DNA of 44,054 nucleotides from a virus. Position numbers and translations under genes: made by a program. The DNA lies in the IMG/VR virus record IMGVR_UViG_3300046557_000653, positions 1 to 44,054 of that record. One strand, 5' to 3'. Positions 1-44,054 of this stretch are shown here, piece by piece (the first letter of the stretch is position 1; each line of letters begins with the position of its first letter). The notes under the pieces were generated by a model. That model searched no databases. It was not told the DNA's origin and saw nothing but the letters and a program-made list of their open reading frames with translations.

Positions 1-1081
1 TTAGTTTTTCCAGCGGCCCGAGCGAGATGTCGAAAAGCGCTTCGACCATTTCGTGTTGTTCCTCGGGCAAAAATTCTTTGGCCATGTTGGCCAGCTCGCG
101 CGCCTTGCCGGGCAGCACGTGCCGCTTCACGGACGACACCAGCTTGTAGCCCTCGGGCACGAAGTCGTCGGAGAGGATGGTCTTCTGTGTGGCCTGCGCG
201 CGGTATGCCTCGGCCCATGCTTTCAGCACCTGCGCGACCTGCAGTCCCAGGCCGACGTCCTTGGGGTCCATCATTATCGACGGCGTCAGATTTTTCGGGA
301 TGTCGATGGGCCGATACTTGCGCCCGACATTCAGTGCCAGCTCCGCGACCTTGGGGCAGCGCCCCAGGTTGCCGCAGAAAGAACACGCCGAGACGCTTGG
401 GCGTGCCGTCAAAAAGTCTCCCGCCCGTTTCGCCTCAATGGCGCGATGCACAACCGTTTTGACGCGCAGAAGAAGCGCGCCCGGATTGGTCATATCGAAT
501 GTGTGTTGGTCCACTTCGTCGCGGTGCGGGAGTAGGAAGGTGACAGTCACGTCCTCGACCGTCGGGTGCGCTTTCTTCATGCCCAGCGCATAAGATAACC
601 CCTGCAAATTGTTGTCGGCGGATTCCACCGCATGCGCGCCGAACTTGTAGTCCACCAGCTCGCCGTGCAGCAGGTCCGCGGTCAGCAGGCCCCAGTCCAT
701 GAAGCCGGCGGTCGTGCCGTAGAACGCGGTGGTGAACCCAACGGATTCCAGCCCGGTGTCGGGGTCCACATTCGTGACCTCATGCATCGGTCCGTAAACG
801 ATTTCGTCGTCCACGGGCAAGTATGATTCGCGCAGGACCGTGCAGCCCGGGAAACTTTTCGCGAGCCGGTCGCAGAAGTCGCGGCATTGGGCGACCGCGG
901 CAGCCTGAGCATCAGAGAGCCGCGGGTCGTCCAAGCCTTGTTCCGCAGCGTCGTGTTGCATCGTTCCGGCTTCCGCGGCCTCGCTGGTTCCCTGGCGGGT
1001 TTCCCAACAGGGGCAAGCCTCGCGCGCTTGGAGCGTGCTCGGGGAATAAGGATGATGGACTCGTGTTGCTGCGTTCGACAT
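1..1081 (-). CDS. PD-(D/E)XK exonuclease-like protein, DUF2800 type (C-terminus off the window)
   Basis: No stop codon is met before the left edge, so at least 360 residues are present and the C-terminus is missing. The N-terminus has the PSTLQAREACPCWE signature typical of DUF2800/Cas4-like phage nucleases. A PD-(D/E)XK-like core follows: D129 in GFMDWG, ELVDYK at 141-146, then the Q160-x3-Y164 helix (NNLQGLSYALG). A C233-x2-C236-x5-C242 cluster plus N-terminal C23/C25 would suit a four-Cys Fe-S site as in Cas4/AddB nucleases. Such proteins act in phage recombination or DNA processing. Start is the ATG at 1081, 14 nt downstream of a class I promoter. Family assignment is by motif reading only. 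Confidence 0.75.
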   Translation of the reverse strand, partial: MSNAATRVHHPYSPSTLQAREACPCWETRQGTSEAAEAGTMQHDAAEQGLDDPRLSDAQAAAVAQCRDFCDRLAKSFPGCTVLRESYLPVDDEIVYGPMHEVTNVDPDTGLESVGFTTAFYGTTAGFMDWGLLTADLLHGELVDYKFGAHAVESADNNLQGLSYALGMKKAHPTVEDVTVTFLLPHRDEVDQHTFDMTNPGALLLRVKTVVHRAIEAKRAGDFLTARPSVSACSFCGNLGRCPKVAELALNVGRKYRPIDIPKNLTPSIMMDPKDVGLGLQVAQVLKAWAEAYRAQATQKTILSDDFVPEGYKLVSSVKRHVLPGKARELANMAKEFLPEEQHEMVEALFDISLGPLEKL

Positions 1082-1095
1082 ATTCTACACTCCAA

Positions 1096-1123
1096 CCAGT
1101 GTGAACTTTTCCGAAAATGTCAA
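1096..1123 (-). promoter_or_regulatory. Class I promoter for the DUF2800-type nuclease gene
   Basis: TTGACA (1123-1118), exactly 16 bp, then CACTGG (1101-1096). The start codon is 14 nt downstream. The CACTGGT element recurs at three other minus-strand genes with the same 16-bp spacing. Confidence 0.65.
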
Positions 1124-1128
1124 GGGGC

Positions 1129-1308
1129 TCACTCGCCCATGACACGCTTTTTCATTTTGCTGTGGGTGGGCGTCCAGCCGTGCTCGACAGCGTTCAGCAA
1201 ATGCTTTTGCTTCTCGGCCTTTTCCTTGGTCGTGCACTTCGATTTTGTGCCGTGCGGCGTGGTGACTTTCACGCAGCCGCCTTTTTGCTTTTTGATTTTT
1301 ACAGGCAT
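1129..1308 (-). CDS. Small Lys-rich phage protein, function unknown
   Basis: A 59-residue basic protein beginning MPVKIKKQKGG, with two cysteines (C12, C25) and a KEKAEKQKHLLNAVEHGW stretch. The start has a good ribosome site (GAGGTGAG) and lies 2 nt after the stop of the upstream gene, so the two are translated together. Similar Lys-rich small proteins are common in tailed phages, but I cannot assign a role. Too short for simple ORF cut-offs. Confidence 0.7.
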   Translation of the reverse strand: MPVKIKKQKGGCVKVTTPHGTKSKCTTKEKAEKQKHLLNAVEHGWTPTHSKMKKRVMGE

Positions 1309-1310
1309 GA

Positions 1311-1565
1311 TTAACTCACCTCCCCTCGGTAGTAGTCGGGATGAATTGGAAAATTGTTGAGCCGCGGGTCAGGCAGCGCGTCCGGAAACCAGAAACGGAC
1401 CCCCTGTTTGCGGAGCTGCTGCCGGCGCCATTTAATGCGGCGCCACTTGGTCCACTTGCGGACCGCCGCCGGCAGACAAACGCCGAACAAAAAACAGACT
1501 TGGTAGTCCGCCGTTTCCCAGGCGGGATTAATATTCCAGCCGGACGATTTCAATGGAGCCGTCAT
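1311..1565 (-). CDS. Hypothetical protein, 84 aa, Trp/Arg rich
   Basis: Unrecognised. The central part (VRKWTKWRRIKWRRQQLRKQ) is a strongly basic, amphipathic stretch suggesting nucleic-acid or membrane-surface contact. It starts inside the 3' end of the upstream secreted-protein gene (38-bp overlap) without an obvious ribosome site, consistent with coupled translation. The C-terminal codons carry the ribosome site of the next gene. Confidence 0.6.
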   Translation of the reverse strand: MTAPLKSSGWNINPAWETADYQVCFLFGVCLPAAVRKWTKWRRIKWRRQQLRKQGVRFWFPDALPDPRLNNFPIHPDYYRGEVS

Positions 1566-2085
1566 AAATAAACGACGACACTTCCGCGACGCAGCCCGTC
1601 TGCGGCTCGATGAAAAAGATTTCCCCGTCGTTGCGCACCACGAAGTTCAGCACGTGATACCCGGTCAGCCAGTCGTGTGTCGGGAACAGCGGCCAGTAGT
1701 CCCCGTCCAAGCGGACGTATGCCTTGCCAACGAGCACCCCGGGCGCGTTGCCATGCCAGCGCCGCACGCTCCACACCGAGGCGAGGTATTTGAATTCGGT
1801 GGCCTTGTCGTCGCAGTCGAAGGTGTCCGCTATCCAGGGAATCATTTCCCGGCGCGCTTTGAAAAATGCCATCAGGTCGTCGAGGGCGTCCTGGGTCGGG
1901 GCGGTGTAATACTCGTCCTCGGGGCCTTCCTTGACCGTCTCGGGGACGTCGTAGTGCAGGCGCAGCGCTATCAGGTCGACCGTCTCGAGCCAGCTCAGGA
2001 CGGCCGAGGATTTGGGAGGGGTTATCGGCTCGTCGTCGGCCCACAGGACCGTTGCCGCCAGCAGAAGGGAGAGAAGTATTTTCAC
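1528..2085 (-). CDS. Secreted protein with transglutaminase-like Cys/His residues
   Basis: 185 residues. Residues 1-16 (MKILLSLLLAATVLWA) form a signal peptide with an A-D-D cleavage region. Later come FDCDDKA (Cys about 90), GYHVLNF (His) and FIEPQTG (acidic), in the order of the Cys-His-Asp/Glu triad of transglutaminase-like or papain-like folds. That is inference from motif order; the exact family was not identified. A phage protein exported to the periplasm or surface could modify the envelope or act in exclusion or lysis. It lies in a run of tightly packed minus-strand genes with no promoter of its own detected. Confidence 0.6.
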   Translation of the reverse strand: MKILLSLLLAATVLWADDEPITPPKSSAVLSWLETVDLIALRLHYDVPETVKEGPEDEYYTAPTQDALDDLMAFFKARREMIPWIADTFDCDDKATEFKYLASVWSVRRWHGNAPGVLVGKAYVRLDGDYWPLFPTHDWLTGYHVLNFVVRNDGEIFFIEPQTGCVAEVSSFIYDGSIEIVRLEY

Positions 2086-2121
2086 GTTCTTCCATAAGAG
2101 GTGGCGGCTGAATTCGGATTG

Positions 2122-2484
2122 TCAAGACTTCTTTTTGCGCAGCTTACGCAGGCGGTCATAGACGCCGCCCTGGTGCATTGAGGAAAGCACGCGAAGGTGC
2201 AGCCCAAACCAGTCGGCGCCATGTGTAAAATAGCGCAGGTGCGCGAGCTCATGCGCCATCACGTCGATTAGCTGATACGCATGCAGCCGGCCCTTGCCGT
2301 TTCGCAGCGCGATACGGATGCGCCCGTCGTTCGAGCAGTCCCCGTAAAAGTCCTTGTCCGGGGCCAACAGCTTGACGCGCCGGAGCGGGAGGTCCCAGCG
2401 CCGAGCGTAGCGTATCAGAGTTTTCTCCACGTAGCGCCAAAGCCGCGTGTCGTCGCTCACCACGTTATCGGCTTTTTTACACAT
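2122..2484 (-). CDS. SprT/WLM-like zinc metallopeptidase
   Basis: 120 residues from the ATG at 2484. The signature is MAHELAHLRYFTHGADWF: HExxH zinc-binding helix followed by a further His, as in SprT/DUF45/WLM minimal metallopeptidases. The N-terminal half (WRYVEKTLIRYARRWDLPLRRVKLL) matches the helical lead-in of these domains. The start overlaps the end of the upstream gene by 28 bp. Substrate unknown; small phage members may process DNA-bound or virion proteins. Family confidence is good because the motif is complete; function is inferred. Confidence 0.7.
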   Translation of the reverse strand: MCKKADNVVSDDTRLWRYVEKTLIRYARRWDLPLRRVKLLAPDKDFYGDCSNDGRIRIALRNGKGRLHAYQLIDVMAHELAHLRYFTHGADWFGLHLRVLSSMHQGGVYDRLRKLRKKKS

Positions 2485-2903
2485 CGCAGGAATTTGTGGT
2501 TGTGGTCGTAAACGTTGCCGGTGTCCACGTCGTAATAGCCGGCGGGCGGCGCCACGCCGGCGTTCCGGTCCTCGGGGTCCCACTTGGGCCAGAGCTTTTC
2601 CAGGAGCCACTCGGACGGGAAAAGGATGGCGAGGAATTCCTTGGCGTTGGGCCGCTTTTTATATAGCTGATAGAACAGTCTAAGCCGCCCCCAGGGCGTC
2701 CGCGGTCGGATGCGCGACGCGGGCGCCGGGATGCGCTCGCGGTCGATACCGGCGCGGTTCGCCTCGGCGAGTATCTCGGCCAGCTGGTCCGCGGGCGACT
2801 TGTGCGCGCTACCGACGCGGGTCATGCTGTTGTAATACCCGCGCTCGCGCTCACGGTCGCGTTGCGCGCGGGACTTGAACTTATTTCGCAGCCACTTGAA
2901 CAT
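2457..2903 (-). CDS. Hypothetical basic protein, 148 aa
   Basis: Not recognised. The N-terminus (MFKWLRNKFKSRAQRDRERERGYYN) is a basic amphipathic helix; the middle has a DQLAEILAEANRAGI helix; the end is Pro/Trp rich. Its start overlaps the end of the DUF4406 fusion gene by 23 bp and its end overlaps the metallopeptidase gene, so the three are probably co-translated. Confidence 0.65.
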   Translation of the reverse strand: MFKWLRNKFKSRAQRDRERERGYYNSMTRVGSAHKSPADQLAEILAEANRAGIDRERIPAPASRIRPRTPWGRLRLFYQLYKKRPNAKEFLAILFPSEWLLEKLWPKWDPEDRNAGVAPPAGYYDVDTGNVYDHNHKFLRCVKKPITW

Positions 2904-3831
2904 CGTTTTTCTCCGTGAGTTGTTTGATGAGCTCGGGCACTTTGCCGCTCTTGTTGCGGTCGTCGATGAGCGTGCCGACGGCAGCGGCGTCCAGCTTGAT
3001 TGCCATGCACGCCATCACATGGGCCTCGTGCGGCAGTCCGGATTCTTCGTCCGTGTCCTGGCCGTCTAGCAGCGCAAAAATGTGACGCAGGGCGGCCTCG
3101 TCGTAGACGGTCGCGCGGATTTTCGCCGCGCGCCAATTAAACTCCCCGTATTTCTTGGCGCCCAAACTCATTGCTCGGGAGAGATACAACAGCGCGATGG
3201 TGGGCAACAGCCGCAGCGGCGGTTTCTTCGTGCCGGCGATGTCCTTGGGGTTCGATGACGGCACGGGCTTCGTGTCGTTGGGAATTTGAACAAACGTGGT
3301 CGCGGAAAAAGGAGCGAGCCGCTTGGCACAGCGCCAGTCGAACACAGATTTCTCCGCAGTGGCGCCCTTGGACTTCTCGTAGCCGGGCAGCGCGACGTAG
3401 CCGGCGCAGCCCATGATGGCTTTCAAGTCCCGGCGCACCACGTCCTCGGCATTCATGCCCTCGGGGTATTTCGTGAAGTCGTGGTCTTTGGGCAGCGACT
3501 CGATTTTGAAACCGTCCTGGCGGTCCAGCTCCGCGGGGTTCACCGCCTCATAGCCGGCGTTGCGCAGCCGTTCGGCCATCTCGTAAAAGGCCGGGAAGTT
3601 GTATTGGTCAATGCCTCGCATTGGGCCGAGGACATAGATACGCGAGGGGACGACCTTCGGGGGAAGCTCCAGCGAGTCTTTCCCAGGTTCGGAACCACTC
3701 GGTGTCGGCCCAGTCGTTGTGGGCGGCGCGCCGCAGAATTCCGCCATAACGTGGCGGGCCTTGGCTTGGGCGATGGTTTCCTGTAGCTCCAGGAATGTTT
3801 GCGGAAGTTTTTGGTTGGTGTTCATTAGCAT
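2881..3831 (-). CDS. Fusion: DUF4406 (deoxyribosyltransferase-like) + dATP/dGTP diphosphohydrolase domain
   Basis: 316 residues. Residues 64-170 (IYVLGPMRGIDQYNFPAF, then VNPAELDR, MNAEDVVRRDLKAIMGCAGYVALPG) match DUF4406, a relative of nucleoside 2-deoxyribosyltransferases. Residues 194-305 (NPKDIAGTKKPPLRLLP, LSRAMSLGAKKYGEFNWR, DEAALRHIFALLDGQD, GLPHEAHVMACMAIKLDA) match the all-alpha NTP pyrophosphohydrolase-like domain known as dATP/dGTP diphosphohydrolase. The first domain may act on deoxynucleotides, the second hydrolyses dNTPs; together they suggest control of the dNTP pool. Related MazZ-type enzymes occur in phages with modified genomes, but no PurZ is visible here. Residues 30-60 are a low-complexity linker. 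Confidence 0.75.
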   Translation of the reverse strand: MLMNTNQKLPQTFLELQETIAQAKARHVMAEFCGAPPTTTGPTPSGSEPGKDSLELPPKVVPSRIYVLGPMRGIDQYNFPAFYEMAERLRNAGYEAVNPAELDRQDGFKIESLPKDHDFTKYPEGMNAEDVVRRDLKAIMGCAGYVALPGYEKSKGATAEKSVFDWRCAKRLAPFSATTFVQIPNDTKPVPSSNPKDIAGTKKPPLRLLPTIALLYLSRAMSLGAKKYGEFNWRAAKIRATVYDEAALRHIFALLDGQDTDEESGLPHEAHVMACMAIKLDAAAVGTLIDDRNKSGKVPELIKQLTEKNDVQVAAK

Positions 3832-4007
3832 GTTGGTCCGGTGATGTCATTGTCGGAATTTGGCTGGTGCACATGGGGGCGTTCGAGCGGGTCCACCTCA
3901 CGGTAGCGAGCGACGCATTGCGCCGCAGCGAGCAGCCGCTCAAGCTGGTTGAGTAACAGCTGGTCGGAAACGATTTTTCGCACCTCGGCATAAAAGTCTG
4001 GATTCAT
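3825..4007 (-). CDS. Hypothetical protein, 60 aa
   Basis: Starts at the ATG at 4007 (MNPDFYAEVRKIVSDQLLLNQLERLL). Mostly a predicted amphipathic helix with Leu heptads, then a Pro/His-rich tail. It overlaps the start of the fusion gene by 7 bp. Not recognised. Confidence 0.6.
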   Translation of the reverse strand: MNPDFYAEVRKIVSDQLLLNQLERLLAAAQCVARYREVDPLERPHVHQPNSDNDITGPTC

Positions 4008-4039
4008 GGAAAAAAATTTCAGCTGGAAACGATTCCAAT

Positions 4040-4438
4040 TTACGCTTTGAATTTTCGTTGGAGCCGCAAGGGCCGGGCGTCCCGTCGGGCGGGGGTTTTG
4101 GTGCGTTTCGCGATAACCCCTTGAATGAGAACGAGTTGGCGCCGCCACACGCGGGCGTCCGGGCTGACCATCCGGTCGACTACGGACCCCACCCCGCCGT
4201 GTTCCGAAATGAGACGCGCACAATTTGCCAGGAGGCGGGTGAGGCGACTTTCTTGCCGGTTCAAGTAGGCGGTGGACCGCCCCTCGAGCCGGGCGAGGAA
4301 AGATGTCTCGGTGAAGTGCGACGGCAGCAACAGGGCCGGCGGTCGTTTGGTTGCGCGGCGTTCGGTGGCCCGGCGTTGCTGGCGCGTAATGGCCCCCAGG
4401 CGCCCCAGGCGCGCTTGGGTTCGTTCTTCGGTATTCAT
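4040..4438 (-). CDS. Hypothetical Arg-rich protein, 132 aa
   Basis: Very Arg-rich (about one residue in five), including RQQRRATERRATKR and AKRTKTPARRDARPLRLQRK. Probably binds nucleic acid. Its start overlaps the previous gene's stop (ATGA). No recognised domain; high GC makes this less certain than its neighbours, but overlap and direction fit the operon. Confidence 0.5.
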   Translation of the reverse strand: MNTEERTQARLGRLGAITRQQRRATERRATKRPPALLLPSHFTETSFLARLEGRSTAYLNRQESRLTRLLANCARLISEHGGVGSVVDRMVSPDARVWRRQLVLIQGVIAKRTKTPARRDARPLRLQRKFKA

Positions 4439-4680
4439 GCGTTTGGTTCGTTCTGGCTTGTCTCCGTGGCAGCGGCGCTCGTGGCGCCCTTGCCTAGTTC
4501 GTTGGCTATCGCCACGGCGTTAGCGCACACCTCGCACAGCGCGAGGCGGCACCCCGTGGCGTCGTCCACAATCGTCAGCTGGCGGACCTGCACGCACTTG
4601 TGGCCGATGTCCCAGTCCAGGCAGTTGTTGTCCCCGGCCTCGGTGTGGAACGCGCAAAGGCTATTCGCACAGAATTTCAT
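4435..4680 (-). CDS. Small Cys-rich, probably zinc-binding protein
   Basis: 81 residues from the ATG at 4680. Cysteines/histidines are spaced as in a compact zinc-binding fold: CANSLCAFH, then NNCLDWDIGHKC, then CRLALCEVC. The tail is Ala/Thr-rich and looks disordered. Overlaps neighbours on both sides by 4 bp (ATGA). No specific family recognised. Confidence 0.65.
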   Translation of the reverse strand: MKFCANSLCAFHTEAGDNNCLDWDIGHKCVQVRQLTIVDDATGCRLALCEVCANAVAIANELGKGATSAAATETSQNEPNA

Positions 4681-5168
4681 TCGATTCTCAGTTTCAGCTC
4701 GCGGGCGGTGGACCCGAGCAGCGTGGTGATGGATTGCGCGAGGTTCGATGCCAGGGCACCGCCCAGGATGAAGCCGCCCGTCAGGTTGACCGGCGTGCCG
4801 CGGAGGCGGTCGCGCAAGGTGATGTGCACGCGGTCCTGCGCCCGGCTGAACCGCAGCACGATGGTGCACGCGGCCCCGTGGAAGAACACTTGCCCGACGT
4901 CGAGCACCAAGCTTTTTTCGTCCCCGTTCTGCGGGAACAGCTGGCGGACGGTCTGCCCGTTCGTCAGGCGAATGAGCGCGCGGCTGCGCTTCTCGATTTT
5001 GCTGCCCACACGCCGCACGGTCTGCGCGTCCGGGTGCAGTTTCTTGACCTCGCGGAGCAGGTCATTATAAACCTCCTTGGCGGCGGCGCCGACCGCGTTG
5101 CAGGGGACCTCGACGGTGCACGGCGCGCCATCGACCAAAAACTCTCCGACCATTACGTTGTTGCTCAT
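4677..5168 (-). CDS. Hypothetical protein, 163 aa, first gene after a class I promoter
   Basis: Starts MSNNVMVGEFLVDGAPC at 5168. A longer reading frame would begin inside the promoter, so the ATG 8 nt after the CACTGG element is chosen. Contains an alpha/beta-looking N-terminal part (EVYNDLLREVKKLHP) and a Gly-rich segment near 135-150. Not recognised. Likely leads the transcript that covers genes down to about 1130. Confidence 0.7.
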   Translation of the reverse strand: MSNNVMVGEFLVDGAPCTVEVPCNAVGAAAKEVYNDLLREVKKLHPDAQTVRRVGSKIEKRSRALIRLTNGQTVRQLFPQNGDEKSLVLDVGQVFFHGAACTIVLRFSRAQDRVHITLRDRLRGTPVNLTGGFILGGALASNLAQSITTLLGSTARELKLRIE

Positions 5169-5176
5169 CACTCTTA

Positions 5177-5204
5177 CCAGTGTGGACTTTTCAAAAAATG
5201 TCAA
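5177..5204 (-). promoter_or_regulatory. Class I promoter
   Basis: TTGACA (5204-5199), 16 bp, CACTGG (5182-5177), 8 nt before the ATG at 5168. The TGA stop of the gene 5201-5392 is embedded in the -35 box. Confidence 0.7.
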
Positions 5205-5392
5205 GGGCGCGTGTATATCTTCAGCTTGTCCTCGCGACGGTCCACGACGAGCAGCGCGCCGCTGTAAAAGCGCGCGAGGCAGCCGGCGATGTGCAGCCGC
5301 GGGCCGATGGGGATGTCAGGGTTCGAGGGTTCGGGGAAATTCATTTCCGCGAAGCGCGCGTCCAGCGCTTTTTCTAATTCACTTTTTTTCAT
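5201..5392 (-). CDS. Hypothetical protein, 63 aa
   Basis: Begins MKKSELEKALDARFAEMNF at 5392; ends IYTRP with a TGA that lies inside the -35 hexamer of the following promoter. Not recognised. Overlaps the upstream mini-gene by 14 bp. Confidence 0.65.
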   Translation of the reverse strand: MKKSELEKALDARFAEMNFPEPSNPDIPIGPRLHIAGCLARFYSGALLVVDRREDKLKIYTRP

Positions 5393-5546
5393 GAATAAAG
5401 GGTTTGACCAGCGTGATAAAAAAATGCGTCCCGTCTGCCCGGTCGTCGTCGCGTCTTTCTCCACAATACGTGCAGCCGAAATACACCGCAACAAACCCGT
5501 GCTGATTCGCCCACTTTTCCAATTCTGCTTTTTGTTTTTTGGTCAT
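5379..5546 (-). CDS. Mini-protein with CxxC, 55 aa
   Basis: Reads MTKKQKAELEKWANQHGF, then VYFGCTYCGERRDDD, ending PFIHEKK. The CTYC pair could bind zinc. Starts 3 nt after the helicase gene stop and overlaps the next gene. The tight fit between two real genes and a sensible N-terminal helix support it despite its size. Confidence 0.6.
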   Translation of the reverse strand: MTKKQKAELEKWANQHGFVAVYFGCTYCGERRDDDRADGTHFFITLVKPFIHEKK

Positions 5547-5549
5547 AAA

Positions 5550-7553
5550 TTATTCCTTCGTGGCCGCTGCCGCTTTCAGCTCGGCGATGAACGCCGAACC
5601 CAGCTGGCGGTGATACTTGCAAAGGATTCTCCAGCCGAGCGCGGCCTGCTTCTGCGTGATGCTCGTGCGGTGCGCGAGCGCGTGCCCGATTTGAACGTCG
5701 ACCGCGGAAAACCCGACGTCGTCGAGCTTGCACGCGCCGTCGCACACGCCGGCCAGCATCTTCATGCCCTGGTGCACCAGCTCCACACAGCGGTCGCTCA
5801 CTAGCTTCGCCTCCGCAGCAACGCGCTCGACCGTGAGGCGGACCTTGGTGACGGGCTCGACCTCTTCCACTTCGGCCTCGGACCAGTCCGTGATTTTGTC
5901 CAGGCAGGCGTCGATGACGTTCAGTTTTTCCACGATGGTGCGGGACATGTGCGCGTCAAGCGAGCCCTCCAAAACCAAGTAGCTGCACAGCACGCTGTCC
6001 TTTTGGCCGATGCGGTGCGCGCGGTCTTCCATTTGCGCATGCTTGCCCGGGACCCACTGCAGCTCGACAAAAATTACATGCGTGCCGGCGGTCAGCGTCA
6101 GCCCCTCGGCAGCCGCGAGGTTACCCACAAAAATATTGCACTCGCTGTCGGTCTGGAAGCGGTCCACTTGTTCCATGCGCTTCGCCGCGGGCGTGTTGCC
6201 TGTGATGACCGCCGCTTGCGGGAACTTCGCCACGATGTCGGCGACAATGTCCAGGTGATGCGCGAACACAAGCACCTTGCCCGATTCCATCGCGTCCTCG
6301 ATGAACGCCAGACACTGCGGCAGCTTGGCGGCGGCGACCTTGTGCCGGAGCTCGGCCATGTCCTCGAACGCAGCGCCCTGCCCACGGCGCAACGCGTGCA
6401 CCGCGTCCGCGTATTCTTCGCGGCTCTCGCCGGCGCGTGCGAGCTCAACGCGGGCGCGCAGCTCGGTCAGCACCGCTTCGCGCTCCTCGACCATATGCGC
6501 TTCCAGCTCGAGCAGCTCCTTGCAGCCGGCGGCGTCTAGCTCGATGACCTGACGTTGTTTCGGCGGCAGCTCCTTGAGCACGTCCTTTTTCAGGCGGCGG
6601 ACCATGATGGAGGACCGCAGCTTATGCTGCAGCTCGGCCTCGTTCGAGTGACCCGAAAAGTCCCAGCCGAACCCGTTCTGCTTGGCGGCGCAATAGCGGC
6701 GCGCGTATTGAAAAAAGCTCGCCTTGGGCCACGCAACGGGGTCCAGGTCGTTCAGGACCGGCCAGAGCTCGATGGGGCGGTTTTCGATGGGCGTGCCGGT
6801 GAGCGCGACCTTGCGGGCGGCGCGAATGGCGAGCGTGGACTTCGTGCGGCGCGCCTTGGGGTTCTTGATGTATTGGCTCTCGTCGCAAATGCGGAGGTCC
6901 CAGTTCCGGTCAGCAAACGCCGGCAGGAACTTGTGCGCGATATCGTAATTGACGATGACGATGTCTGCCCGGGAAAAGGGCTTGTTGGCATACTGCACCT
7001 CGACCGACATCGGGCGCGTTAGCCACCGCTTCAGCTCGCGTGACCAGTTAATTTTGAGCGTGTTTGGGCAGACGATGACGACGGACTTGATGTCGGGCGT
7101 GGCGTTTATCAGACCGATGGCCTGAATAGTTTTGCCCAAACCCATCTCATCCCCGATAAGCACGCCGCGCTTGGCGCTCCAGCAGTCCAGCCCGAACGCC
7201 ACGCCGGCCTTTTGGTAAGGCAGGTAGTTCAGCCCGGCGGGACGGGGGAATTCGACGTTCGCATCGGTCGCGCGGGACGCCTCGGCCACCACGGACCGGC
7301 GCGCCTGCTCGGCCTTGGCGGCGACGGGGTCCAGCGATGCCCACCAGTTAACAATCCACGCGCCATTCGGCTGCCGCTTGGGGGAGATGCCCGCCGCCTG
7401 AAGGGCGGGCTTGTTCTGCTTCCAACAGTCCCAGAAGGAGGCGGGGACGGTCAGCGCGACCCGCAGGTTGCGCTCGGACCCGTCCTGGAGCCGCACGCGA
7501 CGCGGCGCGCCCCAGGGGAGGATTTTTTCAATCTGGACTTCGGTTTCGTTCAT
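5550..7553 (-). CDS. SNF2-family DNA helicase/ATPase (SMARCAL1-like)
   Basis: 667 residues from the ATG at 7553. An earlier in-frame ATG at 7649 would overlap another gene for no gain. Motifs in order: Walker A GDEMGLGKT (134-142), motif II DESQ (224-227), motif III LTGTPIE (251-257), and motif VI ARG-containing HRIGQ (513-517) preceded by GLTLTAG. This is the complete two-RecA-lobe SNF2 architecture, closest in layout to the short SMARCAL1/ZRANB3-like phage helicases that anneal or remodel branched DNA. Residues about 340-405 form a charged helical insertion between lobes. A roughly 110-residue C-terminal tail has no recognised domain. Probably acts in phage replication or recombination together with the DUF2800-type nuclease. 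Confidence 0.92.
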   Translation of the reverse strand: MNETEVQIEKILPWGAPRRVRLQDGSERNLRVALTVPASFWDCWKQNKPALQAAGISPKRQPNGAWIVNWWASLDPVAAKAEQARRSVVAEASRATDANVEFPRPAGLNYLPYQKAGVAFGLDCWSAKRGVLIGDEMGLGKTIQAIGLINATPDIKSVVIVCPNTLKINWSRELKRWLTRPMSVEVQYANKPFSRADIVIVNYDIAHKFLPAFADRNWDLRICDESQYIKNPKARRTKSTLAIRAARKVALTGTPIENRPIELWPVLNDLDPVAWPKASFFQYARRYCAAKQNGFGWDFSGHSNEAELQHKLRSSIMVRRLKKDVLKELPPKQRQVIELDAAGCKELLELEAHMVEEREAVLTELRARVELARAGESREEYADAVHALRRGQGAAFEDMAELRHKVAAAKLPQCLAFIEDAMESGKVLVFAHHLDIVADIVAKFPQAAVITGNTPAAKRMEQVDRFQTDSECNIFVGNLAAAEGLTLTAGTHVIFVELQWVPGKHAQMEDRAHRIGQKDSVLCSYLVLEGSLDAHMSRTIVEKLNVIDACLDKITDWSEAEVEEVEPVTKVRLTVERVAAEAKLVSDRCVELVHQGMKMLAGVCDGACKLDDVGFSAVDVQIGHALAHRTSITQKQAALGWRILCKYHRQLGSAFIAELKAAAATKE

Positions 7554-7584
7554 GGCGTCAATGTCGGTCAGGTTGGTGCCGATG

Positions 7585-7794
7585 TCAAAGCAATTCGCGG
7601 TGCGCCGCGGCCTTGGCAAAGACCTCGATGTGTCCCAGTCGGGATTCAAAGGTCACCTGTATGTCGCCGTCCACAAAATACACCCGGTGACGCCGGGACA
7701 TGGCGGACCAGACCGGAAACGTATAGCGGGGGTCGGCCACGCCGTTAAAAACCAAGTGGCGGTCAGCGTTGCAATCAACAGAGTTTATTTTCAT
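7585..7794 (-). CDS. Hypothetical protein, 69 aa, leaderless
   Basis: MKINSVDCNADRHLVFNGV at the N-terminus, no recognised domain. The ATG lies 5 nt after a GATATT -10 box, so the mRNA probably starts at the ATG itself. It is the first gene downstream of the structured RNA array and precedes the helicase by 31 bp. Confidence 0.7.
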   Translation of the reverse strand: MKINSVDCNADRHLVFNGVADPRYTFPVWSAMSRRHRVYFVDGDIQVTFESRLGHIEVFAKAAAHRELL

Positions 7795-7799
7795 GGCTC

Positions 7800-7828
7800 A
7801 ATATCGCGCAGGTCGCGCGCCTTGTCAA
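7800..7828 (-). promoter_or_regulatory. Class II leaderless promoter
   Basis: TTGACA (7828-7823), 17 bp, GATATT (7805-7800), then 5 nt to the ATG at 7794. The spacer carries CGACCTGCGC, nearly identical in three other class II promoters. Confidence 0.8.
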
Positions 7829-7839
7829 ATTTAAAAAGT

Positions 7840-7929
7840 TGAGCGGGGTGGGGTTGTGAACCCACTGGCACCCAGTAGCTACCCGGGCGTCCTTACAGAA
7901 TTTGCTGACCGTCGTCGGCCTCTCCGCTC
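7840..7929 (-). ncRNA. Structured RNA F, cloverleaf-like
   Basis: No convincing ORF. Closing stem GAGCGG/CCGCTC (7929-7924 with 7846-7841), then three hairpins: 7920-7917/7910-7907 (loop GACGAC), 7892-7885/7873-7867 (one bulge, one G-U) and 7865-7861/7852-7848 with loop TTCACAAC, close to a T-loop. The last hairpin sits one base from the closing stem, as a T-arm does. A CTTTTT run follows the 3' side. No usable anticodon arm, so not a normal tRNA. Probably the last member of the array that starts at the RNA B promoter. Confidence 0.5.
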
Positions 7930-7937
7930 GTAAAATT

Positions 7938-8043
7938 TGGTGACGGCCCGGGGACTCGAACCCCGGCGCGTGCAGCAGGCGTATCAAGAGTGTTGACGCT
8001 CTCTCCAATCCTGGTCAACCTGCACACGGAAACCAACGCCATC
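7938..8043 (-). ncRNA. tRNA-like RNA E with encoded CCA end
   Basis: The 3' part is canonical: T-arm CGGGG-TTCGAGT-CCCCG (7965-7949), one-base step, acceptor strand GCCGTC (7947-7942), discriminator A and CCA (7940-7938). The 5' acceptor strand GATGGC (8043-8038) pairs with it (6 bp, one G-U). In place of D and anticodon arms there is a short GG-containing loop (TTGGTTTC) and a 9-bp helix, 8028-8020 with 7975-7967, capped by a further 6-bp stem (8019-8014/7997-7992). At 106 nt it resembles a tmRNA tRNA-like domain more than a decoding tRNA; no anticodon can be assigned and no tag frame is visible. Could also be a decayed class II tRNA. Confidence 0.55.
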
Positions 8044-8048
8044 AGCTG

Positions 8049-8099
8049 AGGCGGGTCACCCTCCACCGGGGGTTCCGCGGGTCGCGTTTGCAACCGCCT
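8049..8099 (-). ncRNA. Structured RNA D, three-way-junction fold
   Basis: Closing stem AGGCGG/CCGCCT (8099-8094/8054-8049) encloses hairpin CGCG-ACC-CGCG (8086-8076) and a 4-bp hairpin 8073-8070/8061-8058. Individual helices are short and the region is GC-rich, so this member is supported mainly by repeating the layout of RNA A and B. Confidence 0.35.
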
Positions 8100-8107
8100 G
8101 CCGCTTC

Positions 8108-8153
8108 CACCCCAATAATCGGACTTTCCGATGGCTCTCGCCCGTCCGGGGTG
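8108..8153 (-). ncRNA. Structured RNA C, three-way-junction fold
   Basis: Closing stem CACCCC/GGGGTG (8153-8148/8113-8108) encloses GGC-GAGA-GCC (GNRA loop, 8142-8133) and ATCGGA-AAG-TCCGAT (8132-8118). The two hairpins abut, as in a stacked junction. No protein-coding alternative is convincing. Confidence 0.45.
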
Positions 8154-8164
8154 ACGCGCCTCAA

Positions 8165-8231
8165 CCGACAAAAATCACTGTCGGTGGCGTGCGCTCCCGC
8201 ACATTGTTTGGGCACCCCCAAACCACCGACA
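8165..8231 (-). ncRNA. Structured RNA B, three-way junction with an alternative helix
   Basis: Perfect 9-bp closing stem TGTCGGTGG/CCACCGACA (8231-8223/8187-8179) encloses TTTGGG-GGTG-CCCAAA (8222-8207) and GTGCG-GGAG-CGCAC (8202-8189). The first hairpin stacks directly on the closing stem. Downstream, TGTCGG (8170-8165) can pair instead with CCGACA of the closing stem, giving two mutually exclusive folds. The predicted transcription start of its promoter (about 8230) coincides with the 5' end of the closing stem. A 67-codon GTG frame runs across the region but shows no protein-like features. Confidence 0.7.
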
Positions 8232-8234
8232 TAG

Positions 8235-8283
8235 TAAAGTGCCACACGTCCATCAAACCGTCAAGCGGGTTTCGCAACGTATT
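8235..8283. repeat. 49-bp direct repeat, copy 1 (promoter of RNA B)
   Basis: Identical to 8407-8455. It comprises the -10 box, spacer, -35 box and the bases encoding a YVAKPA gene tail. The adjoining bases 8284-8299 also match the copy at 9052-9067. Confidence 0.9.
8236..8264 (-). promoter_or_regulatory. Promoter of RNA B
   Basis: TTGACG (8264-8259), 17 bp, CACTTT (8241-8236). Predicted start about 8230, at the first base pair of RNA B. Likely also drives RNAs C to F. Confidence 0.7.
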
Positions 8284-8311
8284 TTTTTCTGTCCAGCGTC
8301 CTCAACTGACA

Positions 8312-8400
8312 TCGACTGAAGAAGGCGAACCGACCGTCGTCCGCGACCACTGCCGCGGGGGCGAACCCTTTCCTACGACCGTTTCGCCTGCTTCAATCGA
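8312..8400 (-). ncRNA. Structured RNA A, long closing stem with two hairpins
   Basis: An 18-bp closing stem (8400-8383 with 8329-8312) has one mismatch and one G-U pair. It continues into a second helix of 8 bp with one mismatch (8382-8375/8340-8333). Inside are GGG-TTCG-CCC (8368-8359, a UUCG tetraloop) and CCGCG-GCAGTGGT-CGCGG (8358-8341). An 18-bp near-perfect pairing over this distance is unlikely by chance. The promoter upstream predicts initiation at about 8401, the end of the stem. No ORF. Its layout (closing stem plus two adjacent hairpins) matches RNA B although the sequences differ. Confidence 0.75.
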
Positions 8401-8406
8401 CACCCA

Positions 8407-8455
8407 TAAAGTGCCACACGTCCATCAAACCGTCAAGCGGGTTTCGCAACGTATT
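8407..8455. repeat. 49-bp direct repeat, copy 2 (promoter of RNA A and 3' end of Mom-like gene)
   Basis: Identical to 8235-8283. On the minus strand it encodes the last residues of the Mom-like protein (QYVAKPA-stop) and then the promoter of RNA A; the TGA stop is part of the -35 box. Confidence 0.9.
8408..8436 (-). promoter_or_regulatory. Promoter of RNA A
   Basis: TTGACG (8436-8431), 17 bp, CACTTT (8413-8408). Predicted start at 8401-8402, directly at the closing stem of RNA A. Confidence 0.7.
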
Positions 8456-9026
8456 GTTTTACGGGATATAACACCAGCTTAAACCGAAACTTAGATATCC
8501 GTGGAACCCGAACCAACTCGGCCCCTGCCGGGACATTTCCCCGCCGCCCATATTTTTTGCCCGTGCGTGCGTCGGCATAGTCGTGCCGCGGAGTTTTGCG
8601 CCCCTCATCGGTGCGGCCATCGGCCACCCAGTTCGCAGCGCGATAGATGGTCCCGGCGTGCCCGGCGCTGGGGTCCGCGTAGGATACAAGGAACTGCACT
8701 TCGGGATGGTTGCGGCGAATGTATTTCACGCTGCCGGAAATGGCCCATGTTTCGGCATTGGCGGGCACCTCGTCAAGCAGGTAAAGTCTGGCTAGCTCCC
8801 AAGTTTTTCCCCCATACCGCACATCCGACTGTTTGGGCGGTGCCGAGTATAGCACCATCCCAACCAGCTTACCAAAAGAAAAAATGCCGAGGGATAGCAG
8901 GACAATGGCGGGGCGTTTTTTGAGATAATGGACAGCGACGAATGGAGCGACCGCGCGCAGAGATACCGGCCGCAATTCCGAATTTTTACGCCATTCGGAG
9001 TCAAAGACAGGTCCAAAGGGTTTCAT
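8433..9026 (-). CDS. Mom-like DNA base-modification protein
   Basis: 197 residues from the ATG at 9026. The region YADPSAGHAGTIYRAANWVADG (about 116-137), preceded by ELARLYLLDEVPANAETW, is the hallmark of the phage Mu Mom family, a GNAT-fold group that adds a carbamoylmethyl-type group to adenine N6 and protects phage DNA from restriction. DYADARTGKKYG and the preceding R/H-rich stretch also fit. The C-terminus VAKPA is shared with the upstream gene through a DNA repeat. The start lies 2 nt after that gene's stop, so translation is coupled. Activity on this phage's DNA is inferred. Confidence 0.85.
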   Translation of the reverse strand: MKPFGPVFDSEWRKNSELRPVSLRAVAPFVAVHYLKKRPAIVLLSLGIFSFGKLVGMVLYSAPPKQSDVRYGGKTWELARLYLLDEVPANAETWAISGSVKYIRRNHPEVQFLVSYADPSAGHAGTIYRAANWVADGRTDEGRKTPRHDYADARTGKKYGRRGNVPAGAELVRVPRISKFRFKLVLYPVKQYVAKPA

Positions 9027-9028
9027 GG

Positions 9029-9067
9029 TCAAGCGGGTTTCGCAACGTATTTTTTTCTGTCCAGCGT
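9029..9067. repeat. 39-bp partial copy of the promoter-associated repeat
   Basis: Matches 8261-8299 exactly. Here it is the true 3' end of the DUF4258-like gene (LDRKKYVAKPA-stop), suggesting this was the source of the copies next to RNA A and RNA B. Confidence 0.9.
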
Positions 9068-9394
9068 GCGGTGGTTGTCGTCCGCCCGATTCAGCCAGAC
9101 CGTTTTCACCCGGCAGTCCGGGAGGGACACCGCCAAGACAAGGTCCCAGCCCGGGCGGGAGGGCAGCGCCTGCCTCACCAGAACCCCGCTGGCGCGTCGG
9201 AACCACGTCTCGACGTGGACGATGGTCCAGGCGTCCAGGGCCAGGGAAACGGGCAGCTCGTGCGAGCGCAGCCCGTCCTGGAAGGCGGCTTCTGCCGCGT
9301 GCCGGGTGTAAACCAGCCGGGAAAAATTCACGGCTCGGACTTCTGCCACCAAAGGGGCGGGCAGGTAGATGTCGCGGTGGAAGTCTAGTCGCAC
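9029..9394 (-). CDS. DUF4258-like small protein
   Basis: 121 residues from a GTG at 9394, chosen because it follows a good ribosome site (GGAAGGA) and overlaps the upstream stop. VYTRHAAEAAFQDGL near the N-terminus and VKTVWLNRADDNHRTLDRKKY at the end are typical of a common family of small proteins with His/Arg-rich motifs (DUF4258-like, related to RelE-fold or toxin-like proteins). No antitoxin-like partner is certain; the 76-aa upstream gene overlaps it. Function unknown. Confidence 0.7.
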   Translation of the reverse strand: MRLDFHRDIYLPAPLVAEVRAVNFSRLVYTRHAAEAAFQDGLRSHELPVSLALDAWTIVHVETWFRRASGVLVRQALPSRPGWDLVLAVSLPDCRVKTVWLNRADDNHRTLDRKKYVAKPA

Positions 9395-9615
9395 GGCAGG
9401 TCCTTCCACACCCAGAGCGGGTGTCCGCCGTTCTCGTCCGGCAGCGCGATGTTGATGCGCTCCTGGATTTTCGCGGTAACGTTGTTGCACTCGATTGCCG
9501 CCGAACAATATTCGTCGAGGTCGTCGGACTGAAACCGCAATGCACGGCGCGCGGCTTCCTCAGAGGCGTGCTGCGAGGCGACGACGGTGAAAACGATTCG
9601 GAATTGCTTTTTCAT
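9385..9615 (-). CDS. Hypothetical protein, 76 aa
   Basis: MKKQFRIVFTVVASQHASEE at the N-terminus, acidic C-terminal half ending WVWKDLPCD. Reads like a small alpha/beta protein. Overlaps the DUF4258-like gene by 10 bp. Not recognised. Confidence 0.7.
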   Translation of the reverse strand: MKKQFRIVFTVVASQHASEEAARRALRFQSDDLDEYCSAAIECNNVTAKIQERINIALPDENGGHPLWVWKDLPCD

Positions 9616-9619
9616 GGGA

Positions 9620-9847
9620 TTACGTTCCGTAAGTGCCCCAGTCCGGCATGGCCGGCGAGATGCTAGCTATCGTGGCATCAAGCACATGCGCGTCGATGGG
9701 CGTGTGCTCGTAGGCGCGCACCACATACGCGTCGGGCTCCTCGCGATAGAATTTTTCCAAGGCCGCCCGCAGGCTGTCCGCGCTCAGGTCGCGGCGGTTT
9801 ACCACCACGCCGTCTTTGCGGAATTTCCAAACAATCGAGTAGCTCAT
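9620..9847 (-). CDS. Hypothetical protein, 75 aa
   Basis: Starts MSYSIVWKFRKDGVVVNRRDL; predicted beta hairpin followed by an amphipathic helix (SADSLRAALEKFYREEPDA). The ATG at 9847 is preferred over a TTG at 9856 that overlaps the previous stop. Not recognised. Confidence 0.7.
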   Translation of the reverse strand: MSYSIVWKFRKDGVVVNRRDLSADSLRAALEKFYREEPDAYVVRAYEHTPIDAHVLDATIASISPAMPDWGTYGT

Positions 9848-9852
9848 GGGAG

Positions 9853-10047
9853 TCAAATTTTGTTCACTTCCACACTGATGCGGCCCACTTGGTGGGGCGC
9901 CAGCGAACGACCGGAAGACGATATCAGCAGCGCATACTTGCGCGCGGACACCTTCACGAAGGGGCCGAGGTCGTCCATGAACGGCATCCCGTCATGGTTG
10001 AATTTGAACTTGTCGCCTACGGCGAGGTTTTTGAAGGTCGTTTTCAT
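9853..10047 (-). CDS. Hypothetical protein, 64 aa, leaderless
   Basis: MKTTFKNLAVGDKFKFNHDG with a compact beta-rich look (KFSV/ISVEV strands). ATG is 5 nt after a GACATT -10 box. Small proteins beginning with a similar NLAVGDKF segment are common in phages; role unknown. Confidence 0.7.
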   Translation of the reverse strand: MKTTFKNLAVGDKFKFNHDGMPFMDDLGPFVKVSARKYALLISSSGRSLAPHQVGRISVEVNKI

Positions 10048-10052
10048 GGCAC

Positions 10053-10081
10053 AATGTCGCCCAGGTCGGGCGGGTTGTCAA
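10053..10081 (-). promoter_or_regulatory. Class II leaderless promoter
   Basis: TTGACA (10081-10076), 17 bp, GACATT (10058-10053), 5 nt to ATG. The spacer element CGACCTGGGC is shared with the promoter at 11153-11181. Confidence 0.8.
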
Positions 10082-10082
10082 A

Positions 10083-10385
10083 TTAAAGTTTGTCCACCGC
10101 CGCTGAAAGGGGGCGGTCCTCGCCGATGTGAGCAGCAATTTTTGCGATTAGCGCCTGTTCCAGCGTGACATCGTAGTAAGTGAACCCGGCGGGGGTTGAT
10201 ACGCAAAAGGTTACGATTGCCTTGTTGTTGCCGATACGATTGGCGCCGACGTGCACCGGATTGACCGAAATGTGTCGATGTTTTTTCATGGGTGTTGGAT
10301 TCGCAACCGGCCCGGTGGAGCATTCGCAGGAGCGATAAGAACAGCCGCACTGGCGGCAAACGGGGTGGCCTAATGGATAGCTCAT
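10083..10385 (-). CDS. Hypothetical protein with N-terminal Cys cluster, 100 aa
   Basis: N-terminus MSYPLGHPVCRQCGCSYRSC holds a CxxCxC-x4-CxC zinc-knuckle-like cluster. The rest (ANRIGNNKAIVTFCVSTPAGFTYYDVTLEQAL) looks like a small beta-rich domain. A second possible start at M33 (MKKHRHIS) would drop the Cys cluster; the first is kept because it sits 2 nt after the previous stop. Confidence 0.65.
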   Translation of the reverse strand: MSYPLGHPVCRQCGCSYRSCECSTGPVANPTPMKKHRHISVNPVHVGANRIGNNKAIVTFCVSTPAGFTYYDVTLEQALIAKIAAHIGEDRPLSAAVDKL

Positions 10386-10387
10386 AA

Positions 10388-10645
10388 TTATTCGTCGCGT
10401 TGGGGGTTCAAGCGGTTAAACTCCGCGGCCTCGGCCAGGGCGGCCTCGTAGTCCCAGGAGATGGTAACCACGCCCGTGCTGCCCATTCGCACCAGCGCCC
10501 AGCCCGGGCGCTGTTCGATGACCTCGGCCAATGGACTGATGGCGCCCTCGGTCAGCTCGGACAGCAGGAAAAACAGGTCCCGCGCTTCGTGGGTGAAAGC
10601 CTGTTGCTCGCGGCCTCCGGCGATGTGGGTGACGTGAAAGGTCAT
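10388..10645 (-). CDS. Hypothetical protein, 85 aa, leaderless
   Basis: MTFHVTHIAGGREQQAFTHE, then an amphipathic helix and WALVRMGSTGVVTISWDYEAAL. ATG is 5 nt after its -10 box. Not recognised. Confidence 0.7.
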   Translation of the reverse strand: MTFHVTHIAGGREQQAFTHEARDLFFLLSELTEGAISPLAEVIEQRPGWALVRMGSTGVVTISWDYEAALAEAAEFNRLNPQRDE

Positions 10646-10650
10646 AACTG

Positions 10651-10679
10651 AATGTCGCTCAGGTCGGTGCGATTGTCAA
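10651..10679 (-). promoter_or_regulatory. Class II leaderless promoter
   Basis: TTGACA (10679-10674), 17 bp, GACATT (10656-10651), 5 nt to ATG. The TGA stop of the upstream gene (10678-10676) lies inside the -35 box. Confidence 0.8.
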
Positions 10680-10906
10680 ACGACGGTCGCAAAATTTTTG
10701 TCCTCGCGGAAGTGGCACAAGTAGCTGTCGCTGTTCCAGCTACGGAAGGTGTAAAAACGGCCCTCGAACGACAGCACCTTTTTGTGGATTTTTTTCACGT
10801 CGTCCCAGCCGTCCGGGATGCGAATTTGCAGCCAGTGGGAGCCGTCCGCCTGCGTGATGGGCGTGACCGGGATGAACGCTTCGACTTTGGCAAGGTTCTT
10901 GCTCAT
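10676..10906 (-). CDS. Hypothetical protein, 76 aa
   Basis: MSKNLAKVEAFIPVTPITQA; contains WLQIRIPDGWDDVKKIHKK and an aromatic-rich end. Not recognised. Ends within the next promoter. Confidence 0.7.
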   Translation of the reverse strand: MSKNLAKVEAFIPVTPITQADGSHWLQIRIPDGWDDVKKIHKKVLSFEGRFYTFRSWNSDSYLCHFREDKNFATVV

Positions 10907-10910
10907 GGGA

Positions 10911-11147
10911 TTAGGCTAAGGTCATGTCGATGGACATCGGGACAAACACGAAGCTATACAGCGCGCGCTTGAACCAGTTGACGCGCACATCGTAGCGCGC
11001 ATCAAGGAAGTGGGCCAATTTGTCCCAGGCGGTGAATTCGCCGGCAAACTTGCCATCGACCATCAGGAAGGACGTTTCGCGGAGGCCGCAAGGCGCGCTC
11101 AGGACAATCCGGGGGTGTTTCACGGGGGTTTTGAAGTTCATTCTCAT
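10911..11147 (-). CDS. Hypothetical protein, 78 aa, leaderless
   Basis: Begins MRMNFKTPVKHPRIVLSAPC; a second ATG two codons later is possible, but the first sits at the expected transcription start (5 nt from GACCTT). Not recognised. Confidence 0.65.
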   Translation of the reverse strand: MRMNFKTPVKHPRIVLSAPCGLRETSFLMVDGKFAGEFTAWDKLAHFLDARYDVRVNWFKRALYSFVFVPMSIDMTLA

Positions 11148-11152
11148 GTGAT

Positions 11153-11181
11153 AAGGTCGCCCAGGTCGGGCAGGTTGTCAA
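11153..11181 (-). promoter_or_regulatory. Class II leaderless promoter
   Basis: TTGACA (11181-11176), 17 bp, GACCTT (11158-11153), 5 nt to ATG. Stop codon of the next upstream gene is embedded in the -35 box. Confidence 0.8.
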
Positions 11182-11477
11182 GCGGTGCGCGGGAGATTTT
11201 TCAGGTATTCGTATTGGCTCGGGGGGATGTCTTTGAAGTCGACCACCTCGAGGAGGGTCCAATGGGCCGAACCGTAGACTTTACCATGGCGCCGAGCGCG
11301 CGGGGACGCTGCGAAAAGCTCCACGCGCAGAGGCCAGCAGCACGCAAAGCCGGGCTCCCGCTGGGTCAGCTGGCGGATGGCCCGCGCGCGCAGCGCAGGC
11401 AGGGTTTTCCCGGACAGCGTGATGATGACGGCGCCCCGGAAGATAACCCGGGCGCGATAGGTGATTTGGTCGGTCAT
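11178..11477 (-). CDS. Hypothetical protein, 99 aa
   Basis: From the ATG at 11477: MTDQITYRARVIFRGAVIIT, basic middle (RARAIRQLTQREPGF), ending PPSQYEYLKNLPRTA. Not recognised. Follows the previous gene by 4 nt. Confidence 0.65.
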   Translation of the reverse strand: MTDQITYRARVIFRGAVIITLSGKTLPALRARAIRQLTQREPGFACCWPLRVELFAASPRARRHGKVYGSAHWTLLEVVDFKDIPPSQYEYLKNLPRTA

Positions 11478-11481
11478 AAAA

Positions 11482-11673
11482 TTAGGAAAGGCGAATCCAG
11501 GTGCCGCGAGCAAAAATGTGGTCCGCAAATTCTTGGTCGGTGAGCAGGCCGTCCGGGCAGGGACACGACCAGGACCACCGAGCGCCGGCATCTTCGTAGC
11601 GCACCGCGGCCAGCGCCTCCGCGCGCGTCGGGAGGCTGGGGAGGTTTTCCGTAAAAATCGTTGTATCATTCAT
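11482..11673 (-). CDS. Hypothetical protein, 63 aa, leaderless
   Basis: MNDTTIFTENLPSLPTRAEA; WSWSCPCPDGLLTDQEFADH in the second half. ATG is 6 nt after TACCTT. Not recognised. Confidence 0.65.
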   Translation of the reverse strand: MNDTTIFTENLPSLPTRAEALAAVRYEDAGARWSWSCPCPDGLLTDQEFADHIFARGTWIRLS

Positions 11674-11679
11674 GTGGGT

Positions 11680-11707
11680 AAGGTATCACGGGCGCGCCGC
11701 TGCGCAA
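11680..11707 (-). promoter_or_regulatory. Class II promoter (TTGCGC variant)
   Basis: TTGCGC (11707-11702), 16 bp, TACCTT (11685-11680), 6 nt to ATG. The -10 flank GTGATACCTTAC is the same at 12627-12654. Confidence 0.65.
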
Positions 11708-11717
11708 GTCCGTAGTT

Positions 11718-11882
11718 CTACGGTTTGATTGCCCAGCGTTTCGCGTATTGCTCGAGCAGTCGCTGCGCGTGCCGGCGGGACAGCTTCACCGAGGGGGTGG
11801 AAACCAGCCGGGCCAGCCGGTGCATACTCACGCCGTAGGTGTAGCCGTGCCGCAGCATTTTCAGGATGTGCCGGGCGGTCAC
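11718..11882 (-). CDS. Small basic helix-turn-helix-like protein
   Basis: 54 residues from a GTG at 11882 that overlaps the upstream stop (ATGTGA). ARHILKMLRHGYTYGVSMHRLARLV then SVKLSRRHAQRLLEQYAKRW reads as two helices with a turn and a recognition-like helix, suggesting DNA binding. Call by pattern only. Confidence 0.5.
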   Translation of the reverse strand: MTARHILKMLRHGYTYGVSMHRLARLVSTPSVKLSRRHAQRLLEQYAKRWAIKP

Positions 11883-12157
11883 ATCGGCCCCCCGTCCAGG
11901 AAAGCCACCGGCGACTGATGTGGCAGGGGGTATGTGCAGGGGCAAAAGTGAACGTCGCCCCAGGCGTCCGCCAGCTCCAGCCCCTCATTCATCTGGTCCG
12001 CGTAGATGTCCCGCACAACGGCCTCCTGGCTGATGTATTCGCCCGTGGAATTTTGCTCGCGCGCCAGCCGGGCGCAGTGTGCGCAGCCGGTCGCGTGCAC
12101 AACGAATTGACCTTTGGACTGGTCGCGGAGGTTCGCTCCAAAAATGGTGAGTTTCAT
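11879..12157 (-). CDS. Hypothetical protein with CxxC pairs, 92 aa
   Basis: MKLTIFGANLRDQSKGQF, HATGCAHCARLAREQN, then an acidic helix and HFCPCTYPLPH. The two CxxC/CxC pairs with nearby His could bind zinc. Not recognised. Confidence 0.65.
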   Translation of the reverse strand: MKLTIFGANLRDQSKGQFVVHATGCAHCARLAREQNSTGEYISQEAVVRDIYADQMNEGLELADAWGDVHFCPCTYPLPHQSPVAFLDGGPM

Positions 12158-12163
12158 GGCAGC

Positions 12164-12340
12164 TCAGAGTAGACCGGCGTTCATCAGGTCCGCGTAGGCG
12201 CGCTGGTAGCAGCCCTGGAGGCTCCACAGCGTGCCGGTGGCGTGAAGGTGGCGGAACAGCTCAACCGTCTGGTCCAGGTCGAGCTCGCCCGATTCCCAGG
12301 CGATGATGCCGCAGACGATGTCGTAAGGTGGGTTTTTCAT
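12164..12340 (-). CDS. DUF7417-like small phage protein
   Basis: 58 residues: MKNPPYDIVCGIIAWESGEL, then TVELFRHLHATGTLWSLQG and CYQRAYADLMNAGLL. This matches a widespread small phage protein whose core is IIA(W/Y)ExGELD, VELFxxL, WxLQGxY (seen in many actinophages and others). Function unknown. Too short to appear with usual ORF cut-offs. Ends 6 nt before the next gene. Confidence 0.8.
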   Translation of the reverse strand: MKNPPYDIVCGIIAWESGELDLDQTVELFRHLHATGTLWSLQGCYQRAYADLMNAGLL

Positions 12341-12357
12341 GGTCGTGGTGAATGAGG

Positions 12358-12621
12358 TTACAGCGCCGCCGGCACGAAAAAGCTCGAGCCGGACACCATG
12401 CGGGTGAGGTGGCTGCCCCAGTCCGCGCGCATCACGGTCGTGATGACCGGCAGCGGGATGGTCTGCCCGTTCCGGTTGAGCGGAGGCAGGGGGAAGTATT
12501 GGAGCTTCACCTTATCGGGGGTGACCTCGGTGATGGTGGCGCTGAAGGTGGCGCCGTCGCAGAACCGGCGATAAATCACCGCGGCTCCAATGTCTTTTTG
12601 GCTGAATGAGTTTTTCATCAT
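12358..12621 (-). CDS. Hypothetical protein, 87 aa, leaderless
   Basis: Starts at either of two adjacent ATGs (12621 or 12618): MMKNSFSQKDIGAAVIYRRF. Beta-rich, with FSATITEVTPDKVKLQYF resembling a small SH3-like barrel. ATG lies 5 nt after TACCTT. Not recognised. Confidence 0.7.
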   Translation of the reverse strand: MMKNSFSQKDIGAAVIYRRFCDGATFSATITEVTPDKVKLQYFPLPPLNRNGQTIPLPVITTVMRADWGSHLTRMVSGSSFFVPAAL

Positions 12622-12626
12622 GGTGT

Positions 12627-12654
12627 AAGGTATCACGGGCCTGCCGGATTGCAA
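12627..12654 (-). promoter_or_regulatory. Class II promoter (TTGCAA variant)
   Basis: TTGCAA (12654-12649), 16 bp, TACCTT (12632-12627), 5 nt to the first ATG. Confidence 0.65.
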
Positions 12655-12670
12655 GCCCGAGGAACTACGG

Positions 12671-13003
12671 TTAGGCATACCAGGAGCAATACGCCTTTTC
12701 GCCCGGGGCCACCCAGACGCAGACGCCGTAAGTCGCGGACAGGGCCGGGCGGGTGCCGCAGACGCTGATGCGCCGACGAGTTTCCGGACCGGTGAAGGCA
12801 TCGCTCACCGGCTGCACGTAGCAGCACATACCGCCCCTGTCGCTGCCCGGAACGGGCTGGCTCGAGATGGGCCGCACGATGGCGTATTTCGCGGTGACGC
12901 GGACCACCTGATAGTAGTCCACGTTCGTCTGGTCGTAGCCCCAGGAGTTTCGGAAAATGTCGCCCACCTTTGGGAGGGACACAGCTTTGTCGAGGTCGTT
13001 CAT
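12671..13003 (-). CDS. Conserved phage protein with WGYDQTNVDYYQVV motif
   Basis: 110 residues. VGDIFRNSWGYDQTNVDYYQ is a signature I recognise from a widely distributed phage/plasmid small-protein family of unknown function; a second strand pair (YAIVRPISSQP) and a Trp-rich C-terminus follow. Probably a small beta-barrel. Function not known. Confidence 0.7.
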   Translation of the reverse strand: MNDLDKAVSLPKVGDIFRNSWGYDQTNVDYYQVVRVTAKYAIVRPISSQPVPGSDRGGMCCYVQPVSDAFTGPETRRRISVCGTRPALSATYGVCVWVAPGEKAYCSWYA

Positions 13004-13007
13004 AAAG

Positions 13008-13355
13008 TTAGAAATTAGGCCAATCGGGGGTGAGGTTTTGCACGGGCTGCTGGTCCGCGTAGAGCGCTTGCAGGCGGTCTTTGGCCGCGGTTAGCTCGGC
13101 GCTCAGCCGCTCGATTTCCTTGCGCATGGGGGTGGCAACCAGCTCCACCTCGGGGTTCTTGAGCGCGTAATTGCCGTGCGCGGTGGGCGCTTCTTTGCGC
13201 CAGACGGTCCAGCGGGCTAATTTGCGCGGGCAAACACACCCATCGGGCTCGCCGCTCGGCTTCAATTCACGCTCCGTCCAAAAAGTGAAGCCGCGCACCA
13301 GCGCCGACTTGCAAATCGCGGCCCCGGTCCAGATGTCGATTATGATTTTGCTCAT
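13008..13355 (-). CDS. Hypothetical protein with C-terminal coiled coil, 115 aa, leaderless
   Basis: MSKIIIDIWTGAAICKSALV, then a Cys-containing linker and MRKEIERLSAELTAAKDRLQ, a clear heptad stretch. ATG is 5 nt after GACCTT. Not recognised. Confidence 0.7.
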   Translation of the reverse strand: MSKIIIDIWTGAAICKSALVRGFTFWTERELKPSGEPDGCVCPRKLARWTVWRKEAPTAHGNYALKNPEVELVATPMRKEIERLSAELTAAKDRLQALYADQQPVQNLTPDWPNF

Positions 13356-13360
13356 GGGAT

Positions 13361-13389
13361 AAGGTCGGCCATCCGTGGCCGGTTGTCAA
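13361..13389 (-). promoter_or_regulatory. Class II leaderless promoter
   Basis: TTGACA (13389-13384), 17 bp, GACCTT (13366-13361), 5 nt to ATG. Confidence 0.75.
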
Positions 13390-13401
13390 GTGGTTAATTT
13401 T

Positions 13402-13623
13402 CTAGCTGAGGTTGGACCAAAACTGAGATGAATACATGGTGATGCCGCACGCTTTCAGGAAGGCCGAGTCTTTGAAGCGGGGGTTTTCGTTAGCGCAGAC
13501 GCGGGCGATGCTGCCAGCCGTCCTGGCAATCGCCGCGGCGGCGTCGTGGTTGCCGGCGTCCTTGGCCAGCTGATAGTTCTCCGCAATCGCGGCGGCTAGT
13601 GCTTCAATATGTTTTATGCTCAT
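13402..13623 (-). CDS. Hypothetical helical protein, 73 aa, behind a structured leader
   Basis: MSIKHIEALAAAIAENYQLA continuing as helices (GNHDAAAAIARTAGSIARVC). Similar short Ala-rich proteins occur in phages, role unknown. Its 5' leader contains the switch-like fold at 13662-13733, 39 nt upstream of the ATG. Confidence 0.65.
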   Translation of the reverse strand: MSIKHIEALAAAIAENYQLAKDAGNHDAAAAIARTAGSIARVCANENPRFKDSAFLKACGITMYSSQFWSNLS

Positions 13624-13661
13624 GTGGTTGTGGATGTTGAGGTTACTGAGGCAAAGTTTTT

Positions 13662-13733
13662 GGAGAATCCATATTCTCTAGTCAATATCGTTCCTCGATA
13701 TCCCCTTAGCCGAAGCCATGAGGCACATTCTCC
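13662..13733 (-). ncRNA. Structured RNA G, riboswitch-like leader of the 73-aa gene
   Basis: Closing stem GGAGAAT/ATTCTCC (13733-13727/13668-13662, 7 bp) encloses a 9-bp stem with one mismatch and a UUCG loop (13723-13715/13710-13702) and ATATCG-AGGAA-CGATAT (13701-13685). The hairpins abut. The 3' strand of the closing stem can alternatively form GAGAAT-ATGG-ATTCTC (13678-13663), so two exclusive folds exist. The stretch 13624-13777 has no ORF. A TTGCCA at 13768-13763 could be a -35, but no good -10 follows. Function as leader or free RNA unresolved. Confidence 0.55.
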
Positions 13734-13777
13734 GTATGTCCACCGTTCAGGAAAGTAGATTGTGGCAAGCATAGGTA

Positions 13778-13972
13778 TCAGCCCCCGCCGTAAACGTGGA
13801 ACCCGACCGCGGTGGAGTGCACGTCCGGTTCCCGGTCAAATTCGTAGTCGCGACCAGAATAATTGACCGACGCCTTGACCAAGCGGCGCGCGGTTTCCAC
13901 ATCGGGCGCCAGCGCGAACGCGATGCCGTCGGTGTAGTCGGACAGGACATTGTGCCAAACGTAAAGATTCAT
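13778..13972 (-). CDS. Hypothetical protein, 64 aa, leaderless
   Basis: MNLYVWHNVLSDYTDGIAFA, then PDVETARRLVKASVNYSGRD, ending FHVYGGG. Looks like a small alpha/beta protein. ATG is 6 nt after TATCTT. Not recognised. Confidence 0.65.
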   Translation of the reverse strand: MNLYVWHNVLSDYTDGIAFALAPDVETARRLVKASVNYSGRDYEFDREPDVHSTAVGFHVYGGG

Positions 13973-13978
13973 GGGTGA

Positions 13979-14006
13979 AAGATACCACGGCGCGCGGTAT
14001 TCGCAA
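13979..14006 (-). promoter_or_regulatory. Class II promoter (TTGCGA variant)
   Basis: TTGCGA (14006-14001), 16 bp, TATCTT (13984-13979), 6 nt to ATG. Confidence 0.65.
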
Positions 14007-14039
14007 GTGAAGACCGATACGACCGAGAAGACCGGGGAA

Positions 14040-14390
14040 CTACCTACGACGAAGGGCGAACCATTCCGGACCGCGTCGCACGAAACTGCGCTCGATGGGG
14101 TCCCATTGAAAACAATTCGCTTCGCCCTCGGCGCGCGCGTAGAACGGTTGCAACAGCTCGGACGTTTTGCCGTCCAGGTAACCGCAGGGACCCAGGACGA
14201 AAAGCACCATGCCGCAGAACGAAGCGGGCTCCACAACGTCGTCGGTGTGGAAAAAACTGGCACCCGCTTGGGACACCCAGCGCGCTAGTGCTTCATCGCT
14301 CAGCCCGGGGCACACGAAAACATCAAGCCGCTGCTCGCTTGGTATCGGCAGCATTTTGACGTAGCCCAGGTCGCCCGCGATGTCAGCCAT
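14040..14390 (-). CDS. Hypothetical protein, 116 aa
   Basis: MADIAGDLGYVKMLPIPSEQ, hydrophobic middle (FCGMVLFVLGPCGYL), basic end. Not recognised. Overlaps the upstream gene by 8 bp. Confidence 0.6.
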   Translation of the reverse strand: MADIAGDLGYVKMLPIPSEQRLDVFVCPGLSDEALARWVSQAGASFFHTDDVVEPASFCGMVLFVLGPCGYLDGKTSELLQPFYARAEGEANCFQWDPIERSFVRRGPEWFALRRR

Positions 14391-14511
14391 TTGACGTCCA
14401 GATGGCGCCCCAACATTTCAGGCGGTAGTTGCGTATGTAATACACGCCCAGGCCGAAGCCGGTCACGATGACGTCGGACTTGTGCGCGGCATATTGCAGA
14501 CACGTCACCAT
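14383..14511 (-). CDS. Mini-protein, 42 aa
   Basis: MVTCLQYAAHKSDVIVTGFG, then VYYIRNYRLKCWGAIW. Starts by an ATGGTGA overlap with the upstream TM peptide and runs 8 bp into the next gene. Small and unrecognised; supported by position in an unbroken overlap chain. Confidence 0.45.
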   Translation of the reverse strand: MVTCLQYAAHKSDVIVTGFGLGVYYIRNYRLKCWGAIWTSNG

Positions 14512-14588
14512 AACCAGTGCAGCAACAGCGCGCCGAGCAAGATGACGACGATGATTTCTTTCACGTCGTCGGACGTCCAGCGTTTCAC
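14505..14588 (-). CDS. Single-TM micro-protein, 27 aa
   Basis: GTG start overlapping the upstream TGA (GTGA): MKRWTSDDVKEIIVVILLGA then LLLHWLW. One hydrophobic helix with a charged N-terminus, a typical membrane micro-protein. Too short for ORF tracks; plausible because both ends overlap neighbours. Confidence 0.45.
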   Translation of the reverse strand: MKRWTSDDVKEIIVVILLGALLLHWLW

Positions 14589-14797
14589 TTGGGCACCCCG
14601 TTAATACGCTCCGGCTTGACCGGGAAATTGGTGTCCAGTAAAAACGTGCGACGCCACAGCGTGAGATAGAAAGTGCGCGTGACGTAACGCTCGTAGCCAT
14701 CTCCCCACTCGAAGGGACCCACTTTGGTGAAGCGGAAACCGCGGAAGCTGGTGCGATGCGTGCCGAACTTAAACAGCGGTGGATATTTGTGGGCCAT
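14585..14797 (-). CDS. Hypothetical protein, 70 aa
   Basis: From the ATG at 14797: MAHKYPPLFKFGTHRTSFRG; aromatic and Arg-rich, ending RINGVPK. Start lies within the 3' end of the upstream gene in another frame. Not recognised. Confidence 0.6.
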   Translation of the reverse strand: MAHKYPPLFKFGTHRTSFRGFRFTKVGPFEWGDGYERYVTRTFYLTLWRRTFLLDTNFPVKPERINGVPK

Positions 14798-14990
14798 AGA
14801 TTTTTTTGTAGCCGCGCTTCGTTTTGAAAAACGTCGGGTCCGCACTCAGTGCGACGCGCGGGAACGCCACGCCCTCGAGGTTCTCGTTGTATGCGGTCTT
14901 GTCGCTCGTGCGGTCCGCGTCGCCCTTGCCGGCGCCCTTCAGACCGAAGTTGCGGTTGCCGCCGCCACCGTGTTTGATGTTAGGATTCAT
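14769..14990 (-). CDS. Small phage protein with GKGDxDRT motif
   Basis: 73 residues. KGAGKGDADRTSDKTAYNEN is a motif found in many short phage proteins; FPRVALSADPTFFKTKRGYK follows. Probably disordered or nucleic-acid binding. Function unknown. Confidence 0.65.
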   Translation of the reverse strand: MNPNIKHGGGGNRNFGLKGAGKGDADRTSDKTAYNENLEGVAFPRVALSADPTFFKTKRGYKKIYGPQISTAV

Positions 14991-15160
14991 GTGAGGTCAT
15001 CCCGGTATTGCCGGCGCTTCTCATGCGCGCGGGCGTCGTCCTGGATGCGTCGAACCAGCTCGGGCGTGAGCCGCTTCGGCAGGTCGTCGTATTCGCCGTG
15101 ACCACAACACACGCTCTTGTCGTAGCCGTTGACTTCCATCCACTGCTCGGGTGTCATCAT
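14987..15160 (-). CDS. Hypothetical protein, 57 aa
   Basis: MMTPEQWMEVNGYDKSVCCG, then a charged helix (TPELVRRIQDDARAHEKRRQ). Starts in an ATGA overlap with the membrane-protein stop. Not recognised. Confidence 0.6.
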   Translation of the reverse strand: MMTPEQWMEVNGYDKSVCCGHGEYDDLPKRLTPELVRRIQDDARAHEKRRQYRDDLT

Positions 15161-15408
15161 AGGCGAAAAAGGCGAGCGATGAAAGCGAAGATGGCCACGC
15201 CGATGAACACCGCCAGCGCGATGACGCCGGCCAGCAGCACGGTTCCGAACGTCAGCGTGAGCAGCACGGCGAGCCCGCCCCACAACGGAGCGGTGACCCA
15301 CCACCAGGACCAGCCGATGACACCGGTGAGTTTCAAGACGAGGAACGCCAGGAAAAGTCCCCAGGTCCACGGCAGGCCGCCCGCGGGCGTTGAAGTTTTT
15401 TCACTCAT
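15157..15408 (-). CDS. Small membrane protein (transmembrane Fragile-X-F type)
   Basis: 83 residues with two or three hydrophobic segments: WGLFLAFLVLKLTGVI, WWWVTAPLWGGLAVLLTL, and GVIALAVFIGVAIFAFI. The LKLTGVIGWSWWWVTAPLW block matches phage proteins commonly labelled transmembrane Fragile-X-F. Role unknown, perhaps inner-membrane or lysis related. Confidence 0.7.
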   Translation of the reverse strand: MSEKTSTPAGGLPWTWGLFLAFLVLKLTGVIGWSWWWVTAPLWGGLAVLLTLTFGTVLLAGVIALAVFIGVAIFAFIARLFRL

Positions 15409-15928
15409 GTCGCAAGCGGGGTTCCGAGCAGCATGTCTGCGCGTTCGGGTTGCAGATTGCCGGCAGCTCGGACATCTTGCCCAGGCTGTTCGGATAATAG
15501 TCCGCACTGAAGGGCGTGGTGAAACACCGAGCATCCCACAGCACGGTGACCAGCTGATATTTTGCCACGTGACCGATGACCTTGCCCGTTAGTTCCGGAT
15601 TGTGCAACGCATACACGTATTCGCCCACGGGAAAACGAGTGAGAGCGGATTGGCAGCCCTTCGCGCGGTCCAGGCATTCGATAAAAGCCAGCGCGACCGC
15701 GGCGACCTGCACCAGTTCGGCGCGCAGCTTTTCCTCGCCGCTATCCTCGAGGATTTCCTTGGCGACCTCGCCTTGCTCCTCGCTGAGGATAGCCAGCCAC
15801 TTGAGATGCGAATGATTTTGCTCGCCCCACTTAACGTCCTGGCGGTCGCGCTCCCAGAGCACATCGCAGATAGCGCGCGCTTGGGTTGCATTTTTCGCGA
15901 ACGCACCGACTTGATTCAGCTCGCTCAT
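15401..15928 (-). CDS. MazG-like nucleotide pyrophosphohydrolase
   Basis: 175 residues. ERDRQDVKWGEQNHSHLKWL, then ILSEEQGEVAKEILED and LRAELVQVAAVALAFIECLD give the EExxE and ExxxVA(A/D) metal-binding pattern of MazG-like all-alpha NTP pyrophosphatases; here EEQGE and ELVQVAAVA. The C-terminal 75 residues (VGEYVYALHNPELTGKVIGH) are an added domain, probably a small beta barrel. With the fusion at 2881-3831 this is the second nucleotide-hydrolase gene in the region. Start overlaps the upstream stop. Confidence 0.85.
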   Translation of the reverse strand: MSELNQVGAFAKNATQARAICDVLWERDRQDVKWGEQNHSHLKWLAILSEEQGEVAKEILEDSGEEKLRAELVQVAAVALAFIECLDRAKGCQSALTRFPVGEYVYALHNPELTGKVIGHVAKYQLVTVLWDARCFTTPFSADYYPNSLGKMSELPAICNPNAQTCCSEPRLRHE

Positions 15929-16731
15929 AGGCTCGGGAGGTTTTCGATTTCACTCGGCTCGCCCACCGCGCTGAGCGGTGCGCCTGTGACCGCGTCGACT
16001 TCTTCGGCGAGCGGCGCGCCTTCAGTTACCGTCGGGTCCGCAAGAGGCTGTTCAAAAACATCGGCATCGTTCACCGCGGCAGCTTCGGCCTTGGCGCGTG
16101 CTTCCATCTCCGCTTGGCGTTGCATCAGCGCGTGGAAATACACGTTGAGCGCGTCCGAGAGCAGCTTGGCGATGTGGCCATCTTTGACGATGGCAAAGAC
16201 TTCGTTGTTGTGGGTGGCGAGGACCTTTTGCGTCCACGGCTGGTTGAGCGGATGATTGCTCGGGCGAGGACGCTCCGCGATTTTGCAAAACGTGTTATCG
16301 GGTGCGGGTGAAAAGGTGAGCTTGGGCGCTGGCTCGGTTGGGCGCTCGTCGGGCACGGGTGCACCTTGCGCGTTGACGGGGACAATTAGATTCTTACTCA
16401 TGGTCGGTTGTGGTGTTGGTTTGGTCTTCGGTAAAAATTGGGCGCCAATCGGCGTGTTGTTCATCGCCGCGTTTTTGGTAGGCGAGGGGCCGCTTCGCAC
16501 GGCGCGTTGTTTCGGCTGCGGGGCGCGCTTCGACGCTCCCGGGAGTTTCCCGTTCTGCGCTCCGAACGCGGCGGCTGCGCTCTGCACGTTTTCCTGCTCC
16601 TCCGGGCTGGTCAGCGGAGCTAGCTTGGCTCGCAGCCATCGGCGCTCCCTTTCGATTTGGGTGAGGCTATCATTGAAGATGGGTTGAATGGGTCCCGGCG
16701 GCGGGGCTTTGATGTCTTCCTGGCGGCTCAT
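15925..16731 (-). CDS. Hypothetical low-complexity protein, 268 aa
   Basis: The N-terminal half is Pro/Ala/Lys-rich and looks disordered. Residues about 165-215 (WTQKVLATHNNEVFAIVKDG, LLSDALNVYFHALMQRQAEM) may form a folded helix pair; the tail is acidic. Not recognised. It runs as one open frame; an internal ATG at 16401 with a separate ribosome site is possible. Confidence 0.6.
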   Translation of the reverse strand: MSRQEDIKAPPPGPIQPIFNDSLTQIERERRWLRAKLAPLTSPEEQENVQSAAAAFGAQNGKLPGASKRAPQPKQRAVRSGPSPTKNAAMNNTPIGAQFLPKTKPTPQPTMSKNLIVPVNAQGAPVPDERPTEPAPKLTFSPAPDNTFCKIAERPRPSNHPLNQPWTQKVLATHNNEVFAIVKDGHIAKLLSDALNVYFHALMQRQAEMEARAKAEAAAVNDADVFEQPLADPTVTEGAPLAEEVDAVTGAPLSAVGEPSEIENLPSL

Positions 16732-16952
16732 AAAGCAGGGGATTCACAAAGATGTTGAGCAAGCTGTTTGAATGCCGCGTTCTGCTTGCGCGTGCCGAGC
16801 GCCGCCCAGGTCAGCTGAAACCCGGGCAGCTTGTAAAAAAAGTCGAGCACATCGAGCGCCATGTGCTGGCCGGGCGTGAGCAACAGGCGAGCGCAAACGC
16901 CGGGCTCGTCAGCTTGCATCGCGCGAATTTCGGAATAACTCGGATATTTCAT
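16728..16952 (-). CDS. Hypothetical protein, 74 aa
   Basis: MKYPSYSEIRAMQADEPGVC; helical, hydrophobic core LLTPGQHMALDVLDFFYKLP. Both ends overlap neighbours (ATGA). Not recognised. Confidence 0.65.
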   Translation of the reverse strand: MKYPSYSEIRAMQADEPGVCARLLLTPGQHMALDVLDFFYKLPGFQLTWAALGTRKQNAAFKQLAQHLCESPAL

Positions 16953-17179
16953 GTGTTCACCACGCGAACTGTCCCGACGTGCTGGTATTCATGCGGCCCC
17001 GTCGGATTGGTTTTTTTGTTGTAAGTGGAACGAAACAGATGCCACACATTCGTGTGCGTGCCATCGGGCTTTATCGTTTGGTATCGACCACGCGCGTCAG
17101 CCCGCGACGCCTGCACGATGGTGCGGTAGCGTTGCGGCGCGTCATCATTGTCCCACGATACTTCAAAAGCAACTTTCAT
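16949..17179 (-). CDS. Hypothetical protein, 76 aa, first gene of a class I transcript
   Basis: MKVAFEVSWDNDDAPQRYRT, beta-rich pattern, ending HVGTVRVVNT. The ATG lies 12 nt after CACTGG, with GGAAG just upstream as a weak ribosome site. Not recognised. Confidence 0.7.
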   Translation of the reverse strand: MKVAFEVSWDNDDAPQRYRTIVQASRADARGRYQTIKPDGTHTNVWHLFRSTYNKKTNPTGPHEYQHVGTVRVVNT

Positions 17180-17191
17180 CTTCCACTCTTA

Positions 17192-17219
17192 CCAGTGTGA
17201 CCTTTTAGAAAAATGTCAA
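17192..17219 (-). promoter_or_regulatory. Class I promoter
   Basis: TTGACA (17219-17214), 16 bp, CACTGG (17197-17192), 12 nt to ATG. CACTGGTAAGAGTG is identical to the copy before 5168. Confidence 0.7.
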
Positions 17220-17224
17220 TAGGC

Positions 17225-18109
17225 TTAGTCCACGCTCGTCATCTTTTTCCAGTGGCTGTTGAAGTCCATGCGGTAGTCTTCGCGGCGCAGGTGTTGCCAG
17301 CCCTTGGCGTCCCATTCCGGTTTTTGGCGTTCGATGTCATCGGTCACGAACATCCAATTGAGCAGGTGCGCGTGAATAGGGTCATCTGGATTTAAGTCGG
17401 GCACGCCGCCCAGGTCCGTCAGCACCTTCATGCTCTCGGCGTCGTTGTATCGCGCGCGGCCCTGCTGTGACAGGTCCCGCTCGGTTGTCTTGCGCGCCTT
17501 GCGGCAGCCCATATACCCGCCGGCCAGCAGGTGGTAGCGAAAAAGGTCAGAGAGCTCGGCCAGCTCCTTCATCGTGATATCATCCGGAATTTGGGTGTTG
17601 AGATAGGTGCCGTATTTGGTGCCCAGCCGCAGCGCCCAGCCGCCGGACGCGATGCCCAGGTGCACTTGCTTGCGCTTCCACCAAACGACGCCGGTAACGC
17701 GGGTAGGCGTTTGGTCGTCGTTGCGCCCCGTCCATGTCGGCACGCGGGCCTCTGCCATTTGAATTTCGCGGACGGTCCGCACGCGCTTGGGTTTGGGTGC
17801 GGGCTCCGGCTGTGGCAATGCGGCGTTGTCGATGGCGGCAAGGTATGAGGCACGCTGTGACGCCACGGTGCGCTCACGTGCATCCCGGCGCATTTCCTCG
17901 GCCAGCGATTCCGCTTCCAGCCGGACCGCGCGCGTGGTCGGTAGCCCCTCGTTAGGGTCACCTAAAAGCCAGCGGCGATGCTCGGCCCACTTCATTCGGA
18001 GCGTGCCCAGGTTGATTTGTTTGGCGTGGCTGCGCACGCCGGCCCGGCTCGGACGCCGTCGGTGTTTGCGCGTGTCACGTCTAACGGGCTTTCGGTTTGG
18101 TTCGCTCAT
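17225..18109 (-). CDS. Hypothetical protein,  294 aa, first leftward gene
   Basis: The ATG at 18109 is chosen; one at 18118 would lie upstream of the predicted transcription start. N-terminus is very basic (RRDTRKHRRRPSRAGVRSH). The middle has a charged helix (LEAESLAEEMRRDARERT) and a folded-looking segment GVVWWKRKQVHLGIASGGWA followed by LAELSDLFRYHLLAGGY. No known domain recognised. Being first after the divergent control region suggests an early role, perhaps DNA or RNA binding. Confidence 0.7.
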   Translation of the reverse strand: MSEPNRKPVRRDTRKHRRRPSRAGVRSHAKQINLGTLRMKWAEHRRWLLGDPNEGLPTTRAVRLEAESLAEEMRRDARERTVASQRASYLAAIDNAALPQPEPAPKPKRVRTVREIQMAEARVPTWTGRNDDQTPTRVTGVVWWKRKQVHLGIASGGWALRLGTKYGTYLNTQIPDDITMKELAELSDLFRYHLLAGGYMGCRKARKTTERDLSQQGRARYNDAESMKVLTDLGGVPDLNPDDPIHAHLLNWMFVTDDIERQKPEWDAKGWQHLRREDYRMDFNSHWKKMTSVD

Positions 18110-18119
18110 GCTACCCATA

Positions 18120-18147
18120 CCAGTGTGAAGAAATGCCGATTTGTCAA
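18120..18147 (-). promoter_or_regulatory. Class I promoter, leftward from the divergent region
   Basis: TTGACA (18147-18142), 16 bp, CACTGG (18125-18120). The -35 box begins 9 bp from the large inverted repeat. Confidence 0.7.
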
Positions 18148-18156
18148 GGGCATGCG

Positions 18157-18317
18157 CTTACACGTCACAGTCAACCTACCCTCCACCCACACAGGTTTTC
18201 TGGCTTTACTTTATCTGTTTTTGATTGAATCTATCTAATAAATATATATAAGTAGAAGAAGGATAGATAGTTATAAAACCTGTGTGGGTGGAGGGTAGGT
18301 TGACTGTGACGTGTAAG
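18157..18317. repeat. Perfect 43-bp inverted repeat around a 75-bp AT-rich centre; candidate origin or control element
   Basis: Arms 18157-18199 and 18275-18317 are exact reverse complements over 43 bp. The 75-bp centre is very AT-rich (runs such as AATAAATATATATAAG) in an otherwise GC-rich window and has its own shorter pairing (ATCTATC with GATAGAT). It sits exactly where leftward and rightward transcription diverge, flanked by class I promoters on both sides. The form suits a replication origin with an unwinding element, or a cruciform/hairpin control site. Candidate only. Confidence 0.85.
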
Positions 18318-18407
18318 GAAACAGCGAGGTGCTCGGTCGGACGTCACTCGGACCCCCTCGCATGGCTACTTTTGACCGAGAGCAGAAAATCGTGCATTTT
18401 GCACGCC

Positions 18408-18435
18408 TTGACATTTGGCCCTTTTTGCGCACTTA
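18408..18435 (+). promoter_or_regulatory. Class I promoter, rightward from the divergent region
   Basis: TTGACA (18408-18413), 16 bp, CACTTA (18430-18435). Followed by a 46-nt leader with a GGAGG ribosome site before the GTG at 18482. The stretch 18318-18407 shows nothing else. Confidence 0.7.
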
Positions 18436-18481
18436 GGATAGGAATGACAATTTCAACCTTAAGGGAAACGGAGGTTTTTGT

Positions 18482-18637
18482 GTGAGCGACCCCAAAGACG
18501 TCGAAAAGAAACTCTTCGCTGGCGCACCTCATGCTGCGCAGAAGCTAAACTCAGCCGCTAAGAAACTGATACGCAAGCAGAAGCGTGAGCAGTGGTGGAC
18601 CGCGAACCAGGATACCAAACGCAAGGGAATCTCGTAA
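18482..18637 (+). CDS. Small basic protein, 51 aa
   Basis: GTG start 8 nt after GGAGG. MSDPKDVEKKLFAGAPHAAQ, then KLNSAAKKLIRKQKREQWW, ending KRKGIS. A Lys/Arg-rich helix suggests nucleic-acid binding. First rightward gene; 3 nt before the next. Missed by length cut-offs. Confidence 0.65.
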   Translation: MSDPKDVEKKLFAGAPHAAQKLNSAAKKLIRKQKREQWWTANQDTKRKGIS

Positions 18638-18640
18638 CCC

Positions 18641-19282
18641 ATGTTGTTGAACAAGAACAAGTTAGACGTGGCGCAAATCCTGCTTACGTTCGTTGCGCTT
18701 TGCGGTGATGTGCAGAAGACTGCCGAAGCGTTAAACCTTGAGCCGAAGGTAGTTCAAGCGCTTGCGGATGCCGAGGGCTGGGACCTGAAGATTCAGCGCG
18801 TTACGCTCCTGGCCAAGTCTGGCAAGCCGGGCGACTTCGAGCGCGCCCAGAATCGCGCCCTCGCTTTTGTCCAGGGCCACCGCATTAGGTCCTTACTAGA
18901 CAGCGTGATACGCCGCTTCGAGGGCCTGACGCCGGAAGAGATGTGTGATGCCGTGTCCAGCGTAAGCAAGAACGGGACCAGAATCCTATCGGCCCGCTAT
19001 TTTACCGACCTCGCCTCCGCAGCCGAGAAGGCCAGCGCCATGTGCTATTCCGCCCTCGGCGATACCGCCGGCGAGCGCGTGCAGCGTGATGACGAGCCCG
19101 ACCAGATGAACGTGAGCGCGTTGCATGCTGCTGTCATTGCGTCACTTAACTCGGCAGGCAGCCACACCAAGCCGGCGGACCAGATTGTCCGTGAGCTTGC
19201 CGAGGCGATTGAGGCGGTCGCGACGACTGAGCGAACCCAAGTCGAGACGCCGCCCGAACCCCCGACCCCAGGAGTTGGGTGA
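18641..19282 (+). CDS. Helix-turn-helix protein, terminase-small-subunit-like
   Basis: 213 residues. The N-terminus (LTFVALCGDVQKTAEALNLE, PKVVQALADAEGWDLKIQRV) has the HTH layout and trailing W-x-x-K(I/L)Q seen in many phage terminase small subunits and related DNA-binding proteins. The remainder is helical, with an Ala-rich acidic tail and a Pro-rich end. It lies 6 kb from the large terminase, so a regulator is equally possible. Confidence 0.55.
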   Translation: MLLNKNKLDVAQILLTFVALCGDVQKTAEALNLEPKVVQALADAEGWDLKIQRVTLLAKSGKPGDFERAQNRALAFVQGHRIRSLLDSVIRRFEGLTPEEMCDAVSSVSKNGTRILSARYFTDLASAAEKASAMCYSALGDTAGERVQRDDEPDQMNVSALHAAVIASLNSAGSHTKPADQIVRELAEAIEAVATTERTQVETPPEPPTPGVG

Positions 19283-19327
19283 ATACACCCAACGCGAGGC
19301 GACCCGAAGTGTGCCATTTTGGCACAC
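19274..19327 (+). terminator. Tandem hairpins at the end of the HTH gene
   Basis: GTTGGGTG-AATA-CACCCAAC (19274-19293) spans the stop codon; GTGTGCCA-TTT-TGGCACAC follows (19309-19327). Both are perfect 8-bp stems. There is no U-run, so termination strength is uncertain. Confidence 0.45.
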
Positions 19328-19606
19328 CTTGCATCCCTCGGCAGCTCAACACCTTGCAACCTGACAAAGTGCCTAGACTCGCAACGCGACCGCTCGGCAG
19401 ACCTTGCCACTTTGGACCTCGGTCCTCGTGCCTCGTGCCTAGGTTCGAGACACCGAGGTCAAGACACGTGATGACAAGTAGTTACGCCGAATCGTTGGAC
19501 ACTCGCCGCCCAAGCAGGAATCGTGCCGAGGCCAGCCGGGGGGTTCCGGGGGCGGGAGCCTCGCTTGCTGAAGTCCGAGCTAAATTAAAAAAACCTTCGC
19601 GCGACC
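19328..19606. other. Gene-free stretch with a 9-bp hairpin
   Basis: The frame across it (119 codons) has no ribosome site and an odd composition, so it is not called. It holds a perfect 9-bp inverted repeat GACCTCGGT/ACCGAGGTC (19415-19423/19452-19460) enclosing a tandem CCTCGTG repeat and TTCGAG. A single 9-bp stem of this span is not significant by itself. Possible further structured RNA, unproven. Confidence 0.3.
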
Positions 19607-19634
19607 TTGACATCTTAGCGATTTTTCGCACTTA
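19607..19634 (+). promoter_or_regulatory. Class I promoter of the HNH gene
   Basis: TTGACA (19607-19612), 16 bp, CACTTA (19629-19634), 6 nt to the GTG at 19641, so the mRNA should be leaderless. Confidence 0.7.
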
Positions 19635-19640
19635 TTAGGG

Positions 19641-20099
19641 GTGACAGAGAACCAAGTTCATTGGGCGAGGTATAAGCATACCGCCAACGCAGCGCGCCGT
19701 CGGGTGTATTTTCTTAAGAACCGGGAACAGATGGCGGCGCGCGCGGCAGCGCGTGAAAAGGCCCAGGAAACGGAGGCCCTGGGGCGCATAGTCCGGGCAT
19801 CCCGGAAACCGACCCAGCCTGAGCGACGTGGGGAGGTGAAGGAAATGGTGGCCGCGGCTAAAAGAACCCCCTGCCGGGACTGCGGCGGTATGTTCCACCC
19901 CGATGCGATGGACTTCGACCACCGGGACGCCGACCTAAAAGCTTTCAACATCAGCCGGTCGCATGAATATTCCCAGAGCCGGGTGATGGAAGAAATCGCG
20001 AAATGCGACCTCGTCTGCGCAAATTGCCATCGCGTCCGAACGGCTCGCCGCCGGCTCGGGTTGCCCACCACCCCACCCCCGCCCGACTACGAAATATGA
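19641..20099 (+). CDS. HNH-endonuclease-like zinc protein
   Basis: 152 residues, GTG start at the predicted transcription start. CRDCGGMFHPDAMDFDHRD, then a helix and CDLVCANCHRVRTARRR: two CxxC pairs plus the DH of the beta hairpin and the final H in CANCH, the full HNH pattern. The N-terminal 75 residues are a basic helix. HNH proteins near packaging or replication genes nick or cut DNA, or home. Confidence 0.8.
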   Translation: MTENQVHWARYKHTANAARRRVYFLKNREQMAARAAAREKAQETEALGRIVRASRKPTQPERRGEVKEMVAAAKRTPCRDCGGMFHPDAMDFDHRDADLKAFNISRSHEYSQSRVMEEIAKCDLVCANCHRVRTARRRLGLPTTPPPPDYEI

Positions 20100-20431
20100 C
20101 CCCACCCGTTCCCCCATACGCCGTCGTCCATCTCATTGACCCCGTCACCGGTCACGAGCACACCGTGACCCAGGCGTTCCTGGACGGTCGAGCACGCACC
20201 TTTGTCCGGGCAATACAGGACCACCTGCGGGAGGACCAAACTCCGCGGGTCTGCATCGCCGGCAGCATGGACTACCTTTTTCTGCACGCCTACGCGGTGA
20301 ACTACCTGAACCCGGCGGCGGCGTATATGGAGGTGACCCCGACTCTGCCCGAGGGCTTCCCGGGCCACTTCACCTACCGCGGGGTGTTGGTCATCCGCGG
20401 GCTGGACGAACGCGGTTTTACTTTCGCATGA
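20096..20431 (+). CDS. Hypothetical protein, 111 aa
   Basis: Starts in an ATGA overlap: MTPPVPPYAVVHLIDPVTGH, then AIQDHLREDQTPRVCIAGSM and a YLNPAAAY segment. Alpha/beta in pattern. Not recognised. Confidence 0.7.
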   Translation: MTPPVPPYAVVHLIDPVTGHEHTVTQAFLDGRARTFVRAIQDHLREDQTPRVCIAGSMDYLFLHAYAVNYLNPAAAYMEVTPTLPEGFPGHFTYRGVLVIRGLDERGFTFA

Positions 20432-20619
20432 GCCTCAAACACCGACTCTCTGACCCCGAACTGGCGCAACTCCAAGAGGTGATGCTCGGCGAGCCGCTCC
20501 TGCCATCCGAGGTGACCGACCCCGCCGCGCTGGTTTCCCTTTTGGGTCGCGGGCTGGTCCGCCAGGACTGCGGCCACTATTGGCCGGACTGGGACCTCAT
20601 TGCGAAAAACTCGGTTTGA
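20428..20619 (+). CDS. Hypothetical protein, 63 aa
   Basis: MSLKHRLSDPELAQLQEVML, then a short helix and DCGHYWPDWDLIAKNSV. Its TGA stop is inside the -35 box of the next promoter. Not recognised. Confidence 0.65.
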   Translation: MSLKHRLSDPELAQLQEVMLGEPLLPSEVTDPAALVSLLGRGLVRQDCGHYWPDWDLIAKNSV

Positions 20620-20644
20620 CATGCCGGGGTCCCCGTGCGATATT
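20616..20644 (+). promoter_or_regulatory. Class II leaderless promoter
   Basis: TTGACA (20616-20621), 17 bp, GATATT (20639-20644), 5 nt to the GTG at 20650. Confidence 0.8.
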
Positions 20645-20649
20645 GCGGG

Positions 20650-20817
20650 GTGAAAGAAACCACCGAACAGTTCGTGGCTCGCATCAAAGCGCGGACCGCC
20701 GAGCTGGAGAAGCTGCCGAAGGGCCGGGCGCGCCAGCAGGCTCGCTATGCTTTTGTCGTCGTCCTAGGCACCCCATCGAATCCCTACCCCAATGACCACC
20801 AAACTCCATCCCATTAA
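20650..20817 (+). CDS. Hypothetical protein, 55 aa, leaderless
   Basis: GTG start at the predicted transcription start; an earlier in-frame GTG at 20635 overlaps the -10 box and is rejected. MKETTEQFVARIKARTAELE, a charged helix, then RYAFVVVLGTPSNPYP. Overlaps the peptidase gene by 26 bp. Confidence 0.6.
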   Translation: MKETTEQFVARIKARTAELEKLPKGRARQQARYAFVVVLGTPSNPYPNDHQTPSH

Positions 20818-21274
20818 ACACGACCTGCCGGGCACCCTCTGGTGCGGGCCGGCGGCGCTGTCCATCACGACCGGTGCGGCCACCAGCGTCATCCACCGTC
20901 ACATCATCGCGAAGACCGGCAAGCGCCGGGTCAAGGGCGTGACGAACCTCGTGCTCGGGCACGTGGCCAACGAGCTCGGGTTCAAGCTCGAGCTAATCTA
21001 CAACTGGACGGAAGACCACCGCTACGAAACGCAATGGGGAATACCCCGGCGTATTCAGAACCCGGTTCCGACCCTCGCCCGCTTTTTGCGCGAACAACGC
21101 AAGAACCTGTCCAGCGCGCCGGTCATCGTCAACGTGACGCGTCATTATGTGGTGGTCCAGGGCCGCACGTTCATCGACAACCAAGTCGGGAAACCCATCC
21201 CGGCGAAAAAAGCCCCCGGTCGCCGCCGCCGAGTTTTTCGGGCGTGGCGCGTGGTGCCAATGGAGAAAATATGA
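20792..21274 (+). CDS. C39-like cysteine peptidase
   Basis: 160 residues. LWCGPAALSITTG provides the catalytic Cys helix (residues 17-22) of C39/papain-like peptidases; VTRHYVVVQGRTFIDNQVG provides the catalytic His and following Asp/Asn. The spacing fits a minimal C39-like fold. No export signal. In phages such proteins are often encoded among early accessory genes; substrate unknown. Confidence 0.7.
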   Translation: MTTKLHPIKHDLPGTLWCGPAALSITTGAATSVIHRHIIAKTGKRRVKGVTNLVLGHVANELGFKLELIYNWTEDHRYETQWGIPRRIQNPVPTLARFLREQRKNLSSAPVIVNVTRHYVVVQGRTFIDNQVGKPIPAKKAPGRRRRVFRAWRVVPMEKI

Positions 21275-21504
21275 AGACGTTGTGCGACTGTCATTGCGGC
21301 AGCGTCTGTCCGTTTGGAAAGCTCGGCTCGGAGCCCCGGTGTGAGATGGACCTGATGCCGGAGCCCCTGGTGTGGGGCCAGACTTACGACCAAGTGATGT
21401 TCATCGGCGGCCACCGCATCGCCTGCAAAACGGTTACGGCATTTTTTGTTGAGGGAAAACTGACGTGGCTCTTGACGAATCAAAATTCTGTGGCACTGGT
21501 ATAG
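21271..21504 (+). CDS. Cys-rich small protein, 77 aa
   Basis: MKTLCDCHCGSVCPFGKLGS with CxCxC-x3-C then another Cys, a likely metal site, followed by a beta-rich half (YDQVMFIGGHRIACKTVTAF). The end carries the promoter of the next gene. Not recognised. Confidence 0.65.
   Translation: MKTLCDCHCGSVCPFGKLGSEPRCEMDLMPEPLVWGQTYDQVMFIGGHRIACKTVTAFFVEGKLTWLLTNQNSVALV
21472..21499 (+). promoter_or_regulatory. Class I promoter (TTGACG)
   Basis: TTGACG (21472-21477), 16 bp, CACTGG (21494-21499), 7 nt to the ATG at 21507; lies wholly in coding sequence. Confidence 0.65.
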
Positions 21505-21506
21505 GT

Positions 21507-21740
21507 ATGAAGTATGTATTCCAGGTGCAGGTCCAACGCAGCTCCGGGCTGTGGGGCGGTAGCGACTACGTGCGAGGCAGTTTTCCTTCACTCGCTGCGG
21601 CCAAGCGCGCGGTCCAGACGAAGGGGTCCCCGCATGCGTCGTGCTATCGCATCATCAAGGTCCCGACGGAGTTTGTTGTGGCGTGGAAAGGCCGGACCCG
21701 TTTTGAACTCCCGAAAAATACCGTGTTGACGGAGAGCTAG
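21507..21740 (+). CDS. Hypothetical protein, 77 aa
   Basis: MKYVFQVQVQRSSGLWGGSD, LAAAKRAVQTKG, YRIIKVPTEFVVAW: strand-helix-strand layout of a small alpha/beta domain. ATG 7 nt from a class I -10. Not recognised. Confidence 0.65.
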   Translation: MKYVFQVQVQRSSGLWGGSDYVRGSFPSLAAAKRAVQTKGSPHASCYRIIKVPTEFVVAWKGRTRFELPKNTVLTES

Positions 21741-21754
21741 ACCCGCGCTATCTT
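21726..21754 (+). promoter_or_regulatory. Class II leaderless promoter
   Basis: TTGACG (21726-21731), 17 bp, TATCTT (21749-21754), 5 nt to the ATG at 21760. Confidence 0.75.
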
Positions 21755-21759
21755 ACCAC

Positions 21760-22065
21760 ATGAAAAAATCACTTATCATTTCCGCAATCATCAGCTTCGC
21801 GTGCTCCGCGTCGTGGTTCTTTATCCCCGGGCCGGCGGAACGCGCACAGCGTGCCGCACAAGCGGCGCCCTACGAGCCGGTCGTTGTGGGGAAGCCCCTC
21901 GTATTTGAGCCCGGCGACCACGTCACCATATCCGCCAACTACGAGCGCCGTGCCGACGGGGTCGTCCTCGAGGTGTTCGGGTCTGACGCGCGCGTGCTGT
22001 TCGTCTCGTGTTACGGCGAAGTGACGGACATCCTTTTGCCAACAACCCTTTTGAAAAAACAATGA
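21760..22065 (+). CDS. Membrane-anchored or exported small protein, 101 aa
   Basis: MKKSLIISAIISFACSASWF forms an uncleaved anchor or signal peptide. The mature part (GDHVTISANYERRADGVVLE, VLFVSCYGEVTDILL) looks like an SH3-like beta barrel outside the cytoplasm. Not recognised. Confidence 0.65.
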   Translation: MKKSLIISAIISFACSASWFFIPGPAERAQRAAQAAPYEPVVVGKPLVFEPGDHVTISANYERRADGVVLEVFGSDARVLFVSCYGEVTDILLPTTLLKKQ

Positions 22066-22322
22066 AAACATTACAACACGCACAGTGTATCCACGACGAG
22101 ACGTTGACGGCGCGGAAAAACCTTTTGGCGGCTTTCAAGTGCGACGTGGCGCACGACATCGACCTCGCCAAGTTGAACGGGCGTTTTTTGACGAGGTTTA
22201 CGGTGCACCTGAATTATTCGATGCACGTCGACGCCATGGTGACCCAACTGAAGCACTTGGGTTACGCCGTCACGGTGTCCGGGGATACCTTGATGATATC
22301 CTGGCGCGAACCCCGATACTAA
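22062..22322 (+). CDS. Hypothetical protein, 86 aa
   Basis: Starts in an ATGA overlap with the previous stop: MKTLQHAQCIHDETLTARKN. Helix-rich first half; SMHVDAMVTQLKHLGYAVTV resembles a small alpha/beta unit. Not recognised. Confidence 0.6.
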   Translation: MKTLQHAQCIHDETLTARKNLLAAFKCDVAHDIDLAKLNGRFLTRFTVHLNYSMHVDAMVTQLKHLGYAVTVSGDTLMISWREPRY

Positions 22323-22331
22323 TCCCAATCT

Positions 22332-22499
22332 ATGTTCGACCTCCACACCATCAAATCCATCAACACGTGGGCCGCGGACTGTATTCAAAAGAAAAAGCGC
22401 GATGCCCTTGCCACCAAACGCGCCGCGGCCCGAGCGGCGAAGAAACGCGCGGCCAAGGCCGCCGCGGTGACCGCGTATCTCAACGACAACAAACAATGA
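22332..22499 (+). CDS. Small Ala/Lys-rich helical protein, 55 aa
   Basis: MFDLHTIKSINTWAADCIQK, then a long Ala/Lys/Arg helix (KRAAARAAKKRAAKAAA). Histone-tail-like basic helix; probable nucleic-acid binding. Followed by an ATGA overlap. Confidence 0.6.
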   Translation: MFDLHTIKSINTWAADCIQKKKRDALATKRAAARAAKKRAAKAAAVTAYLNDNKQ

Positions 22500-22732
22500 G
22501 CGTGGACGACTTAATCATCGAGCTGCAGGAGTGGCAGCTCGCCGGCAAAGGGAGCCTGCCGGTCGTCCTGCCGGTCGTCACTTCAGACGGGACAGACAAC
22601 ATCGTAGTTCGTCACGTCGAGCTCCAGCGGTCGTATTTCAAACACTTCCGGGACGGAAGCTACGAGGACCGCGGTCCTTGTCTGGTGCTCGCCCCGGGGT
22701 ATTTACCTCCCTTAACCAGAACCAAGCAATGA
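22496..22732 (+). CDS. Small paralogous family (DLIxxL), member 1
   Basis: MSVDDLIIELQEWQLAGKGS, LPVVLPVVTSDGTDNIVV. Same layout as genes at 23629 and 23823: an N-terminal (D/E)LIxxL helix, a Gly-containing turn, then a hydrophobic strand. Such proteins are common in phages and of unknown function. Confidence 0.65.
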   Translation: MSVDDLIIELQEWQLAGKGSLPVVLPVVTSDGTDNIVVRHVELQRSYFKHFRDGSYEDRGPCLVLAPGYLPPLTRTKQ

Positions 22733-23106
22733 AGACCAAGAAAAACCGAAAGAAAGTAACGAAGCAGACCGAGGTGCCGCCCACCTACGACCAGGACCCC
22801 GAAACGCCGGGATACTTGACGCACTGGAAGACCCGCGAGGGCGAGGTGCTGGCCATCCGCGAAATGCAGTTCGACCACCTGCTCAACGCGCGCGCGTTGT
22901 TGCGCCGCAAAATCGCGAAGTTCTCCGAAATCGAGGAAGCGCTGTCGCGCGAAGTGCACCGCCGGTCCAAGGGCGAGTATCGCAAGTTCGTCGGCAAAGT
23001 CCCGCCGGAGTTTTTCACCCTGCTCGGCAAGGCGCTCGTTGATAAAGCGGAGGGGGCCGGCGACCAGTGGGACGACTGGGATAACTACGGGAGCAACAGC
23101 CAATGA
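22729..23106 (+). CDS. Hypothetical protein, 125 aa
   Basis: MKTKKNRKKVTKQTEVPPTY, then a helical core (MQFDHLLNARALLRRKIAKF, EIEEALSREVHRRSKGEYRK) and an acidic Trp-rich tail. Not recognised. Overlaps neighbours by 4 bp. Confidence 0.65.
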   Translation: MKTKKNRKKVTKQTEVPPTYDQDPETPGYLTHWKTREGEVLAIREMQFDHLLNARALLRRKIAKFSEIEEALSREVHRRSKGEYRKFVGKVPPEFFTLLGKALVDKAEGAGDQWDDWDNYGSNSQ

Positions 23107-23366
23107 CAACTATTGACCAATACGACCTCGGGCATGCCCTGATGACCAAGCGACGCCGGCAGCGGCATCATGTGGACTCGCGAAAAATCGTGAACATCCT
23201 CCGGGCGGAATCGGGGGTGATAATCTCCCAGGCGGATGCGGAGGAAATCTGGCAGTGGCATTCGGACCGGGCATGCGCTCAGTGGATGTCCCTGGGTCAC
23301 CTGACGAACATGGAGATACTCGAGGTGGTCGGGGACTTCATCCGGCATTACTCCAACGACCAATGA
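23103..23366 (+). CDS. Hypothetical protein, 87 aa
   Basis: MTTIDQYDLGHALMTKRRRQ; helical, with ADAEEIWQWHSDRACAQWM. Not recognised. ATGA overlaps at both ends. Confidence 0.65.
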   Translation: MTTIDQYDLGHALMTKRRRQRHHVDSRKIVNILRAESGVIISQADAEEIWQWHSDRACAQWMSLGHLTNMEILEVVGDFIRHYSNDQ

Positions 23367-23632
23367 GTCTGCCTCCCGAAAAATCCAGCGCGCTGATGTT
23401 CTGGGGCGGCGACTACCACTATGCGTCGAACGACCTGCGGGAATCGCTCCGTCTGTTCACCGACAAAATGACCGGGCACGTCCAGCGGGAGTTTCGCTAT
23501 CGCGCGTTCGCCGCCCACGTTCTCAAACAGCTCGAGGGGCTGAAGAACGTGGTGCCACCGCCGACGGGCGAGCTGCTTGACAAAGCGGTCGAAGCGTGGA
23601 AGGTTGAGCTAGAAGAAATCGGAAAACTATGA
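23363..23632 (+). CDS. Hypothetical protein, 89 aa
   Basis: MSLPPEKSSALMFWGGDYHY, then charged helices to the end (AVEAWKVELEEIGKL). Not recognised. Confidence 0.65.
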   Translation: MSLPPEKSSALMFWGGDYHYASNDLRESLRLFTDKMTGHVQREFRYRAFAAHVLKQLEGLKNVVPPPTGELLDKAVEAWKVELEEIGKL

Positions 23633-23826
23633 AGGTTATCGAACTAATCAAGTTGTTGGAAGAGGCGCGGGTCGAAAGCGGTGACGACCTTATCGTGTTG
23701 GTCCCGCGGAATGACCTCGCCCGGCCCGGATGGGAGCCCGCATCAGGCGTGTCAGTTTGCACGCGGTATTTTTTCCATGAGGACGACGGCGGGAGCTATC
23801 CCGACAAATCAGTTACTTTGTTATGA
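23629..23826 (+). CDS. Small paralogous family (ELIxxL), member 2
   Basis: MKVIELIKLLEEARVESGDD, then LIVLVPRNDLARPGWEPASG and a YFFHEDDGG segment. Shares helix-turn-strand layout with 22496 and 23823. Function unknown. Confidence 0.65.
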   Translation: MKVIELIKLLEEARVESGDDLIVLVPRNDLARPGWEPASGVSVCTRYFFHEDDGGSYPDKSVTLL

Positions 23827-24005
23827 TGAAGACACTGAACCTCGACGAATTAATCGAGCGACTCGTGGCGATGCAAAAGCTCGGCGCCGGAAAACAGGAG
23901 GTCATCGTCTGGCACGACGGGTCGGTGGGCTGTGACGGCATTCGTCACGTGGAATCGTCGTTGGTGGGCGTTGAAGACGCGGCGCCATCTATCATCCTCA
24001 CATGA
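23823..24005 (+). CDS. Small paralogous family (ELIxxL), member 3
   Basis: MMKTLNLDELIERLVAMQKL, then GAGKQEVIVWHDGSVGCDGI. Adjacent to member 2, consistent with tandem duplication and divergence. Overlaps the recombinase start. Confidence 0.65.
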   Translation: MMKTLNLDELIERLVAMQKLGAGKQEVIVWHDGSVGCDGIRHVESSLVGVEDAAPSIILT

Positions 24006-24721
24006 GAGTTTTCGCTTACCTCCGGGTGTCCACGCAAGAGCAGGTGGACAAGAACGGGCTCGAGCGCCAGTGGGACGCGATACAGTCGCTGCTCGCGTCG
24101 AAGCTGGACTGGACCATCGCACGGAAGTTTTCCGAGCACCAGTCCGGCGGCGTGACCTTCGAGAACCGCGGCATGCTGCTGGAGATGCTCGAGCTCGCGC
24201 AGACATACGACGTCGAGGCGATAGTCGTCGAGCGCGCGGACCGCATCGCGCGTGACCTGATGGCGCAGGAAATCTTTTTCGTGAAGTGCGGTGAACGGAA
24301 CATCAAGGTGTTCGCCGCGGATACGGGCCAGGAGCTCACGTGCAAAGACGGCGACCCCACGCGCGTGCTGTTGCGGCAACTGCTCGGCGCGCTCGCGCAG
24401 TGGGAAAAAGCTGTCATTGTTAAGAAGCTGCAAGACGGTCGGCGGCGCACCGCGGCAAAGACTGGGATGCCCTGCGGCGGGCCGAAGGGTTACGGCACCC
24501 GCGGAGACGCCTCGGAGCAGGCGGACGAGCGGCGGGTCCTCAACTACATCCGGGAGCGCCGGCGGGGGGCGAACTGGACTTACAAGGAAATCGCGGACGA
24601 ATTGAACCGGCGGCGGGAGCGGGCGCCGGGCGGCAAATTTTACTGGCATACCAGCACCGTTATGCACCTTGACAAAAAGCAAATTCCGGACACTTCTTCG
24701 GGGACATGGCGACCACATTAA
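24002..24721 (+). CDS. Serine recombinase (resolvase/invertase family)
   Basis: 239 residues. The N-terminal catalytic domain begins YLRVSTQEQ with nucleophile Ser10, followed by the ERQ segment, and VERADRIARDLM with the paired catalytic Arg residues. LGALAQWEKAVIVKKLQDGR is the long E helix. Residues 155-205 (CGGPKGYG, LNYIRERRRGANWTYKEIAD) are a short recombinase/HTH domain. It is smaller than large serine integrases, so resolution, inversion or mobility are all possible; no attachment sites were recognised. The last codons contain the promoter of the next gene. Confidence 0.9.
   Translation: MRVFAYLRVSTQEQVDKNGLERQWDAIQSLLASKLDWTIARKFSEHQSGGVTFENRGMLLEMLELAQTYDVEAIVVERADRIARDLMAQEIFFVKCGERNIKVFAADTGQELTCKDGDPTRVLLRQLLGALAQWEKAVIVKKLQDGRRRTAAKTGMPCGGPKGYGTRGDASEQADERRVLNYIRERRRGANWTYKEIADELNRRRERAPGGKFYWHTSTVMHLDKKQIPDTSSGTWRPH
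24669..24696 (+). promoter_or_regulatory. Class I promoter of the FN3-like gene
   Basis: TTGACA (24669-24674), 16 bp, CACTTC (24691-24696), 9 nt to the ATG at 24706. It lies inside the recombinase coding sequence. Confidence 0.7.
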
Positions 24722-24981
24722 AGTTGGAATGGCCCGCGAATCCCGCGGGGGAACAGGTTACGAACTACAAGGTCTACGAAAGCGTTAACGGGGGTCCGTT
24801 CAATTTCAAGGCCAACACGTCCGTGCCCGAACTGACAATTCTCAACCCGCCTCCAGCGGTTCACAGCTGGAAGGTGCGAGCGGAGAACTTTGTCGGCCTG
24901 GGTCCGGAAAGTCCGGTCATTCTGGGGCCTACGCTCCCGACTGAGCCGGCGCAGGGAACCGTCACCGTCACGGTGACTTAA
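24706..24981 (+). CDS. Fibronectin type III-like protein, 91 aa
   Basis: LKLEWPANPAGEQVTNYKVY, ESVNGGPF and HSWKVRAENFVGLGPESPV follow the FN3 pattern: W in strand B, Y-x-V-Y in strand C, V-x-A-x-N-x-x-G-x-G near the end. A single domain with a Thr/Val tail. Such domains decorate phage virions and aid adhesion to carbohydrate. Driven by its own class I promoter, like other structural genes here. Confidence 0.75.
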   Translation: MATTLKLEWPANPAGEQVTNYKVYESVNGGPFNFKANTSVPELTILNPPPAVHSWKVRAENFVGLGPESPVILGPTLPTEPAQGTVTVTVT

Positions 24982-24997
24982 ACACATGAATAATGTC

Positions 24998-25215
24998 GGA
25001 AACGCAGTTACCCTACCTGCACGCGATGGCGTTATCGCCCGCGTTCGTCTAGTCCCAGGACACCGACTCAATTTCGACAGCACAGAACGTTTTGGCCGAG
25101 CACCCACGGGTCCGGCAAGGGGCGTTTCCAGTTTCTGGACTGTCGGCGGGACAATGGTGACACGGCGGTCCGCAAGGCACCCGCATCCCGTCACCCGTAT
25201 AGTCGGCGAGAACGG
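24998..25215 (+). ncRNA. Possible structured non-coding stretch upstream of the tRNA-like RNA
   Basis: A perfect 8-bp pair GGAAACGC/GCGTTTCC (24998-25005/25122-25129) encloses ACGCG-AT-GGCG-TTAT-CGCC-CGCGT (25021-25044) and GCCG/CGGC (25095-25116). A second pair GGTGAC/GTCACC (25156-25161/25190-25195) follows. A 91-codon frame (24986-25261) crosses it without a ribosome site. Given the array at 7840-8400, one or two further RNAs are plausible, but helices here are weaker. Confidence 0.35.
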
Positions 25216-25243
25216 CTTACCAAAACGCGCCCCTTACTTTTAT

Positions 25244-25355
25244 GGGAGAGTGGCGGAATAATACGCACCGGGTAGCCCCCGGTCCACGAGTGTGTGCGCG
25301 CGCAAATTCTCGTGCTAGCTGTGTCCGGATGAAAGAGCCGGGCCTCATCCCACCA
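25244..25355 (+). ncRNA. tRNA-like RNA H with encoded ACCA end, directly before the terminase gene
   Basis: Acceptor-like stem GGGAGAG/CTC-A-TCCC (25244-25250/25444-free bulged strand at 25344-25351), then A and CCA (25352-25355). TGGCGGAATAATACGC (25251-25266) resembles the D region of Leu tRNAs. ACCGG-GTAGCCC-CCGGT (25267-25283) has a 7-nt loop with U33 and would read AGC. A very long variable-like arm CACGAG/CTCGTG (25285-25290/25309-25314) and a T-like arm GTCCGG/CCGGGC (25323-25328/25338-25343) with a non-canonical 9-nt loop follow. At 112 nt it is not a standard tRNA. The terminase ATG is 4 nt past the CCA. Confidence 0.55.
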
Positions 25356-25359
25356 ATTT

Positions 25360-27291
25360 ATGGCCCTAGCCGAATCTCACCCCGTTAAGGGGCTGCTCCG
25401 GGAAACCGCAAAACTTATACATGCGGGTGAGATTTTCGACGCGGCGCGGCTTGTGCGCGCTTGGGTGGCACAGTCCACGCCGTCGGTCGCCAAGCAATCC
25501 GTCGATACCAAGTCCAAAGCGTATGAGCTGCTCAACATTCTTCTGCACTGGGCTCTTAACAATGGCGCTATGGAGGAAGCCGCGCAGCTCCTCTGGACCA
25601 GCAACCAGTTCGACCCGCGCCCCCGGCACACCAAGGCTGTATGGTCGTCTGTTGACGAGCACGACTTTGGGTTACTCATGGGAGCCGGAAAGCAATCAAA
25701 ATCTTTTAGCATGGCCATTCGGTTTTTTCTGGAATGGCTCCGCGACCCCGAATATACTTCGGTGCGCGTTCTTGGCCCGTCCGAGGACCATCTCGAGGCC
25801 AACCTTTTTTCACACCTCGTTACCTTGCATCGGGAGGCTGCAATACCTTTGCCAGGAGAGGTAGCAAAATTATTCATCGGGCTGGACATGCGCAAAAAGC
25901 GCGGCTCGATTTCTGGCGTGGTGATTCCGCAGGGCAAGAAAGCCGCGGGCCGATTGCAGGGTGTCGCGCGTTTCCGACGAAAGGTTCCGCATCCGGAATT
26001 CGGCGAGACGTCCCGGCTGTTCGTTTTCGTCGACGAAATTTCAAACCTCCCAAAGGGATTATGGCACGACATCGACAACCTGCTCTCAAACGCCAGCAAA
26101 CGCGGCGGGCTCAAGGTTTACGGGGCGTTCAACCCCGACGACCGGAACAACGACGTGGGCGTCCGCACCGAGCCGCCCTTTGGATGGGCGAGCTTCGACC
26201 CGGATGTGCACTACGAATGGATGTCGACCCGCGGCTGGTGGATTACGCGGCTGGACGCCATGCGGTCGGAAAACATTGTTGAGAAGCGGGAGATATTCCC
26301 GGGCATGCAGACCTACGAGGGCATGCAGCAAATTATCGCCAATGCCGGCGGCCTGGACTCGCCCGGCTACTGGACGATGGTGCGCGCGTGCTTCCCGCCC
26401 ATCGGCGTGGCGCTGGCGGTCATCCCGCAGGGTCTGACGGTCAACCTGAAGTGCGATGTGATTTGGTATGATACCCCAGAGCCCTGCGCCGGCGCAGACT
26501 TGGCCCTGGAAGGCGGCGACGCCTGCCGCTTCTGTGTGGGTAAGTTCGGACGCGCGAGCGGCGTAAAGCTCGGCCCAAGCCTCACGCACCCCGAGGGCGA
26601 AACGATTTGGTTCACGGACCGCAACGGGCACAAGGCCCCCAAGCAGCTTTTGCTCGGCGAGAAAATTTTCCCCATGGCCAACGGCGACACGTTCGCGGTC
26701 GGCGACGAAATCGTTCGGCTCTGTCGCGCGCTGAAAATCAAGCCGGAGCACCTCGCGCTGGACCGGACCGGCAACGGCCAGGGTGTGTATGATTACCTGC
26801 GCTCGCGTTGGTCCCCCGGCATCATCGGGGTGAACTTTTACGAGGGCGCGTCCGAGCAGCGGGTGTTTCTCGAGGACGAAGACTCGGCCAAGGAGCTTTA
26901 CGACCGCGTCAACTCCGAGTTGTGGTTCGCGCTGCGCCGCTGGCTGGAATTCAAATACATGTTTCTCGCGTTCAGCATGGACACCAGCGAGCTTTTTCCC
27001 GAGCTCACCGACCGGCTGTTCCGGATGATTGGAAAAAAGTCCCACGTTGAGTCGAAGAAGGAATACAAGTCGCGCCACGGCGGCAAGTCGCCGGACTCCG
27101 CGGACGCGTTCACGCTTTTGCTGCACGCCGCTCGCCGTGGGTTCGGGTTCACCCCGAGCATGGCCGGCGACACGAACGTGGAACCCATCGAAACGCAGTC
27201 CGAGTGGGACCCGCACGAAAAATACATCGGCTGCGACCGGATGAACCGGTTTGAGGACCTGGACACCGCCTCGGATGATTTGGAACTATGA
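25360..27291 (+). CDS. terL: Terminase large subunit
   Basis: 643 residues. ATPase: Walker A GAGKQSKS (108-115), Walker B FVFVDE (221-226). RNase H-like nuclease: GADLALEGGD (D380), LDRTGNG (D468) and SPDSADAF (577-584, final metal-binding Asp). The enzyme drives and cuts DNA during packaging, with the portal at 27808. An extra about 90-residue N-terminal helical segment precedes the ATPase. There is no ribosome site; the ATG follows the CCA of RNA H by 4 nt, so a processed, nearly leaderless mRNA is possible. Confidence 0.93.
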   Translation: MALAESHPVKGLLRETAKLIHAGEIFDAARLVRAWVAQSTPSVAKQSVDTKSKAYELLNILLHWALNNGAMEEAAQLLWTSNQFDPRPRHTKAVWSSVDEHDFGLLMGAGKQSKSFSMAIRFFLEWLRDPEYTSVRVLGPSEDHLEANLFSHLVTLHREAAIPLPGEVAKLFIGLDMRKKRGSISGVVIPQGKKAAGRLQGVARFRRKVPHPEFGETSRLFVFVDEISNLPKGLWHDIDNLLSNASKRGGLKVYGAFNPDDRNNDVGVRTEPPFGWASFDPDVHYEWMSTRGWWITRLDAMRSENIVEKREIFPGMQTYEGMQQIIANAGGLDSPGYWTMVRACFPPIGVALAVIPQGLTVNLKCDVIWYDTPEPCAGADLALEGGDACRFCVGKFGRASGVKLGPSLTHPEGETIWFTDRNGHKAPKQLLLGEKIFPMANGDTFAVGDEIVRLCRALKIKPEHLALDRTGNGQGVYDYLRSRWSPGIIGVNFYEGASEQRVFLEDEDSAKELYDRVNSELWFALRRWLEFKYMFLAFSMDTSELFPELTDRLFRMIGKKSHVESKKEYKSRHGGKSPDSADAFTLLLHAARRGFGFTPSMAGDTNVEPIETQSEWDPHEKYIGCDRMNRFEDLDTASDDLEL

Positions 27292-27572
27292 AATTTAACA
27301 GCGCACTGTATCCCCCCTCGGGTTGGCAATTCATTGATACTCAAGGGGTTACGCATATAGGCAAATCCCTGGCTCAACTCATCTCGAGAGTGGTCAACTA
27401 CCGGGTCATCAACGGGTTAGCGGTCGGGGACCCAGCGGTGGAAGTCAACGCGCAGCTCTGTAAGAACTACCCGGGATACTGTAAAAGCGCATATAACCCC
27501 CTGCGCCCGAAACGGTTACCGCCTCAAAACAAAGGCTGCACCTCATGCGGAAAGAAGCGAAAACGGCGCTGA
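27288..27572 (+). CDS. Small protein with C-terminal zinc-knuckle-like end, 94 aa
   Basis: MKFNSALYPPSGWQFIDTQG, then LAQLISRVVNYRVINGLAVG and a Cys-containing tail ending GCTSCGKKRKRR. A similar small gene often follows the terminase in large environmental phages; function unknown. ATGA overlap with terminase. Confidence 0.7.
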   Translation: MKFNSALYPPSGWQFIDTQGVTHIGKSLAQLISRVVNYRVINGLAVGDPAVEVNAQLCKNYPGYCKSAYNPLRPKRLPPQNKGCTSCGKKRKRR

Positions 27573-27787
27573 AAGCCCTTAAGCGCGTGGTGGTTGCGGC
27601 GGCTACCGGTTCCACCGTGTTCATAGGCGAAAAACTAACGGCCCAGCGGATTAGTATTTGCCACGGCTGCCCGTCCTACCTGCCGATGACCAAGCAGTGC
27701 GGGGAGTGCTGGTGTTTCATTCATGCCAAGGCGCGCCTTGCGACCGAGAAATGCCCGCTGCAGAAATGGCCATTGACAAACGTCTGA
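27545..27787 (+). CDS. Zinc-ribbon protein (DUF6171-like)
   Basis: 80 residues. ISICHGCPSYLPMTKQCGEC, then WCFIHAKARLATEKCP: CxxC-x8-CxxCxC and a final C, the pattern of DUF6171-like phage zinc ribbons. Overlaps the previous gene by 28 bp in another frame. Promoter of the portal gene starts in its last codons. Confidence 0.7.
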   Translation: MRKEAKTALKALKRVVVAAATGSTVFIGEKLTAQRISICHGCPSYLPMTKQCGECWCFIHAKARLATEKCPLQKWPLTNV

Positions 27788-27800
27788 AAATCTGCACTTA
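27773..27800 (+). promoter_or_regulatory. Class I promoter of the portal gene
   Basis: TTGACA (27773-27778), 16 bp, CACTTA (27795-27800), 7 nt to the ATG at 27808. The gap AAAGAAG could also serve as a weak ribosome site. Confidence 0.7.
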
Positions 27801-27807
27801 AAAGAAG

Positions 27808-29985
27808 ATGCCACTATCGCCATCACAGCCGGAGCCCAGTTACGCCGGGGCGCCTCCAGGAGATTTCAAGGGCGCCGTCTCGCCGCCCGACCTGAGCAAG
27901 AGCCTGAAGCCGCGCAACCGGGCTATCCGCGACGCGATTCAAGCGCGCAACATTGTGATGACGCTGCTTGCCGCCTCGCGCGAGCGCAACATCAAGAACG
28001 CGCGCATCCAGGCGAAGGTAAATTCGGAGAAGCCTCACCGCACGGACGCGCTGGAGAACGAAGGGCTCGGCTGGAAAGCAAATTTCAGCACCAAGGTGCT
28101 CGCGATGCTCGTCGAAAAAGTCGCGCCGCGCTTCGTCCAGGCGGTCGAGGGAGTGAAATACATCACGAATTCCGCGTTGCCCGAAGATATCGAAGGCGCC
28201 GCGGCGAAAACCGAAGCGTTCCGTCGCGAAATCACGTCCCTTGCGCGCAACCGCGCCGGTTGGCGAGATTTTCTCGGTGATTTGGCGCAGGAGAACGCAC
28301 TTTTTGGCTTCGCGGCGGTCGCGTGGCTCGACGAATTCAGCTGGTTCCCAAAATTTTTCCGTCAAGACTTCATGTGTGCCCCGACGGGCACGAAACCCAT
28401 CCCCGGAAAAGCGCAGGTGGTCGGCCTCAAGGAAGTTTTTCTGCTCCACGAGCTGTTCGACCTCATCAGCGACAAGGAATCCGCGAAAACCCGCGGCTGG
28501 AATCTCGAAAATACGGTCAACACCATCAACGCCTCGATGCCGCAGGACCGACGCTCGCAGTATTCCGCGTGGGAACGTGTCTACGAGGACCTAATTCGCG
28601 AATCGAACCTCGGGCTGAGCCACGAATCCGGCGCGCGCGTCGTTGTCGTCTGGCATTTGCTCGCGACCGAGATTGACGGCAAGGTGTCGCACTACATTTT
28701 CGAGGAAAAGACCTTCACGGAGCTGTTCACGAGCGAAGACCAATACGAAAGTATGGCCGACGCCGTTGCGTTCTTCACTTTCCAGCAGGGCAACGGAACT
28801 TTGCACGGCTCGAAGGGAATCGGACGCGAACTTTACTCCATCGCCGGCATTATCGACCGCTCTCGCAACGAAGTGGTGGACCGGCTGAACCTCTCGGGCA
28901 AAATTATCATCCAGGCGGACGAAAAAGTGCTCAAGCGCTTCCGAATGTCCGTCGTTGGCAACGCAATCCTCATCGCACAGGGCTATAGCGTGCTCGAGCG
29001 CAAGCTTGACGCCGCGGTGGAGCCCTTCGTGCAGCTCGACCAGTTCCTGACGAACCTTTTGGACCAAATGGCCGGAGCCACGACTCCGAAAGCGCTCGAG
29101 GGCGAGCGGGTCACCAAAGCCGCCGTCGATTTTCTCGCCTCGCGCGAGGAGGAGACGAAAGACAACATCATTTCGCGGTTCCTCACACAATTTTCCTCCG
29201 CGGTCACCGCCATGCAGAAACGCATGTGCGACCCGAACACTTCCGAGGACGACGCGAAGGCGATGCAGGAGCGTCTCCTGAAAATTATGTCGCGGGAGGA
29301 GCTGGACCAGCTCGCAAAAACGCCCTCGGCTGAAACGGTGCAGGATTACACCGAGATGGAGCGCCAGCAGATTGTCATCATCGCTCAGGAGGCTCGCGGC
29401 AACCCACTTTACAACGCCAAGGAAATCGAACGTCGAAAACTCTCCGCGCTCATCAGCGAGGAATTCGCCGACGCGGTTCTTTTGCCCGACCCGGACCCGA
29501 ACGAAGGCGCGGAGCAGTCCCGCCAGCAAATGCTGGAGCTTGCGTCCATCATCATCCCGCAAGGTGCGGACGTCCCCGTCTCCGCGCGTGACAATCACAT
29601 CATCCACTTGGATGTTTTGATGCCGGCGCTGGAATCCACCGCGCAGCACTTGGTGGAAGACCCGCACGCTATCGCGACGCTTCAGGCGGTCCTCAAACAT
29701 GCGAAGATGCACGAGCAAGCCGGCCTGCAGGTCGGCGTGTCCAAAGACGAGATGGCGCCTTACTCCGACATCATCGCCAAGCTCACCGCGCAAATGCCGA
29801 AGCTCGCCGAACTGGCCGAGCAGCACGCCGCGGCCACACAACGTCATGCCGAACTCCAAGCGGGCGCACCTCCGGGTCCGCTCGACGAGCAAGGCAACCC
29901 TATCCCCGGGGCGGAACCAGCCCTGGCACCCGAAGCGCCGCCCGAACAACTACCGCCCGAAGCCGCCCCCGCACCCATCGCCTAA
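27808..29985 (+). CDS. Portal protein
   Basis: 725 residues, between terminase and scaffold, the expected place and size for a large podovirus-type portal. Helical with long central segments (WRDFLGDLAQENALFGFAAV, SIAGIIDRSRNEVVDRLNLS, typical of portals), a hydrophobic helix YSVLERKLDAAVEPFVQLDQ, and a Pro/Ala-rich C-terminal tail from about 680. No catalytic motif is expected. It forms the dodecameric DNA channel. Call rests on context and overall pattern; homology not tested. Confidence 0.8.
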   Translation: MPLSPSQPEPSYAGAPPGDFKGAVSPPDLSKSLKPRNRAIRDAIQARNIVMTLLAASRERNIKNARIQAKVNSEKPHRTDALENEGLGWKANFSTKVLAMLVEKVAPRFVQAVEGVKYITNSALPEDIEGAAAKTEAFRREITSLARNRAGWRDFLGDLAQENALFGFAAVAWLDEFSWFPKFFRQDFMCAPTGTKPIPGKAQVVGLKEVFLLHELFDLISDKESAKTRGWNLENTVNTINASMPQDRRSQYSAWERVYEDLIRESNLGLSHESGARVVVVWHLLATEIDGKVSHYIFEEKTFTELFTSEDQYESMADAVAFFTFQQGNGTLHGSKGIGRELYSIAGIIDRSRNEVVDRLNLSGKIIIQADEKVLKRFRMSVVGNAILIAQGYSVLERKLDAAVEPFVQLDQFLTNLLDQMAGATTPKALEGERVTKAAVDFLASREEETKDNIISRFLTQFSSAVTAMQKRMCDPNTSEDDAKAMQERLLKIMSREELDQLAKTPSAETVQDYTEMERQQIVIIAQEARGNPLYNAKEIERRKLSALISEEFADAVLLPDPDPNEGAEQSRQQMLELASIIIPQGADVPVSARDNHIIHLDVLMPALESTAQHLVEDPHAIATLQAVLKHAKMHEQAGLQVGVSKDEMAPYSDIIAKLTAQMPKLAELAEQHAAATQRHAELQAGAPPGPLDEQGNPIPGAEPALAPEAPPEQLPPEAAPAPIA

Positions 29986-30003
29986 AAAAGGTCCCTACAG
30001 ACC

Positions 30004-30324
30004 ATGAACACAAACGAACCCGTTGTTTGGGATTCCCTAAACGCGAAGCTACTCAAAGACTTCATCGCCACGCCCACCGGCGCGTCGGCACTCGCCGCCA
30101 CGCTTTACCAGCTGCCGCCGTTCAACGACGCGACGCCGCACACGCTGATGGTGTCCACGCTTTTGCGCGAGGGCTATCAGCGCGCCGTCCAGGCGTTGCT
30201 CGACCTCCAAACTTTTCAGCCTCCGCAACCGGAACCCGAGGAACGCTATCAGGACCTCGACAAAAACGAGCTGTGGCCGGCGGAACTACAATTACCTCCC
30301 GACGAGGACAAACCTACAACCTAA
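30004..30324 (+). CDS. Hypothetical protein between portal and scaffold, 106 aa
   Basis: MNTNEPVVWDSLNAKLLKDF, helical core (MVSTLLREGYQRAVQALLDL) and acidic Pro-rich tail. Possibly a minor head or assembly protein. Not recognised. Confidence 0.7.
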   Translation: MNTNEPVVWDSLNAKLLKDFIATPTGASALAATLYQLPPFNDATPHTLMVSTLLREGYQRAVQALLDLQTFQPPQPEPEERYQDLDKNELWPAELQLPPDEDKPTT

Positions 30325-30327
30325 CCT

Positions 30328-31587
30328 ATGCCCAATCCGAACCCCAACGCTCCTGGCGCAGACCAGAGCGCAAACATGCCATCCATTTCCGCGGAGACGT
30401 CCAGCGCGCTTGACGACTTGCTGAAACAACAGCAGGACGAAAACGAGCCGGCGCCACCGAAGGGACCCGAGCGCGGCGTGGACGGAAAATTTTTGCCTGC
30501 GTCTGGTGCGACGGGCGCTCCTGCCGCCCCGGCTACGACCGACGAGCCTGTGGTTTCTGGCGCGACCGGCGCGACCGGTGCCCCGGCGGCGCCCGACCCC
30601 TTCGACGCCCCCGCTCCGGCGAAACTTTCGCCCAAAGCGTCCGAGGCGTTCGAGAACGTCAAGCGGCTCGCCAAGGAAAAGTTGGCCGCGCTGCAGACCG
30701 AGCGCGACGAGCTGGACAAAAAATACAAGGAGCTGTCGGAGAAATCCGGACGGCTCGACCCGAAGGTCGAGGAGGAGTTGAAAGAGCTCCGCGAGTTTCG
30801 GCGCAAGCTGGACGTGGAAGCCGACCCGGAGTTTCAGAAGTATGACGTGGAATCCACCGCGCAGGCCGATTCCATCTACGGAAAACTTTTGGGCGTGGGC
30901 GTGGCCCAGGCGACCGTCGACAAAATCAAGGCGATGGGCGGCATCTTCAAGGTGCAGTGGGACCCCATCCTGGAAAAAATTCCGTCCCAGGCCCGGCGCT
31001 TCATCGAGGTCAAGCTCACGCAGCTCGAGGACCTGAAGGAAAAGAAAGCAGCTGCCATCACGGCGGCCAAGAAAAACTCGGAAGAGTTTTTGCAGAAGCG
31101 GGCGCAGTCCACGGAAATCTCCAAGAAAGAATTCCGCGACCACGCCTCGAAGACTTTGGACACCATGATTCCCAAGCTGGATTGGTTCGTGGAAAAGAAA
31201 CCCACGGACAAATCCACCGATGCCGAGAAGGCGTCCATCGTGGAGCACAACAAGCTGCTCACCGATACCAAGGAAGCGGTGAAGGAAGCGATGGAAGACG
31301 ACAGCCCGGAGATGCGGGCGTTCCTCGCGGTCGGGCTGGCGCAGCTGATGAAGCTGCGGGTGGACTACTCGTCCTCGCTCGCCTCGCACAAGTCCGAAGT
31401 GGAAAAGCTGACCGCCGAGCTGGCCGCCGCCAAGGGGCTGCTCGAGAAGGTGAAGAGGGGCTCGACCAATCGGCTGCGCGACACGACCGCCACGACCAAC
31501 GCGCCGAACGCCGTGGGCCAGACCATCAACGAGAAACCCGCGGATGCGCTCGACCGCCTGCGCGCTGAAGTGGAAGCCAAGCAATGA
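30328..31587 (+). CDS. Scaffold-like assembly protein
   Basis: 419 residues. N-terminal about 100 residues are Pro/Ala/Gly-rich and disordered; then a long charged, coiled-coil-rich middle (KRLAKEKLAALQTERDELDK, VEEELKELREFRRKLDVE) and a helical C-terminal half with SEVEKLTAELAAAKGLLEKV. High Lys/Glu content, coiled coils and position after the portal fit a head scaffolding protein. It is separated from the capsid gene by a 3.7-kb sugar-modification cassette, which is unusual. Confidence 0.7.
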   Translation: MPNPNPNAPGADQSANMPSISAETSSALDDLLKQQQDENEPAPPKGPERGVDGKFLPASGATGAPAAPATTDEPVVSGATGATGAPAAPDPFDAPAPAKLSPKASEAFENVKRLAKEKLAALQTERDELDKKYKELSEKSGRLDPKVEEELKELREFRRKLDVEADPEFQKYDVESTAQADSIYGKLLGVGVAQATVDKIKAMGGIFKVQWDPILEKIPSQARRFIEVKLTQLEDLKEKKAAAITAAKKNSEEFLQKRAQSTEISKKEFRDHASKTLDTMIPKLDWFVEKKPTDKSTDAEKASIVEHNKLLTDTKEAVKEAMEDDSPEMRAFLAVGLAQLMKLRVDYSSSLASHKSEVEKLTAELAAAKGLLEKVKRGSTNRLRDTTATTNAPNAVGQTINEKPADALDRLRAEVEAKQ

Positions 31588-32372
31588 GCCGGCAGGTCTG
31601 CATTTGTTTACCGAGTTACAAAACGATGGAGCCACGGATGGCTTTTTCGGTGATGTCCCTCATCGACCGGACCAAGACGGCGGCGATGCTGGACTTCGGC
31701 GACGCATTCATCGTTCACTCGCGCAACAAACTCGCGGATGGCTTTCTTCGCACGAAGATGGAATGGATGTTAACAATCGACGACGACATGGTCGTCCCCT
31801 TCGGCAATGCCCCACTTTTTAATTCGTTCACTAGTTTCAATTTGCCTGAGTCTTATGCCGGACTCAATGTTATTGACCGGCTTTTATCACATGGCAAAAC
31901 TTTGGTTGGCGCACTATACTTCGGTCGTTGGAAGCATGGCAAAGGCGTGTATGGCGAAGGTTCGGACCCGCAGGAATTGAAATACGCGAAGTCCGGTCCG
32001 CACAACGTGTGCAAGCCGACGCGCTGGGTCGGGACCGGCTGCATGCTGATTCATCGCTCGGTCTTCGAGGACATCGAGAAGAAATTCCCGCACCTCTCGC
32101 GCGGGGCCGACGGTAAAGGCGGCCAGTGGTTCACCAGCTCCGAGCACGACCTTCGCATCGCCGCGGAAAAAGCGGTGACGCAGGACCCCGTCGTCGGGAT
32201 GGCGACCATCAAGGCCGCGCTCGCGATGTCAAAACGACACTCGAGTTTGGGGATGGGCGAGGACGTTCAATTTTGTGTGCGCGCGACCCAGGCCGGGCAT
32301 CAGCCGCACGTCGACATGGGATGTTGGGCCGGCCACATCGGAAGCTATTGTTATGGAGAACCCACCAAGTAA
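31584..32372 (+). CDS. Glycosyltransferase, GT-A fold
   Basis: 262 residues. VCICLPSYKTMEPRMAFSVM gives the N-terminal nucleotide-binding strand; MEWMLTIDDDMVVPFGNAPL contains the DxD metal/UDP-sugar motif; TRWVGTGCMLIHRSVFEDI is the acceptor-loop region typical of GT2-like enzymes; GEDVQFCVRATQAGH resembles the ED motif. Probably transfers a sugar to a phage or host surface molecule. Overlaps the next gene by 20 bp. Confidence 0.8.
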   Translation: MSRQVCICLPSYKTMEPRMAFSVMSLIDRTKTAAMLDFGDAFIVHSRNKLADGFLRTKMEWMLTIDDDMVVPFGNAPLFNSFTSFNLPESYAGLNVIDRLLSHGKTLVGALYFGRWKHGKGVYGEGSDPQELKYAKSGPHNVCKPTRWVGTGCMLIHRSVFEDIEKKFPHLSRGADGKGGQWFTSSEHDLRIAAEKAVTQDPVVGMATIKAALAMSKRHSSLGMGEDVQFCVRATQAGHQPHVDMGCWAGHIGSYCYGEPTK

Positions 32373-33102
32373 AATTCTGCTGGCATTCCTTTTCTGGGAG
32401 CGCGACAAGGCGCAGATGTGCCAGCTCGCCCGCCTCATCGCGGACCTCGAGCCGGGCATGTGCGAATCTGCCGACGTGCTTTTTTCCGCGCGCTTCGACT
32501 GCACGCACGACCTCGAAACGATTCAATATGTCTCTCGAAAATTCAAAGTCCACACGAACATTTGTCGCGGACGGCGCGGCGTGGGTTGGCCTGCCGGCTG
32601 CAACGATATCGTCTTCGGGACCCTCGACTACGTTCACGATTACGGTGCAGCCAAAAGAATCCCTCCTTACAAGGCTGTGGCGCTCCTGGAAGCGGACGGA
32701 GCTCCTCTTCGCAAAGGTTGGATAGAGGAACTCTCGCGCGCGTGGGACGAGGCGAACGCGAAGAAACCGGTGCGCGTCTTCGGTCCGCTGCTCGACACGG
32801 GGGTCAAGGACGCCGGCTTCAAGCACATCAACGGGAACTGCTTGGTGTCCGGGGACAAAGTTTTTCTGCATTGGTTCACTCGCAAGCTCGGCGGCTGCAC
32901 CCCTAGGGCGGGATGGGACTGGTGTTTGGCCCCGCAGTTCAAGCGCCTGGGCTGGGCCGACTGCAAGCAAATGAAGTCGTGGTGGCGCTGCCCGGGCGTG
33001 TCCGAGGAGCAATACAACCAGCTGCTCGATGCCGGCGTGTGCTATCTCCACGGCTGCAAAAATGAGGACGTGTGGAACCTCGTCCGGAAAAAATACCTGT
33101 GA
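32353..33102 (+). CDS. Probable second glycosyltransferase
   Basis: 249 residues from the ATG at 32353. ILLAFLFWERDKAQMCQLAR, VALLEADGAPLRKGWIEEL (DxD-like EADG), FKHINGNCLVSGDKVF and a CGC-containing end. The pattern is of a GT-A-like domain but weaker than its neighbour. Context in the cassette supports it. Confidence 0.6.
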   Translation: MENPPSKILLAFLFWERDKAQMCQLARLIADLEPGMCESADVLFSARFDCTHDLETIQYVSRKFKVHTNICRGRRGVGWPAGCNDIVFGTLDYVHDYGAAKRIPPYKAVALLEADGAPLRKGWIEELSRAWDEANAKKPVRVFGPLLDTGVKDAGFKHINGNCLVSGDKVFLHWFTRKLGGCTPRAGWDWCLAPQFKRLGWADCKQMKSWWRCPGVSEEQYNQLLDAGVCYLHGCKNEDVWNLVRKKYL

Positions 33103-33650
33103 GCGATATCCCCGAGACAATGCTTCCGACCGAGTGCTTGTGTTATCCGCGCAGCGGGCACCACGCGCTCACGAACGTGCTCGCCCATTACTTCGGCAAA
33201 AATTTTCACTACTGCGAGATGTATCGCGAGAATCCCAAGCTGATGGGTCCGGGCTCTCCGACTACGTGGCAGAAGAACCACGACTTCGAGCTGTTGACCC
33301 CGATTATCCCGGAGCGCCGGTATATCGTGCAGGTCCGCAATCCGCTGGAGTCAATCGAATCCTGGCAGATGCTGGACCATCGGCTCATCGGTCACCCGAA
33401 CGAGACGCAGGAGAAGCGATTGGATTTTTGGACCGCGTTCGTGAAAAAGTGGGTGTTTGGTCCCGTGCCGAATCGGCTGGTGGTCTGGTATGAGGACTTG
33501 GTCGAACGGCCCGTGCCGACGGTCACCAGCGTGATTCAATTTGTAACCCGAACCCAGAACGTGGATGCCGTGAAACTGCAAGCCGCGCTCGAAAAATTCC
33601 CGCTCGCGCGGAGGACTCAAACATGCCCGACGCTATACACCAAGGCGTGA
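33099..33650 (+). CDS. Sulfotransferase-like protein
   Basis: 183 residues, GTG start in a GTGA overlap. LCYPRSGHHALTNVLAHYF is the 5'-phosphosulfate-binding loop (PRSGHHAL, 17-24) of PAPS-dependent sulfotransferases; YIVQVRNPLESIESW is the 3'-phosphate-binding segment; VVWYEDLVERP matches the typical (Y/W)EDL element. Predicted to sulfate a carbohydrate or protein, perhaps the glycan made by neighbouring enzymes. Confidence 0.85.
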   Translation: MSDIPETMLPTECLCYPRSGHHALTNVLAHYFGKNFHYCEMYRENPKLMGPGSPTTWQKNHDFELLTPIIPERRYIVQVRNPLESIESWQMLDHRLIGHPNETQEKRLDFWTAFVKKWVFGPVPNRLVVWYEDLVERPVPTVTSVIQFVTRTQNVDAVKLQAALEKFPLARRTQTCPTLYTKA

Positions 33651-34366
33651 AGACAATCGTGTCCGTTCATGGTTATAAGGGAGACGAGCACCAGATTCGC
33701 GCGCTCTTGCCGTGCTACGAGCACCACAAACTGCCCATTGTCATCCTTACGCCGACGGACAGCCGCATCCCGGAGATGGGTCCGCACATCTGCCGTTTCG
33801 GTGGGCTGCGTGAATACGTGGGGGCGAAAAGTCTGGCGCGCCAGCTGGAGCATTGGAAAATCCTGTTGGAATACGACGCGACGCACTACCTCTGCAACGA
33901 TTCGGACAGCTTCTGCGTGTCCGCACAGCTCCCGCAATACATCTACGACGAGGACGTGCTGTGGAGTAACGAGGTGTCCGACATGTTCCACGTCCGCCCG
34001 GCCACCTACACGCTTCCGCGGCTCGCGTTCCAGCCCCCCTACTTTTTCTCGCGTGGAATCCTGGAACGGCTCATTGCCGCTGCACCGCTCGTCGTGTTTG
34101 AACCCCAGACCCCGTTCATCGACTGGTATTTCATGGCGGTCGCGCACGCCGGCGGGATTCCGCACAAAAACTTTCGAGACGGCATCAGCTGCGGAACCGC
34201 TGACTCTAGCATTCACCCAACTGCCAAGGACGGAGGGCTGGGGCTACGGGCCATGACCAACGCGGTTCAGAACCACGGAGCAATTTTTCTCCATGCGGTC
34301 AAGAGCGCGCAGGTCCGCCGACAGATGGAATTTGTGCGCAAGCTTTACGTCCGGAACCACCCATGA
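33623..34366 (+). CDS. Probable glycosyltransferase, GT-A-like
   Basis: 247 residues. TIVSVHGYKGDEHQIRALLP at the start, LEYDATHYLCNDSDSFCVSA (DSD as the DxD site), and YFFSRGILERLIAAAPLVVF (acceptor region), ending in a helical tail. Reads as a third sugar transferase; sequence differs from the first two. Confidence 0.6.
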   Translation: MPDAIHQGVKTIVSVHGYKGDEHQIRALLPCYEHHKLPIVILTPTDSRIPEMGPHICRFGGLREYVGAKSLARQLEHWKILLEYDATHYLCNDSDSFCVSAQLPQYIYDEDVLWSNEVSDMFHVRPATYTLPRLAFQPPYFFSRGILERLIAAAPLVVFEPQTPFIDWYFMAVAHAGGIPHKNFRDGISCGTADSSIHPTAKDGGLGLRAMTNAVQNHGAIFLHAVKSAQVRRQMEFVRKLYVRNHP

Positions 34367-35301
34367 ACAAGAACTCCAGAATTTACGTCGCGGGTCACCG
34401 CGGGCTCGTCGGGGATGCCGTCCTGCGGCACCTGCGCGCGAACGGCTACACCAACATTCTCACCAAGACGCACACCGAGCTGGACCTGACGGACCCGGTC
34501 GTGGTGCGCTGGTTCTTTTCCTCGCACGAGCCGGAATACGTTTTTCTGTGTGCCGCGCACGTCGGGGGCATCCTGGCGAACGACCAGAACCGCGTGGAAT
34601 TCCTGACGAAGAACCTCGCCATCCAGAACAACGTCATCTTGAGCGCCGCCGCGTATGGCGTGAAAAAGCTGTTGTTCCTGGGGTCGTCCTGCATCTACCC
34701 GAAAAACGCCGAGCAGCCCATCAAGCCGAACGCGCTGCTCACCGGTGCTTTTGAACCGACGACCGAGGCATACGGCATCGCCAAGGTGGCCGGCATCCGC
34801 CTGTGCCAATACCTGCGTGACGAGCAAGGCTGTAACTTCATCGCCGCACAGCCGTGCAACCTCTACGGGCCGAACGACCGGTTTGACTCCGTTCGGTCGC
34901 ACGTCGTGCCGGGGCTCATTACTCGCCTGCACCGCGCAAAATCCCTGGGGATGTCCGAGCTGGACGTCTGGGGCGACGGGTCCGCGCAGCGGGAACTGCT
35001 CTATGCCGACGACCTCGCCAGCGCGTTGCTGCTGCTCATGCACGCATACGACGGGCGCGAGGTGGTGAACGCCGGCAGCAGCGACGAATGGACCATCAAG
35101 GAAATCGCCGACGAAGTCCGCCGGGTGGTCGGTTACCGAGGCGTGCTTTTCTTCGATGACTCGAAACCGACCGGTGTTTCCCGCAAGGTTTTGGACAATT
35201 CTTTCATCAGGAGCCTGGGCTGGACCCCGCAAGTATCTTTCCCCGAAGGACTTGAGAAGACCTACACGGGATTCCTGCAGCGGACCACATTGGGCTCTTG
35301 A
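34363..35301 (+). CDS. fcl: GDP-L-fucose synthase
   Basis: 312 residues, the usual length. Rossmann GHRGLVG (11-17), LCAAHVGGILAND typical of the family, SSCIYP (108-113) with catalytic Ser/Cys, YGIAK (137-141) with catalytic Tyr and Lys, and WGDGSAQRELLYADDLA. Converts GDP-4-keto-6-deoxymannose to GDP-L-fucose with NADPH. No GDP-mannose dehydratase is in the window, so substrate must come from the host or another gene. TGA stop lies in the capsid promoter's -35 box. Confidence 0.92.
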   Translation: MNKNSRIYVAGHRGLVGDAVLRHLRANGYTNILTKTHTELDLTDPVVVRWFFSSHEPEYVFLCAAHVGGILANDQNRVEFLTKNLAIQNNVILSAAAYGVKKLLFLGSSCIYPKNAEQPIKPNALLTGAFEPTTEAYGIAKVAGIRLCQYLRDEQGCNFIAAQPCNLYGPNDRFDSVRSHVVPGLITRLHRAKSLGMSELDVWGDGSAQRELLYADDLASALLLLMHAYDGREVVNAGSSDEWTIKEIADEVRRVVGYRGVLFFDDSKPTGVSRKVLDNSFIRSLGWTPQVSFPEGLEKTYTGFLQRTTLGS

Positions 35302-35325
35302 CAATTCGTCGAAAACGCGCACTTC
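35298..35325 (+). promoter_or_regulatory. Class I promoter of the capsid gene
   Basis: TTGACA (35298-35303), 16 bp, CACTTC (35320-35325). Followed by a 140-nt structured leader. Confidence 0.75.
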
Positions 35326-35465
35326 TTCCCTGACCTTACGGCTCATTGGTCAAGAGCAATCGGCCTAACTGTCTGGCGGCTGGCCGGCGCTGACAGGGTA
35401 ACTTCGCAGCCCCATTGCGAGGAAAAAACCAGAGACATTCGTGTCTCATTTAGGAAAGGCTCACA
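35326..35465 (+). promoter_or_regulatory. Structured leader of the capsid gene
   Basis: Successive hairpins: TGACC/GGTCA near 35333-35354, CTGTC/GACAG near 35370-35397, TCGCA/TGCGA near 35404-35421, and GAGACA-TTCG-TGTCTC (UUCG tetraloop) near 35432-35447. AGGAAAGG then serves as ribosome site 7 nt before the ATG. May stabilise or regulate an abundant mRNA. Confidence 0.5.
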
Positions 35466-36746
35466 ATGAGCGCTCAGTGTAACGATGCCGACCAGATTTC
35501 GGAAATCGCACAAAAAGACGTGTCCCGTCTCGTAGGGACCGTGGCCAAAACGTTGGCCGCGAATTCAGTGTTCATCAATGTCATCGGTGGTGGAGTGTTC
35601 CCCTCCGGCGTCAGCGATGAAATCCGTTTCCCCGTCCAGATGCAGGCCGCCCCCGGCGACTCGCTCGCTCTCCCCACTTTTCAGTGCGACACTGAAGTCT
35701 GCGGAACGAACGGCATCCAGGATTTGACCGACGCCATCGACTTCACGGCCCGGTTGGAAACCAAACGTGGTCGCGGTCCTCGCGTGTGTGTCAAAAAAGG
35801 CTACAGCGCGTTCAAAAGCTCGTATCTCTCCGCGGAGGATTCCCTCCGGAAGCTCATCACCCAGTATGTCAACTCCGACATCCGTGCTCAGTTATACCTG
35901 CGCTCAGCCTCGAAATTTAATGCCGTCGCCGGCTACGATTTTGACTCGCTGTTCACTGGTGGAACCGAAACGGACCTCGGTGTTCAGTTCGCTCCGCTGT
36001 TGCCCACCGGCCCGCTGAGCTTCAAGGCGCTTCATTACGTCGTGCGTTTCGTCAAGGAGGCGTTGTTCGCTTCCATGTTCGACAGCGAAGGCAAAGGGAT
36101 GCCCCACGCTCGCTTCATCGGCAGCTCCGACATCATCGAGAGTTTCCGCAATGAAATCGGCGTCAAGGAAATCCTCATCGGCCTCACCACGGGCGGATAC
36201 AAACTGGGCGAGCAATCGGTCAGCGCGTATCAGTTCGAGGAAGCCCCCGCGTATCGCGGTCTGGCTTTCGGTGTGGACCAACGTCCGCTTCGCGCCACTG
36301 GTTTCGACGGCGACGGCAACCTGATTCTGGTTGACCCCGTCGTGAACGTCGCGAACGTCTCGAAGAACACGGCTTTCGCCAAAATCAACCCCGCGTGGTT
36401 GGCTGCGGATTACGAAGTCGGGTTCCTCATGTTCGACAATACCTTCAACCGGCTGGTGCCCGAGAAGTATGTCGGCGAAGGCACGTTCAAGCACGCTCCG
36501 CAGCTTCACATGGGTGAGCTCGAGTGGCATTACATCGTGGACAACGACTGTAACCAGTTCGGCGACTTCGGTTGGCACAAGTATCAGATTACTCGCGCCT
36601 ACCAGCCGATTCGGCCGCAGCACGTCATCCCCATCCTCTACCGTCGTTGCACGGCTGACCTCGGTCTGCCCGACTGCGCGGTTCCGGACAGCTCCAGTTT
36701 TTCTGGAAGCGACTCGTTTGCCTCGCTCGGTGTCTGCGACACCTAA
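35466..36746 (+). CDS. Major capsid protein (predicted)
   Basis: 426 residues with its own promoter, leader, strong ribosome site and a downstream hairpin, as expected for the most abundant virion protein. N-terminal helix (QISEIAQKDVSRLVGTVAKT), then beta-rich segments; FIGSSDIIESFRNEIGVKEI and LEWHYIVDNDCNQFGDFGWH are well-ordered stretches. Several Cys near 74-80 and 407-425. The HK97 fold is not provable by eye; assignment rests on position, size and expression signals. Confidence 0.75.
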   Translation: MSAQCNDADQISEIAQKDVSRLVGTVAKTLAANSVFINVIGGGVFPSGVSDEIRFPVQMQAAPGDSLALPTFQCDTEVCGTNGIQDLTDAIDFTARLETKRGRGPRVCVKKGYSAFKSSYLSAEDSLRKLITQYVNSDIRAQLYLRSASKFNAVAGYDFDSLFTGGTETDLGVQFAPLLPTGPLSFKALHYVVRFVKEALFASMFDSEGKGMPHARFIGSSDIIESFRNEIGVKEILIGLTTGGYKLGEQSVSAYQFEEAPAYRGLAFGVDQRPLRATGFDGDGNLILVDPVVNVANVSKNTAFAKINPAWLAADYEVGFLMFDNTFNRLVPEKYVGEGTFKHAPQLHMGELEWHYIVDNDCNQFGDFGWHKYQITRAYQPIRPQHVIPILYRRCTADLGLPDCAVPDSSSFSGSDSFASLGVCDT

Positions 36747-36760
36747 GCTTGGTCTGTAGG

Positions 36761-36792
36761 CTGGTGCAGCGGGGGAAACTCCGCTGCACCAG
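36761..36792 (+). terminator. 12-bp hairpin after the capsid gene
   Basis: CTGGTGCAGCGG (36761-36772) pairs perfectly with CCGCTGCACCAG (36781-36792), 8-nt loop. No U-run follows, so it may be a partial terminator or mRNA-stabilising stem. Confidence 0.65.
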
Positions 36793-36825
36793 AGCAGAAC
36801 TAAACAATCAACCCATCCATCTCAC

Positions 36826-37023
36826 ATGACATACGTTGAAGCTCAAACCGCCCTCACCGCACTGGCCCACGACCTGAATCTTTCAGGTGTCGAAGGCCGG
36901 TCCGTGTCGGCTCTGTTGCAATCCATCGTCGTTGACGGGGCCGTTATTACGGACCACAGCGTCGGCTCCGACTGGGATAACCAGTTGGTGACTGCTCTCG
37001 GCATCGACACGCCCATCACCTGA
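36826..37023 (+). CDS. Hypothetical protein, 65 aa
   Basis: MTYVEAQTALTALAHDLNLS, then VSALLQSIVVDGAVITDHSV. Small, acidic; located between the capsid hairpin and a strong terminator. Perhaps a capsid accessory. Not recognised. Confidence 0.65.
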   Translation: MTYVEAQTALTALAHDLNLSGVEGRSVSALLQSIVVDGAVITDHSVGSDWDNQLVTALGIDTPIT

Positions 37024-37029
37024 TTCAAA

Positions 37030-37073
37030 TTCGGGGGCGGTGCGACCTGCGTGCCGCCCCCGAACTCTTTTTA
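37030..37073 (+). terminator. Rho-independent terminator
   Basis: Perfect 11-bp GC-rich stem TTCGGGGGCGG/CCGCCCCCGAA (37030-37040/37054-37064) followed by ACTCTTTTT. The best intrinsic terminator in the window. Confidence 0.9.
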
Positions 37074-37075
37074 CC

Positions 37076-37279
37076 GTGCTCGACAATCTCAAAGTTTACG
37101 GGGCGTCTGCTGTCGGATTCGGTTCTCCCATCGCAAACGTTTTCATTGACACCTCGACGTCCGTGCTGGGCGTGCTGGTGTTGGTCGGTCAAGTCGCCGT
37201 CGCCGTCGTGACCACGCTCTATATTTTTCGCAAGGCCCAAGCTTTGCGCAGCGACAAAAAGAACAAGAAAGATTCCTGA
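37076..37279 (+). CDS. Holin-like small membrane protein
   Basis: 67 residues from a GTG at 37076, just after the terminator. GSPIANVFIDTSTSVLGVLV then LVGQVAVAVVTTLYIFRKAQ form one long or two short transmembrane helices, and the tail (RSDKKNKKDS) is highly basic, as in many holins. No promoter is visible between terminator and start, so it probably depends on read-through. Alternative: other small virion or membrane protein. Confidence 0.6.
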   Translation: MLDNLKVYGASAVGFGSPIANVFIDTSTSVLGVLVLVGQVAVAVVTTLYIFRKAQALRSDKKNKKDS

Positions 37280-37282
37280 CTC

Positions 37283-37489
37283 ATGTCCAACGCATACAAC
37301 GACCCCGTCCAGCGGCTCGGTGAAAAACTCGCCAGTTCTCTCGGCATCGTAGCCAACCCCTACGACGCAGAAATCGACCTGTGGGTTCGCGCGGCTTTTG
37401 CCGTCGGAGCCAGCGTGAGCACGTCCACCCCGCTCGACGAAGCCCGCGTTCGGGTGTTGCAGAATTGCAACATCACCCCGCTGATTTAA
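37283..37489 (+). CDS. Hypothetical protein, 68 aa
   Basis: MSNAYNDPVQRLGEKLASSL, then IDLWVRAAFAVGASVSTSTP. Not recognised. Stop overlaps the next start (TAATG). Confidence 0.65.
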   Translation: MSNAYNDPVQRLGEKLASSLGIVANPYDAEIDLWVRAAFAVGASVSTSTPLDEARVRVLQNCNITPLI

Positions 37490-37635
37490 TGTATCCCGAC
37501 CCGTCGCCAAAATGGGGAGATTCTGAGAACACGCTGCTAGGGAAGTGGCTGGAAATTCTCGGAGGGGAAGCCAAGCCGGGGGACTCGGACCACCAGCTGC
37601 TTTACCGCATCGCCCTGCTGCTCTCAACTTTTTGA
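37489..37635 (+). CDS. Mini-protein related to the N-terminus of the next fibre, 48 aa
   Basis: WGDSENTLLGKWLEILGGEA and GDSDHQLLYRIALLLSTF contain two copies of a (S/D)(D/E)(N/H)xLLxxI(A/L) helix. The fibre gene downstream starts INDTDNTLLKKICLLLDGA, the same element. Possibly an oligomerisation or attachment peptide. Too short for ORF cut-offs. Confidence 0.6.
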   Translation: MYPDPSPKWGDSENTLLGKWLEILGGEAKPGDSDHQLLYRIALLLSTF

Positions 37636-37638
37636 CCT

Positions 37639-38853
37639 ATGGATACGACCCCCCGAATTAACGATACGGACAACACGCTACTGAAGAAGATTTGTCTTCT
37701 GCTCGACGGCGCGATTCCGTCCGGCGTGATTTCTTTCAACGCGCGGACCGGCGCCATCACGCTTTTAAGCGCGGACGTCACCGGCGCCCTCGGGTATACG
37801 CCTGTGAACAAGGCAGGCGACACGATGACCGGCACGCTGGTCCTGCCCACGGGCATCCGACTCAAGCTTGGCGGCACCACGGCATCTTTTCCTGCGCTCA
37901 AGGACGCCAGCGGCGTTCTCCAGGTGCGAAAAGCGGACGACTCGAACTGGGCATCGCTCTCCGCGGGCTTGGTTACCGCATCGACCGGCGGGCTCACGGT
38001 CGTGACCGACGATTCCGCATCAGTTTTTGCCTACCCGGTTCTGTATAAGAAACGCGGAACGACCGGCGACGCGACTGCCGCGGTTACCACGGGCAGTGAG
38101 CTCGGGCATATCTCCTGGCAAGCCTGGAACGGCACGGCCTACGTGACCGGCGCGCAGATTGTGGCCAAGACCACGCAGAACCAGTCGGTCGGCAACGCGG
38201 GCTCTCAGCTCGACTTTCGCACCTGCGGTGTCGGTGCGGCGGCGACGGGCATCGCGGCTTTTATCACGTCGGCGAAAAATTTTGTCCTCAGCAACGTCAC
38301 CACGACCGAACCCGCATCCCTTGCCAGCGGCGTGGTCTTCAAAGACGGCACGGCGGCCTCGGCAGACCCGACGACCGGTTCGGCTATCTGGTCCGTTGCC
38401 GGCGCGTTGCAATATCGCACCAGCGGGGCCAGTGACGGCTCTGGGGTAACGAACCATTTACACAACCGTTCGGCACAGCAGGCCGGTGTGGGCACGGACT
38501 ACACCTTGACGAACACGCTCGCGCAGGTCGCCTTCGGGACGACCAACGCGGCGGTGACGTTGCCGACGGCGGGGACTTACCTCATACTGGCGAACGTCAG
38601 CGTGATTGACGGCGCCAACTCGGGCGACGTTTATAGCGCGAAGCTGCGGAACACGACCGATAGCACGGACGTGGGCGTGGCGAAGAAAAATTCTGGCAGC
38701 CCGGCTACGGGCCGGTTGCTACTTTTTCTGGCCGAGCTGGTCACCACCACGGCGGCCAACAAAGTCGTTAGCATTTTTGCCGCGAACGAAACGGCGGCGC
38801 GCGGTTCCGTCGAGTCGACGTCGACCGATATCCGATACGTCCGACTGGCATGA
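37639..38853 (+). CDS. Tail fibre or spike-like structural protein
   Basis: 404 residues. VISFNARTGAITLLSADVTG then ALGYTPVNKAGDTMTGTLVL is a motif found in many tail-fibre proteins. The body is Gly/Thr/Ser-rich beta-repeat sequence; the C-terminal domain (LPTAGTYLILANVSVIDGAN, LLLFLAELVTTTAANKVVSI) resembles a C1q/TNF-like jelly-roll used as a receptor-binding tip and shared with the protein at 39384. Confidence 0.8.
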   Translation: MDTTPRINDTDNTLLKKICLLLDGAIPSGVISFNARTGAITLLSADVTGALGYTPVNKAGDTMTGTLVLPTGIRLKLGGTTASFPALKDASGVLQVRKADDSNWASLSAGLVTASTGGLTVVTDDSASVFAYPVLYKKRGTTGDATAAVTTGSELGHISWQAWNGTAYVTGAQIVAKTTQNQSVGNAGSQLDFRTCGVGAAATGIAAFITSAKNFVLSNVTTTEPASLASGVVFKDGTAASADPTTGSAIWSVAGALQYRTSGASDGSGVTNHLHNRSAQQAGVGTDYTLTNTLAQVAFGTTNAAVTLPTAGTYLILANVSVIDGANSGDVYSAKLRNTTDSTDVGVAKKNSGSPATGRLLLFLAELVTTTAANKVVSIFAANETAARGSVESTSTDIRYVRLA

Positions 38854-39380
38854 AAAATCTCCTGGCCATCCTCTCACTCCTCCTGCTGGTCGGCTGCACG
38901 CTCCCGCTTAAACCGGGCGCGTCAACCCTCGTTATGCCGGACGGACAGGTGGTCAAGGTCGTTCAATCGCAGAACCCGAAGAACGACACGGTGCAGGATT
39001 ACAAACGAGTGACCGACCCGAACGGTGCCACGACCGAGGAGGTTCATACCAAAATCGGCGCAGCCCAGAAGGACGTGGCTCGCGAAGTCGCGGCCAAGCT
39101 CGGCTCGCTTCGCCCCGTGATGTGGGTGGGTATACTCGTTTTCCTTTTCGGCGCGGCCAGTGCGGTGTGGCCTCCGCTCAAGGTTCTCGTCGGCGGCAGT
39201 GTTACGACCAGCGCGGTTATCGCCGCGGCGGGGCTCGCCATGATTGTGTTGCCGGTCGTTGTCGTCGGGCACGAAGTTCTGATTCTCGCAGTCGCCGCGG
39301 GAGCGGGTGCGCTGTGGTTCTTCGCGCATCGCCACGGACATTTGCGTGGACAGGTCAATGAACTTCTTAAGGAAAAGTAA
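38850..39380 (+). CDS. Lipoprotein with three transmembrane segments
   Basis: 176 residues. MKNLLAILSLLLLVGC is a lipoprotein signal with Cys16 after LLVG. Residues about 30-85 are soluble and charged. Three hydrophobic segments follow: MWVGILVFLFGAASAVW, VIAAAGLAMIVLPVVVVG, and ILAVAAGAGALWFF. An envelope protein in the lysis/fibre region; a spanin-like or superinfection-exclusion role is possible but unproven. Confidence 0.65.
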   Translation: MKNLLAILSLLLLVGCTLPLKPGASTLVMPDGQVVKVVQSQNPKNDTVQDYKRVTDPNGATTEEVHTKIGAAQKDVAREVAAKLGSLRPVMWVGILVFLFGAASAVWPPLKVLVGGSVTTSAVIAAAGLAMIVLPVVVVGHEVLILAVAAGAGALWFFAHRHGHLRGQVNELLKEK

Positions 39381-39383
39381 GCT

Positions 39384-40532
39384 ATGTCTTGTGGTTCTTG
39401 CGGAAATAATAATTGCGGCGGTTGCAATGAGTGCAACAGCTTTGTCACGGGCTGTGGGGCGTCGGGCACGCCGTGCGGCTCGTGCCCGCCGAATAGCGCC
39501 GATTGCGAAACGCTTCCGAGTGCGCTCCAAAACTTTGTCGATGCCTTCTTCGGTGCTGTCACCAAAACGGAAATCGACGGGCAAGTAACGTGGATTCTCC
39601 CATGTAACCTGGACATCGGGTTGCCGGGTAACCCGCGCGCGGACGGCGAAGGGCTCGCCTGCTATTTTCTTCGGTTGTTCCGGGACGGAATTAACGGGCT
39701 CGAGGGTCCCACTGGCCCGACGGGCGCTGCCGGCGAAAACGGCGCGAACGCCTGGACGATTATCCTCACGGCATTTGTTCAGCCGGCTGCGGGCGGCACG
39801 GTAAATTTCAACATCGTCGCTTCGCCGACCATCACGGTGGGCCAGACGTTTTTCGTCCCCGGCTCCGGGTATTACATCGTCACGAGCCGCATCTCGAATT
39901 CGGTTTTTGCTCAGCTCATCGAAGCTGTGCCGTCGCCCAACGCGGTGACGGTCCCCGGCACCATCGCTCTCCCCTGTGGTCCGCGCGGGCTCACGATTAC
40001 CGGCCCGACCGGTGCTCCCGGTTTGGCGGGTCCGACGGGTGCCCAAGGTCCCACGGGTCCAACTGGCGCAACGGGCGCAACGGGTCCGACTGGACCGACG
40101 GGCGCGGTCACGACGAACGCGAACGGTCAGGTGACCGTCACGGGTGCGACGGACTTTACGGTCACGAACGCGGACCAAAAAATCTCGTTCGGTATCTCGG
40201 ACCCCGAGGTGACGCTCCCCTCAATCGGGACGTATCTTGTGATGGCTCGATTCCGCTGCTATCAGCAAATCGGCAGCGGCGACAATCTTGGTTGGGATTT
40301 TTACATGAACAACCAGACGACCGCTACCCCCGTCCCGGGAGGCGAGCATCCGGACGTGCTGATTCTAAACACGGGCGCGCCGACGCATTCTCAGTATTAC
40401 CACATTTATTCCTTGGTCACGACGACGACCATCAACAACATCATCGACGTGCACGTGCAGTCGGAGAGCGGTTCCGCGCCGCAGACGATTTATCAGGACG
40501 GCTCGACCATCCTGTTCATCCAACTGTCCTAA
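39384..40532 (+). CDS. Collagen-like fibre protein with Cys-rich N-terminus
   Basis: 382 residues. The first 42 residues hold ten cysteines (CGSCGNNNCGGCNECN, then CGASGTPCGSC), very unusual for a phage fibre. Two Gly-X-Y collagen blocks follow ([19 protein letters not shown]; a longer GPTGATG run at about 218-250). The C-terminal part (SDPEVTLPSIGTYLVMARFR, YHIYSLVTTTTINNIIDVHV) resembles a C1q-like tip. Likely a trimeric virion fibre for attachment; the Cys cluster may form disulfides or bind metal. Confidence 0.8.
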   Translation: MSCGSCGNNNCGGCNECNSFVTGCGASGTPCGSCPPNSADCETLPSALQNFVDAFFGAVTKTEIDGQVTWILPCNLDIGLPGNPRADGEGLACYFLRLFRDGINGLEGPTGPTGAAGENGANAWTIILTAFVQPAAGGTVNFNIVASPTITVGQTFFVPGSGYYIVTSRISNSVFAQLIEAVPSPNAVTVPGTIALPCGPRGLTITGPTGAPGLAGPTGAQGPTGPTGATGATGPTGPTGAVTTNANGQVTVTGATDFTVTNADQKISFGISDPEVTLPSIGTYLVMARFRCYQQIGSGDNLGWDFYMNNQTTATPVPGGEHPDVLILNTGAPTHSQYYHIYSLVTTTTINNIIDVHVQSESGSAPQTIYQDGSTILFIQLS

Positions 40533-40747
40533 TGAAAGACTGCACACATCCACTTCATCGCGATGACGAGGGAGATTTGTCCCGTCCGTGTTTTCCACGT
40601 GGCTCGACGAAAATCCTGCCCGGGCGCACGCTGCCCCCGCGCATCATCGTGAACCAGACGGACGACGTGCTCCAGGACGAGGCCGGTTTTCCGATTCTGG
40701 ATGAAGTGACCGGTCAGACCATCATCGACGATTTGCGACGACAATGA
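40532..40747 (+). CDS. Hypothetical protein, 71 aa
   Basis: MKDCTHPLHRDDEGDLSRPC, then IVNQTDDVLQDEAGFPILDE. Acidic, overlaps neighbours (TAATG; ATGA). Not recognised; may be a fibre accessory. Confidence 0.65.
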   Translation: MKDCTHPLHRDDEGDLSRPCFPRGSTKILPGRTLPPRIIVNQTDDVLQDEAGFPILDEVTGQTIIDDLRRQ

Positions 40748-41844
40748 AAGTTTCAACCTACGTAGCCGGAGAAGAGGCGAATCCCGAAGGGTGGCTGTTC
40801 ATCGCCGAACGCCAGCCGGACGGTTCTTACGAGACAAAGAAAATCGCCCCCGACAAACTCGGTGAAACGGGTCCTGCGGGTCCGCAAGGACTGCCGGGCT
40901 CCCCCGGCGCGACGGGTGCGACCGGTGCGCCAGGACCAACCGGCGCAACCGGAGCCGCCGGCGCAACCGGCCCCCAGGGCGCGGACAGCTCCGACGAATG
41001 GGTGCATCCCGACGGGCTGTCGGTTGACCTTTTTGAGGAGTATCCGGCGGGCGCGATTGTCGCTCCGAATGGCGGATTCGGCTGGGACACCGCCGGCGTC
41101 GTCTCGGGCGGAACCATCGTCCAGCGCAACGTCGCGAATGGCCGCACAGAAAAGCGACTCAGCTTGACCGCCGGTGAATTCGCTCGCAAGCTCTACGTTG
41201 GCGGTGACTGGCATCGCCTGCGAATTGCGGTCCTGCTGCGCGTTAACGGCGCGTCCACTTTTACCGGGAATGGCTTTATCGGGCTATGTAGCGGGACGGC
41301 CAATCCCTTCGGCGGGACGACGGACAACGCCGTCGGTATTTATTTTGACCCGGTGAATGTGAATTCCTGGGCGTTCACGAACGGGACGACGGCGGATTTC
41401 TTCGCGCAAAGCGTGGGCACGCGGTTCGTCACCAAGCGCGGCGCGAGTGTCACCGACCAAGGCGGTGGAGCGGGCTCGGACGGGCGTCGGTTCGCCTCGG
41501 ACGAAGACCACCGCTCACTTTTCCTGCTCGAGTATCGTCGTCCGGTTTTTGCGACCGCGGCCACGTCGGTGAGTTACGAAGTTTCGATGCGCTCGACTAA
41601 CGCGGCCCAAGCCGAATTCTCGCTCAGCAAGCGCGCTCTGTTCGACGCAATTTTAGACAGCGCAAACAACAGCACCATCTGTCAGAGTGATACGATGGTA
41701 ACGCTGACCGGCTCGGGTTCGACCACGGTCGCCAACACTTTCAGTTTCGACGAGAGCACGGGCGCCTTCGACACGCTCAACCTCCGCTGGGACGGCGCGC
41801 ACCCGCTGGAAATCTGCGGGCTGGCGGTTCACAAGATTTACTAA
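40744..41844 (+). CDS. Collagen-like fibre protein, paralogue 1
   Basis: 366 residues. N-terminal beta domain to about 40, a collagen block at about 40-80 ([20 protein letters not shown]...), then a roughly 280-residue head. The head ([42 protein letters not shown]) aligns with that of the next gene, so the two arose by duplication. Probable adhesin or side fibre. Confidence 0.8.
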
Positions 41845-41846
41845 AA

Positions 41847-43157
41847 ATGAACGTCTCCCTCGAAGAAATTTTTGAGCAGTCGCCGGTCACGGTTAACGGT
41901 GACGGGCATCTGTTGATTGGCCAGCTCAACGATGGCGGCGTGATTCAGCTGAAGCGAATTCATGTTACCACGTTGAATCAAGCGGTCGGCCCCACGGGTC
42001 CCACGGGTCCCACGGGCGCGAACGGAACGAACGGCACGAACGGCGTGACGGGTCCGACCGGACCCACGGGTCCCACGGGTCCCACCGGCCCGGTTGGTCC
42101 GACGGGTTCCAACGGTCCCACGGGTCCGACTGGGCCAGCAGGCAGCACGGGTGCAACCGGACCTACTGGTCCGACGGGCGCGAGCGGCGCAACCGGCCCA
42201 ACGGGAGCTGCCGGCGCAACGGGTCCTACGGGTCCCACGGGAGCCGCCGGCGCAACTGGCGCAACGGGTCCGACGGGTCCCACAGGCCCGACGGGAGCAA
42301 ACGGCACGAGCGGAGCGGATGGCGCTTCGTTCACGGTCGATTCATTCGCGCTGGATAATTTTGATGGATACGCGACTGGCTCCATCTCTACTTTTTCCAG
42401 TGGCTCGGGATGGAGTGGCTCGGGTGCCGCATCGGGCGCGACTATCGTCGAAGTTACGATGTCGGACGGTCGTATTGATAGGCGCATGTCGCTTGTCGGC
42501 CCGGGGGAATTCAAGCGAAAAATGATTTGGGGCGAAAAATGGAAACGCCTTCGCATCGGTCTGTTGCTACGCATCAACGGCGGGTCGACCATCACGGGCG
42601 ATTTCGCTTTCGGCGTGTGCTCGGGCATCACTAACGGGGTAGGAAGTGCGGCGTGCACTAACTTCATCGGAGCGACGACCCGCGTGGGCAACACGAATCA
42701 GTATACTTTTGCTGCCGGCAGTGACGTCGGGGTTTTCACCGCGACCTTTGCCGGCGGCTCGTCCAAGCGTGTGAATACCTTCACGGACTACGGCGGGGTG
42801 TCCTCGATGAAAGGTTATCCGGCGACGGGGTCTTCGGCGCTTTGCATCAACATGCTGGACATCAAACGGGGCCGACTCGCTGCGAGTGCGACCTACAGCA
42901 TGTTCGTCCAAGGCCCGACCGGGTCTGGCACCGCCGCGGGCAGCGCGGAGCAGTTCCTGGACTGGGGCACGCTGCTTCAGGCAGTTTCTGAGGTGGACAC
43001 CACGAGCCCCTCCGGGTGGTGGTATGACGGGGCGGCATCCACGAACTCGGGGACCTTCGACGAATCCGCGGGGGCGCTGGATTCCATCAATGTCTGGTGG
43101 AGCCACGCCTCTACCGCCATCGAAATAGCGGGCATCGCGGTGATGAAAGCCTTTTGA
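41847..43157 (+). CDS. Collagen-like fibre protein, paralogue 2
   Basis: 436 residues. The collagen region (about 47-155) is much longer than in paralogue 1, made of [11 protein letters not shown]-type triplets. The head ([56 protein letters not shown]) matches paralogue 1 in order. Pro-Thr triplets instead of Pro-hydroxyproline are typical of bacterial and phage collagens. Confidence 0.8.
41985..42309 (+). repeat. Collagen-coding tandem repeats
   Basis: Imperfect 9-bp units of the form GGTCCCACG/GGTCCGACG, encoding Gly-Pro-Thr. Slippage or recombination here could change fibre length; similar shorter tracts are at 40860-40980 and 40005-40110. Confidence 0.85.
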
Positions 43158-43160
43158 CCG

Positions 43161-43188
43161 TTGACAAAACTCATTAAAACGACACTTC
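43161..43188 (+). promoter_or_regulatory. Class I promoter
   Basis: TTGACA (43161-43166), 16 bp, CACTTC (43183-43188), 7 nt to the ATG at 43196. Confidence 0.75.
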
Positions 43189-43195
43189 TTACACG

Positions 43196-43522
43196 ATGAA
43201 AGCGCCAATCGACCTGGGCTACAAGATGGACATGGGGCCGAGCTCCCCGTCCTCGATGCCCGACAAAATGTATCCGAACCTCCACCTCGAGTGGCCGTCG
43301 GACTACGACCTGCCCGAATCCGGCACCATGACCGTGAAGTTCGTCAAGACCGGCGAGAACAAGTCCAAGGGTCCGAATGGCAAGCCGCGGTTTACCGTCG
43401 ACCTGGAAATCAAGTCCATTGAATCCGTGAAGAAGGGAAAAGTCGAAGCCGAGGAAAAAGAGGAAACCGGCGCCGAGGCGTTGGACCGCCACGCGGCTGA
43501 GATGGAAGAGGAATCTTACTAA
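43196..43522 (+). CDS. Conserved acidic structural-region protein, 108 aa
   Basis: MKAPIDLGYKMDMGPSSPSS, then PNLHLEWPSDYDLPESGTMT, FTVDLEIKSIESVKKG and an acidic tail (EEKEETGAEALDRHAAEMEE). I recall comparable short proteins next to structural genes in large phages, without a firm function. Possibly leaderless from its own promoter. Confidence 0.7.
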   Translation: MKAPIDLGYKMDMGPSSPSSMPDKMYPNLHLEWPSDYDLPESGTMTVKFVKTGENKSKGPNGKPRFTVDLEIKSIESVKKGKVEAEEKEETGAEALDRHAAEMEEESY

Positions 43523-44054
43523 TGTTCCAGGCCAAGGACATTTTCGACGACGCCAAAGACATCTTCGGCATCTGTCGCGAGGAAAAACTTTTTCGCTGGA
43601 TGACCGACGCGATTCGGATGTTGGCGAACAAGGGCGACATCGACCCGCTTGTGGGCGCGCTGGATATCTGCGTGCAGAATAAATGCGTCACGCTCCCGCG
43701 CGAAGTGGAAACCGTCCTCGGGGTGAACCTCGCGGGCCGCCCGGCTCTCGGGCACAATGAACTTTTTTCGTTCCACTTGAACGGTCCCGGCGATTGCAAA
43801 AATCGCTGCGACTACTCGTGGTTCGATGAGCTGCCGGCGGTGACCTACAAGGACATCATCTGCCCGGGCCGACTCGTGGCGTTCGTGGACAAGCCCGAAG
43901 ACTCCGGCGTGGAGCTGCGCGTATTCGGATTCGACAACCAGAACAAGCCGCTGCAAACTTTGGAGGACGGCGTCTGGACGGACGGGCTTCTGGTCCCCAC
44001 AATTTTTGGCTACGCGGTCCCCGCGTCGACGGACCCGCTGGTGAGCCGCATCAC
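43522..44054 (+). CDS. Structural protein, start only (runs off the right edge)
   Basis: At least 177 residues are visible. DIFDDAKDIFGICREEKLFR, WMTDAIRMLANKGDIDPLVG, CVTLPREVETVLGVNLAGRP and FSFHLNGPGDCKNRCDYSW match a protein often seen in structural clusters of large environmental phages. Likely head-tail or tail protein; its role cannot be set from the part seen. Start codon overlaps the preceding stop. Confidence 0.75.
   Translation, partial: MFQAKDIFDDAKDIFGICREEKLFRWMTDAIRMLANKGDIDPLVGALDICVQNKCVTLPREVETVLGVNLAGRPALGHNELFSFHLNGPGDCKNRCDYSWFDELPAVTYKDIICPGRLVAFVDKPEDSGVELRVFGFDNQNKPLQTLEDGVWTDGLLVPTIFGYAVPASTDPLVSRI

Follow-up and report, generated by a model that had tools for sequence, protein, structure and literature searches.

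To our knowledge, few phage noncoding RNAs have a known function. The stable RNAs C and D of phage T4 are small RNAs of unknown function that lie in the T4 tRNA cluster, while tmRNA combines a tRNA-like domain with a long helix and a pseudoknot. Among the structured RNAs of phages and prophages, GOLLD and ROOL, often located near tRNA islands and also of unknown function, are hundreds of nucleotides in length and form RNA-only cages (PMC12286853). Counter-defence by RNA alone has been demonstrated mainly against CRISPR, through the Racr anti-CRISPRs, small RNAs from accessory phage loci that are molecular mimics consisting of solitary CRISPR repeat units (PMC10651486). Adenovirus VA RNA I is built from a long terminal stem with a three-way junction at its centre, and the VA RNAs imitate double-stranded RNA and block host sensors (PMC6599070).

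The window analyzed here, the whole 44,054-nt stretch of IMG/VR record IMGVR_UViG_3300046557_000653, is in part identical to contig IMGVR_UViG_3300046737_000227 (74,199 nt) and carries on its minus strand what is, judging from comparison with related phages, very probably a genuine cassette of small noncoding RNAs. The region lies between gene X (9029..9394, minus strand) and an adjoining mom-like DNA-modification gene (8433..9026, minus strand; Pfam Mom PF25680, E=3e-27) on one side and a gene for a SNF2-type helicase (5550..7553, minus strand; Pfam SNF2-rel_dom, E=1.2e-40), with its own promoter at 7588, on the other. Gene X encodes a conserved phage protein of 121 aa and is directly upstream of the cassette in most relatives, in which the helicase gene likewise forms the other flank. 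The relatives comprise 25 loci (given here as L with a number) recovered by a helicase search, all of them on metagenomic viral contigs; wider searches with gene X and the helicase returned no further carriers of the cassette, and a DNA similarity search of GenBank phages returned no similar DNA. At L027 (724-3753) the helicase is 1010 aa in length, compared to ~667 aa in relatives, and has two insertions, one of ~150 aa and one of ~160 aa. Elsewhere in the window, a near-perfect inverted repeat (18155-18319) with arms of ~44-48 bp, which include GGTTGACTGTGACGTGTAAG, and an A+T-rich centre sits where gene direction switches, and could represent paired divergent promoters or a replication or regulatory site.

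The cassette includes two types of RNA, RNA1 and RNA2. RNA1 sequences start with GUCGGUUGAGG and finish with CCUCAACUGA, and their closing helix consists of 13 bp, a one-base mismatch, and 7 bp, followed by a three-way junction. There are six members: RNA A (8311..8401, minus strand) and RNA C (8041..8169, minus strand) of the window, L005 671-788, L023 4357-4478, L027 455-573 (also present in L028), and L021 993-1082, with lengths of 91, 129, 118, 122, 119, and 90 nt, respectively. RNA C, with a 20-bp interrupted closing stem and a three-way junction, is the main RNA1 of the window and scores 112.8 bits in an RNA1 model that includes RNA C itself. Because the lengths differ, the conserved ends keep no common reading frame, and the family thus lacks the conserved ORF that the first-pass annotation of this DNA had named as a finding that would speak against an RNA. 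In an automatic alignment of the six sequences, 98.3% of the closing-stem cells are paired and nine of the 20 pairs are doubly changed in a compensatory manner (17 such cells), compared to shuffle means of 83.6%, 3.8 pairs, and 5.1 cells, with none of 500 shuffles reaching values as high. Slid-structure controls had 38–50% of cells paired; as the structure was derived from the same sequences, the slid control alone flatters the fit and the double changes constitute the stronger evidence. Amongst the three most similar members, the full three-way junction is present, with 12 of its 35 pairs doubly changed. Both the three-way-junction layout proposed in the first-pass annotation and the compensatory changes it had suggested looking for in related phages are therefore borne out.

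Defined as a helix starting with GUCGRUUGA located 5–8 nt after TTGAC-N17, RNA1 is present with both parts in RNA A and four relatives, while RNA C possesses the helix and has no promoter directly before it. In several relatives, the same promoter comes after gene X, and the RNA next to it is RNA1 rather than RNA A or RNA B (see below). The RNA1 end pattern had matches in IMG/VR beyond this phage group, none with a cassette, and three matches in 84,980 prokaryote genomes, against ~15 expected by chance, none with the two-step helix or the promoter. As the outside matches are either without a cassette or chance-like, RNA1 has so far no known member outside this group of phages. A palindromic loop, GUUGCAAA, is conserved in RNA C, the RNA1 of L005 and L023, and the RNA2 of L005; the loop sequence GGUUGCAAAC, with a palindromic UUGCAA core, occurs in RNA C (8098-8070, minus strand), at L005 671-788 and 785-951, and at L023 4357-4478. 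The loop could mediate a kissing-loop contact between RNAs.

RNA2 follows a general plan in which the ends are complementary, a hairpin resembling a T arm carries a UUCGA loop, and the terminus is NCCA. The window representative, T1 (7938..8043, minus strand), is a 106-nt tRNA-like RNA with an acceptor stem (GAUGGC/GCCGUC), a T arm (CGGGG-UUCGAGU-CCCCG), and an ACCA end, and is a gap-free homologue of L027 582-687. In the comparison of these two sequences, the only ones on which this covariation is based, all 29 pairs are kept over 106 columns without gaps and 11 are doubly changed (0 of 500 shuffles as high); a candidate pseudoknot (GUUGAC/GUCAAC) is present in both, its letters invariant. 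A longer form in L005, L008, L023, and L021 has 30 consensus pairs, of which ten are doubly changed, five of these in the acceptor stem. An RNA2 model (R3) run against the other RNA2 class gave only sub-significant scores of 14.6–16.4 bits, with the loci ranking next after the true members. In total, the comparison covers six different RNA1 sequences and between six and eight of RNA2. The RNA2s are tRNA-like under a looser criterion (acceptor stem, T arm with a UUCGA-type loop, and encoded NCCA), with acceptor stems that bear a mismatch or bulge and with no clear D or anticodon arm. A true tRNA was considered and rejected, as no cloverleaf with D, anticodon, and T arms was recognized by ARAGORN, which predicted 0 tRNA or tmRNA genes across the window and 18 pieces of contigs, or by Rfam, in which there was no tRNA match at E<=5.

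A strict scan for an acceptor stem, T arm, and CCA across 454 kb on both strands returned T1 and the L027 RNA2 only, and a relaxed acceptor and T-arm scan returned most of the other RNA2s plus chance-like matches outside the cassette. Throughout the strict scan, and in some of the relaxed one, the program chose a 5′ partner other than that used here, so it is the 3′ half of RNA2 that the scans support; the covariation counts support the whole RNA. One of the relaxed-scan matches, in contig G010 (L102), was discarded as it falls inside a protein gene, which calls for caution with relaxed scans, and the additional IMG/VR matches to the RNA2 motif GAGACAAC..TTTGTC lack the cassette and look protein-coding. 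Beyond T1, a second and weak tRNA-like candidate represented by a single sequence, T2 (7838..7929, minus strand), has complementary ends (GAGCGG/CCGCUC), a long variable-arm-like hairpin, an 8-nt T-loop-like loop, and no encoded CCA, and no homologue of it was found. L005 (1064-1179) and L023 (4701-4816) have in common a 116-nt noncoding stretch with the complementary ends GCGGUC...GGCCGC, located after the tRNA-like RNAs, which is possibly a third RNA of the cassette. The first-pass annotation had correctly placed small structured RNAs at the promoters, including RNA A, now part of a conserved family, but had missed the larger cassette with its main RNA1 (8169-8041) and had overlooked the tRNA-like RNAs at 8043-7938 and 7929-7838.

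RNA2 is located downstream of RNA1 or, in L008, L014, and L015/L016, directly after the promoter. Five phages have the two RNAs side by side, and the final bases of RNA1 in L005 and the window (UGAC/UGAU) double as the start of the RNA2 acceptor stem. Such intimacy would fit a role for RNA1 as a processing or stability device, with RNA2 as the functional product (e.g., a modified tRNA or a ribosome-directed RNA) and with the long stem either shielding the 5′ end of RNA2 or being cut by RNase III to release it, a 20-bp helix being near the size that RNase III cuts. This is rather unlikely, however, given the loci in which RNA2 directly follows the promoter in the absence of any RNA1, the occurrence of RNA A without an RNA2 behind it, and the conservation of the RNA1 interior as a three-way junction, which goes beyond what a stem alone would need.

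The twin TTGACG-N17-CACTTT promoters described in the first-pass annotation were recovered on the minus strand as promoter 2 (8408..8436, -35 start at 8436), which is conserved in relatives, and promoter 1 (8236..8264, -35 start at 8264). In all six promoter–RNA pairs (window A, window B, L005, L023, L027, and L021) the spacer is 17 nt, and GUCG[A/G]U starts 5 nt past the -10 hexamer in four of them and 6 and 8 nt past it in the other two; the promoter sequence of L021 differs and the geometry is unchanged. Six protein genes in the window have an ATG 5–6 nt past the -10 of the same type of promoter, which suggests leaderless mRNAs across this region of the window and implies that transcription would start close to the base that opens the RNA1 stem. 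The earlier prediction that the RNA begins at its closing stem is thus backed by comparison, and transcription is predicted to begin at the first base. The sequence TTGACA-N17-GAcaTT, with ATG only 5–6 nt past the -10 box, precedes many minus-strand genes of the window (e.g., 13389, 11181, 10679, 10081, 7828, and 7588). The additional matches to the promoter pattern elsewhere in IMG/VR are without a cassette.

The folds of the two RNAs described initially were reproduced. RNA A, for which the outermost possible pairs reach 8404/8308, has a minimum free energy of -51.5 kcal/mol (z = -5.5; 0 of 200 dinucleotide shuffles as good), and RNA B (8179..8231, minus strand), located just upstream of RNA C, has a perfect 9-bp closing stem and two inner hairpins, then GTGATTTTTG (z = -3.3; 1 of 200 shuffles as good). 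Counting long stems with at least 19 of 20 positions paired and a span of 60–130, shuffles of the window gave an expectation of 0.25 per strand; the minus strand has four, two of which, RNA A (8404/8308) and RNA C (8170/8040), fall within a 365-bp stretch. When RNA A was left out of the RNA1 model, it still scored 24.2 bits (E = 7e-6 within 801 nt), a result obtained with filters off on the local stretch and with rough E-values from a short calibration; under default filters on the whole window the same leave-one-out model did not report it. In the same test RNA B, half the length, scores 8.1 bits. That the unit is a matched pair of RNA A and RNA B is not supported: the conserved member is RNA C, RNA A is a diverged copy of RNA1, and RNA B, which is not counted as a member here, could instead represent a hairpin of the terminator type or a leaderless ORF of 23 codons. 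This possible ORF (8162-8233, minus strand; ATGTCGGTGGTTTGG...GTCGGTTGA), which RNA B overlaps, starts 3 nt past the -10 box, and no homologue was seen.

A further alternative is that RNA1 is a mere 3′ terminator or cis element of the gene X or mom mRNA. The long GC-rich stem and the T runs behind the RNA1 of L021 and L027 and behind RNA B are of the kind expected of a terminator, but the stem is separated from the gene by a promoter of fixed geometry, no T run is present behind RNA C, RNA A, or the L023 RNA1, and a covarying three-way junction of 90–129 nt far exceeds a terminator, such that this explanation is improbable.

The arrangement in the window appears to have been shaped by insertion. 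The 49-bp repeat noted initially extends to 54 bp (8235-8288 and 8407-8460; 98% identity), and a third, partial copy is found over 40 bp as an identical direct repeat with an outer copy at the end of gene X (9028..9067) and an inner copy that is a remnant of the gene X tail (8263..8302), the two enclosing mom, promoter 2, and RNA A. The C-terminus of the mom product, YVAKPA, is the same peptide as the tail of gene X (8433-8460 and 9029-9050), and it appears that the mom tail was copied from that of gene X when mom and RNA A were inserted, as if mom, the second promoter, and RNA A had been inserted by recombination at conserved gene-end/promoter sequence. The window cassette has acquired a second RNA1, RNA A, along with the anti-restriction gene mom. 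The TGA stop of gene X (9029-9036) and of mom (8431-8438) falls within the TTGAC of the -35 box of the next promoter, as does the stop of gene X in L011 and L022, an overlap that may make gene ends favourable for cassette exchange.

Across the relatives, the cassette is absent, shortened, or moved amongst phages with flanks that are 91–96% identical. The flanking genes of the window and L005 are 94.5–96% identical, while a blastn alignment within the cassette covers the promoter stretch only; in the inner 7-bp helix of RNA1, 6 of 14 letters are kept along with all of the pairs. L010 has no RNA of any kind and is 95–96% identical to L008 in both flanks, and in L021 the cassette is situated upstream of gene X, a site at which L022, the flanks of which are 91–93% identical, has none. 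Gain, loss, and replacement of this sort are usual for accessory phage genes, including counter-defence genes, and would be in keeping with such a status. Gene X is retained without the RNA cassette in L010, L011, L013, L018, L019, and L022. A toxin–antitoxin-like pair of type III character, with gene X as a RelE-like ribonuclease restrained by the RNAs, would draw on the position of gene X directly upstream in most relatives and on a structure model of gene X (pLDDT 87; a single-sequence model was discarded as too poor) for which a fold search against the PDB returned nothing significant, the best match being an archaeal RelE at a non-significant E=0.82. The six loci that keep gene X without the cassette and the location of the L021 cassette away from the gene X end argue against such a pair. 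Type III antitoxin RNAs are tandem repeats that precede the toxin on a shared transcript, an arrangement not seen here, where the RNA comes after gene X and has a promoter of its own, and the pairing is improbable. A packaging RNA of the DNA-packaging motor, the parallel drawn in the first-pass annotation, would share with this locus only the small size of a phage RNA and its three-way junction, and is hardly credible given that none of 4227 Rfam families, pRNA included, matched (the pRNA covariance model neither at its gathering score nor at E<=5) and that the cassette is missing from relatives with nearly identical flanks and lies amongst mom, the helicase, and small early-type genes with packaging genes absent, as would not be expected of an essential packaging part.

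What the comparisons across relatives show is that the structures are present, conserved, and linked to a promoter and that the cassette has been gained, lost, and relocated. The explanation that we favour, tentatively and at somewhat less than an even chance, is an accessory cassette with a promoter at the start of a stem, a trans-acting RNA1, and a tRNA-like RNA2, which interfere with a host factor; action through a host factor is, taken on its own, slightly more doubtful. Under this explanation, the host-type promoter TTGAC-N17-CACTTT would start transcription within a few bases of the opening GUCGG of RNA1, which would fold into a terminal helix of 13 bp, mismatch, and 7 bp over a three-way junction. 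Read-through would yield RNA2, with its 5′ end presumably cut by RNase P, for which an acceptor stem and T arm are the minimal substrate, and with the encoded CCA, followed by a T run, as its 3′ end. The next gene after the RNAs has a separate promoter (TTGACA-N17-GATATT, 7800..7828, minus strand), so the genes further downstream are independent of transcription of the RNAs, and we infer on this ground that the RNAs act in trans. As a guess, RNA1 might, by analogy with adenovirus VA RNA, act as a decoy for some protein able to bind or cut double-stranded RNA, and RNA2 may mimic a tRNA and engage enzymes that handle or cleave tRNAs. That the whole would form an undescribed RNA-only counter-defence cassette, pairing a dsRNA-like decoy with a tRNA/tmRNA-like mimic under one promoter, swapped from phage to phage as anti-defence genes are, and accompanied here by the anti-restriction gene mom, is a more speculative and unlikely extension.

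The cassette RNAs probably serve the phage in some so far undescribed way. The cassette is compact, with two folds supported by covariation, a defined promoter, and natural presence/absence pairs amongst near-identical phages, and its function is for these reasons directly testable. Should RNA1 prove to be a dsRNA decoy, VA RNA would have a counterpart in bacteria, and if RNA2 were a CCA-bearing tRNA-like mimic, it would bear on how phages handle tRNA-targeting defences or ribosome rescue.

The first-pass annotation had named no phage RNA family as a match, and at gathering thresholds there was no match amongst the 4227 Rfam families, and at permissive thresholds (E<=5) nothing credible, the microRNA-family matches to RNA A being long-hairpin artefacts. 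The pRNA of phi29 is alike in size class and in its three-way junction, whereas the cassette is accessory and unlinked to packaging genes. Compared to GOLLD and ROOL, the cassette RNAs are short and have no Rfam match. T4 RNAs C and D, compared by description only, are similar as small phage RNAs in tRNA-type company and differ in that no tRNA was detected by ARAGORN in the contigs scanned and in that the RNA1 layout and cassette promoter are not known from T4. T1 and the L027 RNA2 resemble tmRNA in their acceptor stem, T arm, CCA, and possible pseudoknot, and in a long helix at the place of the anticodon arm; unlike tmRNA, T1 is only 106 nt in length, with no tag reading frame seen by eye, and the best Rfam tmRNA score was 12.8 bits against a cut-off of 47, with no tmRNA predicted by ARAGORN. 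The Racr RNAs are, like those of the cassette, small phage noncoding RNAs from an accessory locus, while RNA1 is a 90–129 nt RNA with a three-way junction and has no CRISPR-repeat family match that reaches the cut-off (only a match to CRISPR-DR28 in L005, 19 bits against a cut-off of 35, was seen below it). The likeness of RNA1 to VA RNA I, both being viral noncoding RNAs with a terminal stem and a three-way junction, is an analogy in layout only, with no kinship in sequence expected, and unlike VA RNA I, which belongs to a eukaryotic virus, RNA1 is accompanied by a tRNA-like partner.
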